From Defluviitaleaceae bacterium (GTDB lineage: Bacteria > Bacillota > Clostridia > Lachnospirales > WRAX01): a stretch of 64,000 bases of DNA. Made by a program: the position numbers and the translations under genes. A model generated the notes under the pieces. The model ran no database searches. It was not told the DNA's origin and saw nothing but the letters and a program-made list of their open reading frames with translations. Where the stretch lies: the NCBI GenBank assembly GCA_009779935.1, contig WRAX01000004.1, positions 1-64,000 on the forward strand, given 5' to 3'. Of this stretch, positions 1-64,000 are shown in pieces; positions within the stretch are counted from its first letter, which is position 1, and the number at the start of each line of letters is the position of its first letter.

Positions 1-1915
1 CTACTACTGCAAAGCCTTTACCGTGTTCACCTGCCCTTGCAGCTTCTACGCTGGCGTTTAGGGCAAGTAGGTTGGTTTGGAAGGCTATGTCTTGTATGGT
101 TTGTACTATTTTGGAGATGTTGTCACTAGAATCCTTAATTTGCCCCATGGCATCTACCATTTGCCCCATGGCGGCATTGCCTTCCTGGGCATTTTCAGCA
201 GATTTGCCTGAAAGCCGGTTGGCATTTCCTGCACTTTCTGCATTGGTGCGGGTTTGCTGGTTAATAAGGTCGATTGATGCGTTAAGCTCCTCTACACTGC
301 TTGCTTGCTCTTGCGCACCATTTGCCAAATCAATTGCGGATGTGGAAATTTGGGAAGAACCTGCAAACACATGCTCGGAAGCGTTGGTGATTTCGGACAT
401 GGTTCTGTGCAAAGTAGAACCAATGTTGTTTAAGCTATCCTTAATTGCGTCAAAGCTTCCCACATACTCACGGTTAATGCGCACAGTTAAATCGCCATCA
501 GAAACGGCTGATAAGGTTTTCCTGATTTCTTCAATATAAGCGGAAAGGATTTCGATGGTGCTATTTACAGCGTTTTTGATTTTTAAGAAATCACCTGCAT
601 AGTTGCCTGTTATATTGGTACCAAAGTCGCCTCTGGAAAGATTGTCCATAACATCACTTATCTCTGTTAGCGGCGCATCAACAGCGGCGGCAATTTGGTT
701 AAGGCCTTTCATAATATTGCCCCAACCGCCTGCATACCTGCTTGGATCAATTTGCACATTCATATCACCTTTTACGGCGGCGGCATCTACCATTGCACCA
801 ATTTCAGCATTTACAGCCTCCAAGTTGGCTTTCAAAGAATCCACAGCTTGGTTAAGCACGGCCTTTTTGCCCGGTAGTTGCTCCAAGTGGAAGCCAAAGT
901 CACCATCGCCAACTTGCTTCAAAACACCAAGCGCATTTACAAGGTCTTTAACAAAACCATCGGTAAAGCCGTTTAGTGCTTTTATCATATCTGCATAACC
1001 GCCTTTGTATTTAGAGGCATCAATGCGGTATTCGATATCGCCGTTTGTATTGGCCTCGTGGGCGAATTTATCAATATCATCCACAATACTTTTCATTGTG
1101 TTGATTAGCTTGTAAACATCGCCTGTTAGTATTCCAATCTCATCTTTTGTGACCTTGGAGTTGTCCAAGTTAATATTAAGCTGGCCGGCAGAAACTTGGG
1201 CAGTTAAGGAAACCAAATCTGTAACAGGCTTTGAAATAGCACGGGCGATAAGTATGGCAAGCAAAATGGCAACAAGCACCACAACTGCACCAATAATTAT
1301 AACCATATTACGAATGCCCTGTACATCCCCTGCAAGGTTAATTTCACTACTCGCAATTGCGGTGTTGGTCATGTCCACGAGATAGTCGGTGGCATCAATA
1401 ACACTATTAACGATGTAAACACCGCCTGTTACAACATCCAGTGCAGCAGCATGGTTGCCTGCTAAGGCATATCTATGGGCGGGCATAAAAATCTGGTCAA
1501 TATATTGCTGTGTCAAATTACGCACATTTTGGCTTAACAAAAATCTTTCTTCCCGGTCTGCCTGCGTAAAAGCTGAATTTCTTCTTATTGTATCATCATA
1601 GTCTTCCATAGCAGAAAGCACACCGGCGTGGAAGCCAAGCATTTCATTGTAAAGGGACATGATGGCATCTTGGTTGGCATTTGGGGCGTGCATTACCGTG
1701 CCTGTCAGCGTGCGCCTTATTGCACGTATGTTGGATTGCGCCTCCATAGAAGCTTGCCGCCTTGCCACGGATTGGTCTAAAAGGGTGCCGTAAGCATCGC
1801 TAACATTGCCAACTTGTACCCAAGCAACCACTGCCAAAACAATGGTTAGCAAAATTACTGCGCCAAAACCGATAATCATTTTACTGCTAATTTTGATGTT
1901 GTTAAACCATTTCAT
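1..1915 (-). CDS. methyl-accepting chemotaxis protein, C-terminus truncated by window edge
   Basis: Reverse-strand frame open to the window edge: [32 protein letters not shown]..., periplasmic 4-helix-type region, second TM, several HAMP-like repeats, then MCP signalling segment ([29 protein letters not shown]). Confidence 0.93.
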
Positions 1916-2053
1916 TAAAAATCCCCCTCGATAAGTTAGAGTTTAGTATGTCATCTTCTTTGGTGTTGCTTGCCCTACTTGTACCTAGTGTTGGGCATTC
2001 TGCTAATTATATCACAAGCTACAAATTTTGTCAAGAAAAAACATCAAATGGTA

Positions 2054-2485
2054 TTATTGTTGTTCTTTATACAACCTCATCCGCTCTTCATGGCTTACAA
2101 CTTTGTCTATTTGGTGCAACATCCACATATAGCCGAAGGGGTCGGAAAACATGGCGTTTTTTAAGCCCATGGCGGGCATCTCTGTAATCGGTACAACTTG
2201 CTGGCAACCATTGTCCATGGCGGCTTTCCAATTGGCATTTATGTCGGGCACCGCCACATTTATCCACATGCTGCACGGGTCGCCTGCTTTGGGGGCGATA
2301 AGCATATGCTGCGGGTTTTCGTCCAGCATATGTATACGGCTGCCGTAGATGGTGAAAACCACTTCGCTGTTGCCTACGCCAAAATCGGACACTTCCACCC
2401 GCTCCACTTCAAAAATCTTTTCGTAAAGCTCCATGGCGGCAATGGAACTTTTGGCAACCATGCACACTTCCAGTCCTGTAATCAT
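2054..2485 (-). CDS. VOC/glyoxalase-fold family protein (PhnB-like)
   Basis: ORF 143 aa with DPFGYMWMLHQ and paired beta-alpha-beta style motifs. Confidence 0.75.
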   Translation of the reverse strand: MITGLEVCMVAKSSIAAMELYEKIFEVERVEVSDFGVGNSEVVFTIYGSRIHMLDENPQHMLIAPKAGDPCSMWINVAVPDINANWKAAMDNGCQQVVPITEMPAMGLKNAMFSDPFGYMWMLHQIDKVVSHEERMRLYKEQQ

Positions 2486-2497
2486 AGCATTTCTCCT

Positions 2498-2980
2498 TTA
2501 TTTTGGTTTGTTTCTATTGTTTTGTTGGTATTGTTGCAGTATATAGCTTTGCTGGGCGGGATTGGATTCCCTTGTGCCTATGCCCCTGCCTTCTTTGCCC
2601 CATATAGCTTTGGCGGCAATCTTTGTGCGCTCTTCCTGTGCACGTATTTTTACATCAATTTCCAGTACGGTTTGGATGGTCTCCTGTAAATGGCGCACTT
2701 GGTTCGGATAGTGCTGCCCCTTTTCTTGGAATGTTGCCTCTAATGGCTCAAATATAGCTTGAAAAGTATCATCGCAATGCAAAACCATGTCAATATGTGT
2801 TTGCTTTTGCTTACCCATTTCCACCAAAAACTCCCGCCGGTGTTCGGCGGATGGTGATGAGTACAGACTTTCTTGATTCTCGCAGATGCTAAGTATAGTT
2901 TCAAGGGCTTGCTGTTTTTTTGCTAAAATATCTGCCAATATTGCTAACTTGGTTTCAAATTGTTTGTTGTCATCTAACAT
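2498..2980 (-). CDS. hypothetical coiled-coil protein, possibly FlgN-like flagellar chaperone
   Basis: Start at MLDDNKQFETKLA with GGAGGGAG upstream; alpha-helical composition only. Confidence 0.45.
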   Translation of the reverse strand: MLDDNKQFETKLAILADILAKKQQALETILSICENQESLYSSPSAEHRREFLVEMGKQKQTHIDMVLHCDDTFQAIFEPLEATFQEKGQHYPNQVRHLQETIQTVLEIDVKIRAQEERTKIAAKAIWGKEGRGIGTRESNPAQQSYILQQYQQNNRNKPK

Positions 2981-2981
2981 C

Positions 2982-4337
2982 TTACTCCCTCCGCTGGTCC
3001 CTGTAAAAACCACGGTATACCTTGCCTGCTTCAAGGGTTTTGCCTGCACCGGCATACAATTCATCTACGGTTACAAAGGTAAAGCCCTGCTCCAACAATA
3101 TGTCTACAGCTTGTATTGCTGCCATTACAGTGCTTTCGTGGATGTCGTGCAGTAAAATTATGCTGCCTTCTCTTGCACGTGCAACAATGTGGTTTCGGGT
3201 TACATCGGTGTCCCAATACCGCCAATCTTGCGGATCCACACTCCACATAATTACGGATTTGCCCTGTTCTTCCGCCGCTTCCAACACAGTGTCGTTAAAT
3301 GCGCCGAAGGGCGGGCGTAAAAGGGTGGGGTAATGGCCTGTTATATCATAAATGATACTGCTGGTTTTCTCTATTTCCTGGGCAATTTGCAATCTGCTTT
3401 GGGAGGTAAAAATCCTATGGCTATAAGAATGGTTGCCTATTTGATGCCCTTCGTCATAAATGCGCTGCACAATTTCGGGATGCTCCTGCGCACTGGCACC
3501 TAAAAGGAAGAAGGTGGCACGCACGCCCCGTTCTGCAAAAGCATCCAGCAGCATGGGGGTAAAGCGGTGGTGGGGGCCGTCATCAAAGGTGATTGCCAAT
3601 TTAGTGCCGGACGGTTGAGATTGGGGTGCCGGGAAAGGCCCCTGCCAAATTTCACCCAAACCTTCCAAGGGCAGGGTTATGGTTTCGGTGGTTGTGTCGT
3701 TGGTAATGTGTAAAAAAATACTTTCTCTGTTAAACGTAAAGCACTCATCCCCCGCAAGATATATCTGCTCGCCTGCTAAGTAGGCAAGGGTTTGCCTAAA
3801 ATCCGCACCATTGGCAAATAAATCTTCCGGTGCTATCTCCCTCTCCTCATACAAATCGTAGTTTACAACCAAATGCTCGGCTGTAAAGCCGCTAATATCG
3901 CCGTAAAACCGTAAATCCAGTGCAATCCCTAAAATATCATCGCCGTAGGCGTATGTGCGGGGGCGCATGTGTATGTTTCCGCTGGTATTTTCCGTGGCAA
4001 AGCGGGAAATTATCCCATACACCATCTCCGCTACCAAATCATTAAGAATTTCGCTGCGGCTGACGGGATACACCAAATCCATTACAAAATACCCGTCATC
4101 CTCACGAAAAGATTGGAAAGGAATGCCCAGTACCTGCCCGCCGGGCATGCCGCTGCTGGTTTCGGCGTAAAAACGCAAAAAATCGGCGGTGGGGGCTTGC
4201 GGCACCTCCGCCATATCCGCATGGATAATATTTGTGGAAGGGGCTTGGGCATGCAATTGGGAATTGTTATTGCTGCTGCATCCCACCAAAATCAACAAAA
4301 ATATAATGCATACAGCCAAAAAAAGGCTCTTTTTCAT
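2982..4337 (-). CDS. lipoprotein polysaccharide deacetylase (DUF3298/DUF4163-type N-domain plus NodB domain)
   Basis: Lipobox LILVGCSS; NodB motifs TFDDGPHH, GNHSYSH, LRPPFG, LLHDIH. Confidence 0.9.
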   Translation of the reverse strand: MKKSLFLAVCIIFLLILVGCSSNNNSQLHAQAPSTNIIHADMAEVPQAPTADFLRFYAETSSGMPGGQVLGIPFQSFREDDGYFVMDLVYPVSRSEILNDLVAEMVYGIISRFATENTSGNIHMRPRTYAYGDDILGIALDLRFYGDISGFTAEHLVVNYDLYEEREIAPEDLFANGADFRQTLAYLAGEQIYLAGDECFTFNRESIFLHITNDTTTETITLPLEGLGEIWQGPFPAPQSQPSGTKLAITFDDGPHHRFTPMLLDAFAERGVRATFFLLGASAQEHPEIVQRIYDEGHQIGNHSYSHRIFTSQSRLQIAQEIEKTSSIIYDITGHYPTLLRPPFGAFNDTVLEAAEEQGKSVIMWSVDPQDWRYWDTDVTRNHIVARAREGSIILLHDIHESTVMAAIQAVDILLEQGFTFVTVDELYAGAGKTLEAGKVYRGFYRDQRRE

Positions 4338-4420
4338 CTAAACGCCCCCAGATTTTTTACATATGTTGATTATAACCCAAATTGGTGCAAATTTCAATGG
4401 CATTTTTTCAAAAATTTTTC

Positions 4421-4449
4421 TTGACATGGATGGGTTAATGTGGTAGAAT
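4421..4449 (+). promoter_or_regulatory. sigma-A type promoter for rpmG-secE-nusG
   Basis: TTGACA (4421-4426), 17 bp spacer, TAGAAT (4444-4449). Confidence 0.75.
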
Positions 4450-4511
4450 CTTATGAAGTGCCAAAAATGGCTTTATTTTTTGTGTTATTCACAATTATAC
4501 GAGGTGACAAG

Positions 4512-4661
4512 ATGAGAACAAAAATCACACTTGCCTGCACAGAATGCAAGCAGCGCAACTACGAATCCAAAAAAGACAAAAAAACCCATCCTGACCGTAT
4601 GGAGTTTAAGAAGCATTGTAAATTTTGCAACAAGCACACTCCGCATAGAGAAACCAGATAA
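4512..4661 (+). CDS. rpmG: 50S ribosomal protein L33
   Basis: [49 protein letters not shown], gene order with secE/nusG. Confidence 0.95.
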
Positions 4662-4679
4662 TTTTTGGAGGGTATTTTT

Positions 4680-4913
4680 ATGGATGATAACAACAAAAAA
4701 ACAGGCGATGACGGCTCCATTATGAACAATGCAACATCTTGGTGGGGTGGGATTGTTGGCGAATTTAAGCGAATTTCTTGGCCAACACGCCCACAACTGA
4801 TTAAGATGACCATTGCAGCAATTACCATCAGTGGTATTTTTGGCGCATTAATTTTCGCTTATGATTTTATTTTGGGCTTTTTGTACCGTGGCTTAGTCAC
4901 CTTGGTAGGTTAG
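4680..4913 (+). CDS. secE: preprotein translocase subunit SecE
   Basis: Short single-TM protein with GEFKRISWPTRPQL motif between rpmG and nusG. Confidence 0.93.
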   Translation: MDDNNKKTGDDGSIMNNATSWWGGIVGEFKRISWPTRPQLIKMTIAAITISGIFGALIFAYDFILGFLYRGLVTLVG

Positions 4914-4921
4914 AGGTGGCT

Positions 4922-5458
4922 ATGTCTGAATACACACAGCAAAGTGAGGCTTTATGGTATGTGGTGCATACATACAGCGGGTATGAAAACAAAGTAAAGG
5001 CAAATATTGAAAAGATTGTGGAAACCCGTGGAATGCACGACCAGATTTTGGAAGTTAGCGTGCCCACCCAAAATGTAGTGGAAGTTAAAAACGGCGTGCG
5101 CAAAACGGTTAACCGTAAGGTTTTACCCGGTTATGTGCTGGTGCAAATGCATATGAATGATGAAACGTGGTATGTGGTGCGCAACACCCGTGGTGTTACC
5201 AGTTTTGTGGGACCGGGCAGCAAACCTGTACCGCTTACTGACGAAGAGATGCACACCATGGGCTTAATTGCGGCGGAAACCGTCAACTTTGACTTTGCGG
5301 AAGGTGAAGTCGTGCGGATTACGTCCGGATCCTTTATGGATTCTACAGGTTCAATCCAAGAAGTGAACCACAACCGCCAAACTGTTACGGTGGCACTTAG
5401 CATATTCGGCAGGGAAACCCCTGTGGAGCTTGAATTTACTGAAATTGAGAGGCTATAA
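4922..5458 (+). CDS. nusG: transcription termination/antitermination protein NusG
   Basis: WYVVHTYSGYENKVKANIE..., GPGSKPVPL, KOW segment. Confidence 0.96.
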   Translation: MSEYTQQSEALWYVVHTYSGYENKVKANIEKIVETRGMHDQILEVSVPTQNVVEVKNGVRKTVNRKVLPGYVLVQMHMNDETWYVVRNTRGVTSFVGPGSKPVPLTDEEMHTMGLIAAETVNFDFAEGEVVRITSGSFMDSTGSIQEVNHNRQTVTVALSIFGRETPVELEFTEIERL

Positions 5459-5465
5459 CCAATAA

Positions 5466-5492
5466 GTGGGAGGGGAAACCCGTTAATACCAC
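5466..5492 (+). promoter_or_regulatory. candidate ribosomal protein L1-binding leader motif upstream of rplK
   Basis: GTGGGAGGGGAAACCCGTTAATACCAC: outer stem GUGG/CCAC, inner GGG/CCC, asymmetric internal loop, just before AAGGAGG. Confidence 0.55.
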
Positions 5493-5509
5493 CAAGGAGG
5501 AAAATAAAA

Positions 5510-5935
5510 ATGGCAAAAAAAGTAACAGGACTTATTAAGTTCCAAATCCCGGCGGGGGCAGCAACCCCTGCGCCACCGGTTGGCCCTGCGCTTGGCCAGC
5601 ATGGTGTAAACCTTATGGGCTTTTGTAAGGAGTTTAATGATAGAACGGCAAAGCAAAAAGGTATGATAATTCCTGTGGTTATCACCGTTTATGCGGATAA
5701 ATCCTTTACATTTATTACCAAAACACCACCTGCAGCAATTTTGCTTAAGAAAGCGGCAGGTATCGAAAAAGCCAGCGGCGAGCCGCATAAGACAAAGGTT
5801 GCTACAGTAACCTCTGCCCAGGTTAAAGAAATTGCACAAACTAAAATGGAAGACCTTAATGCCGCCAGCATTGAAGCGGCAATGTCCATAATTTCCGGCA
5901 CGGCCCGCAGCATGGGCATTGTTGTCGAAGGTTAA
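5510..5935 (+). CDS. rplK: 50S ribosomal protein L11
   Basis: [43 protein letters not shown]. Confidence 0.97.
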
Positions 5936-5955
5936 ATATATAGGGGGAATTAGAT

Positions 5956-6267
5956 ATGTTGATTGTAACCATGCAGGAAATTCCAGGCAAGCAAATTGCA
6001 AATATGGGTCTTGTTCAAGGTAGCGTTGTGCAAACAAAGCATATCGGCCGTGACATTGGTGCAAGCTTCAAAAGCCTTGTGGGCGGCGAAATCAAAGCCT
6101 ACACCGAATTGATGGTGGAAGCACGTAAAATTGCCACCGACAGAATGGTGGAGCAGGCAAAAGCCCTTAATGCCGATGCTATTGTTGCAGTTAGGTATAT
6201 TACTTGTTCTGTTATGGGTGGCGCTTCGGAGGTTATGGCTTATGGCACGGCAGTTAAATTTGCGTAA
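5956..6267 (+). CDS. UPF0145/YbjQ family protein
   Basis: VTMQEIPGKQIANMGLVQGSVVQTKHIGRDIGASFKSLVGGEIKAYTELM... typical family pattern. Confidence 0.88.
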   Translation: MLIVTMQEIPGKQIANMGLVQGSVVQTKHIGRDIGASFKSLVGGEIKAYTELMVEARKIATDRMVEQAKALNADAIVAVRYITCSVMGGASEVMAYGTAVKFA

Positions 6268-6682
6268 AGCGTTAAGGATTTTTGCAGTAGCACTAATTAT
6301 GGTGGTGGGGCTTGTTGTGCTTACCGCTTGTGACGGGGCAAACAGCCACTCCTTTACCCTATCTGTAAACGAAAATTTTACAAGTTTTGACGGTGGATAC
6401 TCTGTTACCGCTGACAGGATTGATAGAGGTCATCGTAACCGCACCTTTAATCTTAGTGCTTCAGATCTCGGGGCGATTCATGTATACAGCACTGTTGGCG
6501 AAGGTAGTGTAACCCTTACCATTTCCCAAGATGGTACAGAGGATGGCACGGAGGTGGTTTTGAACTTGTCAAACGGTTTTGACGGGTTCGTTGACACATC
6601 CAGCCTAAATCCTGGGCGCATCCGCTTTTCATTGCGCTACAATAGTGTGCGTGATGTTTATACAGTGGTAACTTGGAATTGA
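6242..6682 (+). CDS. small lipoprotein, copy 1 of tandem pair
   Basis: MARQLNLRKALRIFAVALIMVVGLVVLTACDG lipobox; start nested in the 3' end of the UPF0145 gene; paralogous to next CDS. Confidence 0.72.
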   Translation: MARQLNLRKALRIFAVALIMVVGLVVLTACDGANSHSFTLSVNENFTSFDGGYSVTADRIDRGHRNRTFNLSASDLGAIHVYSTVGEGSVTLTISQDGTEDGTEVVLNLSNGFDGFVDTSSLNPGRIRFSLRYNSVRDVYTVVTWN

Positions 6683-6747
6683 TAGATTACTTGCAGTTTT
6701 AGAAATTGACCACCCTGTTAATGGCAGTGATTTGGAGGTTGTAGCTT

Positions 6748-7188
6748 ATGACACAGCAGCTAAATTTGCATAAAGTATTACGGATTTTTGCAGCGGCACT
6801 AATTATGATGGCGGGGCTTGCGGTATTTACTGCTTGCGATGGTCCCAATAGCAGTGCTTTTACTGTGTCTGTAAACCATCAAGAGAGAACCTTGGAATCC
6901 GGCTTTTCTGCAACCGCTGATAGGATAGATAGAGGGCACCGCAACCGCACATTTAACCTTAATGCCACCGAGCTTAGAATGGTTCAAGTATTCAGCACTG
7001 TGGGCGAAGGGGATTTGACCCTTACCATCTCCCAAAACGGTGAAGAGGATGGTACGGAGATTGTGCTTGACCTGTCAGAGGGTTTTATGGGGCATGTTGA
7101 TACGTCCAGTTTAAGCCCCGGGCGCATTCGCTTTTCCCTTAGATATAGCGGTGTGCGTGATGTTAGCACAACAGTTACTTGGAATTAA
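6748..7188 (+). CDS. small lipoprotein, copy 2 of tandem pair
   Basis: MTQQLNLHKVLRIFAAALIMMAGLAVFTACDG; shared TADRIDRGHRNRTFNL and GRIRFSLRY segments with copy 1. Confidence 0.78.
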   Translation: MTQQLNLHKVLRIFAAALIMMAGLAVFTACDGPNSSAFTVSVNHQERTLESGFSATADRIDRGHRNRTFNLNATELRMVQVFSTVGEGDLTLTISQNGEEDGTEIVLDLSEGFMGHVDTSSLSPGRIRFSLRYSGVRDVSTTVTWN

Positions 7189-7201
7189 TAATTGGAAATA
7201 A

Positions 7202-7228
7202 GTGGGAGGGGAAACCCGTTTGTACCAC
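7202..7228 (+). promoter_or_regulatory. second copy of candidate L1-binding leader motif, upstream of rplA
   Basis: GTGGGAGGGGAAACCCGTTTGTACCAC, near-identical to 5466-5492. Confidence 0.55.
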
Positions 7229-7242
7229 AAGGAGGATGTAAA

Positions 7243-7938
7243 ATGCCAAAAAAAGGTAAAAAATTCCGCAAAGCGGCGGAAATGGTTAACAGCGAAATGC
7301 AATACGACACAACAGAGGCTATTGAATTGGTAACAAAAGCCGCATTTGCTAAGTTTGATGAAACTGTGGAAGCCCATATCCGCTTGGGTGTTGACGGCAG
7401 ACATGCAGAGCAGCAAGTGCGTGGCACAGTGGTTTTGCCCCACGGAACAGGCAAAACCCAGCGTATATTGGTTTTTGCCAAGGGCGATAAAGCCAAGGAA
7501 GCGGAAGTTGCCGGTGCGGATTTTGTGGGTGCGGAAGAACTTATCCCAAAAATCCAAAATGAAAACTGGTTTGAATATGATGTTATTGTTGCAACCCCGG
7601 ACATGATGGGAGTTGTTGGCCGCCTTGGTAAGGTGCTTGGCCCGAAAGGCTTGATGCCAAACCCCAAAACAGGTACAGTTACCATGGATGTTGCCAAGGC
7701 TATTGAGGAAATTAAGGCCGGTAAGGTCGAATATCGCTTGGATAAAACCAATATCGTGCATGTGCCTGTGGGCAAGGTTTCCTTTGGTGTGGAAAAACTG
7801 ACCGAAAACTTTGAAACCCTTATTGCCGCCGTTGTTAAGGCTAAGCCATCTGCCGCAAAGGGTCAATATTTGCGCAGTGTGGTGCTGGCTTCCACCATGG
7901 GGCCGGGGGTTAAGGTTAATCCTGCAAAATTAAGTTAG
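7243..7938 (+). CDS. rplA: 50S ribosomal protein L1
   Basis: [15 protein letters not shown]...[22 protein letters not shown]. Confidence 0.97.
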
Positions 7939-7961
7939 TAATGCAACTGTTTGTTAAAGTT

Positions 7962-8001
7962 AAAAAAGCCATAGCCCCGAGATGTGGGGTTATGGCTTTT
8001 T
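7962..8001 (+). terminator. intrinsic terminator after rplA
   Basis: AAAAAGCCATAGCCCCGAGATGTGGGGTTATGGCTTTTT hairpin with T tract. Confidence 0.85.
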
Positions 8002-8010
8002 GAAATTGTA

Positions 8011-8481
8011 TTATTTCACAAATATAGGGCTATCATTTTCGGAGCAAATTTCACCGGAATCCCTATAACCCATTTTTGTCCAAAATTCCTTGGCTACCTC
8101 CTCGGTGGTCAAATACATACCGTGGATATTTTTTGTACTTAGCCGCTTTTCGGCGTGATTTGCCAATGCTTTACCGTGCCCGGCATGCCGCAAGTCTGCT
8201 GTTACATAAATCTCACGGATGGTTCCGTATCCTTCCTTTACGCACCAATCACTCTCCTGCGAATCTATCTGATACAGGATGAAACCTTTGGCAATATCAT
8301 CTATAAACAAAATATCTAAGAAAACGATTTCGGTGGCAGCCCGCCTTATTAGTGCATTTTGCCATCTATCTAACTGGTCTTCGGTAAGCTGCTCATTATA
8401 ATCTTGGTGAAAACAAGTGGTTAACATTTCTTTGAATGCAACATAATCCGAATCTGAATAACTACAAATTTTGACTTCCAT
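8011..8481 (-). CDS. GNAT family N-acetyltransferase
   Basis: REIYVTADLRHAGHGKALANHAEKRL acetyl-CoA motif. Confidence 0.8.
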   Translation of the reverse strand: MEVKICSYSDSDYVAFKEMLTTCFHQDYNEQLTEDQLDRWQNALIRRAATEIVFLDILFIDDIAKGFILYQIDSQESDWCVKEGYGTIREIYVTADLRHAGHGKALANHAEKRLSTKNIHGMYLTTEEVAKEFWTKMGYRDSGEICSENDSPIFVK

Positions 8482-8764
8482 ACTTCCTCCTCTTATATCA
8501 GAGGGTTTATAATGATAACACCCTCCATAGGCTCTTTGTTTTGGCTAATCTCATTGATTTATGCCCCCTTTCGATAAAATCTATCATGCCCATAAAGTTC
8601 GACTATAAAGCTCGCCGATAAAACTCATCACTACCATTTTGCATGACAATCAAGTATATCACATTAAAGTGAATTAGTCAATAAAAATGCGACCATCTTT
8701 ATTTGGTGATATTTTTATCAAACTATGATAATATATGAAAAACTTATTTTTTTACAAAAAATAC

Positions 8765-8793
8765 TTGTTTCGCAAGCCGATTTAGGCTATAAT
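8765..8793 (+). promoter_or_regulatory. sigma-A type promoter for molybdoenzyme operon
   Basis: TTGTTT, 17 bp spacer, TATAAT. Confidence 0.6.
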
Positions 8794-8848
8794 TAAAGGC
8801 AGAAGTATATCTATTTTTGTGTTCGCAAAAATGAGAGGAGAAGAAAAT

Positions 8849-9442
8849 ATGTCTAATACCCGTATGGCGATTTTGAAAGACACCAGCCTGTGCGTGGCAT
8901 GTTATGCGTGCAGGGTGGCTTGCCAAAACCACAATGGATTACCGGAGAATCAAAAATATCTTTCCTTACAGTTTCAGGAAAAAGGCACTTTTCCCAATGC
9001 GGAGCAACACATAGCCCGCAAAAGCTGCATGCACTGCGGCGATGCGCCTTGTGCAGAAATTTGCCCCGTTGGGGTGCTACATACCAACCGGCAAGGTTTT
9101 GTAAACTATATCGATAATACTGACGAAAACTGTGTCGGTTGCAGGCTTTGCGTAAACGCATGCCCCTATGATATTCCCGAAATTGCTGATGGCAAGATGT
9201 ACAAATGTACCGGCTGTGAAGAATTGGTGGCGGCAGGGCAAGAGCCCGCTTGTGTAGACACTTGCATTGCCAATGCGCTAACTTACGGCACTTTTGACGA
9301 GATGGCTGCAAAGGCAAACAGCCGCCTTGCCCGAATTAGAACCAAATACCCCGCTGCCAATTTGTATGGCGTTGACAGCCACGGCGGCTTGGGAATGCTA
9401 ACCATTTTGCGCACAAACCCCAGCGACTTTGGTTTGTCTTAA
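8849..9442 (+). CDS. 4Fe-4S electron-transfer subunit of molybdopterin oxidoreductase (DmsB/PhsB/FdhB-like)
   Basis: Multiple CxxCxxC(x)nCP motifs: CVACYACRVACQ, CMHCGDAPCAEICPVG, CVGCRLCVNACPYDIP, CTGCEELV. Confidence 0.9.
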   Translation: MSNTRMAILKDTSLCVACYACRVACQNHNGLPENQKYLSLQFQEKGTFPNAEQHIARKSCMHCGDAPCAEICPVGVLHTNRQGFVNYIDNTDENCVGCRLCVNACPYDIPEIADGKMYKCTGCEELVAAGQEPACVDTCIANALTYGTFDEMAAKANSRLARIRTKYPAANLYGVDSHGGLGMLTILRTNPSDFGLS

Positions 9443-9462
9443 TACGATAGGAGGGAAGAGAA

Positions 9463-11706
9463 ATGGCTTTATCCAGAAGAAAATTTTTGATAATAGCAGG
9501 TGCTACCGTTGCAGTGGCAGGCGGCGTAACGGCGGGTATAATCGCCTTAAACCGCAGGGAAGATGATGATGCTGATTACCAAGCAGCAACAGACCCCGAT
9601 TATGATGATTTAACCGATTTTCCTTCATATACCGAAACCCAGCAGGCGGCGGATGTGGAATTAAAGGCATCTTTTTGCAATGCTTGCTCCAGCCACTGCG
9701 GCATGTGGATACATGTTAAAAACGGCAGGGCTTGGAAAGTTACAGGGCATGAGAACCACAACAGAAGCCTTGGAACCCTATGTGCCAGAGCCCACGGACA
9801 TCTTGCGTGGATTTACGATCCCGGCCGTGTGCGCACACCCCTTAAAAAAGTGGGCGAAAACCAGTTTGAGCCCATCAGCTGGCAACAGGCCGCACAGGAA
9901 ATTGGCAATAAATTGCGTGAAGTTAGAGAAAGTGGCGAAGCCGAAAAGATTTTCTGGGGGCACAACCCACGCCAAACAGGCGTTTTTTACGGCACACGTT
10001 TTATGCACGCACTTGGGTCCAGTACGGTTGTAACCCACAATGCGGCATGCAATACCGCCATCCATTGCGGCTTCCAAAACACCATTGGCCGCCAAGGCCC
10101 TGCGGCGGATTTAAGAAGAAGTAATTATTTGATGATTATTGGCAGAAACTATGGTGAAGGTATACGCACGTCCCAAGCTACCCAATTTGCAGAAGCCATT
10201 GCGAGGGAAGGTGCAAAAGTTGTTTGTGTGGACCCCCGCCTTAGCGCATCTGCCGCCCTTGCGGATGAATGGGTACCAATCCGCCCCGGTACGGACATGG
10301 CATTTATCCTTGCCATGTGCAATGTGCTGATTACCGAAGATTTGTATGACAAGGGCTTTATTGCGGAATATGCCGTTGGTTTTGACCAATTTGCCGCAAC
10401 CATAGGCCGATATACCCCCGAATGGGCGGAAGATATTACAACAATCCCCGCAGAAACCATCACACGCCTTGCGAGGGAGCTGGCAGCCGCCGCCCCGGCT
10501 TGTTTTGTGGATCCATCTTGGAAGGGTGCTTTTGGTGCAAACTACGCCAACTGCACGGAAACCGTGCGTACGGTAGCGTATATTAACGCTTTGCTTGGCA
10601 GCATTGGCCAACCTGGTGGTTTGGGCATCGGCTCATCCATGGCAACGGGTTTTGGCAATCTTAACGAAACCCATCCTGCACCGCCTGCTCCCGATGTGCC
10701 AAGGCTTGATGGTGCAGGGCGTGGCGGCCAATTCCCATTCGCCCCAACACCGCAAGGTTTGCCGCATAATATCGCCAGAAGGGCGATGGAGGAGCCGGGT
10801 TCGGTTAAAGTGGGCTTTATCAGGCATTTTAATCCCGTGCGCACCTTCCCCGACCACAACCATATGAAGACCGGATTTGAAGCCTTTGAAACACTTGTGG
10901 TTATCGAAACCCATATGACAGAAACCGCACTTTGCGCCGACTACATCCTGCCCGAATGTTCTTTTGCCGAGCGTGAAGAGGTTGTGGAAAACCATGGAAA
11001 CACTATCGCCATCCGCACCATTGCAGTTGATAAGGTGTATCCGGAAACCAAAAGCCTTGATGAGATTATCCCAATGCTTGCAGATGCGGCAGGGGTTGGC
11101 AATTATTTCGGCTTTACGCTGGATGAGCTTAATACCGCACGCTTGGCACCGCTTGGCATTACCTTAGAAGAAATGCGTAAAAAAGGCTCTATCACAGTGC
11201 CAACCAACCCAAATAGTATGAATCCCGTTATATTTTATAACGAGGATTTTGCCGCAGCCGGCTTCAACGGCGTAGCCCGGTGGATTGAGCCCGTAACAGG
11301 GTTTAGGCTGGCGGACAACCAATTCCGCTTACTAAATGTTAAGCAAGGATATCATTCCCATACTGCAACGGCAAATATCCCGCAACTTGGGCAAATTACA
11401 AAAGATTACAACACCCAACGCCCATGGATGAATGCCACAAAAGCCGCCGAAATGGGCATTGCTGACGGGGATTGGGTAGAAATTACATCACCCCAGGGCA
11501 CATATAGGGGGCAAATGAAGGTAACGGAACTTATCCACCCGGAAGCTATCGCATTCCCCGGCGGATACGGAAACAGAACGCCCTTCTTTGAATTTTCGGC
11601 ATCCGTTGGCGGCGTAAACCCTAACGACCTTGTGCCCTTCCGCATGGAGCCCATTTCGGGACATGCCATGTTGCAAGAAACCTTTGTAACACTTAGAAGG
11701 GTGTAA
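9463..11706 (+). CDS. Tat-exported molybdopterin-dependent oxidoreductase catalytic subunit (PhsA/PsrA/DMSO reductase superfamily)
   Basis: Twin-arginine signal SRRKFLIIAG; FeS motif CNACSSHC...LCARA; molybdopterin and C-terminal dinucleotide-binding domains. Confidence 0.92.
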   Translation: MALSRRKFLIIAGATVAVAGGVTAGIIALNRREDDDADYQAATDPDYDDLTDFPSYTETQQAADVELKASFCNACSSHCGMWIHVKNGRAWKVTGHENHNRSLGTLCARAHGHLAWIYDPGRVRTPLKKVGENQFEPISWQQAAQEIGNKLREVRESGEAEKIFWGHNPRQTGVFYGTRFMHALGSSTVVTHNAACNTAIHCGFQNTIGRQGPAADLRRSNYLMIIGRNYGEGIRTSQATQFAEAIAREGAKVVCVDPRLSASAALADEWVPIRPGTDMAFILAMCNVLITEDLYDKGFIAEYAVGFDQFAATIGRYTPEWAEDITTIPAETITRLARELAAAAPACFVDPSWKGAFGANYANCTETVRTVAYINALLGSIGQPGGLGIGSSMATGFGNLNETHPAPPAPDVPRLDGAGRGGQFPFAPTPQGLPHNIARRAMEEPGSVKVGFIRHFNPVRTFPDHNHMKTGFEAFETLVVIETHMTETALCADYILPECSFAEREEVVENHGNTIAIRTIAVDKVYPETKSLDEIIPMLADAAGVGNYFGFTLDELNTARLAPLGITLEEMRKKGSITVPTNPNSMNPVIFYNEDFAAAGFNGVARWIEPVTGFRLADNQFRLLNVKQGYHSHTATANIPQLGQITKDYNTQRPWMNATKAAEMGIADGDWVEITSPQGTYRGQMKVTELIHPEAIAFPGGYGNRTPFFEFSASVGGVNPNDLVPFRMEPISGHAMLQETFVTLRRV

Positions 11707-12317
11707 TGGCTATGCAGGACGCCCAAATGCGTGTGCAAGCATACTTGTCCCTTAGCCAGCTGTTGCAACGCCCGAATGAGGAGTTATTGGAGCATATAAA
11801 CAACCCCGAATTTGATAAATTGTGGCAAAGGGTGGCGGGGGCTTATGGCATCAAAATCCCTAAAAGCTGGCAAGCTGTCAATATTCCTGATTTGGTGGAG
11901 TGGGGCAGGGCGTGGGATGTGACGATGGGGCCCGTTGCGCCATTGGCAGAACCTATCGAGTCCCTTTATAAAATTTGGACAACGGACGAGTCCTGCGGGA
12001 TATCTATAGCCAAGGAAAAGGGCTACTTGAAGGGTGACTGGGCCTGCCATATGGAAGAATTGCTGATAAAATCGGGCTTCCAAATCCCAATGCAATTTAA
12101 CCACTGCCCCGACCATCTTGTGCTGGAATTGGAGTATTTCAGCTTATTGATTGAAGATGCATCCCGGCAGGCGCAGGCAAATTTTGCCAAATATCATCTG
12201 GACTGGCTGGAAGAGTTGCTGAAAACAGCCAAGGACAGGGATGTGCCAAAAATCTACCAAGACTTGTACCGCCTTTGTGCAGACTTTGTAAAGGCGGATA
12301 CCAAAATGCTTATTTAA
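11706..12317 (+). CDS. TorD/DmsD-family molybdoenzyme maturation chaperone
   Basis: All-helical ~200 aa, HCPDHLVLELEYFSLL segment (family motif), ATG overlaps preceding stop. Confidence 0.82.
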   Translation: MAMQDAQMRVQAYLSLSQLLQRPNEELLEHINNPEFDKLWQRVAGAYGIKIPKSWQAVNIPDLVEWGRAWDVTMGPVAPLAEPIESLYKIWTTDESCGISIAKEKGYLKGDWACHMEELLIKSGFQIPMQFNHCPDHLVLELEYFSLLIEDASRQAQANFAKYHLDWLEELLKTAKDRDVPKIYQDLYRLCADFVKADTKMLI

Positions 12318-12343
12318 CTATAAACCAAGGGGGATCACGATAA

Positions 12344-12667
12344 ATGCTTAACATAGGCACGATGGAAATGGTCGTATTATTGTTGGTGGCATTTATCGTG
12401 GTTGGCCCCAAGGATTTGCCCAAGGTTGCAAGGGGCGTTGGTAAGGCAGTTAGGTATGTAAGGGGTTTATGGACAGAAGTGACAGCAGCACTTAATCTGG
12501 AAGAGGAAATGGAAGCGGCAAGCGACTTAAAGGCAACTGCCAAAGAAGCTGTTGACACAGTGCAGGAAATTAAAAAAACCGCCGCAGATACCCTAAATCC
12601 CAAAAACCTGCTAAACCCTGTTGAAAAAGAATTTAACGATGCAAAGAAAGAAATACAAAAACTGTAA
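12344..12667 (+). CDS. tatB: Sec-independent translocase TatB-like protein
   Basis: MLNIGTMEMVVLLLVAFIVVGPKDLPKVARGVGKAVRYVRG. Confidence 0.85.
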   Translation: MLNIGTMEMVVLLLVAFIVVGPKDLPKVARGVGKAVRYVRGLWTEVTAALNLEEEMEAASDLKATAKEAVDTVQEIKKTAADTLNPKNLLNPVEKEFNDAKKEIQKL

Positions 12668-12680
12668 GGAGTGGGTTATT

Positions 12681-12911
12681 TTGCCATATTTGGAAACGGC
12701 CGAATTGGTGTTTATGCGCATTGGCACAACCGAAATAATTTTATTGGTTATTTTGGCATTGCTAATTTTTGGCGGAAGCAGACTTGCCGGCCTTGGCAAG
12801 GCTTTGGGTACCAGCATCCGTGATTTTAAGAAAGAAACATCAAGTGTGGACAAACCAGAGGCCGAAGAAGCCAAAACAGAAGAAGACAAGGAAGAAGCCA
12901 CAAATGCCTAA
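12681..12911 (+). CDS. tatA: Sec-independent translocase TatA-like protein (TTG start, or ATG at 12714)
   Basis: MRIGTTEIILLVILALLIFGGSRLAGLGKALGTSIRDFKKE. Confidence 0.87.
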   Translation: MPYLETAELVFMRIGTTEIILLVILALLIFGGSRLAGLGKALGTSIRDFKKETSSVDKPEAEEAKTEEDKEEATNA

Positions 12912-13644
12912 AGAAAGTCTTTTGCAGCACCTTCGTGAGCTGCGGAAGGTGCTTACAGTTAGTGCCATTGCTGTATTTGTTGGTTTTGTTGCCATTTTCT
13001 TTCTGTTTTCGGAAGAGCTTTTGCTGTTTTTTAGCCGCCCCCTACTGGACAGGGATGTGGATATTATTAATATTGGGCTGGCAGAGCCATTTGTGGCGCA
13101 ACTGCGGGTTTCTTTTGTGGCGGGATGCGTTTTGGCATCCCCTGTTGTGTTTTGGAAAATTTGGTCATTTGTGCGGCCCGCCCTATTCCCTAAGGAGCGT
13201 GCGGCCTTTCGCTTTACATTTGTAATTGTAATGCTGCTTTTTATTTTGGGGGTGCTGTTTGCCTATATTTATGTATTTAACATCACCATAAATTTTTTCT
13301 TGTTAATGGGAGAAAATGTGGCAACCCCCCAAATTTCCATAGATATGTATTTGCGCATGTTATTTAATTTTGTTATCCCATTTGGGTTGGCATTTCAGTT
13401 GCCTGTTATCACCTATCTGCTGCACAGGCTTGGTATTGTCAAACTACAAGGGTTGACAAAAAACCGCAAATACGTTGTTTTTGCAGTTTTTGTGGTGGCA
13501 ACAATTATAACCCCGCCGGATTTTTTATCACAAATAATGTTAGCCTTGCCGCTGCTATTTCTCTACGAAATCAGCATTATTGTGATACGCCTAACCGCAT
13601 CACGTAAAAAGCCTGTAAGTGAGGATGGCCAAAATGATTCATAG
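12904..13644 (+). CDS. tatC: Sec-independent translocase TatC
   Basis: HLRELRKVLTVSA..., polytopic, FGLAFQLPVITYLL, TPPDFLSQIMLALPLLFLYEISI. Confidence 0.95.
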   Translation: MPKESLLQHLRELRKVLTVSAIAVFVGFVAIFFLFSEELLLFFSRPLLDRDVDIINIGLAEPFVAQLRVSFVAGCVLASPVVFWKIWSFVRPALFPKERAAFRFTFVIVMLLFILGVLFAYIYVFNITINFFLLMGENVATPQISIDMYLRMLFNFVIPFGLAFQLPVITYLLHRLGIVKLQGLTKNRKYVVFAVFVVATIITPPDFLSQIMLALPLLFLYEISIIVIRLTASRKKPVSEDGQNDS

Positions 13645-14515
13645 GCTTGTTTTTGCATTGGTTGCCAATGATGCGGATAAAACCAAGCAGCCCCCAAAAC
13701 CCACTGTGGATTGGGAGTGTTGCTTTAACCGCAAGCAAAAACGCCACGAATGCACAGTTTGTCGTGATATTTGCCCAAAAAACGCTATTGTTTATGATGG
13801 GCAAATAAAAATAAACAAAAACCTTTGCAATGGTTGCCATCTTTGCCACGGGGTTTGTCCCACCCAGTGCATTTACCAACAAAGCGGCTTTATTAGGGGT
13901 GGCAACGGGGAAGATAATCCTGTTTTAATGTTTTGCTGCAGACAGTGCAAGGCCGGCTCTATGGAGGTTAGTCTGCCCTGTATCGCTTCTATGCCTTGGG
14001 AGTTTTATGCACTGGCAAGCTACCAAAACCCTATATCCATAAGGGCGGAAGCTTGTGCAACTTGCCCACTTGGCCTTAATGCGGAAAATTATATACTTGC
14101 AATTCATCAAAACCTACAAATATTTTGGGGTGACGCATATGGCAAAAAAATTTTGTGCCATACGGCCGCACCTGCCACAGAATATTCCCGAAGGGAACTT
14201 TTTGGGATTTTTGTAAGAAAGCCCAAAAAGCCCGCCTTTGCGGATGTTTTTGAAATGGACAAGGCAATAAAAAAACACCCTGCTTTTTACCGCAACCTGC
14301 TATTAAACCAGCTGTACAATGAAAGTCAAAGTCATGGATGGAAAACATGGTTGATAAACCAAAATTGTGATGGTTGCGGTATTTGTGAAAAGTTATGCCC
14401 CTGCGGGGCTTTGCAAATGACAGAAGAAGGGCGGCCGCATCACAATGCAACCCTGTGCCTAAATTGCGGCCTTTGCAAGATTATTTGCCCACAAAAAGCC
14501 CTACAACAAAACTGA
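13625..14515 (+). CDS. four-cluster-type 4Fe-4S ferredoxin-like protein
   Basis: CTVCRDICP, CNGCHLCHGVCP, CDGCGICEKLCP, CLNCGLCKIICP. Confidence 0.85.
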   Translation: MAKMIHRLVFALVANDADKTKQPPKPTVDWECCFNRKQKRHECTVCRDICPKNAIVYDGQIKINKNLCNGCHLCHGVCPTQCIYQQSGFIRGGNGEDNPVLMFCCRQCKAGSMEVSLPCIASMPWEFYALASYQNPISIRAEACATCPLGLNAENYILAIHQNLQIFWGDAYGKKILCHTAAPATEYSRRELFGIFVRKPKKPAFADVFEMDKAIKKHPAFYRNLLLNQLYNESQSHGWKTWLINQNCDGCGICEKLCPCGALQMTEEGRPHHNATLCLNCGLCKIICPQKALQQN

Positions 14516-14527
14516 TAGGGCTTTTTT
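14493..14527 (+). terminator. intrinsic terminator after ferredoxin gene
   Basis: AAAAAGCCCTA...TAGGGCTTTTTT hairpin. Confidence 0.75.
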
Positions 14528-14550
14528 ATTTATTTTGTACGCTTGTTTTC

Positions 14551-15066
14551 TTAAATCATTAATTTGGACCAGTCCACAACCTTACCTTCTACCAAGTCCA
14601 CAAGCCCCTTAATATCTTTATGGGCGTTGATGGCCGGTATCCCGCCATACTCACTGATACTTGATGAAATTACACCGGAAACGCAAAACACCTGGTCGCT
14701 CCACTTTTCTTGCAGGTCATCTTTATTGTGGGCGGTTACAATTTTTGGTATGGCAATGTCAGAAACCCCTTCACACACAACCCAATCACATTCCCCTTGG
14801 TAAAGGGACAAAAGTTTTTCCGTGGGAAGCCTGTGGGGGAAGAGTAGGGCGGTTTCCTGTTTCGCATGGGCGCATACCATACGGGAGCCTGCCGTAAGAT
14901 GCCTTGCCGTGTCTTTGGTGGGGTCGGGATCTATTTTATAATCATCACAATGGATATGTTTGATAGAACCCACCCTATAGCCCCGTTGTATAAGCTCGCC
15001 TATTATGCGCTCTGTGGTGACGGTTTTTCCGCTGTTGGTTATGCCGCAAACGGCAAAGGCTTTCAT
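14551..15066 (-). CDS. mobB: molybdopterin-guanine dinucleotide biosynthesis protein B-like GTPase
   Basis: MKAFAVCGITNSGKTVTTERIIGELIQRGYRVGSIKH, P-loop. Confidence 0.85.
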   Translation of the reverse strand: MKAFAVCGITNSGKTVTTERIIGELIQRGYRVGSIKHIHCDDYKIDPDPTKDTARHLTAGSRMVCAHAKQETALLFPHRLPTEKLLSLYQGECDWVVCEGVSDIAIPKIVTAHNKDDLQEKWSDQVFCVSGVISSSISEYGGIPAINAHKDIKGLVDLVEGKVVDWSKLMI

Positions 15067-15071
15067 TTGCT

Positions 15072-16271
15072 TCACTCCTCAGTGTTGGTGGTGATTTTTA
15101 AGAAGGTTTTTTTGCCCTTTTGAACAATTAACCCGCCGTCGGTAAAGTGGCTTAATTCCACCACATGGGTAGCATCGTCGATTTTTTTGCCGTCCACCAT
15201 TATGCCGCCTTGTTGTACATTTCGGCGTGCTTCAGATTTGGATGGCACAAGCCCTGCATGCACCAGCAAGTCCAGAATGTTTATACCGCCCCCAAAAATA
15301 TCTTTTGACAGGGCAAGGTTTGGTATTCTCACGCTACTAACTTCATCTGCTATCTGCTTGCCATGTACAATTTTTGTTACTTCATACGCCAGCACCTCTT
15401 TGGCCTTGTTAAGGGCTTCCCCTTCTGTTGCTGTTAGCTCATCAATCTGCTCCAAGGGCAAAAATGTTAGCATGCACAGATATTGGCGCAAAACCGTATC
15501 CTGTGTATTACGGAAATATTGGTAAAAATCGTGCGGGCTGGTTTTGTTTGCATCCAGCCAAGTTACGCCGCCGGTGGTTTTGCCCATTTTTTGCCCATCA
15601 CCTTTTAACAGCAGGTTGTAGGTGAAGCCATAAGCATCTTTGCCATCAACGCGGCGTATCAAATCCACCCCGGCAACTATATTGGACCACTGGTCGCTGC
15701 CGCCCGCTTGCACAACGCAGCCAAAACGGCGGTTAAGCTCCAAAAAGTCATAGGCCTGCATTACTACATAATTAAGCTCAAAAAAATTAAGCCCGCTGCC
15801 TTCAAATTTGGTTTTATATTTGTCGGTGGCAAGCATGCGGTTGACGGAAAAATGGATGCCGTATTCCCTTATAAATTGTGTGTAATTAAGCTGTCGAAGC
15901 CAATCACCATTGTTTACCATTATTGCTTTGTCATCAGAAAAGTCAATAAATTGGGCGGCTTGGGTTTTGAATCGCTCAATATTATTGTCAATTTCTGTCA
16001 GGGACATTAGGGGGCGCATCTCGTCAGCCTTATCGGGGTCACCTACCATGCCTGTGCCACCACCCATAAGTATGATTGGCACATGCCCTGCCCGTTGAAG
16101 CCAAGCTGCCGCCATAAATGTCACATAATGCCCAATATGAAGGGAATCTGCTGTGGGGTCATAACCATTATAAAATATCACATTTTTTTCGGCAAAAAGC
16201 TTGTCCATCTCCGCTTCATGGGTCATTTGGGCGATAAAGCCCCGTTGCTTTAATATTTCAAAACCATTCAT
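15072..16271 (-). CDS. tyrS: tyrosyl-tRNA synthetase
   Basis: YDPTADSLHIGHYVTFM, GQKMGKTTGG, C-terminal S4 domain. Confidence 0.96.
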   Translation of the reverse strand: MNGFEILKQRGFIAQMTHEAEMDKLFAEKNVIFYNGYDPTADSLHIGHYVTFMAAAWLQRAGHVPIILMGGGTGMVGDPDKADEMRPLMSLTEIDNNIERFKTQAAQFIDFSDDKAIMVNNGDWLRQLNYTQFIREYGIHFSVNRMLATDKYKTKFEGSGLNFFELNYVVMQAYDFLELNRRFGCVVQAGGSDQWSNIVAGVDLIRRVDGKDAYGFTYNLLLKGDGQKMGKTTGGVTWLDANKTSPHDFYQYFRNTQDTVLRQYLCMLTFLPLEQIDELTATEGEALNKAKEVLAYEVTKIVHGKQIADEVSSVRIPNLALSKDIFGGGINILDLLVHAGLVPSKSEARRNVQQGGIMVDGKKIDDATHVVELSHFTDGGLIVQKGKKTFLKITTNTEE

Positions 16272-16274
16272 TTG

Positions 16275-16760
16275 CTACATGCCCTCCAAAAACCGGCTTA
16301 TACTATTTGCTATTTTTGCAAGCCCATCCACATCCGCTTGGGAAAATCTGTCAAACATGGGGCTGTCAATATCCAGCACCCCAAAAACCCTGCCTTTTAT
16401 AAACAAAGGCAATACAATTTCCGAATTACTTTGGGAATCGCAGGCGATGTGCCCGTCAAAAGCATGCACATCAGGCACCACAATAATTTCGCCCTTTTCG
16501 GCAGATGTGCCGCATACCCCACGCCCAATTGGGATGCGTGTGCAAGCAGGCTTACCGCAAAATGGACCAAGCACCAACTCGCCGTCCATGGCCAAATAAA
16601 ACCCCGCCCAGTTCACATCAGGCAAGGCGGTGTATATAAAAGATGCGATATTTGCTAAATTTGCAATAAGGTTCTTCTCATCTCTCAAATGGGCATCAAT
16701 TGCGCCCTGCAATAGCTGGTAATTTTTAGATATATCACTATCCGCTCTAAATTCAAACAT
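16275..16760 (-). CDS. GAF-domain free methionine-(R)-sulfoxide reductase
   Basis: VNWAGFYL...LGPFCGKPACTRIPIGRGVCGTSAEKGEIIVVPDVHAFDGHIACDSQSNSEIVLP (fRMsr Cys pattern). Confidence 0.9.
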   Translation of the reverse strand: MFEFRADSDISKNYQLLQGAIDAHLRDEKNLIANLANIASFIYTALPDVNWAGFYLAMDGELVLGPFCGKPACTRIPIGRGVCGTSAEKGEIIVVPDVHAFDGHIACDSQSNSEIVLPLFIKGRVFGVLDIDSPMFDRFSQADVDGLAKIANSISRFLEGM

Positions 16761-16761
16761 T

Positions 16762-17487
16762 TTAATCCCCATCCACCATTACAAAAATTATTTCATCCCT
16801 ATGCACCAAGCGCAGGTGCTGGCGGGCTGCACTTTCGATAAAGTCCAGGCTTTGCACATATGCGGCTTCGCCACTTAACTCCCTTTGGCGTTCTTCTTGC
16901 TGGGCAATTTGTGCTTCTATGTAGGCAATTTGTGCATTTGCCTCGCTTATACGTCCCATTAGCCCAACTGCCAAATACAAGGCAGTGCCAACCACGGCAA
17001 TCAAAACCAGCAGCTGTATCAGTGCTTTTATACCCAAAGCCACCTTGTTACGTTGGTTTGCATGCTTTATCTTTTGTTTCATAACCCCGCACACGCTCCT
17101 CGCTACTTTTGTACCCTTCATTTTAACAGAATCAGCCCTGCTTTGCAAGCCCCTTTTTGCCACGCCTGCCTTTTTTCGCATGGCAACGGCAAATTTTGCG
17201 CCCAAAGGGAAAATTAGGCGGCTAAGGGTGCATAAATATAAGGTTATCCCTAACCCAACCCCGAGAAAGGTAAAAAAGCGCAATTGCCCAAAATTGATGT
17301 GCATAAGCAATGCAAACAACAAAAGGGCGCAAAACAACCAAAATAAGGCATCTTCCAAAGCGGTTAGCAATGGATTGTGGCGCAACATTTTGCGGAAAAT
17401 GCGAAAACCATCGTAAATAAAACCAAAAACAAAGCCCGCCGCCGCAGTCAATAAAAAGGTGAAGCCTTGACCTGTTAAATCAGCCAT
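16762..17487 (-). CDS. YabQ-type spore cortex protein fused to DivIC/FtsB-type septum initiator domain
   Basis: N-terminal YabQ-like 3-4 TM region, then TM plus coiled coil ending ESAARQHLRLVHRDEIIFVMVD; directly downstream of yabP. Confidence 0.8.
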   Translation of the reverse strand: MADLTGQGFTFLLTAAAGFVFGFIYDGFRIFRKMLRHNPLLTALEDALFWLFCALLLFALLMHINFGQLRFFTFLGVGLGITLYLCTLSRLIFPLGAKFAVAMRKKAGVAKRGLQSRADSVKMKGTKVARSVCGVMKQKIKHANQRNKVALGIKALIQLLVLIAVVGTALYLAVGLMGRISEANAQIAYIEAQIAQQEERQRELSGEAAYVQSLDFIESAARQHLRLVHRDEIIFVMVDGD

Positions 17488-17499
17488 TTTGCCACGCCC

Positions 17500-17784
17500 C
17501 TATTTGAAAATTTTGCCGAACATGGAGGATTTTTTACGCCCCATGGGTGCGTCCTCTTCATAATTTATGGCAGTTACCCGTCCAAAGATGTTTAGGGTGC
17601 CGCTGTCCAAATTAAGGGCTGCCACATGCAGGTTGTCGCCCCGCAAAATCATCACGCCCAAATCGGTTTCGCATACCACCTGTCCCTCGTCAAAAGAAAT
17701 TACATCCAAAACCCCTGTGATAACGGTGTTTTCACGCTGGTCCACTGTTAATTTATGTCGTCCTGCCCGTCTTTCTTCTGCCAT
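17500..17784 (-). CDS. yabP: sporulation protein YabP
   Basis: RHKLTVDQRENTVITGVLDVISFDEGQVVCETDLGVMILRGDNLHV. Confidence 0.88.
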   Translation of the reverse strand: MAEERRAGRHKLTVDQRENTVITGVLDVISFDEGQVVCETDLGVMILRGDNLHVAALNLDSGTLNIFGRVTAINYEEDAPMGRKKSSMFGKIFK

Positions 17785-17898
17785 GTTGTTGCCCCCTTGC
17801 ACCTCGTTGATATCAATACCATTATATGGCAAAGGGGACGAGGTAGAACGCAAAATTTTGAGGACGACTACAATAGCCGTCCCCATTATATCATTAAA

Positions 17899-19086
17899 TC
17901 AATTTACAATTAGCGGTGCATTGGATGTGGAAAGTTCCATTACAACTTTCTTCATGCAGCTGTCAAAATTACCGCTTTGCGCTTCCACGAAAGACTTATC
18001 GTTGCGAATATAATTCATGCTTACAAGCCCTAATTTCACCGCATCAAGGGCGGCGTGGGCTTTGATGTGATAGCCCAAGGTGGCATATGTGGGTAGCAGC
18101 ACATTCATCTTGCCATTGCTGGTCTCTGCATGCCAGCGGTAGTTGTCGTGGTTGTTAAATGCCGCTACCTGCAAATCCATACTACCGTTGAATGTGGAAG
18201 CTTTCATATCGGCAATATCAATTTTGCTGATGTTTACAGGGCCATTAAAATTTTCAATGTGGGCAACTTGGGCGGAAGAATTTTTAACATCCAAGCGGCC
18301 GTTAGATGCCTCCACGGTTAAATTGTGGGCGGATACACCGTCAATTTCCGAATTGCCATTTATGTTTTCGGCATGCAGGAAGTGGGTTGTTACTGTGGAA
18401 ACGCTTAAATCCCCATTGTTGGTGGCGGCTTTAATATTGTCAAACATGGCTTCCGGCACAAAAGCATCAATACACACACGCTCAAAATCATTTTCATCAA
18501 AGGAAAGGTAATATTTGTTGCCAAGGGCATCCAGGCGGGCTTTTGCCCCTGCACGTTTTGCGACGGTAAAAATTTTAGCGGATATTTTGTCGCCATTGTA
18601 GCCTTTTATTAGCACATTACCATTTAAGCCCGTCAAATTAAGCTCTGCACCGCCTTGTGCCACCTTAATTTCCACAACTTCTTCAATGCCGCTACTGGGG
18701 CTTGCGGGGTGCGGGGGTGGGGCGGGGGAGGTTTGATAGCTGGGCTTGGGGGCATCGTGAGGGGTGCGACTTGCTAAGGATTTGGAAACATAATCGGCAG
18801 CACCTGCAGTTTTTTCCACTACAAATTTGCCTGCCTTTTGCAGTTTGGGCTCCATATCCTTCATAAATGCACCAAATTTGGCAGTCATAGTATCCACGCT
18901 ACTGCCGGGCGCAGATGAGCCGGAGCTTGACGGCGGGATTTGGCTATTGGGGATATGCCCTGAAGATGGGGTTGGCGCAGGGCGTGGCTTTGGCGAGCCA
19001 TCCGCCGCTAAAAGGCGGGAGGCCTCCTCGGCGTTAATTTTACCTTCTTCTAACATTTTTAATATCATCATTTTTTCAGTCTGCAT
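17899..19086 (-). CDS. SHOCT-like/DUF4097 adhesin-type protein
   Basis: N-term MILKMLEEGKINAEEASRLL; proline-rich linker; beta-helical DUF4097 repeat pattern (NGDLSV, NGNSEIDGV, NGRLDVKNS). Confidence 0.8.
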   Translation of the reverse strand: MQTEKMMILKMLEEGKINAEEASRLLAADGSPKPRPAPTPSSGHIPNSQIPPSSSGSSAPGSSVDTMTAKFGAFMKDMEPKLQKAGKFVVEKTAGAADYVSKSLASRTPHDAPKPSYQTSPAPPPHPASPSSGIEEVVEIKVAQGGAELNLTGLNGNVLIKGYNGDKISAKIFTVAKRAGAKARLDALGNKYYLSFDENDFERVCIDAFVPEAMFDNIKAATNNGDLSVSTVTTHFLHAENINGNSEIDGVSAHNLTVEASNGRLDVKNSSAQVAHIENFNGPVNISKIDIADMKASTFNGSMDLQVAAFNNHDNYRWHAETSNGKMNVLLPTYATLGYHIKAHAALDAVKLGLVSMNYIRNDKSFVEAQSGNFDSCMKKVVMELSTSNAPLIVN

Positions 19087-19154
19087 AATAATACCTCCGT
19101 TTAACTCTATATACGTAAAAATGGTGGCAAAGTTTGTGGCCTGCTACAAAATAC

Positions 19155-20198
19155 TTATTGCGTGCCGTGGTGCATGGTAAAAATTACAACTTCCGGACGG
19201 GAAAAGATGCGGGGTATGTGGTAATACACCCCAATGCCACGGCTGGTAAATATGGGTGTGCCATCGTCGGAATGGGCAAAACCCGCACCAAAACGGGTGC
19301 CATAGGCGGATACGTTGCCGAATAGCAGGTAAAGGGGATACCCAAAAAATGTAATTTGCCCGCCATGGGTATGCCCTGCCAAGGTTAGGCCGATGTTGGC
19401 GGTGGGCTGCAGCATTACCACATCCGGGTTATGGGATATTAGCAGTATAAAATCATCGGGATTTGCGCTTGCTGTTGCCATTGCCACATCGGGGTCGCCC
19501 CAGCCCCACCATAAATCCTGCACACCTGCCAAATAAAAACCATTTGCCACCTGCACGCCGCTGTTGGATAAAAGCCCAATGCCATGCTGTTGCTTAATGG
19601 GGGCAAGCTGATGGTCCCTATCATGGTTGCCGCTTACCCCAAAAATGCCGTGGGTGGTAATTATTTGGGCAATTTCTGCAATTGTGCCTTGGTAGTGGTT
19701 GTTGCCCGCCGAAAAATCCCCACCCAGTAGCACAAGGTCTAAATTACGCTGGTTAAGTCGGCTTGCCACATCCCGCATATCCTCGTGGGGGATTATGTGA
19801 AAATCCGTCATAAAAGCGATGCGGAAGCCATCCAGCTCCTGCGGCCAGTTTTCTGCATAAAAGCTAATTTCTCTGTATCTAACAATCCTATCCAAGGTTA
19901 GGGCGTGGGTTATATGTATTAGGGGCACAAGGGCAATTAAAAGCCCCACAAACGTTGCCGCCTTAAATTTGCGGCGGCGTGTTTTGTGGCGCAACAAAGC
20001 CATGGCAAAAAATGCCCCAAAACCACCAAGGGCAAGGGTGAAGAAAATAAGCACTCCTTCACTGATGCGCCACTGCCCTTTTTTTGCCTTTGCCTTATCC
20101 AGTGCGTATAGTAAAAACGTAAAAAGGCTGGTTGCAAACAAAATAATGGCGGATAACTCTATAACACCAAAGCGCAAAATCCAGCTTAAATTTGGCAT
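19155..20198 (-). CDS. DUF1294 membrane domain fused to YkuE-like metallophosphoesterase
   Basis: YALDKAKAKKGQWRISEGVLIFFTLALGGFGAFFAMALLRHKTRRRKF then MTDFH, GGDFS, GNHD, GHTHGGQ. Confidence 0.85.
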   Translation of the reverse strand: MPNLSWILRFGVIELSAIILFATSLFTFLLYALDKAKAKKGQWRISEGVLIFFTLALGGFGAFFAMALLRHKTRRRKFKAATFVGLLIALVPLIHITHALTLDRIVRYREISFYAENWPQELDGFRIAFMTDFHIIPHEDMRDVASRLNQRNLDLVLLGGDFSAGNNHYQGTIAEIAQIITTHGIFGVSGNHDRDHQLAPIKQQHGIGLLSNSGVQVANGFYLAGVQDLWWGWGDPDVAMATASANPDDFILLISHNPDVVMLQPTANIGLTLAGHTHGGQITFFGYPLYLLFGNVSAYGTRFGAGFAHSDDGTPIFTSRGIGVYYHIPRIFSRPEVVIFTMHHGTQ

Positions 20199-20201
20199 GG
20201 C

Positions 20202-21239
20202 TTACCTCAATTTTTCGGCGGGTATGTGACAGTATCCACCGGGGTTTTTGTCCAAATATTTTTGGTGATACTCCTCAGCTTTGTAATAATTTGTAAGCGG
20301 TAGGTTTTCCACCACAACCGGGTCCTGGTAGGATTTTTGCAGATTAGCAAGAGAGCGGGCGATTATGGCCTGCTCGTCGGGATTTGTAAAATAAATACCC
20401 GGGCGGTATTGGTTGCCAACATCATCCCCTTGGCGGTCACCTGTGGTGGGGTTTACCACCTCATAAAAATATGCCAAAACGCCCATCAGGTCAATCTCTG
20501 CGCTGTTGTAGGTAACTTTTACGGTTTCGGCAAAGCCCGTGTTGCCTTTGCAAACCTCCTCATATGTGGGGTTTTGGGTGTTGCCATTGGCGTAACCCAC
20601 TTCTGCCGCCACAACGCCCTTTTGCAGGTCAAAAAACTTTTCCACACCCCAAAAGCAGCCGCTGGCAAGGTATATGGTTTTTAGGATGTCTATTTGGCAT
20701 TTTGACATAATATTTAATGCCTGTTGATGGCTTTCGGGGGTGGTTGCGGCGCACAAATCGGCGCTTACGGTGATTTTTAGGTTAGGCATTGCATTTTTTG
20801 CCATTATGGCATTGGACACCACGCAAATATCGGTGCAAACACCTACAAACTCCACTTCCGTAAGCTGTGACCGGCGTGCGTGCAAAAAGCTTACCAAGTC
20901 CACACTTCCAAAAATTGGCTTTTGAAAGGCATTATCCACAATGGCTTCGATGCCGCTAACCACTATGGTGTCGGGGTTTGCGTGCCATGCGTCCATAATT
21001 TGCGGGTGTATTTGCCACCCCTGCGTGCCTTTAATGCAATGTGGGATGGGAAGTTTTTTACCCTCGGGTGTATCTAAATAATCGCTACCATGAGTGTCCT
21101 GTGTGAACAGGATAAGCTCACCACGGCTTTCCGCCACCCTTTGGGCTATTTTGCTTACAATTGCGGCAGCTTCGGGCGTACCTAAAACGCCGTTTATAAA
21201 GTCGTGTTGCATGTCAACAATTACCAAGGCTTTGTGCAT
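20202..21239 (-). CDS. isochorismatase/nicotinamidase-family hydrolase fused to peptide methionine sulfoxide reductase A
   Basis: N: VIVDMQHDFI, TQDTHGSDYLDTPEGKKLPIPHC, VGVCTDICV; C: YLASGCFWGVEKFF, GYANG, GDRQGDDVGNQYRPGIYF, AEEYHQKYLDKNPGGYC. Confidence 0.92.
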   Translation of the reverse strand: MHKALVIVDMQHDFINGVLGTPEAAAIVSKIAQRVAESRGELILFTQDTHGSDYLDTPEGKKLPIPHCIKGTQGWQIHPQIMDAWHANPDTIVVSGIEAIVDNAFQKPIFGSVDLVSFLHARRSQLTEVEFVGVCTDICVVSNAIMAKNAMPNLKITVSADLCAATTPESHQQALNIMSKCQIDILKTIYLASGCFWGVEKFFDLQKGVVAAEVGYANGNTQNPTYEEVCKGNTGFAETVKVTYNSAEIDLMGVLAYFYEVVNPTTGDRQGDDVGNQYRPGIYFTNPDEQAIIARSLANLQKSYQDPVVVENLPLTNYYKAEEYHQKYLDKNPGGYCHIPAEKLR

Positions 21240-21240
21240 T

Positions 21241-21870
21241 TTATCGCCCCCTGTTTATTGGATTGTGCTTTTTCTCGTATTTTATGGTTGTGGCACTGCC
21301 ATGGCCGGGATATACATCGGTATCGTCGGGCAACTCAAAAAGGCGGAATAGAGATGCTTTCAGCTGGTCAAAATCGCTTGTAGGCAGGTCGTGGCGGCCG
21401 TAACTGCCCTTAAAAAGGCAATCCCCCGAAAATAGGGTGCTATGTGCAGGCAGGTGGAAGCACAGATGCCCGTGGGTATGCCCCGGGGTGGAAATTGCGT
21501 GGATTTCCAACCCCGCAATATTTAGCATTTGCCCGCCTTCGATGTACTTGGTAACGGTGCAGACAACCTCAGGCCGCCTCATAGGCTTGCAGCCGTTTAG
21601 GTAGGTGTCCGCCGCTAATTCCGCTTCTAATTCTGAGGAATACACATCAACACCAAGGGCTTCCCGTAAGGCATCAACTGCCCCGATATGGTCAAAATGC
21701 CCATGGGTTAGTAATATGGCAACTAATGTTAAGCCTCTTTTTTCCAACTCCTGTTGTATATGCGTGGCTTCACAGCCGGGGTCTATTAATACAGCTTCTG
21801 TTGCACCGTCATTGTGCAAAATATATGCGTTTGTACCCACTACACCTACGGGCATTGTTACAATGTTCAT
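21241..21870 (-). CDS. MBL-fold hydrolase (glyoxalase II/YqgX-like)
   Basis: LTHGHFDHIGA, STPGHTHGHLCFH, SGDCLF, YPGHGSATT. Confidence 0.9.
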   Translation of the reverse strand: MNIVTMPVGVVGTNAYILHNDGATEAVLIDPGCEATHIQQELEKRGLTLVAILLTHGHFDHIGAVDALREALGVDVYSSELEAELAADTYLNGCKPMRRPEVVCTVTKYIEGGQMLNIAGLEIHAISTPGHTHGHLCFHLPAHSTLFSGDCLFKGSYGRHDLPTSDFDQLKASLFRLFELPDDTDVYPGHGSATTIKYEKKHNPINRGR

Positions 21871-21888
21871 ATTACCACCTCGAACTGT

Positions 21889-24156
21889 TTATGTCATTTT
21901 TCTGTCAACTTGGTTAATGCCTTTTAGGGACATTAGGCGGTTGCTGGCTCGCTCCAAAGTTTCACGGTTATCCACACTTATTATTAGGCTGCAAACTGCC
22001 TCGCCCCCGACGTTTCCTGCGTTTATGGCTTTAATTTCAATGTTCATTTTGGAGAAGGCATCGGTTATTTGGGCAACGCAACCTACACTGTCACAATATA
22101 TGCGCATTTCTGCTGTAAACTTACTGTCTTGCAGGGCGGCTTGGTTCCAGCTAACCTCCACCAACCTGCGGGTGTTTTCTGGGGAGATGTTAGCGATTGT
22201 AACACAAGCCACTTGATGGACGGCAACCCCACGCCCACGGGTAACAAAACCAACCACGTCATCCCCGGGGATTGGGTTACAGCACTTGGAAAAATGGGTG
22301 GCAAGCCCTGTTTCGCCTTGTATAACAATTGCGCCGTGGTTGTGGCGGTGTTTTTGTTGGTGGGTGTTTTTGTTTATGGCATCAATTATCTCTCGTGTGT
22401 CCACTATTTCCGGGTTTAGATCTTGATAAACCTCGTAAAGGCGGTTTATCACACTGTTTTCTTTAATATCACCACGCCCTACGGCGGCACATAGTGTATC
22501 AAAATCGTGCATGGAAAAACGGTTTAGCAGCATTTTTTCCCCCTGCGGGGTGTGTAGTGCGGCAAAGGCGTAACCCTTGCGCCTTGCGGTTTTTTCCAAC
22601 AATTCCTTTCCCTTGATAAGGGAGATATCCCTATCCTCTTTTTTTTGCCATTGGCGTATTTTGGTTTTGGCAGATGGGGTTTTTACCATATTAAGCCAAT
22701 CCGCCGTGGGGCCTTTTGCGTTGCCGGATGTTACAATTTCTACCAAGTCACCGTTTCTAAGCAATGTGCCAATGGGCACAATTTTCCCGTTAATTTTTGC
22801 TCCCGTCATCTTATTACCTACGGAGGAGTGGACGTGATAAGCAAAATCAATGCAAGTGGAGCCGGCAGGCAAGGTTTTTACCTGTTGCTGCGGGGTGTAG
22901 CAATACACCCATTCGGTGTGTATGTTTAGATTTTCTTTTAGCAAGGGCAAAAACTCATCATTGTCGGGGTTTTCCCTTTGCATGGTTAAAATTTCTGCAA
23001 GCCAAGCCATTTTTTCGTCGCTGGCATCTTGCCCTTTGTCACCTTCTTTGTACTTCCAGTGGGCGGCAATGCCTGTTTCTGCTTCCCTGTGCATATCTTC
23101 GGTGCGTATTTGCACCTCAAAAGGTTCGCTATCCGGCCCCCAAAGCACATTGTGGATGGATTGGTATCCATTACCTTTGGGGTTGCTTATATAATCCTTA
23201 AAAGTGTCAGGCATGGGGGTATATGCGCTGTTTACAATGCCCAGCACCCGCCAACACTCCTCCTTGGTTTCCACGATAACACGCACGGCAAAAAGGTCAA
23301 GTATCTCTTCTAATTCCCTTTCCTTATTTGCCATTTTTTTGTAAATGGAAAAAAAGTGCTTTGGGCGACCCTTAACCTGCCCAAAAATCCCATCTTCATG
23401 CAGGCGCATCCTAAGTGTACCCACTATATCTTCCATATATTCCATGCGTTGTTTAAGCTTCATATTAACTTTTTCTTTAACCATTTGGAAGGTGGTAGGG
23501 TCGCTGTACTTAAAGGACAAATCCTCCATTTCCCGTCGAAGGGTAGAAACGCCCAAACGCCCTGCAATTGGGGCATAAATATCCAGCGATTCCTGTGCGA
23601 TGCGCTTTTGTTTTTCGGGCTCCATAAAGTTTAGGGTGCGCAAATTATGCACCCTGTCCGCTAATTTTATTAAAACCACACGTATGTCATCCGCCATGGC
23701 AACAAACATTTTGCGGTAGTTGTTGGTTTGCTCCTCTTCCCGCTCTTTATCATTGCCGCGGGTTTTTACTTTTTTACTTTCTTCATCAGGCTCGGGTTTG
23801 CCCAATTGCTCTTTTTTCATGGTTTTAAGCTTGGTTACGCCATCCACGAGGCTGGCAACTTCCTGCCCAAACATTTTCACCATATCATCCAATGTATATT
23901 CGGTATCTTCCACAATATCATGTAAAATGCCTGCGGTTATGGTTTCCCTGTCCAGTTCCAGTTCCGCTAAAATAATGGCAACTTCCAGCGGGTGTATTAT
24001 ATATGGCTCGCCGGATTTGCGCAGTTGCCCCTCGTGGGCTTCTTTTGCAAGCTTGTAAGCACCTTCCACCATAGAAAAATCGGAGGAAGGGCGATATGTT
24101 TGCATTTTTTTGATAAGTGCCTCAAAAAGCTGGTCACCGGTATTTTTGCTGTACAT
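21889..24156 (-). CDS. rel: bifunctional (p)ppGpp synthetase/hydrolase
   Basis: HD domain LHDIVEDTEYT, synthetase YQSIHN, TGS, ACT domains. Confidence 0.96.
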   Translation of the reverse strand: MYSKNTGDQLFEALIKKMQTYRPSSDFSMVEGAYKLAKEAHEGQLRKSGEPYIIHPLEVAIILAELELDRETITAGILHDIVEDTEYTLDDMVKMFGQEVASLVDGVTKLKTMKKEQLGKPEPDEESKKVKTRGNDKEREEEQTNNYRKMFVAMADDIRVVLIKLADRVHNLRTLNFMEPEKQKRIAQESLDIYAPIAGRLGVSTLRREMEDLSFKYSDPTTFQMVKEKVNMKLKQRMEYMEDIVGTLRMRLHEDGIFGQVKGRPKHFFSIYKKMANKERELEEILDLFAVRVIVETKEECWRVLGIVNSAYTPMPDTFKDYISNPKGNGYQSIHNVLWGPDSEPFEVQIRTEDMHREAETGIAAHWKYKEGDKGQDASDEKMAWLAEILTMQRENPDNDEFLPLLKENLNIHTEWVYCYTPQQQVKTLPAGSTCIDFAYHVHSSVGNKMTGAKINGKIVPIGTLLRNGDLVEIVTSGNAKGPTADWLNMVKTPSAKTKIRQWQKKEDRDISLIKGKELLEKTARRKGYAFAALHTPQGEKMLLNRFSMHDFDTLCAAVGRGDIKENSVINRLYEVYQDLNPEIVDTREIIDAINKNTHQQKHRHNHGAIVIQGETGLATHFSKCCNPIPGDDVVGFVTRGRGVAVHQVACVTIANISPENTRRLVEVSWNQAALQDSKFTAEMRIYCDSVGCVAQITDAFSKMNIEIKAINAGNVGGEAVCSLIISVDNRETLERASNRLMSLKGINQVDRKMT

Positions 24157-24230
24157 AAAATGTCCCCCTTCCTCATTATGAATTAAATTTCCTCATTATA
24201 TCATAAAAAAATACATGTGGCAAGGCTTAC

Positions 24231-24259
24231 TTGACATAAAAATGCCCCTGTGGTATATT
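24231..24259 (+). promoter_or_regulatory. sigma-A type promoter
   Basis: TTGACA, 17 bp, TATATT. Confidence 0.7.
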
Positions 24260-24291
24260 ATGACAAACGAGGTAAAGGGGTTTGCGTACAT

Positions 24292-24735
24292 ATGAAGAAG
24301 TTTGCATACACAATGCCAAGCCGGGCCACAGAAAAGCCCAAAGCGGACATTAGTATAATAACCGATTATGACCAGCGGTATTTGGGCATTATTAGCAAAA
24401 TTTTCAAAAATGGGATGACGGCCGGGGACCTAAATGATGTGCTGTATGCCGGCGGAAACATTGCAGCATATTGGCATAAAGGCAGGCTGGTTGGTGCAAT
24501 TGTTTGGACTTGGTGCAACGAAGCCGGCGGGCAAATTTTATATATTGGTTTTAAGAAGCGGCAGCAGGGCAAGGGCTTCGGTAAATTGTTGCTGGATTAT
24601 GCCGTTTACAAAACCACCGCCAAAGAGGGATACAAAGGCAATTTATCCCTGTGGGCAGAAATTGGCGATGAATATGCAAATGCGGCGAATTTTTTCGAAA
24701 AATACAGACTTGACATTGGCGAACCAGTCTGTTAG
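24292..24735 (+). CDS. GNAT family N-acetyltransferase
   Basis: ILYIGFKKRQQGKGFGKLLLDYAV. Confidence 0.82.
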   Translation: MKKFAYTMPSRATEKPKADISIITDYDQRYLGIISKIFKNGMTAGDLNDVLYAGGNIAAYWHKGRLVGAIVWTWCNEAGGQILYIGFKKRQQGKGFGKLLLDYAVYKTTAKEGYKGNLSLWAEIGDEYANAANFFEKYRLDIGEPVC

Positions 24736-24738
24736 AAT
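24710..24738 (+). promoter_or_regulatory. sigma-A type promoter for rho, embedded in end of upstream CDS
   Basis: TTGACA, 17 bp, TAGAAT. Confidence 0.65.
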
Positions 24739-24825
24739 TACATAACACTTCTTTTGGAAAATTCTTCTAAAAAGTCCCCAGAAAGCCCTTGAAAACAATA
24801 ATTTAATCGAAAATTGGAGGATATT

Positions 24826-26214
24826 TTGAATAAACAAGAAAAAATTGACATTTTAAGCAAAAAATCCCTATCCGAACTTAGGGAGCAAGGTAAGGAATTG
24901 GGCATCAAAAACACGCAAAAGTACCGCAAGGCAGAATTGGCCGAGATGATAGTTGATTTAGAGAAGGAACAAGCCCCTGCGCCACAGGGTGTTGTTGATA
25001 AAGCCCTAAAACCTGCATTGCGGCCAAGATTTGCTGACAAAGTACAGCAAGATTCAAAAAGGGCGGATCATTTGGTTGCACTTGATTCCGGGGAGGTGCG
25101 GGGTGGTATTTTGGATATCCACCCTGATGGGTACGGCTTTTTGCGTACCGACCACTATCTGTCAGGCCCTGATGATGTATATGTTTCCGCACCACAAATA
25201 CGCCGTTTTGGCCTTCGCAACGGTGATATGATTTACGGCAACCTTCGCATACCCAAAGAAACCGAAAATTTTCGGGCATTGTTGCTGGTTAACACCATAA
25301 ATGGCGACCCTGCCCACGTGGGTGTGCGCCGCCCCCATTTTACCAAGCTTACACCCATTTACCCCACCCAGCGGCTGCATTTGGAAAGTGACCAAAAAAC
25401 CATGGCAAATAGGCTGGTGGATTTAATTGCGCCAATAGGGCTTGGCCAGCGGGGCATGATTGTTTCCCCGCCCAAAGCAGGCAAAACCGTGCTTTTGAAA
25501 AATATTGCCAACGCCATTCTAAAAAACCACAAAAATGTCCATCTTATAGTGCTTTTGATTGACGAGCGACCCGAAGAGGTTACGGATATGCAAAGAAGCA
25601 TTGCGGGCGAACGTGCCGATGTGGTTTTTTCCACGTTCGATGAGCATCCCGAGCATCATAAGAAAGTGGCAGAAATTGTGTTAGAACGGGCAAAGCGGAT
25701 GGTGGAACAGGGCAAAGATTTGATAATTCTCATGGATTCTATCACACGCCTTGCAAGGGCTTACAATTTAACCCTGCCGCCGGGCGGGCGCACCCTGTCA
25801 GGCGGGCTGGATCCCGCCGCATTGTACATGCCCAAAAAGTTTTTTGGGGCGGCACGTAATATTGAAAACGGTGGCTCTCTCACAATCTTAGCGACGGCGT
25901 TGGTGGACACGGGCAGCAAAATGGATGATGTGATTTTTGAGGAATTTAAGGGCACCGGCAATATGGAGTTGGTGCTGGACAGAAGGCTTAGCGAAAGGCG
26001 CATTTTCCCTGCTATTGACATTAACAAATCAGGCACAAGGCGGGAGGACATGCTGCTAACCCCCAAGGAGCTGGAAGCCCTGCATGCCCTGCGTCGACGC
26101 ATGGGCGGCATGTCCACACAAGATTTTAATGAGCATGTGACGGATATGTTAACAAAAACTGCCAATAATGCGGAGTTTGTGGAGCTTGTTAATTCCCTAA
26201 ACCATGGCAAATAA
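24826..26214 (+). CDS. rho: transcription termination factor Rho (TTG start)
   Basis: [76 protein letters not shown] upstream of TTG. Confidence 0.96.
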
Positions 26215-26216
26215 AA

Positions 26217-27035
26217 CTAATCAAACCGAATGGCGGGCACTTGGGCTTCAAACTTACTTCCATTTGGATATGTGCCGCTAAAAATGTATACGGGTTGCAA
26301 GATGCTGTTTTCAAAGGCATAAACCAGCTCGTATTTTTTTATTCGTATTTTGCCTTCATGGTCTTGGGGTAGGGCTTGCATTGCGGCATGGGGGGTTAGT
26401 AGGTCGCCCCTGCCCAGCTCCTCGTATTCAAAGTAAAAATGGCTTACAAATAGGATGTTTCCAAAAACATCCACCTCCATTACAGTGGGGAAGGCGGTGT
26501 TGGGTATTTTACCCAAATCTTCAAAAAAAGTGATGGTAAAGCCTTTTTCGTGCTCCACCGCTTCCAAATTGTAGGGGGATTGTAAGAATAGGTTTTGGCG
26601 TGCAAAATCTTCTGCTATGCTACGTGCTTTGCGCTGATATATGGGGTCGCCTTGTTCTGTGGCAACCCCTGTATACTCCACCAAATCCAAAAAGTGGAAT
26701 GCCCGCAAAGTACGCAAACCACATTTTGCCAAAAAATAATCTTCGTAATGGAAAATTTCGGCACAACCCATGCCAAATCTACCCAAAAAACCCTTCACAT
26801 CCTCTTTTTCGGTAATGGAATATATTGGTAAATACACAGCTGCCTGCCGAAGGGGGTTTCTGTGTAGGCGTATATCCAGCTGGTAAAAGTTTCTGTACCC
26901 ACGGTCAACATTTTCGTGGTGTATGCGGTTAGCTAAGTTGGCGGGGTTTATACCGCTGTTGACTAATAAAACCGCCGCAAACACAAGCAAAACTGCACCC
27001 GCTACATAATTTATAAAATCAGGCACTCTGCGCAT
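26217..27035 (-). CDS. hypothetical membrane-anchored protein (YycI/YycH-like region possible)
   Basis: Single N-terminal TM and long beta-rich extracytoplasmic part. Confidence 0.6.
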   Translation of the reverse strand: MRRVPDFINYVAGAVLLVFAAVLLVNSGINPANLANRIHHENVDRGYRNFYQLDIRLHRNPLRQAAVYLPIYSITEKEDVKGFLGRFGMGCAEIFHYEDYFLAKCGLRTLRAFHFLDLVEYTGVATEQGDPIYQRKARSIAEDFARQNLFLQSPYNLEAVEHEKGFTITFFEDLGKIPNTAFPTVMEVDVFGNILFVSHFYFEYEELGRGDLLTPHAAMQALPQDHEGKIRIKKYELVYAFENSILQPVYIFSGTYPNGSKFEAQVPAIRFD

Positions 27036-27139
27036 AAAATCAACTCCTTGCCAATATCTTGCGCAAAACCCAAAAGCTGTATTCACCATTGCTGCAAACT
27101 GCCATATAATGGGTTAGCAAATATTGAGGAGAGAGATTT

Positions 27140-27532
27140 ATGGTTGACTTATACGGCTTCAAAACCCACGAAAAACCAAAAGAAAGGGAAGTTGCCATTA
27201 GCCCCTTGCAGGCTTTTGAGGAATTTAGTGCCTGTCCAACACCTGTACAACCAAGGCCGGGTGTGCCAAATTATGGTGCAGATGCCTTGCCCAATTTTCT
27301 GCCACCATCCCATACACCTTCCCGCCCTGCGGCAAAAGACTTTGTGGATGCCGGCACCATGGAAGGTAATATGCACCGTGCAACCTACCTTTGGCTAACA
27401 GATGGGCAGCAATTTTGGTTTTGCCCCACATTTTTAGGCAAACATTCGGTGGCAGGGTATCGCTGGGAAAATGGGCAGTGGATGTATACGGGTTTTGGGC
27501 TTGATGCGGTGGAGAGTTTAGCTGGCACCTAA
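27140..27532 (+). CDS. hypothetical protein
   Basis: ORF with GGAG-like RBS (gaggagagagattt) upstream; no family recognised. Confidence 0.55.
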   Translation: MVDLYGFKTHEKPKEREVAISPLQAFEEFSACPTPVQPRPGVPNYGADALPNFLPPSHTPSRPAAKDFVDAGTMEGNMHRATYLWLTDGQQFWFCPTFLGKHSVAGYRWENGQWMYTGFGLDAVESLAGT

Positions 27533-27662
27533 CCCGCATCACGGGCTCATCTTAATCTGTCGATTTTTTTGGCACGAAAGCAGGAATACATTGACATCAA
27601 TTTCCAATTTATACCAATACTGATATGGTACAATCCCTTCAAAACAATTTGGAGGGAAATTT

Positions 27663-29063
27663 ATGAACAGCTTTCAACTGCCAACAAATATCAGGCAAAT
27701 AGGCACAGCGGGGGATGGGCTAAAAATATATGTGGAAGATTATGTTTGCAGCTATCTGCGCCAATATGCCGAATCTGGCGGGCACACGGAAAAGGTGGCA
27801 TTTTTAGTGGGCAAATACATGGTTATTGATGGAGAGGCCTATGTTTTTGTCAGCGGTGCAATACAAGGCAAGTTTAGTGAATATCGGGATAATATGGAAA
27901 GTTTTACCGATGCCAGTTTTGACAATGCCATGGAGGAGTTGGATAAATACTTCCCCGGCTGTGAAATTTTGGGCTGGATGCAGTCCCAACCCGGTTATGG
28001 GATTTATCTAAACCCATCCTATGCGGATTACCATATGGCGAATTTTACACGCCCTTACCAGCTACTATTCGTTATGGATCCGGTGGAAAAGCTGAACATG
28101 TTTTACAGCTGGAATGGCGAGATGACGGGGATTAACGAAGCTGCGGGTTATTTTGTTTATTATGACCAAAACAAGGGCATGCAGGAATATATGAACGATA
28201 ACCGCATAACCCGTGCCAAAATTGCAAAAGCCACTAATCCACTGGAATCGGTCAAAACGCCCATGCCTGCGGCAGAGAAAAAAGAAGAGCCGCTACCGGC
28301 AACCCGCCTGCGCCTTTTTGAAAATGACCGCACAACAACTGCACACCCTGAAAAGCCCGCAAAAGCAATACCCGCAAGTAGGGCGGGGCGGTTTATGGGC
28401 GGCGTTAAAACCACCCCGGCACCCGAAAAAAAAGAAGGGCGCAGTATCGAAGACGTGCGCCGCTTGTCTAATTTACTTATTGGCCTTTGCGCTGTGCTAT
28501 TTGTTACATCTTTTGTTATGGGGGCAGGGCTTTTGCAAAGCGATGGGCGTATAGCAACATTGGAATCCGCCATTATCACCATGGACAACAACAATCTGAT
28601 AATTGCTGATCAAATACGCCAAATGTCTGCTTTGCCTGTGTTTGCCCAAGGCGGCATTGGACAATATGCCGACCATGCTATGCCGCCACCCACGCAAAAC
28701 CAGCAAGAGCAACAAAACCAACCACCCACGCAAAACCAACCACTATCAAGCGAACAAAATCAACCAGCACAGCCACCACAACAACAACAAACACCACCGG
28801 AACAGCCCCCGGCAGAACCGCCTACACCACTACCAACCGAGCCGGAGCAGGACAATATCTTTACCCAAGACCCTGACCAAGCTGTTGCTGTATGGGCTAA
28901 TGTACCGGAAACCTATACAATCCAGCCGGGGGATAGCCTGTTGCAAATTAGCCGCATTTTTTTTGGTGATACCAGTATGGTTGATAGAATAATGGAGCTA
29001 AACAATATTGCAGATGCTAACCTTATAACTGTGGGGCAAGTTATCGTTCTTCCAAGATATTAA
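27663..29063 (+). CDS. degenerate MPN/JAMM-like domain, TM segment, Pro/Gln-rich linker and C-terminal LysM
   Basis: GCEILGWMQSQPGYGIYLNPSYADYHM; TM LLIGLCAVLFVTSFVMGAGLL; LysM YTIQPGDSLLQISRIFFGDTSMVDRIMELNNIADANLITVGQVIVLP. Confidence 0.75.
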   Translation: MNSFQLPTNIRQIGTAGDGLKIYVEDYVCSYLRQYAESGGHTEKVAFLVGKYMVIDGEAYVFVSGAIQGKFSEYRDNMESFTDASFDNAMEELDKYFPGCEILGWMQSQPGYGIYLNPSYADYHMANFTRPYQLLFVMDPVEKLNMFYSWNGEMTGINEAAGYFVYYDQNKGMQEYMNDNRITRAKIAKATNPLESVKTPMPAAEKKEEPLPATRLRLFENDRTTTAHPEKPAKAIPASRAGRFMGGVKTTPAPEKKEGRSIEDVRRLSNLLIGLCAVLFVTSFVMGAGLLQSDGRIATLESAIITMDNNNLIIADQIRQMSALPVFAQGGIGQYADHAMPPPTQNQQEQQNQPPTQNQPLSSEQNQPAQPPQQQQTPPEQPPAEPPTPLPTEPEQDNIFTQDPDQAVAVWANVPETYTIQPGDSLLQISRIFFGDTSMVDRIMELNNIADANLITVGQVIVLPRY

Positions 29064-29079
29064 CGGGTTTTAAAAATAT

Positions 29080-29106
29080 ACGGGCGCATTGTGCGCCCGT
29101 TTTTTA
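29080..29106 (+). terminator. intrinsic terminator after LysM protein gene
   Basis: ACGGGCGCATTGTGCGCCCGTTTTTTATT. Confidence 0.88.
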
Positions 29107-30999
29107 TTCTGTTTTAAGCTCACCCATCAAACCAAGGATATTGGCAGTTTTTGTGCTAATTTCCTCCACACTTACGGCAATTTCGCCACTGCTGTTTTTG
29201 ATATTTTCCACTTGGTTGATGAAGCTTGCGGCACTTTCTTGCAGTTCTTTCAAAATCTTGAAAACAGCTTCTGCATTTGTGTTGTCCGAATTTACTGTGT
29301 CCATTGTTTTCTTGGCAAGTTCGCCCACTTCGTTGGCCACCACACCAAAGCCTGCGCCATGTTTGCCTGCCCGTGCTGCTTCTATGGTAGCATTAATGGA
29401 TAGTAAGTTGGTTTTGCGTGCAATTAGGTGGATTTCGGAATAAGCCCTTTCAAGGGCGGAATTAAGGGTCTTAAACTCTTTGTGAACGGAGTCTAAGGTA
29501 TTCGCCATCACTTGCCCTTGTGCCACGGCGTGCTCTGCAAAATTATTAATTGTTTTGGCGTTATCCGATGTTTTGGTATTATCGCCTGATAATTCCGAAA
29601 GCATTAAGCCTATGTCCTCAAAAGCGTCCACAATAGACTTTTGATAGTTTAACTGGCTGCGCAAGTTAGATTTAAGGTAATAAACACATTTTTCCCTTTG
29701 GGTCAGGCCGTAAATTACCGCTTTTGCAAAGTCCTCACAGGTTTTGTATCCGCAGGCACGGCAGTCGATACTCTTATCTTCTTCGGTAGTTTTGAGGATG
29801 GATTTGAAAACCGCCTCCACTTCGTTTTTCTGAATTCGGCAGGCATCTACCCCATCATTGGTGGTGTATTTGCACATAAAATCTTCTAACCGCAAGTTGG
29901 CAAAAACCTCATTAAGCCTTGCAAGGCGTTGTTCGGGAGTATGCAAAACTTCGCCCCCGCTGCTTTTTAGGGCATTGTACTTTTTGGTGCGCATTAAGTT
30001 GGATTGGTACGCAATGCTATTGCCGTTGGAATGGCGAAATTCGGTTGCCGTCCCTTCTATACAGCCTTTTTCGCAATTCAAAATATCCACCAACACAGGC
30101 ATGGATGAAGAATCTTTCCGTGACAAATCCCTGTATTTCCGCAGATAGTCATAGGCCAAATGCTCCCCCTCCACTTGCAAAACAAAGGTTTCCGGGCCCA
30201 TATAATACGCCACATTGTCCTTTAAGCCGCCGGGCTTAGGGTACAGCGCACCCATACCATAATCAATTTCATCATCCACTTCTGGATATGATGATAAATT
30301 AATTCGCTGGTCTCTAATTCGCTCCATCAGAGCTTTGTAGGTTACATTGTATTTTATCATGCCAAGCCCCCGCAGCGATTCTATTTCATATTTCTTGGAA
30401 ATGCAGGGGGATAAAAACATTAAATCATCGGTAATGCCCATGTATTTGCGCAAATAAATCGCCATACACATCATGGGGGATTGGATTGGCATTAGATTTG
30501 GGATAAGCTCCGGCTGGTGCTTTTCGATATAGGCTACAATGGATGGGCAGGGTTGGGCGATGTGCCCCTTGCCGCCTTTTTGTTGGATGTGATTAAGATA
30601 GCCCCAAGTTGTAATATCCGCACCAAAGCTAACGGAATAAAAATGCTTAACCCCAAGGCTTTTAAGGTATCCGAAAACACGCTTGTATTGGTTTGGATAA
30701 TTAAGGTAAAAAGCAGGGGCAACGATTACAGATATGGGCTTGCCCTGCCCAAGGTCTGTAAAAAACTGTTGGGTATCATCATGGAAATGGCGTACATTAT
30801 GGGTGCAGGTGTCATTGCAAATGCCACAAAGGATACATTGATTTTGGTCCACATAAACTTTGTAGTTTCCGGATTCCTTCTCAACGGCCACATTGGCGCG
30901 TAATATCGGGCATTCGTGTATGCACTTATTACAGTCGATACAACCTTCACTGTCGGTGTAAATTAAACCTTTGTTGTAACCATCACTTTTGTTAAGCAT
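29104..30999 (-). CDS. [FeFe]-hydrogenase-like iron-sulfur sensor fused to MCP signalling domain
   Basis: 2x[4Fe-4S] N-terminus (CIDCNKCIHECP, CILCGICNDTC), H-cluster-type motifs QPCPS, SPCISKKYE, NCEKGCIEG, CRACGYKTCEDFA, then MCP hairpin ARKTNLLSINATIEAARAGKHGAGFGVVANEVGELAKKT. Confidence 0.9.
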   Translation of the reverse strand: MLNKSDGYNKGLIYTDSEGCIDCNKCIHECPILRANVAVEKESGNYKVYVDQNQCILCGICNDTCTHNVRHFHDDTQQFFTDLGQGKPISVIVAPAFYLNYPNQYKRVFGYLKSLGVKHFYSVSFGADITTWGYLNHIQQKGGKGHIAQPCPSIVAYIEKHQPELIPNLMPIQSPMMCMAIYLRKYMGITDDLMFLSPCISKKYEIESLRGLGMIKYNVTYKALMERIRDQRINLSSYPEVDDEIDYGMGALYPKPGGLKDNVAYYMGPETFVLQVEGEHLAYDYLRKYRDLSRKDSSSMPVLVDILNCEKGCIEGTATEFRHSNGNSIAYQSNLMRTKKYNALKSSGGEVLHTPEQRLARLNEVFANLRLEDFMCKYTTNDGVDACRIQKNEVEAVFKSILKTTEEDKSIDCRACGYKTCEDFAKAVIYGLTQREKCVYYLKSNLRSQLNYQKSIVDAFEDIGLMLSELSGDNTKTSDNAKTINNFAEHAVAQGQVMANTLDSVHKEFKTLNSALERAYSEIHLIARKTNLLSINATIEAARAGKHGAGFGVVANEVGELAKKTMDTVNSDNTNAEAVFKILKELQESAASFINQVENIKNSSGEIAVSVEEISTKTANILGLMGELKTE

Positions 31000-31061
31000 G
31001 TGATACCTCCTTGGTTTTTATCTTAACCATATTGCGAAGCCATAACACTTTTACAATAAAA

Positions 31062-31811
31062 TTATTGCAGGTTGCCCCTAATGTTCTCATACAGGTTTTG
31101 GGTAGCTTCGGGTGTGGACAGGCTTATGTACAGTGGGCCTGCTGTGCGGCGGCTGATGCGTATTGTTGGCCCCTGGTCGGGGCTTTGGACAATTAGGTGC
31201 CCGGCGGCAAAACGTCCTCGCAGGTTGTTTGGTGTGCCGTGTCCCATACGGCGGATGCCCGTTCCAATATCTTCCATGGAATATTGATATAAATGTACCT
31301 CGGCAATTTCGCTAAACTGCACGGTGATGCCGTATAAGCCTGCAAACGACAGGGAATTATCGCTAAAATTAGCACGTATGGGGCGTGTGCCTTCAAAAAA
31401 CAGCCAGCCAGCAGGCAGCATGGTTACAAGCACGAAAATGCCTATCAAAATTAAGGCTTTTTTGCGCTTTGCGGGCTTGTCCGTCAGAGCCTTACCATCT
31501 TCATCTTTGATGCGGAAGCTTTTGGAAATGGATGACCAAACTGTTGCCCCCACAAACACTAAAAGGGCGAAAAAACCGGGTAAATAGCCCCAGCTAAATC
31601 CAAAATGGGTAAACAAGGCGGATATGGCGCAAATGCCTGCTGTTACCAGTATCACCATTCCGTTAAAGTGCAAATAGGTCTTTTGGTCAATTTTGGCTTG
31701 TCTTTCTTCGCTCATCCACATTATTTTGATGCCGCCGCCCCGCATCCATATAACGCCGATTATGGCGAACAAAACAGCAATTGCCGCCATTAAAATTGTT
31801 AATATTAACAT
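31062..31811 (-). CDS. DUF3784-like membrane protein with C-terminal PH-like domain
   Basis: N-term TM pairs and YLHFNGMVILVTAGIC; C-terminal GITVQFSEIAEVHLY. Confidence 0.55.
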   Translation of the reverse strand: MLILTILMAAIAVLFAIIGVIWMRGGGIKIMWMSEERQAKIDQKTYLHFNGMVILVTAGICAISALFTHFGFSWGYLPGFFALLVFVGATVWSSISKSFRIKDEDGKALTDKPAKRKKALILIGIFVLVTMLPAGWLFFEGTRPIRANFSDNSLSFAGLYGITVQFSEIAEVHLYQYSMEDIGTGIRRMGHGTPNNLRGRFAAGHLIVQSPDQGPTIRISRRTAGPLYISLSTPEATQNLYENIRGNLQ

Positions 31812-31844
31812 TAGAATGCCTCCTTAAAGTTTTCGTGTGCGCTA

Positions 31845-32657
31845 CTACTCCACAGCAAGTGCCAAGGCCATGGAAGCCATCTTTTCCTCCGCCGTTGCCC
31901 CGCGGGAAACCAATACAATCGGAACTTTTGCACCCAGCACACAGCCTGCCATAACTGCCTGCCCCATGTAAATCAGGGTTTTGCCAAGTATGTTGCCGCT
32001 GGCGATATTTGGGGCAATAAATAGGTCGGTTTCCCCTGTAATTTCGCTGGCAAAGCCTTTTAACTGGGCGGATTTTTTGCTTACAGCAAGGTCGAAGGCG
32101 ATTGGGCCTTCTAAGATGCATTCACCAAATTCCCCTGTCTTTGCACGCTCGGCAAGTTTTGCCGCATCTACGGTTTCCTGCATTTTATCACTAATGGTTT
32201 CAACGGCGCATAAGGCTGCCACCTTTGGCTGCTCGTAGCCCACACTGCGCAAAAAAACCAGTGCATTTTTAAGGATATTTGCCTTTTGCTCCAAATCGGG
32301 ATTCGGCACCATGCCCCCATCGGTTACAAACATCAATTTGTGGTAGTTTGGTGTTTGAAACGCCCCCAAATGAGACATTAGCCCACCAAGACCGATACCC
32401 TTTTCTTTATCCACAACAGCCTTTAACAGCTCGCCTGTGGAAAGGCCGCCCTTCATCAAAATATTACCTTTGCCTTGTTTTATTAACTCCACAGCCTCGG
32501 CGGCGGTGCCGCCCAATATATGTCCAACACCCCATTTTTCCTCTGCAAGGCGCAAGGCTTCCAGGGATAGCTCGTCCGCCGCACCGGCCAATACAATGGT
32601 GGGTTTATTTGTCATGCCTGCCATTTTGGTTTCAAGTTGTGCGAAATTTTTAATCAT
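31845..32657 (-). CDS. phosphate butyryl/acetyltransferase family protein
   Basis: ILMKGGLSTGELLKAVVDKEKGIG...; TDLFIAPNIASGNILGKTLIYMGQAVMAGCVLGAKVPIVLVSR. Confidence 0.9.
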   Translation of the reverse strand: MIKNFAQLETKMAGMTNKPTIVLAGAADELSLEALRLAEEKWGVGHILGGTAAEAVELIKQGKGNILMKGGLSTGELLKAVVDKEKGIGLGGLMSHLGAFQTPNYHKLMFVTDGGMVPNPDLEQKANILKNALVFLRSVGYEQPKVAALCAVETISDKMQETVDAAKLAERAKTGEFGECILEGPIAFDLAVSKKSAQLKGFASEITGETDLFIAPNIASGNILGKTLIYMGQAVMAGCVLGAKVPIVLVSRGATAEEKMASMALALAVE

Positions 32658-32692
32658 CAGTATTCTCCTTTGTGGGTGCATTGTGCGCATCC

Positions 32693-33187
32693 CTACATTA
32701 TTAGGTTTGTGATATCTGCGTGGGACATGCCAATGTCCATAAATCCGTAGTAATCCAAGTCTTGGGGCAATTCCTTGCGGTTGGGCTTGCGTTTTAGCCG
32801 CAGCAGGCGCATAATATCATCTACCAGTTTATCATCATAAATGCCAAAAGCAAGCCATTTGCCGTCATGCAGGGCTTCTTCACTATCAAAAGCATTGCGT
32901 ACAACTTTACCAAAACTTTCCCGCTCTTGCTCAAATTTTGCCTGCTCGTCTTTACCAAGCACAATGCAGGCGATAAAATACCCTTCACGCAAGCTAAATA
33001 TAATAAGGCTTTTTCCGCTTCGCCTTATAAAAAGATTGTTATAGTTTTTGTGGGTGGGCTCGCCTTCCCTCCAATCCTCATCCATCACATAATGGAAGCG
33101 GATTTTACCCAGTAGCTTTTCCCAAGCGGTGCTGGATTTTCCCAGCATTTGCTTAACTTCTTCATAGGGTTTGGTTGGCCTGTCCAT
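32693..33187 (-). CDS. DUF3788 family protein
   Basis: RFHYVMDEDWREGEPTHKNYNNLFIRRSGKSLIIFSLREGYF. Confidence 0.7.
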   Translation of the reverse strand: MDRPTKPYEEVKQMLGKSSTAWEKLLGKIRFHYVMDEDWREGEPTHKNYNNLFIRRSGKSLIIFSLREGYFIACIVLGKDEQAKFEQERESFGKVVRNAFDSEEALHDGKWLAFGIYDDKLVDDIMRLLRLKRKPNRKELPQDLDYYGFMDIGMSHADITNLIM

Positions 33188-33782
33188 CCAATACCTCCCC
33201 AAAAGTTGTTTTTGAAATCATTGCCAACAATTCTTCCTTACCCTGCCGTGTTTCACTGGAAAAGGGCAGCATGGGCGTGTCCTTGCTTTCGCCCAGCGTG
33301 TTACGTATCATTTTAACGTGCTTGGCAATTTGGCTACGTTTTATCTTATCCATTTTAGTTAAAACATAAATAATTTGTATTTTGTAGTGGTTTAGCCACT
33401 CCACCATTTGCAAATCCTGTGCTGATGGGGCGTGGCGGATATCCAGAAGCAGAACAATGCCTTTTAGTTGATGTCTATCTTTCAAGTATCCCTCTATCAT
33501 CTTTCCCCAGCTGGCAATTTCTTCCTTTGGGCCTTTGGCGTAGCCGTATCCGGGCAGGTCCACAAAATACATCTTGTTATCAATATCATAAAAGTTTATT
33601 GTGCGGGTTTTGCCCGGGCTTTGGCTAACCCTGGCGATGGCTTTGCGCCCCACCAAACAATTTATCAAAGAAGATTTGCCTACATTAGAGCGGCCAACGA
33701 AGGCCATTTCAGGCAATTCCACTTCGGGAAAACCGGCAGGCTTAACTGCAACCGCTGCCAAGTTTACATTCACAATTTTCAT
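33162..33782 (-). CDS. engB: ribosome biogenesis GTP-binding protein EngB/YsxC
   Basis: EVAFVGRSNVGKSSLIN-type P-loop, RVSQSPGKTRTINFY, FVDLPGYGYAK, LTKMDK. Confidence 0.96.
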   Translation of the reverse strand: MKIVNVNLAAVAVKPAGFPEVELPEMAFVGRSNVGKSSLINCLVGRKAIARVSQSPGKTRTINFYDIDNKMYFVDLPGYGYAKGPKEEIASWGKMIEGYLKDRHQLKGIVLLLDIRHAPSAQDLQMVEWLNHYKIQIIYVLTKMDKIKRSQIAKHVKMIRNTLGESKDTPMLPFSSETRQGKEELLAMISKTTFGEVLDGQANQTL

Positions 33783-33854
33783 CTTGCGCATCTCTCATTT
33801 CTGTGGTATTCTTATAGGAGGCTGTTAAGCAGGCTCCTATGTGAGGTGTTTATT

Positions 33855-34175
33855 TTGACGAAAATTTTATTTATATCTCCCGCACGCAAATCACGGGATA
33901 TAATGACCGCCCGTGCAATGCAAGAGGCGAGAAGTGCAGGCATTATGATTTCCATAACCACCGCCACGGAAAAGGAGGGGCTTGCCCGCCTTGCAACCGA
34001 GGATGACTTTGGGTTGATATTATTATGCCCCAATCTGCGCTTTTTGCTTAATAAGGAAGAGGGGGCAGCTTTACTTAATAAAACCCCTTTGATTGTGGTA
34101 CCTAGCAATATTTTGGGTAGCCTTGATGGGGTAGGGCTTTTGCGGATTATCGACCAAGCCATACGCAACCTATGA
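33855..34175 (+). CDS. small PTS EIIB-like (Rossmann-type) protein, TTG start
   Basis: TKILFISPARKSRDIMTARAMQEARSAGIMISITTATEKE...LILLCPNLRFLL; IIB-like topology. Confidence 0.45.
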   Translation: MTKILFISPARKSRDIMTARAMQEARSAGIMISITTATEKEGLARLATEDDFGLILLCPNLRFLLNKEEGAALLNKTPLIVVPSNILGSLDGVGLLRIIDQAIRNL

Positions 34176-34213
34176 TAGACGGAACGGCAAAAAAGGCGCA
34201 AACACGCCCGTTT

Positions 34214-35200
34214 TTACTCTCCCTTTCTATCTCTTTGCATTAAATCAAGTACAACAGTTTTGGGGTCTTTGCCTTCAAACAACACCTTGTTTACTTCTTC
34301 TACAATAGGCATATCCACCCTATGTTTCCGTGCCAGAGCAAGCACCGTTGGTGCTGTGTTTATGCCTTCTACTGCCATATTAACTTCTGCCAGCACCTGT
34401 TCCGCATTTTTGCCTTGGGCAAGCAGGTTTCCGCCACGCCAATTTCGGCTGTGTTTGCTGGTGCATGTTACAATCAAATCCCCAATTCCGGATAGCCCTG
34501 CAAATGTGTAAATTTCTGCACCCATGGCAACGCCAAGGCGGGCAATTTCTGCCATGCCGCGTGTCATCAGTGCGGCTTTTGTATTATCGCCATATCCAAG
34601 CCCGTCACATACACCTGCGGCAAGGGCGATGACGTTTTTTAGCACGCCGCCCAGCTCCACACCAATAATATCACCTGATGTGTACACCCGAAAGGTATCG
34701 TTGCTAAAAATATCCTGCACTTGCTTGGCAGTGTCAGCGCAAGGCGAGCCGGCAGTTACGGTGGTTGGCAGGTTTCTGCTAACCTCCTCCGCATGGCTGG
34801 GACCGGACAGACAGGCGATTTTACAACCGGGGATAAGGGTTTCCAAGTATTCTGTAATTCGTTGCAAAGGCTCTTTTATCAGTCCCTTGGAAGCGTTTAT
34901 AATAATTTGCCCCGCCTTTAAGTGGGGGGTGATAATGGGCATTTTTTCGGGAATATCTTTGGATGACAGAACAACCAAAACCACATCACCGTCCGCTGCC
35001 TGTTTTTCATCGGCGGTTATCACAATATCTGATGGGATGGTAATGCCCGGCAAAGAGCGTTGGTTGACCCGCTCCCTATCCAACATTCCCGCAAGGGCTT
35101 CGTTTGGCTCCCACATTGTAACTTTGTGACCGTTTTTGTGTAAAACGCAAGCAAGGGCAATGCCCCAGCTTCCAAAACCCAGTACGCTGACTTTTTTCAT
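34214..35200 (-). CDS. gpsA: NAD(P)H-dependent glycerol-3-phosphate dehydrogenase
   Basis: VSVLGFGSWGIALA, CLSGPSHAEEV, ELGGVLKNVIALAAG, GIGDLIVTCTSKHSRN. Confidence 0.96.
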   Translation of the reverse strand: MKKVSVLGFGSWGIALACVLHKNGHKVTMWEPNEALAGMLDRERVNQRSLPGITIPSDIVITADEKQAADGDVVLVVLSSKDIPEKMPIITPHLKAGQIIINASKGLIKEPLQRITEYLETLIPGCKIACLSGPSHAEEVSRNLPTTVTAGSPCADTAKQVQDIFSNDTFRVYTSGDIIGVELGGVLKNVIALAAGVCDGLGYGDNTKAALMTRGMAEIARLGVAMGAEIYTFAGLSGIGDLIVTCTSKHSRNWRGGNLLAQGKNAEQVLAEVNMAVEGINTAPTVLALARKHRVDMPIVEEVNKVLFEGKDPKTVVLDLMQRDRKGE

Positions 35201-35214
35201 CTTGCCCCCCGTTA

Positions 35215-36000
35215 TTATCGTATTTTATGTACTTGCGCAATGGATTGGATATCGCTGTAAAAATGGTTCAAATCCTCTTCATTGCGCACATCCCAGATGG
35301 TTGAAAATTTGTTGTACATCTCCTGCGCTGCATCCATTTCCGAAACGCCGTAAAGCTCCTGAATGTTATGGATAATGTCCCGCACCATTTCTTCCCGTGA
35401 TTTAGCAGATTTTTCTGCATCCAAAATATCATCCCGTATGGCGTTCATCTCGCTATCCAGTGCATGGGCGGCTTCTGCTGCTTTTACAAGGCGGGATTTA
35501 ATGGTTTCGGGGATGACACCCTTGTATTTGTAGCGCAAAGAATGCTCTGTAACCGCCCAAAAATTCATAGCAAGGGTGCGTATTTGTATTTCGCATCTTG
35601 GCGAACATTTGCCGAAAGCAGTGTTTAAGCCATATTCCACAACAAAATGGTAACTGCGGTATCCGCTGGGCTTCATGGTGTTAACAAAGTCTTTTTCCAG
35701 CAAGATTTTCATATCATCCCGCTCGCTGATAAGTTTTGTGAGTATGTGAATATCGTCCACGAAGCGGCATATGATTCGCAGGCCGGCAATATCATCAATT
35801 TCTCCAAAAACCCTGTCAAGGGGTATTTTTTTGCGGTGTGCCTTGGAGATTATGGAAGGCACGGTTTTTACCCGTGCCTCCACGGAAAAAATAGGGGTGG
35901 TTTTTTCCACCCGCTCAAATTGCAGGGCAATGTTTTCAAATTTGGCTTTAAGCTCGTCCGTCGCTTGGTGGTAGGGTAAAAGCTCTTTTTCCCAGTTCAT
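35215..36000 (-). CDS. small alarmone synthetase (RelQ/YjbM-like GTP pyrophosphokinase)
   Basis: DDIAGLRIICRFVDDI, GYRSYHFVVEY, CEIQIRTLAMNFWAVTEHSLRYKYK. Confidence 0.92.
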   Translation of the reverse strand: MNWEKELLPYHQATDELKAKFENIALQFERVEKTTPIFSVEARVKTVPSIISKAHRKKIPLDRVFGEIDDIAGLRIICRFVDDIHILTKLISERDDMKILLEKDFVNTMKPSGYRSYHFVVEYGLNTAFGKCSPRCEIQIRTLAMNFWAVTEHSLRYKYKGVIPETIKSRLVKAAEAAHALDSEMNAIRDDILDAEKSAKSREEMVRDIIHNIQELYGVSEMDAAQEMYNKFSTIWDVRNEEDLNHFYSDIQSIAQVHKIR

Positions 36001-36002
36001 AA

Positions 36003-36917
36003 TTACAAAACGTGCTGGTCTACCAATTTAACAAGCCCTAAAATATCAGGCTTGGACAATTGGGCAGTTGCTCCTAATTGCTCACCTTTAAGGCGCATTT
36101 GCTCGTGAATGGTAGATGAGAAGATGATAACGGGTAGATGCTTTAATGTCTCATCATCACGGATAAGTTTTAACAGCCTGTGGCCGTCCATTTTGGGCAT
36201 TTCCACATCAGTGATAATCATTTTTACAAAATTTTCAATGGGCTCTCCCGTGGATTTGTAGCTTTGTAGAGCATCCCAGGCTTCCTGTCCATTTTGCAGC
36301 ATGGTAAGGTTGGTGTAGCCGGCCGCCCCAAGGGCATCCACCAATGCTTTGTTAATGGCGTGGGAATCATCTGCAAGCAAAATGGGCTTGTCGGACATGT
36401 CCCTGTTGCCAAGCTTACCCAGCTCATCCAATTGTATGCCGGATTCCGGTGAAATATCCGCCAAAACTTTTTCAAAATCCAAAATGGTGATAAGTTTTTC
36501 CTTTACACGGGCAATGCCTGTTGCCAAGCCATCCTGCCCACCGTAAATGGCCGCATCGGGCTTTTCGATTTGGTTCCAAGAAAGGCGGTGTATCTCCTCC
36601 ACTGCATGGACGTGGAAGGCGGAAAGAACCTTGTTAAAGTTGGTGATGATAAAGATGTCCTTGGTAACATCAGGCGATTCCGGATGCCCTAAGTATGCAG
36701 GCAAATTAATCAGCGTCATCATCGCGCCGCGGGGGTTAAAAACCCCCTCCACAAACGGGTTGGAATTGGGCATTGGCGTAACTTCGTGGTATTTCATAAG
36801 CTCCACAATCTTTGCCACATTAATGCCGTAATGACGCCCATCAATGGTAAATTCCAAAATTTCCAGCTCATTGGTGCCGGATTCTAAAAGTATCTCTTGT
36901 TTTCTTCTCTCTGGCAT
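36003..36917 (-). CDS. CheV-type chemotaxis protein (CheW plus receiver)
   Basis: CheW domain then receiver ILLADDSHAINK...IITDVEMPKMDGHRLLKLIRDD. Confidence 0.9.
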   Translation of the reverse strand: MPERRKQEILLESGTNELEILEFTIDGRHYGINVAKIVELMKYHEVTPMPNSNPFVEGVFNPRGAMMTLINLPAYLGHPESPDVTKDIFIITNFNKVLSAFHVHAVEEIHRLSWNQIEKPDAAIYGGQDGLATGIARVKEKLITILDFEKVLADISPESGIQLDELGKLGNRDMSDKPILLADDSHAINKALVDALGAAGYTNLTMLQNGQEAWDALQSYKSTGEPIENFVKMIITDVEMPKMDGHRLLKLIRDDETLKHLPVIIFSSTIHEQMRLKGEQLGATAQLSKPDILGLVKLVDQHVL

Positions 36918-37236
36918 AGCTACCTCCTGTAAAGGCATATTTGTTATGCCTATTATAACATAAAAATGCGTCCACCGCAAGATGTAAGGCGCATTTTTTT
37001 ATTGGTAAAGCCAAACACATTTAATATGCCTGTTTATCGAAATTTAACTGCCTTAAAGTGACCACAAATCTTGTTTTTGGAAAAACAAAACCATATTCCA
37101 TGGCGGGAATATGGCTTGCATTAAAAAACTTGTCAAGACTTTTCCGATTTATTGTCATTTTTTGGCTTGTAACCTGCAAAGCGACGCCCGCATAAAATGG
37201 TTTTAGATAACATCCCGTATTGAAAGGAGGGGTGGC

Positions 37237-37536
37237 GTGGAGGCTAATAAAATTTTTGATAAAATACCTTTCCCAATTGATGATTTTAACCTTTTGCAAA
37301 AGGAAGAATTTTTGAGTAGAAAGCCCTGCGTGCCATGGCCCGGTCCGCCAGGCCCACCCGGTCCGCCGGGCAAAGATGGGCAGCCGGGTCCAGCTGGTGC
37401 ACAAGGCCCAAAAGGCGACCCGGGCATTTACCTAAACACCATTTTTGTGGACGATTATGTAAAGTTGCCCGATAAGGAAAAATTCAAGGCTGACACTTTG
37501 TGGGTTATTTATCCGGAGGGATATCTAAAAGTTTAA
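37237..37536 (+). CDS. short collagen-like protein (GTG start)
   Basis: [28 protein letters not shown] Gly-X-Y run. Confidence 0.75.
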
Positions 37537-37549
37537 GGAGTGATATTTT

Positions 37550-37903
37550 ATGGCAAGTGCAGTTTCGTATGAATATCTAAAATCTATCCAAGGCGCACCA
37601 AATGGCATACCAACCCTTGATGGAAGCGGGGAAATACCAACCACCCAACTACCATCGTCGGCGGTAAGCCCATTTAAGGGGCGGTTTGCAGATGAGGCAG
37701 ATCTTATCGACGAATACTTGACCGCCGGCATGGCTGATTTTGCCTTTTTGGACGACACAGCCAGCTTCTGGTATTGGAATGCACTTTTAACCGTGCCTGC
37801 ATGGGTTAATCAAGAGATTGAGGAAAGCGACTATCTATTGTTAAGTGATGCGGCAAGGAGTGCCGTGCCATATCTTGTTGTGCCAAATGCTCCAACTCCA
37901 TAA
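37550..37903 (+). CDS. tail-fibre-like/surface hypothetical protein
   Basis: GAPNGIPTLDGSGEIPTTQLPSSAV motif common in fibre-type proteins. Confidence 0.6.
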   Translation: MASAVSYEYLKSIQGAPNGIPTLDGSGEIPTTQLPSSAVSPFKGRFADEADLIDEYLTAGMADFAFLDDTASFWYWNALLTVPAWVNQEIEESDYLLLSDAARSAVPYLVVPNAPTP

Positions 37904-37939
37904 CATCTGAAAATAGCTAACAAACACAATTGTCAATAA

Positions 37940-37978
37940 AACAATATAGGGACGGATTTTATCCGTCCCTATATTGTT
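37940..37978. terminator. bidirectional hairpin between convergent genes
   Basis: Perfect 18-bp inverted repeat AACAATATAGGGACGGAT-ttt-ATCCGTCCCTATATTGTT. Confidence 0.7.
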
Positions 37979-39401
37979 AATCGGCTGTCGTTTGGCGGTC
38001 GATACCTTCTTTTAACTTGCCCATAATATCAATGCCTGTTAGGGCTTCCACTGTTGATGGCAATGTGGCGATAATATCGGTAATATAACCCGAAACCTTG
38101 GCGGCACCGCCACCTTGGCCGCTTGTGCCACCATTGTCAATAACCACAATTTTTTCGGTTTTGCCCAATGGTTCTGCCACGTGTTTGGCAATTTCCGGCA
38201 AACGCTCTATAATCATTTGGGTAACGGCGGCATCGTTATACTGCTTAAATGCCTCCGCCTTTTTCATCATGGCTTCGGCTTCTGCCATGCCCCGTTCACG
38301 GGTAATTTCAGCTTCTGCCATACCTTGTGCCCGTTGGGATTCTGCAAGGGAATTACCTTCCATGCGTATGGCTTCCGCCCTTGCGGTGGCAACAGAAATT
38401 TCCTTATATTTTGCCACGTCCGCCTCTTTTTCAAGGCGGTATTTTTCTGCATCGGCTTGTTTGATGATGGTGGCTTCCAATTCTTTTTCTCTGCGCTTGG
38501 CTTCCTGCTCGGCTACCTCAATTTCCTTTTGCTTTTGCAAAACTTCTACCTGCATATTGGTTTCGGTAACTTCCCGCTTTACTTTGTTGGATTCGATTTC
38601 ATAAGCAAGGTCAGCAACCGCTTTGGAAGTTTCCTGTTCCTTACGGAAAGCTTGCACTTTAAGCTCCTTTACCTTTTGGGCTTCGGCAACTTGGGTTTCC
38701 GCTACAAGGCGAGCCTCTTCACCCAATCTGCTGGCTTCGGCAGTACGTATTTTGGTTTCCTTGGCAGCTTCGGCTTCGGCAATTTGGGCATCCCGCTTAA
38801 CTTCGGAAATGCGTTTTTTACCAAGGGCGGACAAATACCCGTTTTCATCAGAAATATCACGTATGGTAAAGGCTTTAATTTCCAGCCCCATCTCGGTCAA
38901 ATCCTGCGCTGCTGTGCCTTGCACTTCGCTGGCAAACTTGGTTCTGTCCCTGTAAATTTCTTCCACTGTCAGCATGGAGATAATTTCACGCAACTTACCT
39001 TCCAAAACATAACGGGAAATCTCTTCCACCACTGCAATTGTGCGGGATTCGCTACCGCGGTTAAACTGCTCCATGGCTGCTAAAATACTTTCTTTGTCGC
39101 TTTTAATTTTGATAACTGCCACACCATCAGCGGATATGGCAACGCCTTGGCTGGTCATTGCCCCGGCAATGCGCACCTCGATCTTCATATTCTCCAAAGA
39201 GATTTTGTCGGTACGCTCCAAAACAGGGATGACAAAACCGCCCCCGCCGGAAATTACCCGCTTCCGCAGGCCTGTAACGATCATGGCCTTGTCCTGCGGC
39301 ACTTTCTTCCAAAAGGATAGAAAGGTGAACAGGACAAGCAAAACCACGCCCAAAATGATACCGATAATAACAAGGGCTTCGCCCGTAATCCAATCTGGCA
39401 T
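37977..39401 (-). CDS. flotillin/SPFH family protein
   Basis: SPFH domain IVTGLRKRVISGGGGFVIPVLERTDKISLENMKIEV; long EAR-rich coiled coil. Confidence 0.93.
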   Translation of the reverse strand: MPDWITGEALVIIGIILGVVLLVLFTFLSFWKKVPQDKAMIVTGLRKRVISGGGGFVIPVLERTDKISLENMKIEVRIAGAMTSQGVAISADGVAVIKIKSDKESILAAMEQFNRGSESRTIAVVEEISRYVLEGKLREIISMLTVEEIYRDRTKFASEVQGTAAQDLTEMGLEIKAFTIRDISDENGYLSALGKKRISEVKRDAQIAEAEAAKETKIRTAEASRLGEEARLVAETQVAEAQKVKELKVQAFRKEQETSKAVADLAYEIESNKVKREVTETNMQVEVLQKQKEIEVAEQEAKRREKELEATIIKQADAEKYRLEKEADVAKYKEISVATARAEAIRMEGNSLAESQRAQGMAEAEITRERGMAEAEAMMKKAEAFKQYNDAAVTQMIIERLPEIAKHVAEPLGKTEKIVVIDNGGTSGQGGGAAKVSGYITDIIATLPSTVEALTGIDIMGKLKEGIDRQTTAD

Positions 39402-39617
39402 TTTATTACCTCCTTAAATTTATTCTATAATTCTTAAAACTTCACGCATGGGGCATCGTGGCTGCAATCCCGGGCAAAGTTGTATACCTGTCCGTCCAAC
39501 AGACCTATGCTGATGGCAAAATGTACGAAATTGTCTATCAATCTCCAATCAACATAATGCCAATGCTCGAAAGGGTGTTGAATAATTTCCTGTACATCAA
39601 TACCTCCTTCCTTGGAA

Positions 39618-40124
39618 TTATATTTTTTCCCTTACGTGATATGTGTTTCTTTCGATGTAAACAATTTCGACTTCTTTGTTACGCTCAATCCCTGCACCAT
39701 TTTCACTTTTGGCGGGACCGGACACGATTTTGTCATTAACCACATAGGTTATTTTGCCGAAACCGCCCTGTAAAATGGTCTCTGATACCTTGGCCGTTCT
39801 GCCAACCATGCTTTGTTTTTCGTGGGTATTAGTGTTTTGACGGCGCTGCAATGGCAAAAGGATAAATTTAAGTATGACAAAAGTTAACCCAAGCCCGCCA
39901 AGCCCGCCAATGCCGGCCGCACCCCACGGGCCGAAAATGGGATTAAAAATCAACCCAAGCCCGCCAAAGGCAGCAAAGAAAAGTGCGATAAATATGGGCT
40001 TAAAAGGGCTTGCTGCCCCTGCATCAAAATCCATACCGCTTGCCCCAAATGCCTGACCCAAAACCACCGAAAGCACCACAAAACCAGCACCGACGCCAAA
40101 AAATATGAAAAATAAGGTTGCCAT
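39618..40124 (-). CDS. NfeD-like membrane protein
   Basis: Gly-rich TM hairpins and OB-like KQSMVGRTAKVSETILQGGFGKITYVVND, upstream of flotillin. Confidence 0.8.
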   Translation of the reverse strand: MATLFFIFFGVGAGFVVLSVVLGQAFGASGMDFDAGAASPFKPIFIALFFAAFGGLGLIFNPIFGPWGAAGIGGLGGLGLTFVILKFILLPLQRRQNTNTHEKQSMVGRTAKVSETILQGGFGKITYVVNDKIVSGPAKSENGAGIERNKEVEIVYIERNTYHVREKI

Positions 40125-40168
40125 AATACCACCTCCCTTGTAGTTACAATTATTTTAACATTATTACG

Positions 40169-40197
40169 TTGACCTTGCAAGACAAAAATGGTATTAT
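40169..40197 (+). promoter_or_regulatory. sigma-A type promoter for pncB
   Basis: TTGACC, 17 bp, TATTAT. Confidence 0.55.
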
Positions 40198-40301
40198 TAT
40201 AATAACAATTTCGAGGGCAGTTTTGTTATTTGGAAAACTGCCATCAAGTGTAACCATGTTAAAAAACGCATATAAGACATATCGGTGAAAAGGGAGAAAA
40301 A

Positions 40302-41774
40302 ATGGATAAACGCAGCCTATTGACGGACTTTTACCAACTAACTATGATGCAGGCAAGGTTTAGGGCGGGGGATACCTGCCAAAACGCCATTTTTGACATG
40401 TTCATAAGGGAAAATCCCGGGGGCAACGGATTTTCAGTATTTGCGGGACTTGCCCAGTTTGTTGAATATATTGATAACTTGGGTTTTGATGGCGAAGATG
40501 TGGGTTATTTGCAGGGCTTGGGCATATTTGATGATGACTTTTTGGAGTACCTGCGGGAATTTCGCTTTACAGGTGACATATCAGCCATGGCAGAGGGGTC
40601 GGTGTTTTTTCCAACCGAGCCTGTGGTGATTGTAAAAGCCCCATTAATCCAAGCAAATTTTATTGAAACTGCTATGCTAAATATCCTTAACCATCAAAGC
40701 TTGATTGCCACCAAAGCCGCACGGGTATGCCATGCCGCAGGTGATGATGATGTGTTGGAATTCGGCTTACGGCGGGCGCAGGGAGCGGATGCAGGGGTTT
40801 TGGGCGCAAGGGCGGCAATTATCGGCGGCTGTGCCGCCACATCCAATGTTTTGGCGGGCAAAAAGTTTGGCTTGCCCTTGCGTGGCACCCACTCCCACTC
40901 CTGGGTAATGTCCTTTGATTGTGAATTAAAGGCCTTTCGTCAGTATGCCAACGCTTTTCCCGACAAATGTATTTTGTTGGTGGATACATTTGATACAATA
41001 AATTCGGGCGTTCCCAATGCCATTAAGGTGTTTGGAGAGATGCGGGCGAAGGGTGTAAAGCTTCAAAACTACGGCATTCGTCTCGATTCGGGTGATTTGG
41101 CGTATTTATCTAAGATTGCAAGGCAGATGCTGGATGATGCAGGCTATAAAGACGCAAGAATAAGTGCATCCAGTGATCTGGATGAGGATTTGATACAATC
41201 CCTAAAATTGCAGGGGGCAAAAATTGACGTGTGGGGAGTGGGTACCCGCCTAATCACATCCATGCAGGCACCTGCCATGGGCGGGGTGTACAAACTGGTA
41301 GCGGCGGAGGAAGATGGGCGCATGATGCCCAAGATTAAACTGTCGGAAAACCCTGCAAAAGTCACTATTCCGGGGAAAAAGAAGGTGTGGCGCATTTATG
41401 ATGCCAACCATAATAAAATTAAAGCGGACCTTATAATGCTTGTGGAGGAAACCCTGAATACAGGCAAAAACCTAACCTTATTCGACCCAAAAGACCCTTG
41501 GAAAAAAATGCACTTAACCGCCGGGGAATACTATGCCAAAGAATTGTTGCAACCGATTTTTGAAGCCGGCAAACAGGTCTACCAATCTCCATCCACACTG
41601 GAAATACGGGATTTTTGCCGTAACGAACAGCAAAGCCTGTGGGACGAGCATCGCCGGCTGGTTAACCCCCATGTGATGCCTGTAGATTTATCGCAAAAAC
41701 TATATGACTTAAAGCAGAAAATGTTGCACGAATCCCGTAAAGACATGGGCGAAACCCCGTCATCTTGGCTATAA
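40302..41774 (+). CDS. pncB: nicotinate phosphoribosyltransferase
   Basis: LLTDFYQLTMMQARF, GTHSHSWVMSFD, LLVDTFDT, GIRLDSGDLAYLSK, GVGTRLITS. Confidence 0.96.
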   Translation: MDKRSLLTDFYQLTMMQARFRAGDTCQNAIFDMFIRENPGGNGFSVFAGLAQFVEYIDNLGFDGEDVGYLQGLGIFDDDFLEYLREFRFTGDISAMAEGSVFFPTEPVVIVKAPLIQANFIETAMLNILNHQSLIATKAARVCHAAGDDDVLEFGLRRAQGADAGVLGARAAIIGGCAATSNVLAGKKFGLPLRGTHSHSWVMSFDCELKAFRQYANAFPDKCILLVDTFDTINSGVPNAIKVFGEMRAKGVKLQNYGIRLDSGDLAYLSKIARQMLDDAGYKDARISASSDLDEDLIQSLKLQGAKIDVWGVGTRLITSMQAPAMGGVYKLVAAEEDGRMMPKIKLSENPAKVTIPGKKKVWRIYDANHNKIKADLIMLVEETLNTGKNLTLFDPKDPWKKMHLTAGEYYAKELLQPIFEAGKQVYQSPSTLEIRDFCRNEQQSLWDEHRRLVNPHVMPVDLSQKLYDLKQKMLHESRKDMGETPSSWL

Positions 41775-41791
41775 TTCGGAGGAGAGTTACT

Positions 41792-42547
41792 ATGAAAGAT
41801 AAAGTTTTGCAACTAACCGAAATCATTAAAAATAGCACAAATACAGTGTTTTTTGGTGGGGCAGGGGTATCCACAGAAAGTAATATACCCGACTTTCGTT
41901 CTGAAAAGGGCCTGTACAGTGCGCAGGAAAAATATGGATATACACCTGAGGAGCTTTTAAGCCACAACTGCTTCAAACATATGACAGAGCTGTTTTTTCG
42001 GTACTACAAAGAAAATATGATTTACATGGATGCCCTGCCAAATCCCGCCCACAAGGCGTTGGCGTGGATGGAAGCTTCCGGAAAACTTTCCTGTGTTATT
42101 ACCCAAAATGTGGATGGTTTGCATCAAATGGCGGGTAGCAAAAATGTATTGGAGCTGCATGGGGCAAACGACCGCCAATACTGTGTAAAATGCAACAAAA
42201 AATATGATTTGATGTATATTTTGTATCAGGGTAATTGTGACGGTTTTATCCCCAAATGCGCCTGTGGGGGCGTTGTGCGCCCCGATGTGGTGCTGTATGG
42301 CGAAGGGCTTGATAATGATGTTACCAGCAGTGCCGTAAGTGCAATTAGGCGGGCAGAATGCTTGATTGTTGGCGGTACATCCCTTGCTGTATACCCCGCC
42401 GCCGGGCTTATTGAATACTTGCCGGAAAACGGTACCTTGGTGTTGATAAATAAAAGCACCACCCCCTATGATGACCACGCAGACCTGATAATTAGGGAAA
42501 ATATCGGCGAAGTGTTGGGGATGGTGCAATTAAAATTACAAATTTAG
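41792..42547 (+). CDS. Sir2-family NAD-dependent deacylase
   Basis: FFGGAGVSTESNIPDFRSEKGLY, TQNVDGLHQMAG, ELHGA, CxxC zinc ligands, VVLYGE, GGTSLAVYPA. Confidence 0.96.
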   Translation: MKDKVLQLTEIIKNSTNTVFFGGAGVSTESNIPDFRSEKGLYSAQEKYGYTPEELLSHNCFKHMTELFFRYYKENMIYMDALPNPAHKALAWMEASGKLSCVITQNVDGLHQMAGSKNVLELHGANDRQYCVKCNKKYDLMYILYQGNCDGFIPKCACGGVVRPDVVLYGEGLDNDVTSSAVSAIRRAECLIVGGTSLAVYPAAGLIEYLPENGTLVLINKSTTPYDDHADLIIRENIGEVLGMVQLKLQI

Positions 42548-44446
42548 GAAATCCTGCTCGTTTATAATAGGAACGCCCAAATCTTGGGCTTTTTTATTTT
42601 TTGAGGAGGAGGATTGGGTGTCGTTATTTATCAGATAATCCGTTTTTTTGGACACGGAACCGGCCACCTTGCCCCCCAACCCCTCAATATGGTCGGTTAG
42701 AGCTTTGCGGTTTGCAAAATGCTCCAAATCGCCTGTAATCACAAAGGTTTTGCCCGCTATTGCTGGGTTGTGTGATTGCCTTGCTGCGACTGAGATGGTG
42801 ATATGATTAAGGGTGTTGTCCACAATTTGAGCATTTTGCGGGTTGGAAAAATAATTGTGTATACTGTCTGCCATAATGCTGCCAAAGCCGTCAATTTCCA
42901 CAATATCCTCGGGCATTGCATTGCGGATTACTGCAAAGTCATGGTTAAAATGCAGACACAAAGCTTTTGCACTGGAAAGGCCCACATTATCAATGCCAAG
43001 GGCGTAAATAAAGTTTGCCAGCTCCATGGTTTTGGACTTTTCGATAGCCGCCACCAAATTAGTAAAGGAGCGTTCCCCAAAACCCTCCAACCCCTTAATT
43101 TGCTCCTCGAAGCCTTCCAGTTTGTAAATATCACTAAAATTAACCAAAAAACCCAGCTGTATAAATTTTTCGATGGTTTTTTCGCTTAACCCCTCGATAT
43201 TTGCCCCGTCCCTACCTACATAGTGGACGATGGAGCGTGCAACCCTTGCCGTACAGGCAACATTGCTGCAATGCAGGGTTTTAACGCCCTTTTCATCCTG
43301 TATATGGGTTGGGTGGGTGCACACAGGGCAGGTGATGGGATGACCCCCAAACCCGCTTTTGGTAAAGTTTTCGGCAATTTGGGGGATTATCATATTGGCT
43401 TTGTAAACAGATATTTCATCACCAATGCCAAGCTCGAGGGATTCTGCAATGGATAGATTGTGCAAGCTGGCACGCTGTACAGTACTACCCTCGATATCTA
43501 CAGGCTCAAAAATAGCGATGGGGTTGATTAGGCCTGTGCGGGATGTGTTCCAATCAATACCCAAAAGGTGGGTTTTCGCCAACTGGTCCGCCCACTTAAA
43601 AGCTAGCGAATCCCTCGGGAATTTGCTGGTAGACCCTAAGGAGACGCTGTATCCCACATCATCGTAGGTAAGCACTAGCCCGTCAGTGGCGTAATCCATC
43701 TTGTCCACGCTTTGTTTGAATCGTTTCACTGCGTCTGCCACGTTTTGGGTATTTACCAAATCGTAATCCGCCATAGCAAAGCCTTGAATTTCGAGGAATT
43801 TTAAGCTTTCATTTTTATTAATAAAATTAGGGCCATCAAGGATGGCAAAGGCAAAATAATCCACCTTGCGGCTGGCGGAAATACGGCTGTTTAGCTGGCG
43901 AATGGTGCCGGCGCACAGGTTGCGTGGGTTTTTGTACTTTTCGCCTTCCATTGCATTATTTATGCGTTCAAATTCGGTAAAACTAATAACTGCCTCGCCA
44001 CGCACCGCCAAATTGCCCTTAAAATCAATCTCCCTTGGGATGTTGCGGAAGAATTTGGCGTTATGGGTTACATCCTCACCAATCTGCCCATTTCCACGGG
44101 TTAAAGCCTGTGCCAACATACCGTTTTCATATTTTAGCACAATGGTTAGCCCATCCAGCTTCCATGAAAGGATGCCATCATGGTCTGTTAAAAAACTTTC
44201 CAACTTGGCAATTTCCTTGGTTTTGTCAAGGGACAGCAAGGGCGTGTCGTGGCGCACCTTTTTAAGGTTTGATATTACCTGATAACCCACCTTTTGAGTG
44301 GGGGAATTTTCCAAAACCACACCGCTGCCGGCTTCCAATGTTAAAAGTTCGTCATACAAACGGTCGTATTCAAAATCCGACATAATTTCGGCATTATTTT
44401 CGTATGCGGCTGTTGCCTTGTTCAAAATTTCTATAAGCTCATTCAT
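42536..44446 (-). CDS. ligA: NAD-dependent DNA ligase
   Basis: WKLDGLTIVLKYENGMLAQALTRGNGQIGEDVTHNAK, Zn finger CPVCTHPTHIQDEKGVKTLHCSNVAC, BRCT end. Confidence 0.95.
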   Translation of the reverse strand: MNELIEILNKATAAYENNAEIMSDFEYDRLYDELLTLEAGSGVVLENSPTQKVGYQVISNLKKVRHDTPLLSLDKTKEIAKLESFLTDHDGILSWKLDGLTIVLKYENGMLAQALTRGNGQIGEDVTHNAKFFRNIPREIDFKGNLAVRGEAVISFTEFERINNAMEGEKYKNPRNLCAGTIRQLNSRISASRKVDYFAFAILDGPNFINKNESLKFLEIQGFAMADYDLVNTQNVADAVKRFKQSVDKMDYATDGLVLTYDDVGYSVSLGSTSKFPRDSLAFKWADQLAKTHLLGIDWNTSRTGLINPIAIFEPVDIEGSTVQRASLHNLSIAESLELGIGDEISVYKANMIIPQIAENFTKSGFGGHPITCPVCTHPTHIQDEKGVKTLHCSNVACTARVARSIVHYVGRDGANIEGLSEKTIEKFIQLGFLVNFSDIYKLEGFEEQIKGLEGFGERSFTNLVAAIEKSKTMELANFIYALGIDNVGLSSAKALCLHFNHDFAVIRNAMPEDIVEIDGFGSIMADSIHNYFSNPQNAQIVDNTLNHITISVAARQSHNPAIAGKTFVITGDLEHFANRKALTDHIEGLGGKVAGSVSKKTDYLINNDTQSSSSKNKKAQDLGVPIINEQDFLNL

Positions 44447-44512
44447 CCGTGTCATAATTTACCTCCCATAACATTATACCACAAGGATAAACTGTTGAAA
44501 AGGAGTGATTTT

Positions 44513-44671
44513 ATGCCCAAGAAAAATTATCCAATTCCCGGCAATGTGAACGCAAATGCCGTGCCGGCAAACGAGCAAACAGGGGCAAAACCCAATTTGG
44601 ATTATGACCCCCATTTGGAAAAGCATTTGAATGAGCAGATGCAAAAACGCAAACGGGATACGTTTTTGTAA
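44513..44671 (+). CDS. small hydrophilic protein, 52 aa
   Basis: AAGGAGTGATTTTATG start; MPKKNYPIPGNVNANAVPANEQTGAKPNLDYDPHLEKHLNEQMQKRKRDTFL. Confidence 0.6.
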   Translation: MPKKNYPIPGNVNANAVPANEQTGAKPNLDYDPHLEKHLNEQMQKRKRDTFL

Positions 44672-44678
44672 ATTTTGC

Positions 44679-44707
44679 TTGACAGCCCGCCTGTACTGTG
44701 GTAGTAT
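44679..44707 (+). promoter_or_regulatory. sigma-A type promoter for riboswitch-folT-like gene
   Basis: TTGACA, 17 bp, TAGTAT. Confidence 0.75.
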
Positions 44708-44712
44708 TTGGA

Positions 44713-44819
44713 TGTCAGAGTAGAAAACATGCGTTAAGTGCCGTTGGATGGGAGGTTGCCAACGGACGAAGGTTGCGGGCTTGCCAGTAGCTGCGATATG
44801 TTTTCGCATCCGCTGCCAC
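44713..44819 (+). ncRNA. tetrahydrofolate (THF) riboswitch
   Basis: AGAGTAG...GCGTTAAGTG...ATGGGAGGTTG...GACGAAGG...GCATCCGCTGCCA; P2 GAAAACAT/ATGTTTTC, P3 CCGTTGG/CCAACGG perfect, P1 TGTCAG/CTGCCA with one mismatch. Confidence 0.88.
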
Positions 44820-44876
44820 TAAAAGGAAAAAATTACAAGCTTCCTTTGTGGCATAACCATATAGGAGGCTTTTTAT

Positions 44877-46277
44877 ATGAAAATCAAAACAATTAAGGCG
44901 GTTATTGCCGCCCTGTCCCTGTTGATTGCGGCAAGTTTTTTTGTGCCGCTGGTAAGCACCCATTATGCAACTGTGGTGCTGGATGGGGAAGCCCTGCACA
45001 TTAACAACAATGTGGCAAATAATATCCAAAACGCCACAACCAATGCCGAAGGCAACCTGCCCACCATGAATATTTTAGGCGAACAAACCCAGCTAACTAC
45101 CGAAATAATAGAGTCGGTGCATGTGGTGGTGGAGCATTTAAGTCCCCTGCAAATTGCAACACAGGCACATTTCCCCTTTGAATCTACATATCCCGTGGTT
45201 TTTCTGCTGTTGGTTTTCCCGATAGTTGTGCTGGCCTTGGTTTTTACTAAACTGCCTTTCAAAAGGCTGATGCTACCTGCATTTGTGGGGATACTTGCCA
45301 TGACGGCGTTTAATGTGCATTTTGGCGTGGACTTTCACGCAAATTCAGGCACGGCGGTGCTTTTTTGGCCTTTGGCTATCACTTACGCAATCCTGCTTTT
45401 TGTAATTTTTCTTGGCATACTAGCAAACAAAGAAATACCACCTATTGAAAATGTTATACCAAATTACACCGCTACCCAGCGCACTGTAATAATAGGCATA
45501 ATGCTGGGCTTTTCGCTGGTTATAAGCCTTGTAGCCTCCATCACCATCCCTATTGGCGGCGTGCCCATGGTGCGTATTAGCTTTGCCGGCATTTTCCACA
45601 ATGTGGTGGCCATTTTGTTTGGGCCGTTTTTTGGCGGCGTGCAACGGGCGGCGGCTGATTTGCTCGTACACTTTATCCGCCCATTGGGGGCGTATTTGTG
45701 GCCAATTACGGTGGTTGCCTTCCTTCGTGGTTTTACCATTGGTTGGCTGTGGTTAAAAGTGCGCAATGTACCGCCAAAGGTTTATTCCATAGCATATACA
45801 GCTGTTTTTGGTTTATTTTTCGTTTTTGGTATGGTAAACCTAATCGCTGTTAATATCTTCCCGGATTCGGCTTACACTGCAATTATCACACCAAACCTGC
45901 CAAATCCCGATAATACTTTCATCATTCCCCACATAACATCCATTGGCTTTATGGGTGCTGGCATAATAGGGCTTGTGCCCCAGCTGGTAATTTATTTGGT
46001 AACCAAAAAAAGTGGAAATACAGCGTTTTACAGCCGCTTTATCAAGTTGATGGTGGCAATTGTGGTGCCTGGTTTGTTTTTTAACTGGCTAAACACAGTA
46101 ATCCTTGTTTTTACAGTTATTGGACCCGCCACCCGTGCGGCAGGTTTTATGTATTTTTGGCTACCCCGCTTTTTTGAAGAATTAACAACCGGCTTGATTG
46201 TAACCTACGCCTTTACCATGCTTATGGAGGTGTACGAGTTGGCAATGAAGCGGAAATTGGTACAAAATATGGGGTGA
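44877..46277 (+). CDS. FolT-like ECF transporter S component with extended N- and C-terminal membrane regions
   Basis: SITIPIGGVPMVRISFAGIFHNVVAILFGPFFGGVQRAAADLLVHFIRPLGAYLWPITVVAFLRGFTIGW; THF riboswitch upstream. Confidence 0.75.
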   Translation: MKIKTIKAVIAALSLLIAASFFVPLVSTHYATVVLDGEALHINNNVANNIQNATTNAEGNLPTMNILGEQTQLTTEIIESVHVVVEHLSPLQIATQAHFPFESTYPVVFLLLVFPIVVLALVFTKLPFKRLMLPAFVGILAMTAFNVHFGVDFHANSGTAVLFWPLAITYAILLFVIFLGILANKEIPPIENVIPNYTATQRTVIIGIMLGFSLVISLVASITIPIGGVPMVRISFAGIFHNVVAILFGPFFGGVQRAAADLLVHFIRPLGAYLWPITVVAFLRGFTIGWLWLKVRNVPPKVYSIAYTAVFGLFFVFGMVNLIAVNIFPDSAYTAIITPNLPNPDNTFIIPHITSIGFMGAGIIGLVPQLVIYLVTKKSGNTAFYSRFIKLMVAIVVPGLFFNWLNTVILVFTVIGPATRAAGFMYFWLPRFFEELTTGLIVTYAFTMLMEVYELAMKRKLVQNMG

Positions 46278-46282
46278 TAAGT

Positions 46283-47185
46283 TTGAAAAAGCTGGCATTA
46301 ATTTACAACCCATTTTCCGGCGGGCGAACTTTTAAGGGAGAGCTGGATGTGTATGCCGCAGCCTTGCAGGCAAGCGGATTTCTGGTGCAACCCTTCCGCT
46401 TGGATGGCAGTATGCAACTTAGTAAGTTTGTGGCGCAAATTGGGCATTTTGATATGGTTGCAGTGTCCGGCGGGGATGGCACAATAAATTCGGTGGTTAA
46501 TGAGCTTGTAACTTGCAGCATTGACGTTCCGCTGGCAATTATTCCCAGCGGAACTGCCAATGACTTTGCCCGTTTTATCGGCATGGATGTGGGGGCGCAA
46601 GCCTTTGCAGATGCGGTAAGCGGCGGAAATACAGTGCTTGCCGATATTGGCCAGGCAAATGATAAGCATTTTATCAATGTGTGCGGGGCAGGGCTTTTTA
46701 CGCAAGTTTCCCAAAAAGTAAACGAAAATTTAAAGACCACCTTGGGCAAGCTGGCCTATTATATCAAAAGCTTAGAAGAAATTCCTAATTTTTACCCTAT
46801 GTGGGTGCGCATTACCAATTCCAAAAAAGTACAGGAGTTGGATATTTTCCTGTTTTTAGCACTTAACACGGCGGGCACCGGGGGCTTTCCACGCCTTGCC
46901 CCGGGTGCCTCTATCAGCGATGGCTTGCTGGATTTTGTCGCTGTTAAAGCCTGCAATATGGTGGATTTGGGTAAGTTGTTCATCAAAATCCTACGCCAAT
47001 CAGATTTTTTAAGTGACCCCAATATACTGTATTTCCAAGACAGTTTTGTGAAGGTTGAACTACTGTCCCTTAACCCCAATTACGAAACTTGTGATATTGA
47101 TGGGGAGCGTGGTCCAAAATTGCCCGTGGAAATACACAATATTTCCAAAAAAATCCAGCTTGTTGTGCCAAGGGGGTTTTGTTAG
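46283..47185 (+). CDS. diacylglycerol kinase/YegS-type lipid kinase (TTG start, or GTG 46274)
   Basis: LALIYNPFSGG, VSGGDGTINSVVNEL, IIPSGTANDFAR, CDIDGE. Confidence 0.93.
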   Translation: MKKLALIYNPFSGGRTFKGELDVYAAALQASGFLVQPFRLDGSMQLSKFVAQIGHFDMVAVSGGDGTINSVVNELVTCSIDVPLAIIPSGTANDFARFIGMDVGAQAFADAVSGGNTVLADIGQANDKHFINVCGAGLFTQVSQKVNENLKTTLGKLAYYIKSLEEIPNFYPMWVRITNSKKVQELDIFLFLALNTAGTGGFPRLAPGASISDGLLDFVAVKACNMVDLGKLFIKILRQSDFLSDPNILYFQDSFVKVELLSLNPNYETCDIDGERGPKLPVEIHNISKKIQLVVPRGFC

Positions 47186-47208
47186 GGCGAGACCAAAAGT
47201 TCCTCGCC

Positions 47209-47424
47209 TTATGTTTTTAGGGTTTTTTGTTTGTTTTGCAACATTTTTAAGGCTTTACCCGCACGGGTTTCCCGGGTTGCGGCTTGTTTTGCGCCACCAA
47301 CCCAGTCACAATACCCACGCTTGTAACCATCGGTTAGGCTATCAAAGAAATGTCTTGCTTCTATGTCATCTTCCATAACCCGAGCAAGCTCTGCAGGTAC
47401 AACCACTTCTTTTGGTTTCTCCAT
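47209..47424 (-). CDS. YdeI/OmpD-associated family small protein
   Basis: VVVPAELARVMEDDIEARHFFDSLTDGYKRGYCDWVGGAKQAATRETRAGKALKMLQ. Confidence 0.75.
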   Translation of the reverse strand: MEKPKEVVVPAELARVMEDDIEARHFFDSLTDGYKRGYCDWVGGAKQAATRETRAGKALKMLQNKQKTLKT

Positions 47425-47439
47425 AACACTCTCCTCAAT

Positions 47440-48492
47440 CTAAACTACTGATTTAATAATTCTTATAATCTCCGCTGTGCCATCGCCGCTATTAGCTTTT
47501 GACATGATTTCCTCAAAATGGGCTCGGCGGGCAAAGGTATTTTTTATGGCTTTTGTCAAATCATCCGCACCTAACCCCTCTTCATCCAAAACCACGGAAA
47601 AACCTTGCTTTTCAAAGCTTTTGGCGTTTAGAATCTGGTCCCCACGGCTGGCGTGTTTTGGCAGGGGAATTAGGATGTTTGGCTTATGCAAAGCCAACAA
47701 TTCCGCCAAAGAATTGGAACCCGCACGGGATACCACCAGCCGGCTTGCCGCATATAAATCACCCATGCCGCCGCTTACATATTCAAATTGGCGGTATTTG
47801 CCGCTTTCAAGGGATTTATCCATATTGCCTTTGCCGCAAATGTGGATAATGTTAAATTCCGACAAATAAGGCAAGGCTTGGCGTAAAACCCCATTTATTG
47901 CCACCGACCCACTACTGCCCCCCATCACCATAATAATGGGCAATTGTTCTGTAAAGCCGCATATTTGTGCGCCTTTTGCGGCGTTGCCCTTAAAAATCTC
48001 CCCTCGCAAGGGCGTGCCTGTGTGGACTGCCTTATTTGCAGGTAAACCCGCCATGGTTTCGGGGAAAACGCAGCAAATTTTTTGGGCATGGGGCATGGCA
48101 AGTTTGTTGGCAAGCCCCACTGTAATATCCGATTCGTGGATAACTACGGGAATTTTAAGCATTTTGGCAGCATATACCACGGGCACGGTAACAAAGCCGC
48201 CCTTAGAAAAAACCACATCAGGGCGCAGCTTTTTAAGCACTTTGCGGGCATCCGCCACACCCTTAACCACTCGCAACACATCAGTTAAATTTTTAAGGCT
48301 TAAATATCGACGCAATTTACCTGCCGAAATGCCGTGATATGGGATTTTTTCGGCTTCTACCAAATCTTTTTCCATACCATCCCTGCCGCCGATGTAGGCG
48401 ATCTCGAACCCGGCATCCACAAGCCCCGGCACTAATGCCAAATTAGGCACAACATGCCCTGCTGTTCCTCCGCCTGTTAAAACAATTTTCAT
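47440..48492 (-). CDS. murG: UDP-N-acetylglucosamine--N-acetylmuramyl transferase
   Basis: MKIVLTGGGTAGHVVPNLAL, VVIHESDITVGLANKL, VMGGSSGSVAIN, SRAGSNSLAELLAL. Confidence 0.96.
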   Translation of the reverse strand: MKIVLTGGGTAGHVVPNLALVPGLVDAGFEIAYIGGRDGMEKDLVEAEKIPYHGISAGKLRRYLSLKNLTDVLRVVKGVADARKVLKKLRPDVVFSKGGFVTVPVVYAAKMLKIPVVIHESDITVGLANKLAMPHAQKICCVFPETMAGLPANKAVHTGTPLRGEIFKGNAAKGAQICGFTEQLPIIMVMGGSSGSVAINGVLRQALPYLSEFNIIHICGKGNMDKSLESGKYRQFEYVSGGMGDLYAASRLVVSRAGSNSLAELLALHKPNILIPLPKHASRGDQILNAKSFEKQGFSVVLDEEGLGADDLTKAIKNTFARRAHFEEIMSKANSGDGTAEIIRIIKSVV

Positions 48493-48507
48493 ATAATCAC
48501 CCATTAT

Positions 48508-48623
48508 TAAGAACCTGTGCTCAACAAGCTGTCACACGCCTTTTCGGCGGATTAACCTTCCTTAGATTGGCAAAAAATCAGGCTCAAAAATTCGCACAAC
48601 CCATTATTGAGCACAGGTTCTAA
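48508..48623. repeat. small inverted-repeat element (MITE-like candidate)
   Basis: AGAACCTGTGCTCAA ... TTGAGCACAGGTTCT, 15-bp perfect terminal inverted repeats about 115 bp end to end. Confidence 0.55.
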
Positions 48624-48629
48624 GTTTAC

Positions 48630-48659
48630 TTGACAATGTTTATGCTTTAATGATATAAT
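48630..48659 (+). promoter_or_regulatory. sigma-A type promoter
   Basis: TTGACA, 18 bp, TATAAT. Confidence 0.65.
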
Positions 48660-48738
48660 AAATTGGAAATATTAGCAAGCAAAACTTAATTAACAAATCA
48701 AAGTAATTTATTAAGATAGCATAATTGAGGTGCTGAAA

Positions 48739-49845
48739 ATGAAAATTGCCGCCGTAATCGCCCCATCTGCCACGGATTTTGGGCTTAATGTTGCCGCCAA
48801 GCTGGCTTGCGATACCCTGACGGAAACGGGAGAAACCTTGCAAATATTTAATTTGGACACCCTTGGGGTAGGGATTTATAACGGCGAAAATGCAAACCGT
48901 GTTAGTGATGCGATGGAAAGCATAAAGGCCGCTGACGGGGTGATTTTTGCATTTTCGGTGGTTCTGGGCGCACCATCCGCCATGGTTTTGGCTTTTTTGG
49001 AATATTTTGCAAACCCCGCTTACAAAGTCTATTTGCAAGGCAAGCCCTGCCTTTTACTTGCCATATCCGAAAATGGCGGCGAGCGACCTGCGGCGGAAAC
49101 CGTAGGCAATGCAATTATGCAATTGGGTGGTTTTGATGTGGTGCGTATTGGCTTAAACGCCGGTGCGGCACCCGTGGTGCAAAAAGATGTGATAGAGCTT
49201 ATAGAAAGGCAGACGGAGGATTTTTACCGTATTTTACGCCAAAATCGCAAATACATCATATCCCGTATGCAGGCTGACCCTGTGCTAAATGCACAGCCGC
49301 CGTTATCTACCCATGAAGAAGTGCCAAGGCGCATAAACACCGTAACCGTGGGTGATTTGTATAAAAAGCATGATTTGGAAAATATGCCGGGCGAAAAACA
49401 GCAGGATATTAACCGCATTTCCGCTATGTTTGCAAAAAAGTATGCCAGCAACAATGAAGCCTTAATAGAGCAACAACCGATACCTATTACAAACCCTACA
49501 AAACCGGGCTTTTCAGGAGAGCGCAGTGTAAAACAGCTTACTGCCGCCTTGCCCCATCACTTTAATACCCAACACGCTAAGGGCTTGGAAGTCGTCATTC
49601 AGCTTAACATTACAGGTATGGACGGTTTTTCGGGCCATATTGCCATAGCTAAGCAAGAATGCTTTTTCTACGAAGGGGAAGCGGATAAAAACCACATTGT
49701 GGTAACGGCGGATGCCAAAATTTGGGGTGATGTGCTGGGCAAAAAACTAACGGCACAAAAAGCCTTTATGATGGGACAGTTAAAGGTGCGGGGCAATTTT
49801 GTGCTGCTAACTAAGTTTGACCAGCTTTTTAACGCAGTTTCTTAG
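48739..49845 (+). CDS. flavodoxin/NADPH-FMN reductase-like domain fused to SCP2 sterol-carrier-like domain
   Basis: Flavodoxin-like alpha/beta N-terminus; C-term KNHIVVTADAKIWGDVLGKKLTAQKAFMMGQLKVRGNFVLLTKFDQLF. Confidence 0.7.
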   Translation: MKIAAVIAPSATDFGLNVAAKLACDTLTETGETLQIFNLDTLGVGIYNGENANRVSDAMESIKAADGVIFAFSVVLGAPSAMVLAFLEYFANPAYKVYLQGKPCLLLAISENGGERPAAETVGNAIMQLGGFDVVRIGLNAGAAPVVQKDVIELIERQTEDFYRILRQNRKYIISRMQADPVLNAQPPLSTHEEVPRRINTVTVGDLYKKHDLENMPGEKQQDINRISAMFAKKYASNNEALIEQQPIPITNPTKPGFSGERSVKQLTAALPHHFNTQHAKGLEVVIQLNITGMDGFSGHIAIAKQECFFYEGEADKNHIVVTADAKIWGDVLGKKLTAQKAFMMGQLKVRGNFVLLTKFDQLFNAVS

Positions 49846-49861
49846 CATGTGCCGCCAATAT

Positions 49862-49899
49862 AAAAACACCATTGCAAAACCTACCGCAATGGTGTTTTT
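49862..49899. terminator. bidirectional terminator between convergent genes
   Basis: AAAAACACCATTGC...GCAATGGTGTTTTT perfect stem. Confidence 0.85.
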
Positions 49900-49910
49900 A
49901 TTAACAAAGT

Positions 49911-50777
49911 CTAATGCATTAAACCATGGAAAAAGTGGTTTAAGCCAATCACCAGCAACACACCCACGGCCATCACAGGTAAACGCCATTTGGTGCGCCC
50001 GGCATATTCCACTGCAAGTGGCAAAATTTCCGTAAACACAACCCCAAGGATACAGCCGGCGGCCACAGCAAACATAATGCCTGATAAATAAACATTAATG
50101 CCGCCCACAAAATACCCAATTACAGCACCAAGGATGGTGGCCATACCGGCAAGGCCGCAAATGGCAAGTATTTTAAGCCGGCGCATGCCGCCTGCCTTTA
50201 AGGGTATTGCAATGGTCATCCCCTCCGGTATACAGGATAAGCCAATGGCGATGGCAGTCATAACGGTTCCCACACTACCGATGGCAAGCCCCTTGGGTAT
50301 ATCATGTAAAATTATGGCCAAAACCACGGGAACTGCCACCGCAGCCAAACGCCGCTTTTCATTGGTGGTAAGCTCTGCGTGGGAGCAATGCTCGTTATGG
50401 GGCAAAACCCCATGGATATGCTCGTGCCCGTGTTTATCAAAAAATGACAGGGCAACAATAAAGCCGACACCAGCCAAAACGCCCAATGCCGTTAACCAAA
50501 TGCCTGCGCCCGAATGTTGGAACCAATACTGGTAAATTTCACCCGTATAGGGGTCTATTGTGGTGTGGTAATGCCCGTGGCCAATGGCGTGGGGTATAAA
50601 ATCCACAAACACAAGGGTTAAAAGCACTGCTGCCGCAAAAGTGAAAGCAAGACCTATAAGTCTTTTATTAGGCCGCTTAATTAAAAGAACAATGGTGCCG
50701 CCCAATACGGAACTTCCAAGGCCTGCAACGGTAGCAAAAACCATAATGCGCATAAAATCCGAAACATTTTCAAACAC
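49911..50777 (-). CDS. ZIP family metal transporter
   Basis: VPVVLAIILHDIPKGLAIGSVGT, LSCIPEGMTIAIPL, His-rich loop. Confidence 0.92.
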   Translation of the reverse strand: MFENVSDFMRIMVFATVAGLGSSVLGGTIVLLIKRPNKRLIGLAFTFAAAVLLTLVFVDFIPHAIGHGHYHTTIDPYTGEIYQYWFQHSGAGIWLTALGVLAGVGFIVALSFFDKHGHEHIHGVLPHNEHCSHAELTTNEKRRLAAVAVPVVLAIILHDIPKGLAIGSVGTVMTAIAIGLSCIPEGMTIAIPLKAGGMRRLKILAICGLAGMATILGAVIGYFVGGINVYLSGIMFAVAAGCILGVVFTEILPLAVEYAGRTKWRLPVMAVGVLLVIGLNHFFHGLMH

Positions 50778-51299
50778 TTAATTACTCCCTCCGGTTTGCA
50801 CAAAAAACATGTCGTGTACAATGCCGCCCACTGTAAAGCGCAGTCTAAATTCCCCGGTTTCCACTATGTAGTGCAAATTGCCGCGCTGGTAGGCACTTTG
50901 CGTATTGTCATCTGCACCATTATCATCAATGTTTAGGCTTGGCAGGGCGTTCATAAAATTAATGCGTGGGCTGCCCGGTGCGGTTGCGCCCGAATACAGA
51001 TGGTGATGCCAATAACCGTCCGCAAAACTGGGGTGGTTGCGGGATGGGTTGATGGATGCCTGAACATCGGTTTGACCAATGCGGATTATTGCGTTTCCTC
51101 CGGCCTCTTCACCGATAAATGTTATGCGGGAATTTTGATAGGGTGTGCCTGCAATTTCTGTTTCCTCGCCGTCAAAATACAGCCTGTCCAATTCAAATAT
51201 AGCACGTGCTTCCACCGGTGCAGGGTCATCGCTACCGCAAGCTGCAAAAGCAAAAAGTGCGCAAATGCTTACAATGGCTGCTAAAAATACTTTTTTCAT
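50778..51299 (-). CDS. hypothetical lipoprotein
   Basis: MKKVFLAAIVSICALFAFAACGSDD lipobox. Confidence 0.7.
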   Translation of the reverse strand: MKKVFLAAIVSICALFAFAACGSDDPAPVEARAIFELDRLYFDGEETEIAGTPYQNSRITFIGEEAGGNAIIRIGQTDVQASINPSRNHPSFADGYWHHHLYSGATAPGSPRINFMNALPSLNIDDNGADDNTQSAYQRGNLHYIVETGEFRLRFTVGGIVHDMFFVQTGGSN

Positions 51300-51370
51300 A
51301 GATAATCCCCCGTAAATTTTTTAGAACAGTATATCACAACAAAACACAAAACGCAAGCGAAAAATATTGC

Positions 51371-51399
51371 TTTACAAATGTCGATTTTTGTGGTATAAT
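51371..51399 (+). promoter_or_regulatory. sigma-A type promoter of cNMP cluster
   Basis: TTTACA, 17 bp, TATAAT. Confidence 0.7.
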
Positions 51400-51436
51400 A
51401 ACTACGTCAGTATTTTATATTTTGAGAGGTGCTTTT

Positions 51437-51838
51437 ATGTTTGACTTGGGAAAGTTAACCACATTGTCCACCACCCACTCCTATACGCAAGGCACAATTA
51501 TTATTGAAGAAGATGCGGAAGACTCTCTTAGCATGTTTATTTTGTTACAGGGCAGCGTATCTGTTTATAAAAACTTTGGTAAGCCTAACGAAAAGTTTTT
51601 GGCTTCCCTTGGTCCGGGTGATTTTTTTGGCGAAATGTCGCTATTCTTAAAACAATCCCGCTCCGCTACCGTTGTTGCCAAAGAAGAGGTGCTTGCGCTT
51701 GAAATTACATCAGACAATGTGATGATTATCTTAAAGGCCCATCCTGACCTATCCGTGGCTATTATGAAGGCTTTATGCAAAAGAATGAGTGATACCAAAA
51801 AAATAATGGCAGAGATGGGTGGCAAAATTACCAATTAG
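51437..51838 (+). CDS. stand-alone cyclic-nucleotide-binding domain protein
   Basis: Phosphate-binding cassette GDFFGEMSLFLKQSRSATVVA; no DNA-binding domain in the 134 aa. Confidence 0.9.
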   Translation: MFDLGKLTTLSTTHSYTQGTIIIEEDAEDSLSMFILLQGSVSVYKNFGKPNEKFLASLGPGDFFGEMSLFLKQSRSATVVAKEEVLALEITSDNVMIILKAHPDLSVAIMKALCKRMSDTKKIMAEMGGKITN

Positions 51839-51853
51839 CTGTGGAGAGGGGCT

Positions 51854-52702
51854 TTGAAAGAAAGTATGAAAGCTAAAATTTATGGCTGCCGCGGCTCCAT
51901 CCCTGTTTCGCACACATATTGTTCCCGCTATGGGGGAAACACATCTTGTATGACGGTGGAGTCCAAAGGAAAGACGTTGATTATCGATGCGGGCAGCGGG
52001 CTGGTAATTTGGGAGCAGGAAATGAAAAAGTGTTTTCCAAATTATCCCAAAGACTTACCGAATCCGCCGAAAATTTTGCTAAGCCACCTGCATTTGGATC
52101 ATATTGTGGGGCTTGGTATTTTTGCCCCATCGTGGGAAAAGGGTTTGGGGATGACCATCTATACAAATTCCCGTGATGATAGGCCGCTGGTGGAGCAGGT
52201 TTTTGGTGTTTTTAAGCCACCTTACTGGCCCCGTGACTTGGCAAAGCTTACAGGTGCAAGTTGTGTGGAACTTAAATGCGGCAAACCCATCCAAATTGAC
52301 CATTTTACCGTAACCCCCTTTATTGCCAACCACCCTGACAAAACTATGAGCTTCCATATAACCGATGGGGAAAAGACTGTTGTGCACCTGTTGGACTCGG
52401 AAACTGAGGGTTTGTGCGAAAAAATGTATGATAATTTGATTAAATACTGTATGAATGCCGACTTAATTGTGTTTGATGCGGCTTATTCCGGTGAGGATTA
52501 TCCAAAACATGTAGGTTGGGGGCATTCCACAGTGGAGCATGGTGTGGACTTGGCAATAAAAACCAACCCCCGTGCCATGGTTTTTGCCCACCTTAGCCAA
52601 ACCTACACCGACGACCAATTGGATGCATGGGGCAAGCATTTTACAAAAGCACCAAACACATATTTTGTACTTGCCAAAGATAATGCGGAGTTGGAGCTAT
52701 GA
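51854..52702 (+). CDS. MBL-fold metallo-hydrolase (RNase Z/class II PDE-like fold)
   Basis: IYGCRGSIPVS...RYGGNTSC, LSHLHLDHIVGL. Confidence 0.85.
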   Translation: MKESMKAKIYGCRGSIPVSHTYCSRYGGNTSCMTVESKGKTLIIDAGSGLVIWEQEMKKCFPNYPKDLPNPPKILLSHLHLDHIVGLGIFAPSWEKGLGMTIYTNSRDDRPLVEQVFGVFKPPYWPRDLAKLTGASCVELKCGKPIQIDHFTVTPFIANHPDKTMSFHITDGEKTVVHLLDSETEGLCEKMYDNLIKYCMNADLIVFDAAYSGEDYPKHVGWGHSTVEHGVDLAIKTNPRAMVFAHLSQTYTDDQLDAWGKHFTKAPNTYFVLAKDNAELEL

Positions 52703-54483
52703 AAAGCCGCATAATTAAGCGTTATGTAACGGCCGGGGCGGCTGTGCTGCTGGGTCTGGTGTTTGCCTTTGCGGATATTTTTTGGCCGTTGGAATACCGT
52801 TTGCAAGATGCGGTTTTCCAACAAGCAGGCCTGCCACATGCGGATATTTTTGTGATAGGTATTGATGAGCATGCCCTTGACACCTTTGGGCCTTTTGGAC
52901 AGTGGACAAGGGGGCTTATAGCGGATGCCATAAACATCCTTAACCGCTACGAAGAAGCCCGGCCGGCCGTTATTGCCGTGGATATTTTGTATGCCGAACC
53001 CAGCCGGCGGTATCCGCAATATGACAAAGCGTTGCTGGAAGCAGTGCAAGCGGGCAATGTGGTTTTGCCGTCCAATATCCATGTAGGTGTTGACAGGGAA
53101 TCCTTAGCCGCCGAAAATGTAGTTTTGGACGTGATTTTGCCCTTTGGCCAATTGTCGGAATATGCAGAGCACGGCTTTGTAAACACTGCCGTGGATAGGG
53201 ATGGTATAAAACGCCTTGCCCCCCTTTGGCAGGATTTTGATGGCGGTCGGTTTTACAGCTTTCCCGTAACCGTTGCCCGCATGTATGCCGATTTTTGGGG
53301 TTACAAAATTAATGAAGGTTTTATTACAAGCCAAGAAATGGCATATATAAGATACACCGGCAACCCGGGGGATTTTTGGCAGTTTTCCTTTGCTGATATT
53401 TTTGAGGATTGGTTTTATCCCGCTATGTTGGAAGGGGCAATTGTGCTTATTGGCCCTTACGCCATGGGCATGAAGGATGACCATCCTGTGTCCATCCGCC
53501 ACGATATTAATATGTATGGGGTGGAAATACACGCCAATGTGGTGCAGGCGATTTTGGATGGTGCTTTGAAAATACCGGCTTCGCCCATTATGGCGGTGGC
53601 CATTCCGCTAATTTTATTGGCTTTGGGCATGTTGCTGATGGAGCTTACCGAAAAATTATACATGGCATTTGCCCTGTTGTTAGCAGGTATTGGATATTTC
53701 TTTTTGGCACAATATATATATAACCAAGGTTATGTTTTGCCCTTGTTTGTGCCGCTTCTTGCTCTTGTTTTGGTATTTTTGTATCAGCTTATTTACGCTT
53801 ATGCACTGGGTATGGCGGAAAAAAATCGCTTACGCAACACTTTTAAGAAGTATGTAGACCCTAAGTTGGTTGATGTGCTTATTAAAAGCGGCGGGTCAGA
53901 AGGCGATGCCATTGGGCAAAAACGGGATATTGCAGTGCTTTTTGTGGATATCCGTGGCTTTACGCCTATGACGGAAAAGTTGAAGGGCGAACCTGAAAAA
54001 GTTGTTGCTATTTTGAATGAGTATTTGGAGCTTACATCATCAGCGGTGTTTAACAACGGCGGTAGTGTGGATAAGTTTATTGGTGATGCCACCATGGCAC
54101 TGTTTAACGGTTTTGTGCCGCTGGATGACCATGTGTTTGCCGCTGCCAAGGCCGCTTGGGATATGGTGCAAAAGGCGGAAAGTGTCAACCAATCTATTTT
54201 ACGCCAGTTTGGCGTGGAGGTTGGTTTTGGAGTTGGGTTGCATTGCGGGGAGGCTATTGTGGGCAACCTTGGCCCCAGCTTTCGCAAAGATTATACGGCA
54301 ATTGGTGATACTGTAAATACTGCCGCACGGTTGGAATCCAATGCGCAAAAGTCCCAGGTGTTAATTTCTGATGACGTGTACCAAATAATAAGAGAGCGTA
54401 TAGAAGCTGCGCCTTTGGAGCCTATGCAACTAAAAGGCAAGTCGGAAGCTGTTAAGGTGCATGCTTTAATGGGGATTAAATAG
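52699..54483 (+). CDS. CHASE2-domain class III adenylate/guanylate cyclase
   Basis: Extracytoplasmic CHASE2 region, 3 TMs, cyclase motifs VLFVDIRGFT, VDKFIGDATMALFN, KDYTAIGDTVNTAARLES. Confidence 0.94.
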   Translation: MKSRIIKRYVTAGAAVLLGLVFAFADIFWPLEYRLQDAVFQQAGLPHADIFVIGIDEHALDTFGPFGQWTRGLIADAINILNRYEEARPAVIAVDILYAEPSRRYPQYDKALLEAVQAGNVVLPSNIHVGVDRESLAAENVVLDVILPFGQLSEYAEHGFVNTAVDRDGIKRLAPLWQDFDGGRFYSFPVTVARMYADFWGYKINEGFITSQEMAYIRYTGNPGDFWQFSFADIFEDWFYPAMLEGAIVLIGPYAMGMKDDHPVSIRHDINMYGVEIHANVVQAILDGALKIPASPIMAVAIPLILLALGMLLMELTEKLYMAFALLLAGIGYFFLAQYIYNQGYVLPLFVPLLALVLVFLYQLIYAYALGMAEKNRLRNTFKKYVDPKLVDVLIKSGGSEGDAIGQKRDIAVLFVDIRGFTPMTEKLKGEPEKVVAILNEYLELTSSAVFNNGGSVDKFIGDATMALFNGFVPLDDHVFAAAKAAWDMVQKAESVNQSILRQFGVEVGFGVGLHCGEAIVGNLGPSFRKDYTAIGDTVNTAARLESNAQKSQVLISDDVYQIIRERIEAAPLEPMQLKGKSEAVKVHALMGIK

Positions 54484-54501
54484 AAAATAGAAGGTGTTAA
54501 A

Positions 54502-55956
54502 GTGCGAAAAATAAAAGTTTTGGGGCTTATCAGCTTTTTAATGGTATGTGTGTTGATGTTTGGCGGTATGCCCTTGGTTTACGCAAATCAACCCACCCGC
54601 CTTTTGGTTAATGGGCGGCCCCACCACTATCCTGAGTTAATTTTGGTGGGCGGCAACCCGCTTATGCCCGCAAGGCAAGTTGCAAATCTTTTCGGCGGGC
54701 GCTTTATTTGGCTTCCCCATTACTCCCAAGCCCTTTTGGTTATTAATGACAATATTTATATAATGTCCGTAGACAGCGTCCTTATCACCTTAAACGAGGG
54801 TAGATTGCAAGCGAATGCACCTGCCCAAATTATCAACCACCAAGTATTTTTGCCCCTATGCTTTGTTGCCGATGTGGAGGGGTGGGATATTAGAATTGCA
54901 GAGGACACAAACACAGTGCATTTAGCCAACAACCATACTCGTGCGGCAACCTATGCGGGAATGGGCATACATGGCAACGCAGATGGGGTAAATGCCCAAT
55001 TTAACCTACCCAATGGGGTTTTTGGCGGCAATGGCTACATTTTTGTAGCTGACACATTTAATAATTTAATACGCAAAATTTGCTACGATGGCGTTACCGA
55101 CCTTTACGCCGGCAGGATACTGGCGGTGGATGACAGGGGCTTTCCCCATGGCTTTATCCGTGATGGTGACAGGCTGGAAGATGCCCTGTTTAACCGCCCA
55201 ATGGATGGGGTTGTGGGTGAGTGCGGACGCATTTTTGTAGCAGATGCCGGCAACCACGCAATACGTGTGATTGATGGTGATAATGTGCTTACCTTAACAG
55301 GTGGTACAGCTTACGGCCACGCCGATGGCGGGGTTAGTGAAGCATTGTTTAACTTCCCCGTAGCCATAGCTATGGATGAAGGCGGCAACCTGTTTGTGGC
55401 GGACACCCTAAACCATGCTATCCGCAAAATTACGGCAAATGGTCAAGTTTACACAATTGCCGGTGTTGCAGGCGAATATGGTTTTGAGGATGGGGATGCG
55501 GAAAATGCCATGTTTAACACGCCCATGGGCATTGCTGTGGATGAAAATGGGCGCATCTTTGTGGCAGACACAGGCAACCACCTTATCCGTGTTATTGATG
55601 GGGGCAAGGTTTACACAATTGCAGGCACGCTGACCTTTGATGCCGACCGGGAATGGGATGGTGTGCCCATGGGTGGCTTTGCAGATGGCGTACAGGCCAT
55701 GTTTAACCAGCCCACAGGTATTGCGCTTTGGGGTGATGTGTTGATTGTGGCAGACACTGCAAACCACAGCATCCGCAATATTAATATCCAAACGGGAGTT
55801 GTTTTTACAATTGCGGGCAATGGTTATCCGGGCCGTGATGACGGTGTGCCCGTAGATGCAACCTTTCATCTTCCTGCAGGGGTATTTGTTGTAGGTGACA
55901 CAATTTTTGTGGCGGACACAGGCAATAATTTGATACGCACAATAACTTTGCGGTAA
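54502..55956 (+). CDS. secreted copper-amine-oxidase-N-like domain plus NHL-repeat propeller protein
   Basis: Signal peptide; LVNGRPHHYPELILVGGNPLMPARQVANLFGG; repeated VADTxNHxIRxI units. Confidence 0.88.
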   Translation: MRKIKVLGLISFLMVCVLMFGGMPLVYANQPTRLLVNGRPHHYPELILVGGNPLMPARQVANLFGGRFIWLPHYSQALLVINDNIYIMSVDSVLITLNEGRLQANAPAQIINHQVFLPLCFVADVEGWDIRIAEDTNTVHLANNHTRAATYAGMGIHGNADGVNAQFNLPNGVFGGNGYIFVADTFNNLIRKICYDGVTDLYAGRILAVDDRGFPHGFIRDGDRLEDALFNRPMDGVVGECGRIFVADAGNHAIRVIDGDNVLTLTGGTAYGHADGGVSEALFNFPVAIAMDEGGNLFVADTLNHAIRKITANGQVYTIAGVAGEYGFEDGDAENAMFNTPMGIAVDENGRIFVADTGNHLIRVIDGGKVYTIAGTLTFDADREWDGVPMGGFADGVQAMFNQPTGIALWGDVLIVADTANHSIRNINIQTGVVFTIAGNGYPGRDDGVPVDATFHLPAGVFVVGDTIFVADTGNNLIRTITLR

Positions 55957-55991
55957 CCGAAGCCGGATGCCGCAAAAAGGAGGAATGGCAA

Positions 55992-57185
55992 ATGAAAAAA
56001 GGTTTTTTGCGTAAACTGACAGCATTTTCAGTAGCTGCGGTTATGGCATTTAGCACAACCGCAACTGTGCTTGCTAACGAAGCACGTATTATCAACATCC
56101 ACCGTATAGAGGGGGACAATGTTGAATTAACACGTGGTGCAAGGTCATCCGCCCCAAGGGAGGGGCAACGGCTTGCCCAAGGCAATGTGCTTACTACGGG
56201 ACGGGATTCTTCCGTATATCTGTCAATGGATGCCGAATCCATCTTAAAAATGAACCAGCAAAGCCAAATCACTATCAGCTCCGCCGGCAACCGCTTGGCA
56301 ATTAGTGTGCAAAGCGGAACCGCCCTGCTTAATGTAGGCACGCAACAAGAAGGGCAAGGTACAGAGGTACGCATTGGTAATACGGGCATGGTTGTGCGTG
56401 GTACAATGTTTACCGCATCCCGTTTGGGCGGAAACGGTGTGATACATATGCTTTCAGGTGCCGGTGAAGTTAATGGAGAGCTTTTGCAGTTAGGCTACAC
56501 TTTGTTAATTTCCAGGCAAGCCGATGGGGACAATATCAGCATTCATCCCATTGTTGTTGAAGAATTAGACCTTTTCACCTTGCAAGCGATTGCTGATAAT
56601 GCAGAATATTTGATTGCATACGGCATGGCAACCACGGAACTGTTGGAAGCACTGCCGGCCCTAAAAGAAAGTGCCATAATTAGGGAAGGTGCTGCACAAG
56701 CGGAGGTTGACAGATCCTTGCAAGCAGCAATTGCAAGCATTAACCGCATCCCCGGGATAGTGATTGATCAGATTGCAACATCCCCGGAAAGCGATGTGGA
56801 TTGCCCATGGGACGATGGCAGTGTGGCAGGTGGGGGTGCCCAGCCCCCTGTTGCTCTACCACCGGGTGGGGGTGCGGCTCCTCCACCTAGCTCACCAAAC
56901 CCTGGTCCGCCGCCAAACGAAGAGCCACCAACGCCGCCCATCACCCAACCAATTCATATTCATTACAGGGGTGTTGGCGGAAGCGGAGGGGGTCGTTTTG
57001 TCCCTGGTGAAACGGTAACGCTGACAGCGGGCGCACCACCTGCCCATTTGTCCCCACTTGCTGTGGCAAACCATTGGACGGTGATTTCCGGCGGCCACCT
57101 GCCTATCACCATGTATGGCGCAACCATAACTTTTGTTATGCCAAACCACCCTTTGCATCTAACCATTCACTGGATAGTACCTTAG
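55992..57185 (+). CDS. secreted FecR-domain protein with Pro-rich linker and C-terminal bacterial repeat domain
   Basis: GQRLAQGNVLTTGRDSSVYLSMDAESILKMNQQSQITI (FecR); GETVTLTAG... end domain. Confidence 0.85.
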   Translation: MKKGFLRKLTAFSVAAVMAFSTTATVLANEARIINIHRIEGDNVELTRGARSSAPREGQRLAQGNVLTTGRDSSVYLSMDAESILKMNQQSQITISSAGNRLAISVQSGTALLNVGTQQEGQGTEVRIGNTGMVVRGTMFTASRLGGNGVIHMLSGAGEVNGELLQLGYTLLISRQADGDNISIHPIVVEELDLFTLQAIADNAEYLIAYGMATTELLEALPALKESAIIREGAAQAEVDRSLQAAIASINRIPGIVIDQIATSPESDVDCPWDDGSVAGGGAQPPVALPPGGGAAPPPSSPNPGPPPNEEPPTPPITQPIHIHYRGVGGSGGGRFVPGETVTLTAGAPPAHLSPLAVANHWTVISGGHLPITMYGATITFVMPNHPLHLTIHWIVP

Positions 57186-57198
57186 AATCCTATATGTT

Positions 57199-57231
57199 AA
57201 GGCGGCCGCAAACTTTGCAGCCGCCTTTTAT
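57199..57231 (+). terminator. hairpin terminator after FecR gene
   Basis: AAGGCGGCCGCAAACTTTGCAGCCGCCTTTTA. Confidence 0.65.
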
Positions 57232-57242
57232 GGTGTATATTG

Positions 57243-57345
57243 ATACCAATTCCAATTCGAAACATGGAAAAGGATATTTTGAAAATCGCAGGTTTCAGTG
57301 CGTTTTCAAAATGTGCTTTTCCATGATTGAGAATGGAATTGGTAT
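57243..57345. repeat. long imperfect palindrome (MITE-like candidate)
   Basis: ATACCAATTCCAATTC...ACATGGAAAAGgatATTTTGAAAATCGCA / TGCGTTTTCAAAATgtgCTTTTCCATG...GAATGGAATTGGTAT. Confidence 0.65.
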
Positions 57346-57405
57346 GAAACATTTTCTTGTGCTTTTACGTCATAAAAGGTATAATAGAAATTAAGAGGTG
57401 ATTTT

Positions 57406-60400
57406 GTGAAGATTGCAAAAAGAATTACTGCATTTTGCTTGGCCTTGGTAATGTCGCTGGGGTTGGTTTCGGTCGTGGAACTTGCCGTGGACATTCCCGG
57501 TTTATCGCCATTACCTGTGGCGGCAAGCCCCATAGCACGTGATGGCCACACCCTTGTGCCAACAAGCTTTGGCCAAACAGGGGTGGGCACTACCAGCCAT
57601 TTTGTGCTAACAAGCCCAGTGGACAGCTTGCCCAACATAACAATTGATGGGCAGCCAAACCCCGCAATAACCCGTAGGGAGGCTTATACATTTAATATTG
57701 CCCCCGCTGTAACTTTGCGGGCCAACACCGTCTACATCTTTCGCTTGCATAGGGATGGGTATGCGGATGTGACATGGGCATTTCAAACAGCCAAAAATTT
57801 TGAAATTTTATCCACATTGCCCGGCCATCAGGGGGTTAATGTGCCTACAAACACAGGTATAGAGATTAATTTTTCCATGGACGGCTTTGCTGATTTAGAT
57901 GGTTATTTTACCATATACCCCCAAGTGACGGGGCGGTTTATAAGAAGCGGCAATACCTCCGTTTTTATGCCCGCAAACCCACTTGCCCATGCACAGGTTT
58001 ACACCGTAACCATCAGTGCGGGCTTGCCCTTGGCGGATAGCCATATAACGCTGGGGTATGACCATGTGTTTTCCTTTGAAACCGCCCCGCTGGTGGAGCC
58101 GGAAGCGGTCACATGGCCTGCACGGCTTAATTTTTCACGTAATATAGCGGAATTTCCCACATTCCAGCCTGCGCATTTTCAATTTAACCTAAATTATGAC
58201 CGCACAAATGGGCGGCCTGATGTAAATTTTAGTATTTACGGCTTTAATAATGCAAGCCAAGCCATAGTGGCGGTGGAGCAGTTAATGTCAATCCCATCCC
58301 GGTCCCACTTTGCTTGGCAGGATAGCCTTGTAGATACCGATGATTTGCAATATATACTCTCCTTCGAGGCGGAAATACCGCCAAGATGGACCTGGCAGGA
58401 AACTGCCACCCTGCCAGATATTTTGCCGGCAGGCTTTTATCTTGTGCATGCCGCTGTTGGGGAATTTGCCGCCCAAATGGTGATACAGATAACTGACATT
58501 GCCGTGCAATTAGTGGGGGATAGTGACAAAACCTTGCTATGGGTTAATGATATGACAACAGGCAGACCTGCCGCAGGCGCAAGCATTGTAGATTCCTATA
58601 CAGGCAATGTATATACGGTTGACGAGAGCGGTATCGCCATTATAAACCGTGCCGTTGGCGATGGGCGTGGTGATAATATAACCATCACCTTTGAAGGTAA
58701 CCAGTGCATCATGCTTTTTGCCCGCAACCCACGTTTTGGACAGCCCGATACCCAAAGTTTTGGATGGGGTTGGGGCTGGGGTGCGCAGTTTAGCGAGGAT
58801 TACTGGACAATTTTACAACTGGACCGCACCTTGTTTCAACGCAATGATACCCTGCATTTTTGGGGCTTTGCCCAATGCCGCAGTGGGGCGGGGGAGCAAA
58901 CCCGTTACTTAATCGCCTCCATAGAACAACATGGGCAGCTGATGCACCGCCAAACCGTTGAATTGGATGGTTATGGGTTTAGCGGACAAATTGCACTGCC
59001 GGGGCTTGCGTCGGGCAGTTACAACCTAACAATTTCCGATGGCAACACAACCATCAGCCAAATATTTTTTACTGTGGATGATTTTGTAAAACCACCTTAT
59101 CAAATGTTAGTATCCGCTGATGCTGTTGCCGTGTTTGCGGACGAAACGGTGGATTTTACCGTGCGTACGGAGTTTTTTGAGGGCACACCCGTCTCCAACC
59201 TTGCTATAAGCTACAATTTTTGGGGTAGCCGTTTGCAAAATGAAAACCGTGGCCAAGGGCAAACGGAGCCGGACGGTAATTTTACCATATCCTCCGGTAT
59301 TATACGCCCGGCGGCGGGGGCGCAAGGGGAAACAACACTAAATTTTGGCGCAGAAGCCACATTGCCGGAGGTGGGCCGCACCCATCAACTGGCCAATGTG
59401 CGTGTGTTTATAAACGATATAGACATGCGTGTAAATGCCAGCCGTGATGGGGCGGATGCTACTGTATCCGTCGACATAAACAATATTACGCTGGACAGGC
59501 TAAACAACCGCACAAACACCCATTGGGGCGACTTTTTAGATGTACCCGTGGCGGGGCAGGAGGTGTCTGCTACTGTATCCCGTATTTTTTGGGAAGCCCA
59601 GCGCACAGGGGAGCGTTATTGCTTTATCGAGCGCAGGGTAATACCAACCTACCGCCACACAAGGCGTGAAGAGGTGATAGAGCGTTTTGCCCTAACCACC
59701 AATGCAGACGGGCAAGTTACCCACAATTTTACCGTGCCCAATAGATTGCACGAATCCTATCAAATCCAGCTTAGCACCGTGGATGGAAATGGGCGCACCA
59801 TAACCCACACCCGCTTTATCGGGCGGGATTGGACCACATTTTTCCGTGAAGCGGGTGACGATAGCCTGCGCCTTTATGGCGCAAAGAATTTTTGGGATGA
59901 AGGCGGATACGATTTGGGTGAGGATGTGACCCTGACCGTAAAGCGGGGTATGGAAGCCATAACAGGCGGGCGCACATTGTTTGTAACGGTGTCAGGTGGT
60001 ATCATCCATCACCAAGTAACCACAAACACCCTCTCCTTTCCGTTTGGGGAGGAGCATTTGCCCAATACCACCGTACACGCCTTTTTCTTTAATGGGCACA
60101 CCTACCACACCAGCCATAGAATGCAGGCAAACCTGCGCTTTAACCCGCAAGGGCGTAACTTAAATATCCAAATTGACACCGACCAAGCAACATATCGCCC
60201 GGGCGATATGGCAACCGTAACCATAAGAACCACAGACGAGATGGGCAACCCACGCCCTGCCAATGTAAACCTTGCCTTGGTGGATGAGGCTTTGTTTGCC
60301 CTGCGTGATTATACTGTTAACAGCCTAAATGCCCTATATAGGCAGATAAACAACCGCCTGCGCATAAGCCGTGCTACCCACGCCACATTCGTAAGTGACG

Positions 60401-62427
60401 GTATGGAAATAGAGGCGCTGAGGCAGGAATTTGGACTGTATGAATCAATGGACATGGATATGGCATCAATGCCTGCTGCTTCCCCCATGCCTGCCCAAGC
60501 GGAACCGATGCAGGAAGCCGCCGATGATACCCATCTACGGGAAACCTTTGAGGATACAGCATTTTTCGCATCCGTCACCACCGACCATCGTGGTATTGCC
60601 CAAATCACTTTCCGTTTGCCCGATAATATCACATCATGGCGTGTTACCACATCCGCCGTTACCAATGATTTGTATGCAGGTAATGAAGTGGGCAATATTA
60701 TTGTAACCCAGCCCATGTTTTTGCACTATAGCTTGGGAAGCACCTTCCTTATGGGTGATATGCCCATAATTGGACTTAATGCCTTCGGTACTGGTTTTGC
60801 AGGCAGCGAAACTGTGGAATTTAGGGTTTGGAGTGAAACAATCCCCGAAATTGTTCATACAGCAACCGCCGCCCCCTTTGAACGTGTCAATATACGCTTA
60901 CCTGAAAAGGTCAAGGAAGGGGAGGGGGCCATCATCATCTATGCCGCCGCCAGCAATGGATATACCGATTCGGTACGGCACACTTACAATGTGGTAACAT
61001 CCCACAGGCTGGTGGATACAGCATTCCTTTACGACGTGGATGTTGATACCGTGCTTGATACCCATTCAGAAGGACTTGTAAACATCACCTTTACCGACCG
61101 TGGCAGGGGACAGTTTTTATGGGAGCTTAACGGAATGCGCTTTACCCGTGGCAGTCGTTTGGAAGGGCTTGTTATGTCAAGGGAATCCCATCGTATTATC
61201 AGCGAAAACTTCCCGGATAAACAATTGCGCCCCGTGGCAGATTTTGATGCAGGCATATACCAACGCCCCAATGGCGGCATTGCCATGCTGCCCTATGCGG
61301 ACAGCAACCTAACCACCACCATACGTATGATGCCCTTTATTTTAGACGAAATTAACCAAAATGCCCTGCGCAGCTACCTTAACAATATTTTCTACGGTGA
61401 AACCGGGGAAAATAAAATGCAAGCCTTGTACGGCCTTGCCATGTTACACCAGCCTGTGCTGCTGTATTTGCAACGTTATGCCATGCTGGAAGATATCTCC
61501 GTGGTGGATTTGGTATATGTCGCCCTTGGTTTTGCGGCACTTGGCGAAACCCATGTGGCATCAGATATCTACACAAACCGCATCTTACCCTATATCCAAG
61601 ACCTTGGAGCCCTTTACCGTGTCCATGTCGGCGGCACCCATAGGGAGATTGTGGAAGCAACATCGGCAGCCGCTTTGCTTGCCACCCAGCTTGGTAAGGA
61701 TGAAAGGGCGGGTTTGCATGCATATGTGGCAAACCACCGCCTGTCCTTCCGGGAGGACCCCATGCCAATCGCTCTAAACCGCCTTATCTACATCGCCAGC
61801 GAAATAACTAAACTGGATCCTGCACCTGCATCCATAACCTACACCCTTTTTGGGGAGGAATTTACACGTAATTTGGCAAGCGGGCGAAGCTTTACCTTGC
61901 GCCTGCCCGCCCAAAATATGCACCATTTCAACTTAACTACAGTGGAAGGCACTGTTGGTGCGGTGTCCATCCGCCCAATACCATTGGAAGATGTTGATGC
62001 GGCCGATAACAATATCACCATAACCCGCCAGTTTTTTGTGGCCGGCACAAATACGCCCACCACCATCTTCAATCAAGAAGATTTGGTGCGCATTGTTATC
62101 ACTGTAAATTACACCGCTACGGATGTACATGGCAGCTACCAAATTACCGATTTTATGCCCGCAGGTTTTGCCCATGTACCTAATTCTGCCCGTTTTACCA
62201 CGGGGGCAGTGTCCGGTGGGGGTTGGTGGCACTGGTTCAGGGTTGACAGGCAAGCCGTTAGCTTTTTTGACCATAATTCACGCTTTAACAACACCCGCAC
62301 CTATACCTACTATGCCCGCATTATCAGCCCCGGCACTTTTATGGCACAAGGCCCAATTGCACAAAGCCTTGCCGCCACAAGCTACCTAACTGTGGGCAAT
62401 TATACTATCATCACCATCTTGGATTAA
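57406..62427 (+). CDS. secreted alpha-2-macroglobulin-like protein, 1673 aa, no thioester motif
   Basis: Signal peptide; Big_5-like and MG domains; A2M core ETFEDTAFFASVTTDHRGIAQITFRLPDNITSWRVTTSAVT; no CxEQ seen. Confidence 0.88.
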   Translation: MKIAKRITAFCLALVMSLGLVSVVELAVDIPGLSPLPVAASPIARDGHTLVPTSFGQTGVGTTSHFVLTSPVDSLPNITIDGQPNPAITRREAYTFNIAPAVTLRANTVYIFRLHRDGYADVTWAFQTAKNFEILSTLPGHQGVNVPTNTGIEINFSMDGFADLDGYFTIYPQVTGRFIRSGNTSVFMPANPLAHAQVYTVTISAGLPLADSHITLGYDHVFSFETAPLVEPEAVTWPARLNFSRNIAEFPTFQPAHFQFNLNYDRTNGRPDVNFSIYGFNNASQAIVAVEQLMSIPSRSHFAWQDSLVDTDDLQYILSFEAEIPPRWTWQETATLPDILPAGFYLVHAAVGEFAAQMVIQITDIAVQLVGDSDKTLLWVNDMTTGRPAAGASIVDSYTGNVYTVDESGIAIINRAVGDGRGDNITITFEGNQCIMLFARNPRFGQPDTQSFGWGWGWGAQFSEDYWTILQLDRTLFQRNDTLHFWGFAQCRSGAGEQTRYLIASIEQHGQLMHRQTVELDGYGFSGQIALPGLASGSYNLTISDGNTTISQIFFTVDDFVKPPYQMLVSADAVAVFADETVDFTVRTEFFEGTPVSNLAISYNFWGSRLQNENRGQGQTEPDGNFTISSGIIRPAAGAQGETTLNFGAEATLPEVGRTHQLANVRVFINDIDMRVNASRDGADATVSVDINNITLDRLNNRTNTHWGDFLDVPVAGQEVSATVSRIFWEAQRTGERYCFIERRVIPTYRHTRREEVIERFALTTNADGQVTHNFTVPNRLHESYQIQLSTVDGNGRTITHTRFIGRDWTTFFREAGDDSLRLYGAKNFWDEGGYDLGEDVTLTVKRGMEAITGGRTLFVTVSGGIIHHQVTTNTLSFPFGEEHLPNTTVHAFFFNGHTYHTSHRMQANLRFNPQGRNLNIQIDTDQATYRPGDMATVTIRTTDEMGNPRPANVNLALVDEALFALRDYTVNSLNALYRQINNRLRISRATHATFVSDGMEIEALRQEFGLYESMDMDMASMPAASPMPAQAEPMQEAADDTHLRETFEDTAFFASVTTDHRGIAQITFRLPDNITSWRVTTSAVTNDLYAGNEVGNIIVTQPMFLHYSLGSTFLMGDMPIIGLNAFGTGFAGSETVEFRVWSETIPEIVHTATAAPFERVNIRLPEKVKEGEGAIIIYAAASNGYTDSVRHTYNVVTSHRLVDTAFLYDVDVDTVLDTHSEGLVNITFTDRGRGQFLWELNGMRFTRGSRLEGLVMSRESHRIISENFPDKQLRPVADFDAGIYQRPNGGIAMLPYADSNLTTTIRMMPFILDEINQNALRSYLNNIFYGETGENKMQALYGLAMLHQPVLLYLQRYAMLEDISVVDLVYVALGFAALGETHVASDIYTNRILPYIQDLGALYRVHVGGTHREIVEATSAAALLATQLGKDERAGLHAYVANHRLSFREDPMPIALNRLIYIASEITKLDPAPASITYTLFGEEFTRNLASGRSFTLRLPAQNMHHFNLTTVEGTVGAVSIRPIPLEDVDAADNNITITRQFFVAGTNTPTTIFNQEDLVRIVITVNYTATDVHGSYQITDFMPAGFAHVPNSARFTTGAVSGGGWWHWFRVDRQAVSFFDHNSRFNNTRTYTYYARIISPGTFMAQGPIAQSLAATSYLTVGNYTIITILD

Positions 62428-62441
62428 GGGGGATAATTAGC

Positions 62442-63482
62442 ATGCAAATCGACTACTTTCAACCATTTTACAGCGGCGGCTGAAAATCCGCAGGGGGCTG
62501 AGATTCCAAATTATCAGCAAGTTTGCTGAAAGATATTGTTTCAAAAATACCGGTTATAAGCGATGATAAGCTGATAGTTGGCTTTAACACAGCGGATGAC
62601 GGGGCAGTGTACAAATTGCGGGATGACCTTGCTATAATCCAAACCCTTGACTTTTTTCCGCCGCTTGTGGATGATATGTACATTTTCGGACAAATTGCCG
62701 CCACCAACGCATTAAGTGATGTGGCGGCAATGGGTGGTAAGGCTGTAACTGCCCTAAATATCCTTGCTTTTCCCGAGGACGGGGACAAGGCGGCCTTGCA
62801 AGCCCTTTTGGCAGGCGGTGCAGAGAAGGTGGCAGAGGCTGGTGCGGTGCTTTGCGGCGGGCATTCCATTGCCGATAAAGGTGTGAAATACGGGCTTTCT
62901 GTTATGGGCGTTGCCCATCCCAACAAAATTTTGTACAACAACCGCTGTAAGATAGGTGATAAAATCATCCTAACCAAACCTTTAGGGGTGGGTATTGTGT
63001 CCGCCGCTTATAAAGCGGGCAAGGCAACCGAAGCCGCTTACAAGCAAGCTATAACCTCTATGACAACCTTAAACACCCACACTATGGACATCGCTGCAAA
63101 CTTCCCCATTTCTGCCGCTACAGATGTGACGGGTTTTGGTTTTCTTGGCCACCTTAATGAAATGGTGGCGGATTACTCCATTTTAGTGGATAGTGGGCAA
63201 ATTATGCAAATCGATGAAGCCTTGCAGCTGGCAGAAGCCGGCACAATAACCGGTGGCAGCAAGAAAAACCGCTCCTCCCTGCAAGATTACGTGCACTTCG
63301 GCAACGCATCCATTGGTATACAGGAATTGTTATTGGATCCGCAAACATCGGGTGGCCTACTAATAAGCCTTGATGGCAAACATGCCAATGCATTACTTAA
63401 CAAACTTGCTGAAAAAGGTATAACCGCAAAAATTGTAGCAGAGGTGGTTCCTTGTTGTGATAAAAACATCCTTGTACAATAA
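62442..63482 (+). CDS. selD: selenide, water dikinase with two in-frame UGA codons (predicted Sec14 and Sec20)
   Basis: ATG 62442 after AAGGGGGAT; MQIDYFQPFYSGG-U-KSAGG-U-DSKLSASLLKDIVSKI...LIVGFNTADDGAVYKL...FFPPLVDDMYIFGQIAATNALSDVAAMGG; continuous frame apart from UGA at 62481-62483 and 62499-62501. Confidence 0.87.
62499..62544 (+). promoter_or_regulatory. bacterial SECIS-like hairpin for second UGA of selD
   Basis: Stem TCAGCA (62514-62519)/TGCTGA (62524-62529), loop AGTT with G, about 18 nt after UGA; possible lower stem UGAGA/UUUCA. Confidence 0.6.
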
Positions 63483-63487
63483 TCAAC

Positions 63488-63516
63488 TTGACTTTTTGGG
63501 CACAATAGGCTATAAT
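63488..63516 (+). promoter_or_regulatory. sigma-A type promoter
   Basis: TTGACT, 17 bp, TATAAT. Confidence 0.7.
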
Positions 63517-63548
63517 AAAGCCAATCAAATTTACAGGAGGGCATGATT

Positions 63549-64000
63549 ATGTATGGGCTGCTGGACAACCTAACCCCCGAACTTGGTTTTGAAATAGACT
63601 TACCCTTTGAAATTTTTGCCACATCCTTTAATCTACCGGAACCTGCGGCAGATGAAGAAGAAGAGGAAATTTCTGCCGAGGGTTTAGCGGCACTTCTTTA
63701 CACCAAAGAAGCGGAGTGCCCTGTGTGCAGGGCAAAATTCAACAACACCTTGGTGCGGGAATCCAAGTTGCGCCTGTCCCATATGGATGAGTTGCGCCCT
63801 GTTTACAGGGGTTTTGAGCCTCTTTGTTACGGCATCACCATGTGTACAACCTGCGGATACGCCGCTTTCAAAGACAGGTTTGATGTGATAAGTGACCGCC
63901 AACGGGAAACTCTATTACAGCACCTTCGCATAAATTATGCCAATTTCATGCCCGCCAGCTATCCTATGGAGTTGGACGAAAAAATGGGTATAGAGCGTTT
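63549..64000 (+). CDS. DUF2225-family protein, truncated by window end (start may be ATG 63543)
   Basis: CPVCRAKFNNTLVRESKLRL...CTTCGYAAFKDRF. Confidence 0.75.
   Translation, partial: MYGLLDNLTPELGFEIDLPFEIFATSFNLPEPAADEEEEEISAEGLAALLYTKEAECPVCRAKFNNTLVRESKLRLSHMDELRPVYRGFEPLCYGITMCTTCGYAAFKDRFDVISDRQRETLLQHLRINYANFMPASYPMELDEKMGIER

Follow-up and report, generated by a model that had tools for sequence, protein, structure and literature searches.

A genus-restricted fusion of a PncA-like cysteine hydrolase and methionine sulfoxide reductase A in termite-gut Defluviitaleaceae

Introduction

The closest described systems to the protein reported here are the solved PncA nicotinamidases and the proteins in which methionine sulfoxide reductase A (MsrA) is joined to other domains. 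The nicotinamidase of S. pneumoniae has an Asp9/Lys103/Cys136 triad and holds zinc on Asp53/His55/Glu64/His71 (PMC6271260), and metal is absent from the related amidases BiuH, RutB and NicF (PMC5806882). In Neisseria PilB, an MsrA with a catalytic Cys51 and a regenerating Cys198 is joined to MsrB and a thioredoxin-like domain via linkers of 20 and 26 residues (PMC6210582). MsrA is also one module of the MsrA-MsrB and MsrB-MsrA bifunctional proteins (NF010625, NF004042).

We analyzed a 64,000-nucleotide window from a Defluviitaleaceae bacterium (contig WRAX01000004.1, positions 1 to 64,000), in which MsrA is fused without a linker to a PncA-like cysteine hydrolase. As in the NF010625 and NF004042 proteins, MsrA here would be one module of a bifunctional polypeptide but, unlike in those proteins, the MsrB domain is missing from the fused ORF.

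Results

The fused ORF lies at 20202..21239 on the minus strand and encodes 345 aa, with an ATG start codon and no internal stops. A sequence-only reading had proposed a single uninterrupted frame joining the two domains, and domain searches agreed with it. Pfam Isochorismatase (PF00857) matched residues 4-186 (E=2.5e-21; 77 bits against a cut-off of 27) and Pfam PMSR (PF01625), a complete MsrA, matched residues 188-338 (E=9.4e-59; 198.5 bits against 23.7), with the NCBIfam msrA model TIGR00401 scoring 194 bits against a cut-off of 108.1. All of the hydrolase and MsrA motifs quoted in that reading (VDMQHDF, TQDTH...LPIPHC, CTDIC, GCFWG, GDRQGDDVGNQYRPGIYF and EYHQKYL) were found in the ORF.

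The two halves meet at residues 184-188 (DIL|KT; 20676..20690, minus strand) and a linker is absent. Alignment of the junction DNA revealed that the stop-spacer-start segment known from relatives is missing at the joint, and the hydrolase end (C-x-I-x-I) is followed by a single residue, which varies among the fused species (L, Y or H), and then by KTIYL. In an AlphaFold model (pLDDT 86.7, pTM 0.85), whose input alignment used the read-through of two in-frame neighbour pairs, a predicted strand at 184-192 spans the joint without interruption, which leaves room for a rigid domain arrangement. The hydrolase half modelled alone as a single sequence gave a poor result (pLDDT 54) and that model was left unused.

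The hydrolase half (residues 1-186; 20682..21239, minus strand) is an isochorismatase-like cysteine hydrolase, with PF00857 above its cut-off and an Asp-Lys-Cys triad. The triad (D9, K107, C139) and the metal-ligand positions (D48, H50, E59, H67), with residue numbers verified, are nearly invariant among aligned hydrolases, and 3s2s and related enzymes carry the same residue types in register. Foldseek matched the model to B. subtilis PncA (5zn8) and the S. pneumoniae enzyme (3o93) with TM-scores by target of 0.74-0.76. This half is like PncA (B. subtilis 5zn8, S. pneumoniae 3o90-3o94, M. tuberculosis 3pl1) in fold, catalytic triad and metal-ligand set. It is unlike these enzymes in carrying MsrA at its C-terminus, in belonging to a sequence subgroup that has no named equivalog model, and in having about 27% identity to the solved PncAs of B. 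subtilis and S. pneumoniae. None of the NCBIfam equivalogs matched the hydrolase half at its cut-off. The nicotinamidase equivalog NF008623 matched weakly (33 bits; cut-off 174), and its cut-off is the naming threshold of one subgroup rather than a defining chemical feature. PncA membership, for which the Asp/His/Glu/His ligand set is present and the NF008623 cut-off was missed, is only probable because of this weak match, and nicotinamide is the presumed substrate.

The gene content of the genome also bears on this assignment, with absences assessed one family at a time in an assembly that is 94% complete. The fused ORF is the only isochorismatase-family gene detected in this assembly, one NAPRT gene is present, and a search of it for NadA gave no detection. 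On the basis of this combination, the hydrolase half is probably PncA, a metal-dependent nicotinamidase, an assignment drawn from the sequence and the model. It is the only nicotinamidase candidate of the isochorismatase family, and the genome appears dependent on niacin/nicotinamide salvage, as suggested by the presence of pncB where no NadA was detected. The nicotinate phosphoribosyltransferase gene pncB (40302-41774) and an NAD-dependent deacylase (sirtuin) gene (41765-42547) are adjacent to each other, 19 kb from the fusion, where the sequence-only reading had located them. A hydrolase of another genome (G042), considered as part of a PncA-PncB fusion in an 800-aa frame, was rejected as such, since it is a normal stand-alone ORF of 170 aa with an RlmH-like ORF next to it.

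The MsrA half (residues 187-345; 20205..20681, minus strand) belongs to the MsrA family by PF01625 and TIGR00401, both above cut-off, and by its cysteines. Catalytic C195 (GCFWG) and the C-terminal regenerating C337 (YCHI) align with Cys51 and Cys198 of PilB MsrA. Foldseek matched the model to Neisseria PilB MsrA (3bqe-3bqh) with TM-scores by target of 0.84-0.85 and 57% identity in the structural match. The residue before GCFWG is Ser in all fused forms (ASGCFWG, GSGCFWG), whereas separate homologues in the family have AGGCFWG. A single MsrA copy was found in the 94%-complete assembly, and an MsrB (SelR) domain was detected neither in the fused protein nor elsewhere in that assembly. Across the family, MsrB (SelR, PF01641) was found in none of 16 genomes, though MsrA is widespread. 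A homologue of the free-Met-R-SO reductase (fRMsr) that had been claimed from about 16275 onwards is indeed encoded there (16275-16772), with E. coli YebR as the best solved match (E=5e-47). It belongs to the same operon-like run as the fusion; in G002 and G008 it is on a contig other than that of the fusion or the pair. An fRMsr homologue was found in 11 of the 16 family genomes.

Upstream of the fusion, 1 nt off, is an MBL-fold hydrolase gene (GloB-like; 21241..21870, minus strand) conserved in the family, and before it RelA/SpoT (21889..24156, minus strand), the head of a relA-gloB-hydrolase block conserved across the family. An ORF combining DUF1294 with a YaeI-like metallophosphoesterase (19155..20198, minus strand) follows 3 nt downstream. 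From relA to mobB the genes are closely spaced, with gaps between -11 and 68 nt, and where genes lie this close a small deletion is able to fuse them. A second fusion is located 2.7 kb from the first, where Spore_YabQ and DivIC domains share one 241-aa ORF (16762-17487). All three species of the genus share this fused frame too, while several relatives (G004, G008, G012) have YabQ and DivIC as separate frames next to each other. In G019 and G011, YabQ and DivIC may be joined too, or nearly so.

Within a family search set of 16 genomes, the source genome included, the same two-domain ORF was present and stop-free in both other genomes of the genus, whose proteins are 79% and 76% identical to it across residues 1-344. 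These relatives are the Defluviitaleaceae MAGs Lab288P1bin137 and Co191P1bin84. Their sample codes refer to Labiotermes labralis and Cornitermes sp., two termites whose guts belong to a published set in which the P1 compartment was the source of most Defluviitaleaceae (PMC7024585). The genus carrying the fusion is one of uncultured termite-gut bacteria. In all three pairwise comparisons dN was 0.12-0.17 (NG86) for both halves against a dS of at least 1.3, with dS at or near saturation and saturated in one case, and the hydrolase and MsrA halves each bear the signature of purifying selection. M178 is encoded by ATG in all three fused species. A good upstream SD was present in G002 only, where GGAGG sits 11 nt ahead of M178, and some separate synthesis of MsrA is therefore possible in that species. 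No conserved internal start for a separate MsrA was seen inside the fused ORF across the three species.

In sister genera the two genes are separate but adjacent, arranged in the order of the fusion and on a common strand (G005, G013 and G015 of one genus, G008 of another), and the distance from the hydrolase stop to the msrA ATG was 15-40 nt in these four genomes (hand count from the junction alignment). In G004 the hydrolase gene follows relA-gloB and MsrA is encoded on a different contig. Gene trees placed the fused forms in one clade for both halves (support 100/97 and 98/100), and the adjacent forms in one clade for the hydrolase (96/94), a grouping that was unsupported for MsrA. The hydrolase/MsrA spacer of G015 (contig L113, about 4505-4555) is longer and contains a perfect short inverted repeat, CGGCT-TGT-AGCCG.

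The search for other fusions of this kind covered 391 genomes sampled from the class and 399 sampled from the phylum. No further full-length match was present among the matches listed for the class sample, in which any close fusion would be expected among the first entries and weak two-piece cases may sit below those listed, and none was present in the phylum sample at an E of 1e-60 or better. Both samples span one phylum, and exact peptide seeds reached only close relatives in other phyla. Long MsrA-bearing frames in the samples had the length expected of MsrA-MsrB fusions (judged by length). Searches of the open literature gave nothing relevant on an isochorismatase and MsrA pair. The fusion is a new combination of known enzymes that is rare within the phylum sampled. 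It had been called unusual from the sequence, and these searches bear this out; genome samples of one phylum gave no sign that it is already common in databases.

Discussion

The fusion is real, conserved and restricted to one genus, and joins two known enzymes that, judged by their sequences, both appear intact. The reading that we favour, with a probability of about 0.75, is a bifunctional enzyme derived from two fused neighbour genes, comprising a PncA-type nicotinamidase and a thioredoxin-recycled MsrA that act independently. We infer the nicotinamide substrate, the thioredoxin reductant and the independence of the halves. The N-terminal half would convert nicotinamide to nicotinic acid in a metal-dependent reaction, with PncB then converting the product towards NAD, and the C-terminal half would reduce Met-S-sulfoxide via C195, with C337 regenerating the enzyme and thioredoxin recycling it. 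The fusion itself would add only one-to-one synthesis.

The simplest reading of its history is that the hydrolase gene settled behind relA-gloB and that msrA came to lie beside it in one sub-lineage as a separate operon neighbour. In the ancestor of the genus, one in-frame deletion would then have removed the hydrolase stop codon, the RBS-bearing spacer and the msrA start. We infer that the direction was from separate to fused.

An alternative origin, in which an assembly or sequencing artefact deleted the intergenic stretch, would draw on every genome concerned being a draft assembly of many contigs. The chance of this is negligible, as the same in-frame joint is found in three independent species at 76-79% identity. 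No stop or frameshift separates the domains in any of them, and the intact ORF in the two further species excludes chance or a frameshift artefact. It is rather unlikely that the hydrolase half is a cysteine hydrolase for another amide, with the remainder of the preferred explanation unchanged. Its failure to reach any equivalog cut-off, its low identity to solved PncAs and the position of the gene next to relA-gloB rather than pncB would fit such a substrate, but all four metal-ligand positions and the triad agree with a nicotinamidase, and the half is the only member of its family detected in this genome, which has NAPRT but no detected NadA.

Adaptive coupling is unlikely. In this reading the tethered MsrA would, under oxidation, protect the hydrolase or NAD salvage or regulate either of them, or the continuous strand at the joint would pass a state from one domain to the other. 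The linker-free joint with one predicted strand across it (pTM 0.85), the constraint on both halves in all three species and the Ser ahead of GCFWG that marks the fused forms are consistent with coupling. However, the fusion is confined to one genus, with related genera using unfused genes, which in G004 lie on two contigs, and the fused Msr domains of PilB act independently, although MsrAB fusions other than PilB gain efficiency (PMC6210582). Neighbour fusion is also not special to this pair, as YabQ and DivIC are fused in the genus and separate in most relatives; the presence of that fusion only 2.7 kb away speaks more for operon neighbours joining by chance than for coupling under selection. 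More doubtful still is a specific form of coupling, in which MsrA in cis would preserve the activity of the cell's sole nicotinamidase under oxidation, or NAD salvage would be gated by oxidation. The sequence-only reading had linked NAD-precursor hydrolysis with methionine sulfoxide repair in one polypeptide. The physical part of this stands, as a genuine and rare fusion with both halves intact; the missing linker, the adjacent separate genes of sister genera and the second neighbour fusion go beyond what that reading had noticed. The functional link does not follow, since the joint looks like a genus-restricted deletion between operon neighbours with another fusion nearby, and functional coupling is possible but unsupported. 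Ordinary bifunctionality from gene neighbours, with two independent activities, is most likely.

If the linker-free joint did couple the domains, the protein would be a redox-coupled NAD-salvage enzyme. The second fusion nearby suggests that neighbours join here without a functional link, which calls for caution in 'Rosetta stone' inference. The locus clearly illustrates a domain fusion whose likely precursor state, two adjacent separate genes, is seen in sister genera.
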